From Bacteroidales bacterium (GTDB lineage: Bacteria > Bacteroidota > Bacteroidia > Bacteroidales > P3): DNA of 6,511 nt. The stretch's first letter is position 1. Every line of letters starts with the position of its first letter. Under the pieces are notes generated by a model. That model was not told where the DNA came from. It was given only the letters and a program-made list of their open reading frames with translations, and ran no database searches. Both the position numbers and the translations under genes were made by a program. The stretch spans positions 1 to 6,511 of the forward strand of contig JAEEIS010000089.1 of the NCBI GenBank assembly GCA_016281475.1, read 5' to 3'. This document shows positions 1 to 6,511 of this stretch, piece by piece.

Positions 1-1
1 C

Positions 2-1234
2 GGCAGCTCGCCACTCAATGTGCGGCCGGCACTGCCATTTGAGGACACCCGTTTGCTCGACCTCTGTGCCCATACCATGTGGTTTCTGCCCAATGTGGCC
101 TCGTGCGACGCTATGGAGGCGTTGTTGCACCGTCCGGCCAACGGTTTCTATCAGACATACCAAATCATCAACTGCAGCGGTACGAAGGCCGGTATCGGTG
201 TGGATGCATTGGGACCAGTACGCAAGGCTATGGGTGACAATCCTTTGACGACACGCACCATCATATTGACCTGCGGCAAGCTGACAACAGGTGTAACCCT
301 GCGGCCTTTGGGCGGATTGCTGATGCTTCGCAACTGCTCCAGTCCCGAGACCTATTTCCAGACGGCCTTCCGTGTGCAAAGCCCTTGGACATCTACCGAC
401 AAGGACGACCCCACGAAGAAGACCATCCTGAAGCCCACCTGCTATATTTTCGACTTTGCCCCTAACCGTGCCCTGCGCGAGGTAGTGACCTACGCCAACC
501 AGCTGGATGTAGATAGCAACCGCCGCATCACCGACAAGGTGGACGAGTTTATCAACTTCCTACCTATTCTCCAATTCGACGGCAGCTCAATGAAGCGGGT
601 GGATGCCACCGAGATACTCGACTTTGTTGACAACGGCACCAGCGGCACCCTGCTGGCACGACGCTGGAACAGTGCCCAACTGGTGAATGTGGACAACGCC
701 ACCCTGCAACGGGTACTCGACAATCCCGAAGCATTGGCCACCATCATGAAGATAGAAGGCTTCCGTGCCTTAGGCAGCGACATCATCGAGAACATCGTCA
801 ACCGCGCCGAGAAGATAAAGAAACTGAAGCGCGAGGCGGGAGACAACCCCGACCCCAAAAAGAAAAAGGAACTCACCGCCGAAGAAAAGGAGTACCGAAG
901 CAAACGGCGCGAAGTGCAGGAGAAGTTGATGAAGTTCGCCACCCGCATCCCCATCTTCATGTACCTCACCGACTATCGTGAAGAGAGCCTTGAGGATGTC
1001 ATCCGCAAGCTTGAGCCGAAACTTTTCGAGCGGGTTACAGGACTGACCATAGACGACTTCGACCTATTGCTGCGCATCGGAGTGTTCAACCGCGCCCAGA
1101 TGAACGATGCCATCCTGAAATTCCGTCGCTATGAAGATGCCTCGCTGGCATACACAGGCGTGAACCGCCATGCTGCGGATACCCGTGTCGGATTGATGGA
1201 TAGCACCGTGCCAATAGAAGCACTACTGGATTGA
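2..1234 (+). CDS. SF2 (DEAD/DEAH-type) helicase / restriction-enzyme-like protein, C-terminal part (5' end outside window)
   Basis: The frame is open from the first bases of the window (GSSPLNVRPALPF...), so the GTG at base 20 is not a real start and the N-terminus is missing. About 410 residues remain. Visible residues ~85-130 look like the end of a RecA-like helicase domain 2: TIILTCGKLTTGVTL resembles motif V, and YFQTAFRVQSPW sits where motif VI is expected, though it lacks the usual QxxGRxxR form. CYIFDFAPNRAL follows, as in large Bacteroidota proteins annotated as DEAD/DEAH helicases, some carrying a nuclease domain. Residues ~270-320 are a lysine/glutamate-rich, probably coiled stretch; the end (IPIFMYLTDYREESLEDVI, then RRYEDASLAYTG) is compact and conserved-looking. 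It probably acts on DNA in restriction or defence, but the Walker A/B and any nuclease domain are outside the window, so substrate and role cannot be fixed. The gene ends at TGA with no clear terminator. Confidence 0.75.
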   Translation, partial: GSSPLNVRPALPFEDTRLLDLCAHTMWFLPNVASCDAMEALLHRPANGFYQTYQIINCSGTKAGIGVDALGPVRKAMGDNPLTTRTIILTCGKLTTGVTLRPLGGLLMLRNCSSPETYFQTAFRVQSPWTSTDKDDPTKKTILKPTCYIFDFAPNRALREVVTYANQLDVDSNRRITDKVDEFINFLPILQFDGSSMKRVDATEILDFVDNGTSGTLLARRWNSAQLVNVDNATLQRVLDNPEALATIMKIEGFRALGSDIIENIVNRAEKIKKLKREAGDNPDPKKKKELTAEEKEYRSKRREVQEKLMKFATRIPIFMYLTDYREESLEDVIRKLEPKLFERVTGLTIDDFDLLLRIGVFNRAQMNDAILKFRRYEDASLAYTGVNRHAADTRVGLMDSTVPIEALLD

Positions 1235-1255
1235 GAACGCGTTTTTGAGTACATG

Positions 1256-1289
1256 TTTGCGTTTATGTCGGGGAATTTGTGTAATTTTG
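1256..1289 (+). promoter_or_regulatory. Bacteroidota-type promoter for ogt
   Basis: TAATTTTG at 1282-1289 fits the Bacteroidota sigma-ABfr -7 consensus TAnnTTTG exactly. A TTTG at 1256-1259 could serve as the -33 element, with a 22-base spacer that is slightly long. Transcription would start near 1295, leaving a leader of about 20 bases before the ogt ATG. This means ogt need not depend on the upstream helicase gene. Confidence 0.55.
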
Positions 1290-1315
1290 CAGGCCGAACG
1301 ACATAACTAAACATC

Positions 1316-1816
1316 ATGACGAAAAACGGAACCAAGCTGGAACTGAAGGGAGTGTACTGCTCTCCGCTGGGCGACATTGCGCTGACCAGCGATGGATCGG
1401 CGTTGACGGGACTACGGTTTGCGGAAGCTCCCTGCGGTGAACCTGCACAGGACATCCCGCCCTTGGCGGAGGTCTGCCACTGGCTCGACCTTTATTTCAG
1501 CGGAGCCATACCTGACTTCACCCCACGTCTTGCCCCACAGGGTACACCTTTCCAGCAGTCGGTATGGCGCGAGTTGCTCACCATCCCATACGGGCAAACT
1601 GCCTCATACGGCCTCATTGCCAAGCGAATCAGTTGCCGCTCGGCACAGGCTGTGGGCGGTGCCGTAGGGCGCAACCCTATCGCATTGATTATCCCCTGCC
1701 ACCGCGTGATTGGCTCCGACGGATGTCTGACAGGCTACGCCTACGGCCTCGACCGAAAGCAGTGGCTGCTGGCGCACGAAGCACAGTCTACAGGCCGGTC
1801 TTATGATTCCAAATAA
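1316..1816 (+). CDS. ogt: Methylated-DNA--[protein]-cysteine S-methyltransferase (O6-alkylguanine-DNA alkyltransferase)
   Basis: This is a suicide DNA repair protein: it moves the methyl group from O6-methylguanine (and O4-methylthymine) in DNA to its own cysteine. The 166 residues match the usual length of single-domain Ogt. The N-terminal half (~10-72) is the variable RNase H-like part. The C-terminal half starts at GTPFQQSVWREL (76-87) and holds the DNA-binding helix-turn-helix (SYGLIAKRI, then SAQAVGGAVGRNP). Arg119 fits the family's arginine finger, and the active site is IPCHRVIG with acceptor Cys128 in PCHR (127-130). The conserved LTGYAYGLDRKQWLLAHE end is present. The ATG at 1316 follows an AT-rich leader behind a good promoter. 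There is no Ada-type N-terminal regulatory domain, so an Ada-like autoregulator role is not expected. The gene looks intact, and its last 16 bases overlap the 3' end of the converging gene. Confidence 0.95.
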   Translation: MTKNGTKLELKGVYCSPLGDIALTSDGSALTGLRFAEAPCGEPAQDIPPLAEVCHWLDLYFSGAIPDFTPRLAPQGTPFQQSVWRELLTIPYGQTASYGLIAKRISCRSAQAVGGAVGRNPIALIIPCHRVIGSDGCLTGYAYGLDRKQWLLAHEAQSTGRSYDSK

Positions 1817-2661
1817 CCCTGTAACGCGTCATTGTAATCCTCGGTGATATCTTTAAAGCAGCGTATGTCGCAATAATCTGGGTCGAATTCACTTTCCTCG
1901 TCCATCTGATACCACTCAAGACTCTCACGTTCTTCTGCTGTAAGTTTCTTTTTTCGAGTCAACTCAAGCAAGTCGGCATAGCCCCACACACCACCGCAGT
2001 CCTCGGGCGGGCATTCTCCGTGCCCAGTGACAAACGTGATGCTCGGCTTCTCCCCTTTATCATACTCGCGTATGCCTTTCACCCACACATCGTGTTCCCA
2101 ACTGTCGCCAAAGTCATATTCCAACTTCATACGGACCCCCTTCTCAGTGAGGACATCGGAAAGGGTCACCGTAGCAAGATCCACATCATTGCAGGGGAAA
2201 GCAGAATCTTCGATATATTCTTTCATGCTGTAACACACCCCCTTAAAACGGAACTGGTACATATGCTCCAACATCCATCCCATCACCTCAAGCAGCAATT
2301 CGGCAAGGGTTTGCAACGTTATATTCGACGGCACCTTCACTTCACGCCATATCTTAAGGTCGGTGTTGTTCAGCTTAATACGCACATGGTACTCCTTAAC
2401 GTCTCGACGTGGGAGAACCATAGGGCACTTCCTACCCATACAATCATATTCTTCATCACCATCGGAATCGCCATCATCGCCAAATATATCGAACATTCCT
2501 CTATGCTGCTCATAGAAATCAAGGAATCCTGAGACTACTATCTTTGCATCTTCGTCACCGTTGATTGCCGCGCGAATAAGTGGGACAATATTGTCCATAG
2601 TTATCTCATCCAATGGATCTTTCTTCTCTTGTTTTGGAAATAGGTCTATTGTCTTTGCCAT
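1801..2661 (-). CDS. Plasmid pRiA4b ORF-3-like (IS1096 TnpR-like passenger family) protein
   Basis: The 286-residue protein carries the pRiA4b ORF-3 domain (Pfam PRiA4_ORF3) at about residues 91-235. Signature features are YHVRIKLNNTDLKIWREVKVP at its start, the central YDFGDSWEH (182-190) and GHGECPPEDCGGVWGY (213-228). The domain is found on plasmids, beside mobile elements and in chromosomes; its biochemical role is not established. The N-terminal ~90 residues are outside the domain: a helical stretch, then a very acidic run (GDDGDSDGDEEYD, ~61-73) and a Cys pair (C74, C79). The C-terminal ~50 residues are acidic and contain two cysteines (YCDIRC). The ATG at 2661 follows an AT-rich leader without a Shine-Dalgarno sequence. 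It lies 83 bases after the PhzF-like gene on the same strand; no clear promoter or terminator was seen in that gap. Lower GC than its neighbours suggests possible acquisition, but no transposase is present. Confidence 0.85.
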   Translation of the reverse strand: MAKTIDLFPKQEKKDPLDEITMDNIVPLIRAAINGDEDAKIVVSGFLDFYEQHRGMFDIFGDDGDSDGDEEYDCMGRKCPMVLPRRDVKEYHVRIKLNNTDLKIWREVKVPSNITLQTLAELLLEVMGWMLEHMYQFRFKGVCYSMKEYIEDSAFPCNDVDLATVTLSDVLTEKGVRMKLEYDFGDSWEHDVWVKGIREYDKGEKPSITFVTGHGECPPEDCGGVWGYADLLELTRKKKLTAEERESLEWYQMDEESEFDPDYCDIRCFKDITEDYNDALQGYLES

Positions 2662-2744
2662 AAAAAAGTGTTTTAATAAATAACGCTAATAGGGTTAGAT
2701 TATTGTATAGCAATTAATAGTCATCTACTAATTACCCTTACCAT

Positions 2745-3575
2745 TCAAACAAATAGCTCGCCATTCGCCACAATGCGGCATTTCCCGCCTACGTATATAG
2801 TGCCGTCGGTGCGCAACATAGTCTCAACGACCGAAGGGCGACCCATCTTCTCACCTTGCAGAAAGGAACACTCACTGCCCTGCTGTACCAATCCCCGCCT
2901 CTGCAAATAATGCGTCAACGCCGCATTGGCGGTGCCTGTGGCAGACTCCTCGTCCACTCCATATAGGGGAGCGAAGTTGCGCACATGGGCAGTGTAACCA
3001 TCGTCTGTCTGCACAAAGGCGTGTACCCCTACCACCTCCAACTCACGGCTCAACTCTGCCAAAGCAGCCATATCGGGATTGAGGGCTTCCAATTCTTCCT
3101 GGCTCTGCACAGGCAAGATGATGTCGGGCAATCCCGTTGTAATAATCTCTACAGGCATTGACGGCACAACGCATTGCATGATGCGGCACAGTCGTTCTAC
3201 ATCCTTCACCACCCCTACCATCTTCGGTGTCGCCATCTGCATCATCACCCTTTCGCCCGCCATCACCTCCAGATCGCCCGCCAAGGTATGGTTCAGGCAT
3301 ACCCAATCCCCCACTTTGCCCAACTGCCACAGCAAACCAAAAGTGGCTATCGTGGCATGTCCGCAGAGGTCCACCTCGCTGCGGGGTGTGAAATAGTGCA
3401 CGGTACACTCGTCCGCACCATCCTGGCGGACAAAAGCCGTCTCGGAATAGCGCAACTCAGCCGCCACCTGCTGCATTAGGCTGTCCGCTAGGAAGTCATT
3501 ATCCAACAGCACCACCCCTGCAGGGTTGCCGCCAAAGAGTTTGTCAGTAAAAGCATCAACGATATAGTATTGCAT
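2745..3575 (-). CDS. PhzF family isomerase/epimerase (phenazine biosynthesis-like)
   Basis: The 276 residues span a full two-domain, diaminopimelate-epimerase-like fold. N-terminal marks are VDAFTDKLFGGNPAGVVLL (6-24), ELRYSETAFV with Glu45 at the position of the catalytic glutamate of PhzF, and YFTPRSEVDLCGHATIA (61-77). The second domain has VRNFAPLYGVDEESATGTANAAL (198-220), where classic PhzF has EDPATGS; here Glu210 and Thr215 replace the Asp and Ser of the reference enzyme. The family isomerises small acids by proton transfer. Real phenazine synthesis is not implied: no phz genes are nearby, and most Bacteroidota members have unknown substrates. The protein should be cytosolic, as no signal peptide is visible. 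ATG at 3575 gives a normal-length N-terminus (MQYYIVDAF). The leader contains a large palindrome, and a candidate -7 element lies at 3656-3663, so it may be transcribed apart from the upstream cassette. Confidence 0.92.
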   Translation of the reverse strand: MQYYIVDAFTDKLFGGNPAGVVLLDNDFLADSLMQQVAAELRYSETAFVRQDGADECTVHYFTPRSEVDLCGHATIATFGLLWQLGKVGDWVCLNHTLAGDLEVMAGERVMMQMATPKMVGVVKDVERLCRIMQCVVPSMPVEIITTGLPDIILPVQSQEELEALNPDMAALAELSRELEVVGVHAFVQTDDGYTAHVRNFAPLYGVDEESATGTANAALTHYLQRRGLVQQGSECSFLQGEKMGRPSVVETMLRTDGTIYVGGKCRIVANGELFV

Positions 3576-3582
3576 ATCTTTA

Positions 3583-3619
3583 TTAATTCGTTAATTTGTA
3601 AACGTGTTAATTCGTTAAT
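3583..3619. repeat. Two direct copies of TTAATTCGTTAAT
   Basis: The 13-mer TTAATTCGTTAAT occurs exactly at 3583-3595 and again at 3607-3619, a period of 24 bases. The 13-mer itself has near-palindromic ends (TTAA...TTAA). The second copy lies inside the left arm of the larger palindrome at 3591-3650, so the two structures are interleaved. I have seen similar AT-rich tracts in Bacteroidales intergenic regions, but cannot name a defined repeat family. Confidence 0.6.
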
Positions 3620-3650
3620 CGATTTACACATTAACACGTTCACACATTTA
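3591..3650. repeat. 60-base imperfect palindrome (long hairpin) upstream of the PhzF-like gene
   Basis: The arms 3591-3620 and 3621-3650 are inverted copies matching at 24 of 30 positions, with a perfect 10-base block AACGTGTTAA (3601-3610) against TTAACACGTT (3631-3640) and a central AATCGATT. In the - strand transcript two of the six mismatches become G-U pairs, giving about 26 of 30 paired positions; the + strand RNA would have A-C mismatches there. It lies between the ABC-tail remnant and the PhzF-like start codon. It has no following U-run, so it is not a standard intrinsic terminator. A leader hairpin, a recombination site or a small palindromic repeat element are all possible. Confidence 0.6.
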
Positions 3651-3655
3651 AAATT

Positions 3656-3663
3656 CAAATTTA
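3656..3663 (-). promoter_or_regulatory. Candidate -7 promoter element for the PhzF-like gene
   Basis: Read on the - strand, 3663-3656 is TAAATTTG, an exact match to the Bacteroidota -7 consensus TAnnTTTG. No convincing TTTG is seen about 20 bases upstream, which lies in the ABC-tail remnant. If used, the transcript would start near 3650 and the 60-base palindrome would fill nearly the whole ~75-base leader. AT-rich DNA gives such matches by chance. Confidence 0.35.
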
Positions 3664-3664
3664 C

Positions 3665-3704
3665 AGTATCGGCTATCTTGTCCACGTTCATACTGCTGGG
3701 CAGA
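3665..3704 (-). pseudogene. Remnant of an ABC transporter gene 3' end
   Basis: On the - strand this stretch encodes SMNVDKIADT (3694-3665), the same peptide that ends the ABC exporter at 4696-6507. Over these ten codons only five bases differ, all at third positions and all synonymous (AGT/AGC, ATA/ATT, GCC/GCA, GAT/GAC, ACT/ACG). Similarity continues through a further seven bases (3698-3704 against 4737-4743) after one extra base at 3697, which shifts the frame. After the tenth codon similarity stops and no stop codon matching the ABC gene is kept. An open frame from 3715 runs through it but fits no known protein and reads through the palindrome, so I treat it as a relic, not a gene. Confidence 0.7.
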
Positions 3705-3714
3705 GAAGAGAACA

Positions 3715-3906
3715 TTACCCCATTAAACTCTGAATATCTGCAAGGGCGTATTCCACCCCCGCAGTGTGGAGTGCATCGTAATGGTCAAGGATATAACGGC
3801 TGGCACCAGAACGTTCAAATAAGCTGTATGCCTCTCGTCCTGTCGTACCATGCAGCCGCTTGTATTCTTCAATACAATATATCAAAAACTCCAATTTCAA
3901 ACTCAT
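3715..3906 (-). CDS. DUF3791 domain-containing small protein
   Basis: The 63-residue protein is almost entirely one DUF3791 domain. It starts with LEFLIYCIEEYKRLHG (5-20), has a G-E-x-Y-x-L-F helix (GREAYSLFERSG, 23-34), the YILDHYDALHTAG block (38-50) and ends with YALADIQSLMG. DUF3791 proteins are small helical proteins of unknown function, common in Bacteroidota and Firmicutes and often next to DUF3990 genes. The ATG overlaps the stop codon of the 82-residue gene in ATGA (3906-3903), so it is probably translated by coupling. It is the last gene of the cassette. Its stop lies 11 bases from the ABC-tail remnant. By position and size it could be an antitoxin or immunity partner of the DUF3990 protein; this is inference. 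Confidence 0.85.
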   Translation of the reverse strand: MSLKLEFLIYCIEEYKRLHGTTGREAYSLFERSGASRYILDHYDALHTAGVEYALADIQSLMG

Positions 3907-4151
3907 GCTTCTTCGGGATAAGTTATTCTTCCTGTCGTTTTCTCACTATACCATAACTCGGCCAAAGCCAATGGACTCAAATGCCATAGTTTACTGCTCT
4001 CTCGCTCCAAATCTGCATACAACTGAGAGCAGTACAATTGTCGTATAGCTTCCTCCGCCTCCATACCATATTCTTTAGCCATACGGTCAACAACCTGCGG
4101 TACTATTAACTGCAAAGTGGCAGTGAATTGTATCTGTTCCTGTTCTGTCAT
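3903..4151 (-). CDS. Conserved hypothetical protein of the DUF3990/DUF3791 cassette
   Basis: The 82-residue protein has no domain name I can assign with confidence. The N-terminal half looks helical (IQFTATLQLIVPQVVDRMAKEYG, then EAEEAIRQLYCSQLYADLE). The second half has the motif KLWHLSPLALAELW (54-67) and ends TTGRITYPEE (72-81). This pattern, an S-x-x-Y-x-x-L followed by KLWH-S-P and a terminal TG-YP, resembles small proteins I recall beside DUF3791/DUF3990 genes. Both ends are joined by ATGA overlaps: its start to the DUF3990 stop (4151-4148) and its stop to the DUF3791 start (3906-3903). That makes the gene assignment strong even though the function is unknown. A role as partner or neutraliser of the DUF3990 protein is plausible. 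No signal peptide or membrane segment is seen. Confidence 0.82.
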   Translation of the reverse strand: MTEQEQIQFTATLQLIVPQVVDRMAKEYGMEAEEAIRQLYCSQLYADLERESSKLWHLSPLALAELWYSEKTTGRITYPEEA

Positions 4152-4627
4152 ATTGAGTAGGCTGTTAGATATTTGACAAATGCTAACGACTTCTCACTTT
4201 TAAAAGTCAACTGGTTGTACAAGTCCTTTACCTTCAAGCGCGCAACTGTTTCTTCCTTGGTCAACACACCAGCCTGATATGCAGCAAATGTACGGAACAC
4301 ATCATCATTGGCTACCGGACCGAAAGCAAAATCACACTCTCTCGAAGTAAGACCGTTCCTGTTTGCACTCACGTAGTCAAGCCAATCCTCGTCGGGTGAT
4401 GTGAACCAAACATTCTCAAGCGAACTTCTCATACCCTCTATATCCACCTCATAGACATTGACAATAGCATCGGCAGCATGTAGACGATCCTTCACTTTTC
4501 TGGCAAAATCCACTGCCTGCACCTCGTTCAACGTAGTGTAAAAACCTCGTCCAAAATCCAAGGCACGGTTAGGTTCCACAATGCGTGGTATCTCTATCTT
4601 TCTGTCGCTACCGTGATATACTATCAT
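4148..4627 (-). CDS. DUF3990 protein, predicted ADP-ribosyltransferase-like fold
   Basis: The 159-residue protein matches DUF3990. The start MIVYHGSDRKIEIP gives His5 in YHGS; DFGRGFYTTLNEVQAVDFA (24-42) gives Tyr30 in GFYTT; and the end has YNQLTFKSEKSLAFVKYL (137-154) with Gln139 in a QxxF-S-x-x-x-L pattern. Together these look like the H-Y-(E/Q) core of diphtheria-toxin/PARP-like ADP-ribosyltransferases, the group in which I recall DUF3990 being placed. The third residue is my inference. A glutamine there is seen in some ART families with altered activity, so catalysis on NAD is possible but not shown. It is the first gene of the cassette, 68 bases after the ABC exporter stop on the same strand, and its TGA overlaps the next ATG. 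The ATG at 4627 places the YHGS motif at residue 4, as expected. A target cannot be deduced. Confidence 0.85.
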   Translation of the reverse strand: MIVYHGSDRKIEIPRIVEPNRALDFGRGFYTTLNEVQAVDFARKVKDRLHAADAIVNVYEVDIEGMRSSLENVWFTSPDEDWLDYVSANRNGLTSRECDFAFGPVANDDVFRTFAAYQAGVLTKEETVARLKVKDLYNQLTFKSEKSLAFVKYLTAYSI

Positions 4628-4695
4628 GTCTTTATAACGAAAATTGTTTCATTTTATTGTGGAATCAAATTAAAGATATTGTTTATCAATTTCTT
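4628..4695 (-). promoter_or_regulatory. AT-rich spacer between ABC exporter and DUF3990 cassette; weak promoter candidate
   Basis: This 68-base gap is strongly AT-rich, unlike the flanking ABC gene. Read on the - strand, TATCTTTA (4678-4671) matches seven of eight positions of the Bacteroidota -7 consensus TAnnTTTG, but no -33 TTTG is found at the right distance. No GC-rich hairpin with a U-run is seen, so the cassette might be reached by read-through from the ABC gene or have its own promoter here. The leader directly before the DUF3990 ATG is AT-rich with no Shine-Dalgarno sequence. Confidence 0.25.
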
Positions 4696-6507
4696 TCACC
4701 CCATCGTGTCTGCAATCTTGTCCACGTTCATGCTGCGGGCGGAGGCATCGAAAATCTCTTTGTACAATCCGCCTTGCTGGTACACCTCGGTGGGCGTGCC
4801 GTGCTGCACGGCATGGCCAGTGTCGAGCACATAGAGGGCATCGGAGTCTATTATCTGTCCGATGTTGTGGCTGATAACAATGACCGTCCTCCCCTGTTTG
4901 ATGGCATCAATAGAGGCCTTAATCTGCTCGGTAGCGATGGCATCGAGGCTGGCCGTCGGCTCGTCGAGGAAGATGATGGGAGGATTCTTCAAGAACATAC
5001 GAGCAATGGCTATTCTTTGCTGCTGTCCACCGCTCAGCTGCAGGGCGTTGGACTGAAATCCGTCGGGCAATGCCGCTATCTGGTCGTATATATACGCCTG
5101 TCGTGCCGCCTGCTCCACCTCCTCGCGTGTGGCCGACGGGTTGCCGTAGCGGATATTCTCCTCGATGGTGCCGCTGAAGATATGGTTCTTCTGCAACACC
5201 AACCCAATGTTGTCGCGCAGCACCTGCGTGTCCCATTCTTTCAACGGCACACCATCCAGCGTGATGCTGCCGCTGTCGGGAGAGTAGAACTTATCGAGCA
5301 GATTGACAATCGTCGTCTTGCCCGCGCCACTCAACCCCACCAAAGCGGTCGTCTTGCCGGGTTCGATAGTCATGGTCAAGTCGCGAATGGCATGTGTGCC
5401 GTTGCTGTAGGTAAACTCCACGTCTCTGAGCTCAAAGCAGCCCTTCACCTCTCTGGGTCGGTAATCGCCCGACTCCTCTACCTCGTTGTCCGCCTCCAAG
5501 ATGCCGAAGAAGCCCTCGGCATAGATGAGTGCGTCGTTCAAGTCGTCGTAGATTCGGTGCAGCTGACGTATCGGTGCGCTGACATTGCTGAACAGCAACA
5601 CGTGGTACATAATCTTACCTATGGTCATGCCGGGATAGTCAATCAGCACCAAGTAGGCAGTCAGGATGATAATCAACACCGTGCCTATCTGCTCCACGAA
5701 GGTCTTCAACCCCTCGAAGAGGAAACTGATGCGCCGAGTCGCCATCTGCTGGTCGGTCGAATCGTTCTGCAGCTTTGCCTGCCGCTCGGCCTCTACCTGC
5801 TCACGGTTGAACGACTTGATAACGCCCATGCTCTCAATGATGTTCATGATGCCGTGATTCAACGCCTGATGGGTGCCGAACACACGCCTGCGCCACCCCT
5901 TCATCCGTACCCCCTGTCGGGCAGTGATAAAGAAGTATATCGGTATGATTGCCAGAGCCACCAACCCCACATACACATTGGCGGCAAACATCAGCACCAA
6001 TGCCATCACTGCGCTGGTGAACAACGGCAGGATGTCGATAAAGAAGTTCTTGACCGTATTGCTCAGGCTCATCACCCCTCGGTCAATACGCGTCTGCAGC
6101 TTGCCCGGCTCGTTGCCCTCGTTGCTAAAGAACGCCATGCGAAACTGCAATATGCGGTCCACCACTCGCAGCGACAGGTCTCGGCTCACGTTAATCCGTA
6201 TCTTCTCGCCGAAGATGCGCTGCCCGAAGGTGATAACCGCAGCCAGCACCTCCTTGCCCAACAGTACCGCACTGACGATGAGCAGCAGCCGTGCCGCCTC
6301 ACTCCAATCGAAGCCGCCGCTCTTGTGCATCAAGGCATTGATGGCATCCACCGCACGGTCGAGCACCACGGCGTTCACCTGCGCCATCAACGACCCCACA
6401 AAAGTGAGTATCAGAGTCAATATTAGCAGCCACCTATACGGCAGCACAAAAGGCAGCAACTTCTTCAGCAGCCCGCCTATACCCATTTTCGAAACCGAAT
6501 CATCCAT
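4696..6507 (-). CDS. ABC exporter, fused membrane and ATP-binding domains (MsbA/MdlB-like)
   Basis: This 603-residue half-transporter would act as a dimer in the inner membrane and export an unknown substrate using ATP. Hydrophobic segments lie near 24-47, 72-95, 155-195 (two) and 270-290, as in a type IV exporter membrane domain. The nucleotide-binding domain (~357-590) is complete: Walker A GLSGAGKTT (391-399), Q-loop Gln439, signature LSGGQ (491-495), Walker B IIFLDEP (511-517) with catalytic Glu516, D-loop SLDA and switch His547. No degenerate site is apparent. The tail after GGLYKEIFDASA is SMNVDKIADTMG, which recurs as a remnant at 3665-3704. The start at 6507 is uncertain: only four bases precede it, the frame is open, and a second ATG (residue 8, MGIGGLLKK) is possible. 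Such genes often sit in tandem pairs in Bacteroidota, so a partner could lie beyond 6511. Drug, lipid or peptide export cannot be told apart. Confidence 0.93.
   Translation of the reverse strand: MDDSVSKMGIGGLLKKLLPFVLPYRWLLILTLILTFVGSLMAQVNAVVLDRAVDAINALMHKSGGFDWSEAARLLLIVSAVLLGKEVLAAVITFGQRIFGEKIRINVSRDLSLRVVDRILQFRMAFFSNEGNEPGKLQTRIDRGVMSLSNTVKNFFIDILPLFTSAVMALVLMFAANVYVGLVALAIIPIYFFITARQGVRMKGWRRRVFGTHQALNHGIMNIIESMGVIKSFNREQVEAERQAKLQNDSTDQQMATRRISFLFEGLKTFVEQIGTVLIIILTAYLVLIDYPGMTIGKIMYHVLLFSNVSAPIRQLHRIYDDLNDALIYAEGFFGILEADNEVEESGDYRPREVKGCFELRDVEFTYSNGTHAIRDLTMTIEPGKTTALVGLSGAGKTTIVNLLDKFYSPDSGSITLDGVPLKEWDTQVLRDNIGLVLQKNHIFSGTIEENIRYGNPSATREEVEQAARQAYIYDQIAALPDGFQSNALQLSGGQQQRIAIARMFLKNPPIIFLDEPTASLDAIATEQIKASIDAIKQGRTVIVISHNIGQIIDSDALYVLDTGHAVQHGTPTEVYQQGGLYKEIFDASARSMNVDKIADTMG
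4705..4743 (-). repeat. Right copy of the ABC-tail repeat (inside the ABC exporter gene)
   Basis: This is the living counterpart of the remnant at 3665-3704, offset by exactly 1040 bases. The 16 bases 4716-4731 equal 3676-3691, and the pair agree at 33 of 39 aligned positions with one single-base gap. Both copies lie in the same orientation and enclose the DUF3990/82-aa/DUF3791 cassette with little sequence to spare on either side. Confidence 0.7.
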
Positions 6508-6511
6508 CGTA

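Follow-up and report, generated by a model that had tools for sequence, protein, structure and literature searches.

What is the three-gene group on the reverse strand of this Bacteroidales contig, and how did it come to lie at the 3′ end of an ABC exporter gene? The window, by which we mean the whole stretch of 6,511 nucleotides that was analysed, holds a DUF3990 gene (T) followed by two small genes (a and D), and its features are as follows.

4148..4627, minus strand: T gene, DUF3990, 159 aa, a predicted ART-fold toxin (ORF; PF13151, 136 bits)
3903..4151, minus strand: a gene, an 82-aa helical protein, proposed first half of the antitoxin (ORF; PDC-M13B match)
3715..3906, minus strand: D gene, DUF3791, 63 aa, proposed second half of the antitoxin (ORF; PF12668, 73 bits; PDC-M13C match)
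4148..4151, minus strand: T/a stop/start overlap, ATGA (read from the sequence)
3903..3906, minus strand: a/D stop/start overlap, ATGA (read from the sequence)
3666..3699: left direct repeat, apparently the displaced 3′ end of the ABC gene, reading SSMNVDKIADTV on the minus strand, 15 nt past the D stop
4706..4739: right direct repeat, 3′ end of the present ABC gene, protein end SMNVDKIADTMG, 78 nt upstream of T
3700..4705, minus strand: body of the putatively inserted unit between the repeats (GC 0.428; repeat spacing 1040 bp)
4696..6507, minus strand: ABC exporter gene with the cassette in its 3′ end; a host gene, outside the module
2745..3575, minus strand: phzF-like gene; a host gene, outside the module, which directly adjoins the ABC gene at empty sites

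The ORFs and the sequence bear out the arrangement described in the initial annotation, three minus-strand genes joined by two ATGA overlaps (4151-4148 and 3906-3903). Its family labels (DUF3990, an 82-aa hypothetical protein and DUF3791) agree with the Pfam scores, T reaching 136 bits for DUF3990 (cut-off 32.2) and D 73 bits for DUF3791 (cut-off 25); no Pfam family was found above cut-off for a. The upstream neighbour is the ABC exporter gene; downstream lie phzF, a PRiA4-ORF3-like gene, an O6-methylguanine methyltransferase gene and the tail of a larger gene. The PRiA4-ORF3-like and methyltransferase genes are convergent and overlap by 16 nt (1801-1816). GC content is 0.442 in the cassette, 0.556 in the ABC gene, 0.55 in phzF and 0.461 in the PRiA4 gene. 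The base counts from which acquisition had been suspected (26 of 60 and 37 of 60) are right, but GC alone is weak evidence of acquisition, because the nearby PRiA4 gene is also low.

An ADP-ribosyltransferase (ART) core with His5, Tyr30 and Gln139 had been proposed for T, with fold prediction as the way to check it. The structure model of T (pLDDT 91.2, pTM 0.84) has an ART fold, and the solved structures nearest to it include the toxins ParT and RES-Xre; the Foldseek search with this model gave no match at E ≤ 0.001. Among the aligned T sequences, window included, H5 is conserved in 60/60, Y30 in 60/60 and Q139 in 59/60, and in the model they lie on predicted strands 2-7, 29-32 and 138-142, respectively. 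Both the predicted fold and these near-invariant residues speak for the proposal: T is predicted to have an ART superfamily fold with an H-Y-[E/D/Q] core, and H5, Y30 and Q139 are its presumed active-site residues. At one locus (L126, 2136-6540), two identical T-a-D copies lie inverted about 2.5 kb apart, which is either an assembly artefact or a real inverted duplication; the T encoded there has K in place of Q139.

When species-representative genomes were scanned, at least 573 relatives were confirmed, and the best 80 loci were kept; being the best-scoring of these relatives, the 80 lean to close kin. Profiles of the three families find the order T-a-D on one strand in 78 of the 80. In the other two, L017 and L029, the contig runs out soon after T (79 and 121 nt past it), and among the 78 there are irregular cases: T is broken in L015, a run of N separates a from D in L052, and L060 is a tandem array. 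Four-base overlaps join T to a in 27 and a to D in 34 of 74 loci, that is, the 80 minus L006, L015, L052 and L060 (irregular) and L017 and L029. Over the same 74 loci, pairwise distances of T, a and D correlate at 0.85-0.87 (calculated without a control), as expected for co-inherited genes.

A T search of 29 whole genomes gave 1-10 matches per genome, some of them fragments. A DUF3791 match adjoins 67 of 76 full-length T genes (match ≥400 nt) on the same strand, 40 downstream and 27 only upstream, and nine have none; the T count leaves out three of the 88 rows listed for T, each the second piece of a broken gene. Reciprocally, 76 of the 83 DUF3791 matches in these genomes adjoin a T. The alternative order D-T-a is common among paralogues (14 of 24 T in 20 regions, as we count them, two with a broken or weak D). 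The neighbourhood search called for in the initial annotation thus revealed a conserved three-gene unit (78/80 loci; 67/76 T), with the small, adjacent, co-directional and co-conserved genes of a type II toxin-antitoxin (TA) module.

The relation between the two partners is less direct. The model of a (pLDDT 93.2) found no fold match in the PDB; its residues 74-82 are without secondary structure, and its conserved C-terminal stretch, YPEEA, likewise has none predicted. Direct profile comparison of window-type a with D gave no significant similarity. Intermediates link the two, however. Two of the ten a proteins scanned from D-T-a loci exceed the DUF3791 cut-off of 25 (L111, 31.1 bits; L114, 32.3 bits). 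These two also match an a profile made from the other D-T-a loci (5e-10 and 5e-6), and that profile matches the a of the window (2.6e-8). With both bridges included, D-T-a-type a scored 86% against all D (E 5e-6), the reversed control giving 0.7%; without them the score was 30% against D-T-a-type D and 0.7% against window-type D.

Natural fusions were also found. In L156, a single 148-aa protein carries a at residues 1-77 and D at 83-148 (DUF3791, 82.9 bits; a profile, 4e-23). In L174, D is fused to the N-terminus of T and a follows, with both DUF3791 (40.3 bits) and DUF3990 (162 bits) above cut-off; the D-T fusion of L173 is nearly identical. Furthermore, 32 T loci (within L131-L180) lack two separate a and D genes, and 29 of these have a single downstream partner, which we grouped by eye. 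For 19 partners of about 150 aa, the C-terminal half matches a (93.7%) and the N-terminal half weakly matches D (19%; 4% against all D). Six partners of about 140-165 aa have an a-like half (68%) and a D-like half (48% over 27 columns). Four partners of about 215 aa, one of them with a C-terminal HTH, are not significant against a or D alone and are linked to the 140-165-aa group at 95.8%. Reversed and T controls of these single-partner comparisons were at most 3.4%. Among the other loci, L161 (1305-2636) encodes a single 443-aa chain that begins with T and has, at its C-terminus, an HTH-like stretch scoring below cut-off, so that this one protein may comprise the entire module; no recognisable partner was seen beside T in L171, and T has a 75-aa neighbour in L180.

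HTH domains are fused to T in L170 (HTH_3, 35.4 bits) and to the partner in L166 (HTH_3, 26.6 bits). Pfam matched no DNA-binding domain or HTH in the a and D of the window, which therefore differ from the DNA-binding antitoxins of type II modules and give no sign of autoregulation. DNA-binding antitoxins are not present in all TA systems. Taken together, a and D look like distant homologues related through intermediates, and they appear fused in nature as a-D and D-T and, less securely, as the halves of single partners. Because of this, and because the PADLOC candidates PDC-M10, PDC-M13 and PDC-M42 look like one superfamily (see below), we read the window as carrying a toxin with a split antitoxin. 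The toxin-antitoxin-like organisation suggested earlier is upheld by the fusions and the HTH-bearing relatives, but the two partners resemble the halves of a single antitoxin more than unrelated parts. Since D is fused to T in two genomes, it may not by itself be the whole antitoxin.

The cassette is thus probably a compact, horizontally inserted TA module made up of an ART-fold, NAD+-using toxin and a split a/D antitoxin. T would be an NAD+-using enzyme with an H-Y-Q active site. The a and D proteins, as distant homologues, would together form one antitoxin, here divided between two genes and co-translated with T. An a:D unit would bind T in a complex and keep it inactive; if the complex were disturbed or the antitoxin lost, T would be freed and could ADP-ribosylate a cellular target or destroy NAD+, so that growth stops. 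This reading is supported by the TA toxins among the nearest structures, H-Y-Q conservation, the adjacency of T and DUF3791, the fusions, the relatives with HTH, the finding of 1-10 matches per genome and, as discussed below, plasmids with a-D but no T and the case of Rhs5. It is weakened by the lack of direct similarity between window-type a and D, of a PDB fold match for a, of a DNA-binding domain and of a Foldseek match at E ≤ 0.001, as well as by the D-T fusion and the T-first order. A toxin gene standing first in the operon is the less usual order in TA modules.

All three proteins match PADLOC models of PDC-M13: T matches M13A at 6.7e-55 and M13B at 1.7e-43, a matches M13B at 5.3e-30, and D matches M13C at 2e-20. 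By HMM match, the three proteins qualify as PDC-M13, a candidate phage-defence system, and the gene set is therefore catalogued rather than new. In a survey of 6530 rumen genomes and MAGs, PDC-M13 accounts for 3324 reports and is named among the more abundant candidate defence systems (PMC13356809). The biochemistry had been called undescribed; the set itself has been catalogued, yet the passages seen of the open-licence PMC papers searched gave no tested mechanism or assay for DUF3990, DUF3791 or PDC-M13 proteins. No paper on PDC-M10 or PDC-M42 was found among open-licence PMC papers.

What would trigger the release of T? A dedicated anti-phage abortive infection system, in which a:D:T senses infection (for example, when a host defence enzyme is inhibited) and then lets T go, would extend the TA module proposed above by a trigger, and we give it a little less than an even chance. 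The PDC-M13 matches favour it, although listing by PADLOC marks a candidate and is not a test. It is also favoured by the placement of the cassette in Moraxella osloensis plasmid pNP7-2 (L181, 4454-8070), where the order is hsdM-T-a-D-hsdS-hsdR with a 4-base overlap at each joint from hsdM to hsdS, a linkage like that of PrrC (PMC2610378). The same order was found in a second Moraxella plasmid, and the visible part of a third has T-a-D and then hsdS. One E. coli plasmid (L207; HsdM 82% identical) was examined out of 1165 records that carry such an HsdM; in it, hsdM and hsdS overlap directly with nothing between them. Against this, the window copy lies among housekeeping-like genes and not in a defence island. 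HsdM, HsdS and HsdR of Moraxella were also used as queries against the other loci; this search, which covered R-M only and which distant R-M types could escape, gave one weak HsdS match (L146), so that the restriction-operon placement appears not to be general.

Two of the seven Moraxella records with a have a and D and no T match. One is pYHS1 (L204, 4001-4452), in which only the last 42 nt of T, up to its stop, align with pNP7-2; the annotation of the stretch displayed has no hsd gene. Finding a-D without T is what one would expect of an antidote that is worth keeping.

The acquisition of the cassette, suspected at first from GC content, is better indicated by an empty site in relatives and a displaced gene end. 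The ABC gene is found (E 1e-100 or better) in 51 of the 99 genomes of the genus of L001, a near relative of the window with the same insertion. In nine of the best 30 ABC loci, phzF directly adjoins the ABC gene, and no match to T, a or D was found there within the roughly 1.5-kb flanks retrieved. Five of these nine cassette-free loci (L082-L086) encode an ABC protein with the end ...SMNVDKIADTVNLN(G/V). In the window it ends ...SMNVDKIADTMG, and past the cassette an open frame still reads SSMNVDKIADTVNLN. The old end of the ABC gene thus seems to have been pushed past the cassette, the new end having arrived with it; this direction is deduced from the place beside phzF, because the ABC protein also ends LG in the cassette-free L081, L089 and L090. 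The two gene ends form direct repeats of 34 bp, 85% identical and 1040 bp apart. Between phzF and the left repeat lies a 28-nt inverted repeat (3593-3648), gapless and with arms that are 82% complementary; L001 has extra sequence near this position.

Flanking repeats were then scored for 76 cassettes (75 loci and the window) and, for comparison, for 216 gene intervals taken from 71 of these loci. The highest score among 158 random controls was 26.8 bits; repeats above it flank 11 of the 76 cassettes and two of the 216 intervals (Fisher 1e-5). Above 39 bits, a line set after the scores had been seen, the counts are nine of 76 and none of 216 (Fisher 4e-6). The cassettes are partly non-independent, as the window and L001 share a single insertion event, L020 lies near L025 on the tree, and L060 is a tandem array. 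At L026 (5803-7105), the cassette lies at the 3′ end of an S9-like gene, presumably that of ribosomal protein S9, and the gene end is repeated downstream of the cassette. Among 16 loci of this genus with an S9-like gene, one is L026 itself and 14 have neither the cassette nor the downstream gene; in L217 (S9 98% identical) a 75% identical copy of the L026 downstream gene comes next, with no cassette. Repeats start 2-3 nt past the upstream stop in L041 (perfect, 48 bp) and L054 (73%).

Direct repeats at a gene 3′ end together with an empty site are what is expected of an att-flanked element, and the cassette appears to have entered the end of the ABC gene as one unit. Alternatively, the repeats could have arisen as a side effect of homologous recombination with a cassette-bearing donor, and not through site-specific insertion, which we consider possible, if somewhat doubtful. 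The unit holds no recombinase, the window and L001 share their insertion and so count as one event, the repeats are only 85% identical, and 65 of the 76 cassettes have no flanking repeat above 26.8 bits. Recombination accounts less well for the recurrence of strong repeats (those above the post hoc 39-bit line being confined to cassettes) and for their position in L026, L041 and L054 at or just past the 3′ end of an unrelated gene.

T was found on 70 of 72,556 plasmid records (36 of the 70 predicted to be conjugative or mobilizable), on six of 50,697 phage records (one phage twice) and at 19 IMG/VR viral-contig loci. Such a distribution, with the flanking repeats that mark mobility at some copies, would suit a module that serves simply for the addiction or stabilisation of mobile elements and has no role in defence. 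We consider this rather unlikely given the chromosomal copies with no mobile genes in view, such as that of the window, and the nesting inside a type I R-M operon.

Less probable again is an arrangement like that of CmdTAC, in which a is the antitoxin and D a chaperone or sensor that stabilises it. CmdTAC also consists of three genes, and its ART is of the HY-[E,D,Q] type (PMC11618068); the YPEEA end of a, for which no secondary structure is predicted, likewise speaks for such an arrangement. By Pfam, however, D is a DUF3791 protein of 63 aa and not SecB-like. That a and D appear to be homologues, and are found elsewhere as one fused protein, suits two halves of one unit better, and D is fused to T in two loci. 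Finally, it is very improbable that T is secreted as an effector, its partners being immunity proteins, instead of acting inside the cell in a TA module: DUF3990 is the C-terminal domain of Serratia Rhs5, whose downstream gene is a predicted immunity protein (PMC4524185), and lies near the C-terminus (residues 754-861) of a 901-aa protein on a viral contig (L201, 2661-5366), but the T of the window begins with this domain at residue 1 and consists of nothing else (159 aa), and no delivery domain was matched in it.

The split TA module that we favour has relatives under other PADLOC names. In L143, T matches PDC-M10A and the partner M10B; in L166, T matches M42A and the partner M42B; in L170, the partner matches M42B, yet T scores best with M13B. 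These matches, the partner comparisons and the fusions lead us to read PDC-M10, PDC-M13 and PDC-M42 as one superfamily, with firm confidence as regards T, good confidence as regards M13 with its fusions, and moderate confidence as regards M10B and M42B. A fuller picture is more tentative. Throughout the superfamily, an H-Y-Q ART toxin would be held by a homologous DUF3791-like domain pair; the two domains may be encoded separately or as one protein in either order, and may also be attached to the toxin or to an HTH. The split form would be an att-flanked cassette of about 1 kb that lacks a recombinase and inserts at gene 3′ ends, including the hsdM/hsdS junction, where it would act as a guard.

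New here are the apparent homology and the fusions of a and D with the superfamily that they suggest, the cassette insertion, and the Moraxella hsdM/hsdS placement with the T-less a-D. Reading the cassette as an ART toxin whose two-domain antitoxin may be split or fused, and joining M10, M13 and M42, gives roles to test, namely which half neutralises and which one senses. Nature already supplies material for this in the D-T and a-D fusions and in the plasmids that keep a-D but lack T. The copies within type I restriction operons allow the guard idea to be tested directly, and the empty site suggests a possible route for the spread of small cassettes that carry no recombinase.

Among known systems, cis-mobilizable elements (CIMEs) are short stretches of DNA between att-like repeats at gene 3′ ends, with no recombinase of their own. 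The cassette similarly lies between repeats at a gene 3′ end and lacks a recombinase; it differs in being about 1 kb long with three genes only, and its excision or mobilisation is putative. CmdTAC, a toxin-antitoxin-chaperone system with an mRNA ADP-ribosyltransferase, shares the three genes and the ART type; in the window, however, Pfam finds no SecB match among the three proteins (E up to 1), a and D have no LAA end, and the partners are DUF3791-like. DarTG, an anti-phage system cited in PMC11833690, has an ART toxin beside its antitoxin, as T lies beside its proposed antitoxin; by Pfam the window has no DarT or macrodomain match. Compared with ParST and RES-Xre, the T of the window is DUF3990 and not RES, and Pfam finds no Xre or DUF2384 in the partners, although distant relatives of the cassette do have HTH. 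The anticodon nuclease PrrC is linked to and silenced by EcoprrI, a type I R-M system (PMC2610378), and the Moraxella cassette copies are placed likewise in a type I R-M operon; PrrC, however, is a tRNA nuclease, and the window copy has no adjoining R-M gene in 6.5 kb. The nearest counterparts are PDC-M10, PDC-M13 and PDC-M42, T, a and D of the window matching the M13 models and the proteins of L143, L166 and L170 the M10 and M42 models; what PADLOC holds as three separate candidates would here be one superfamily with split or fused two-domain antitoxins.
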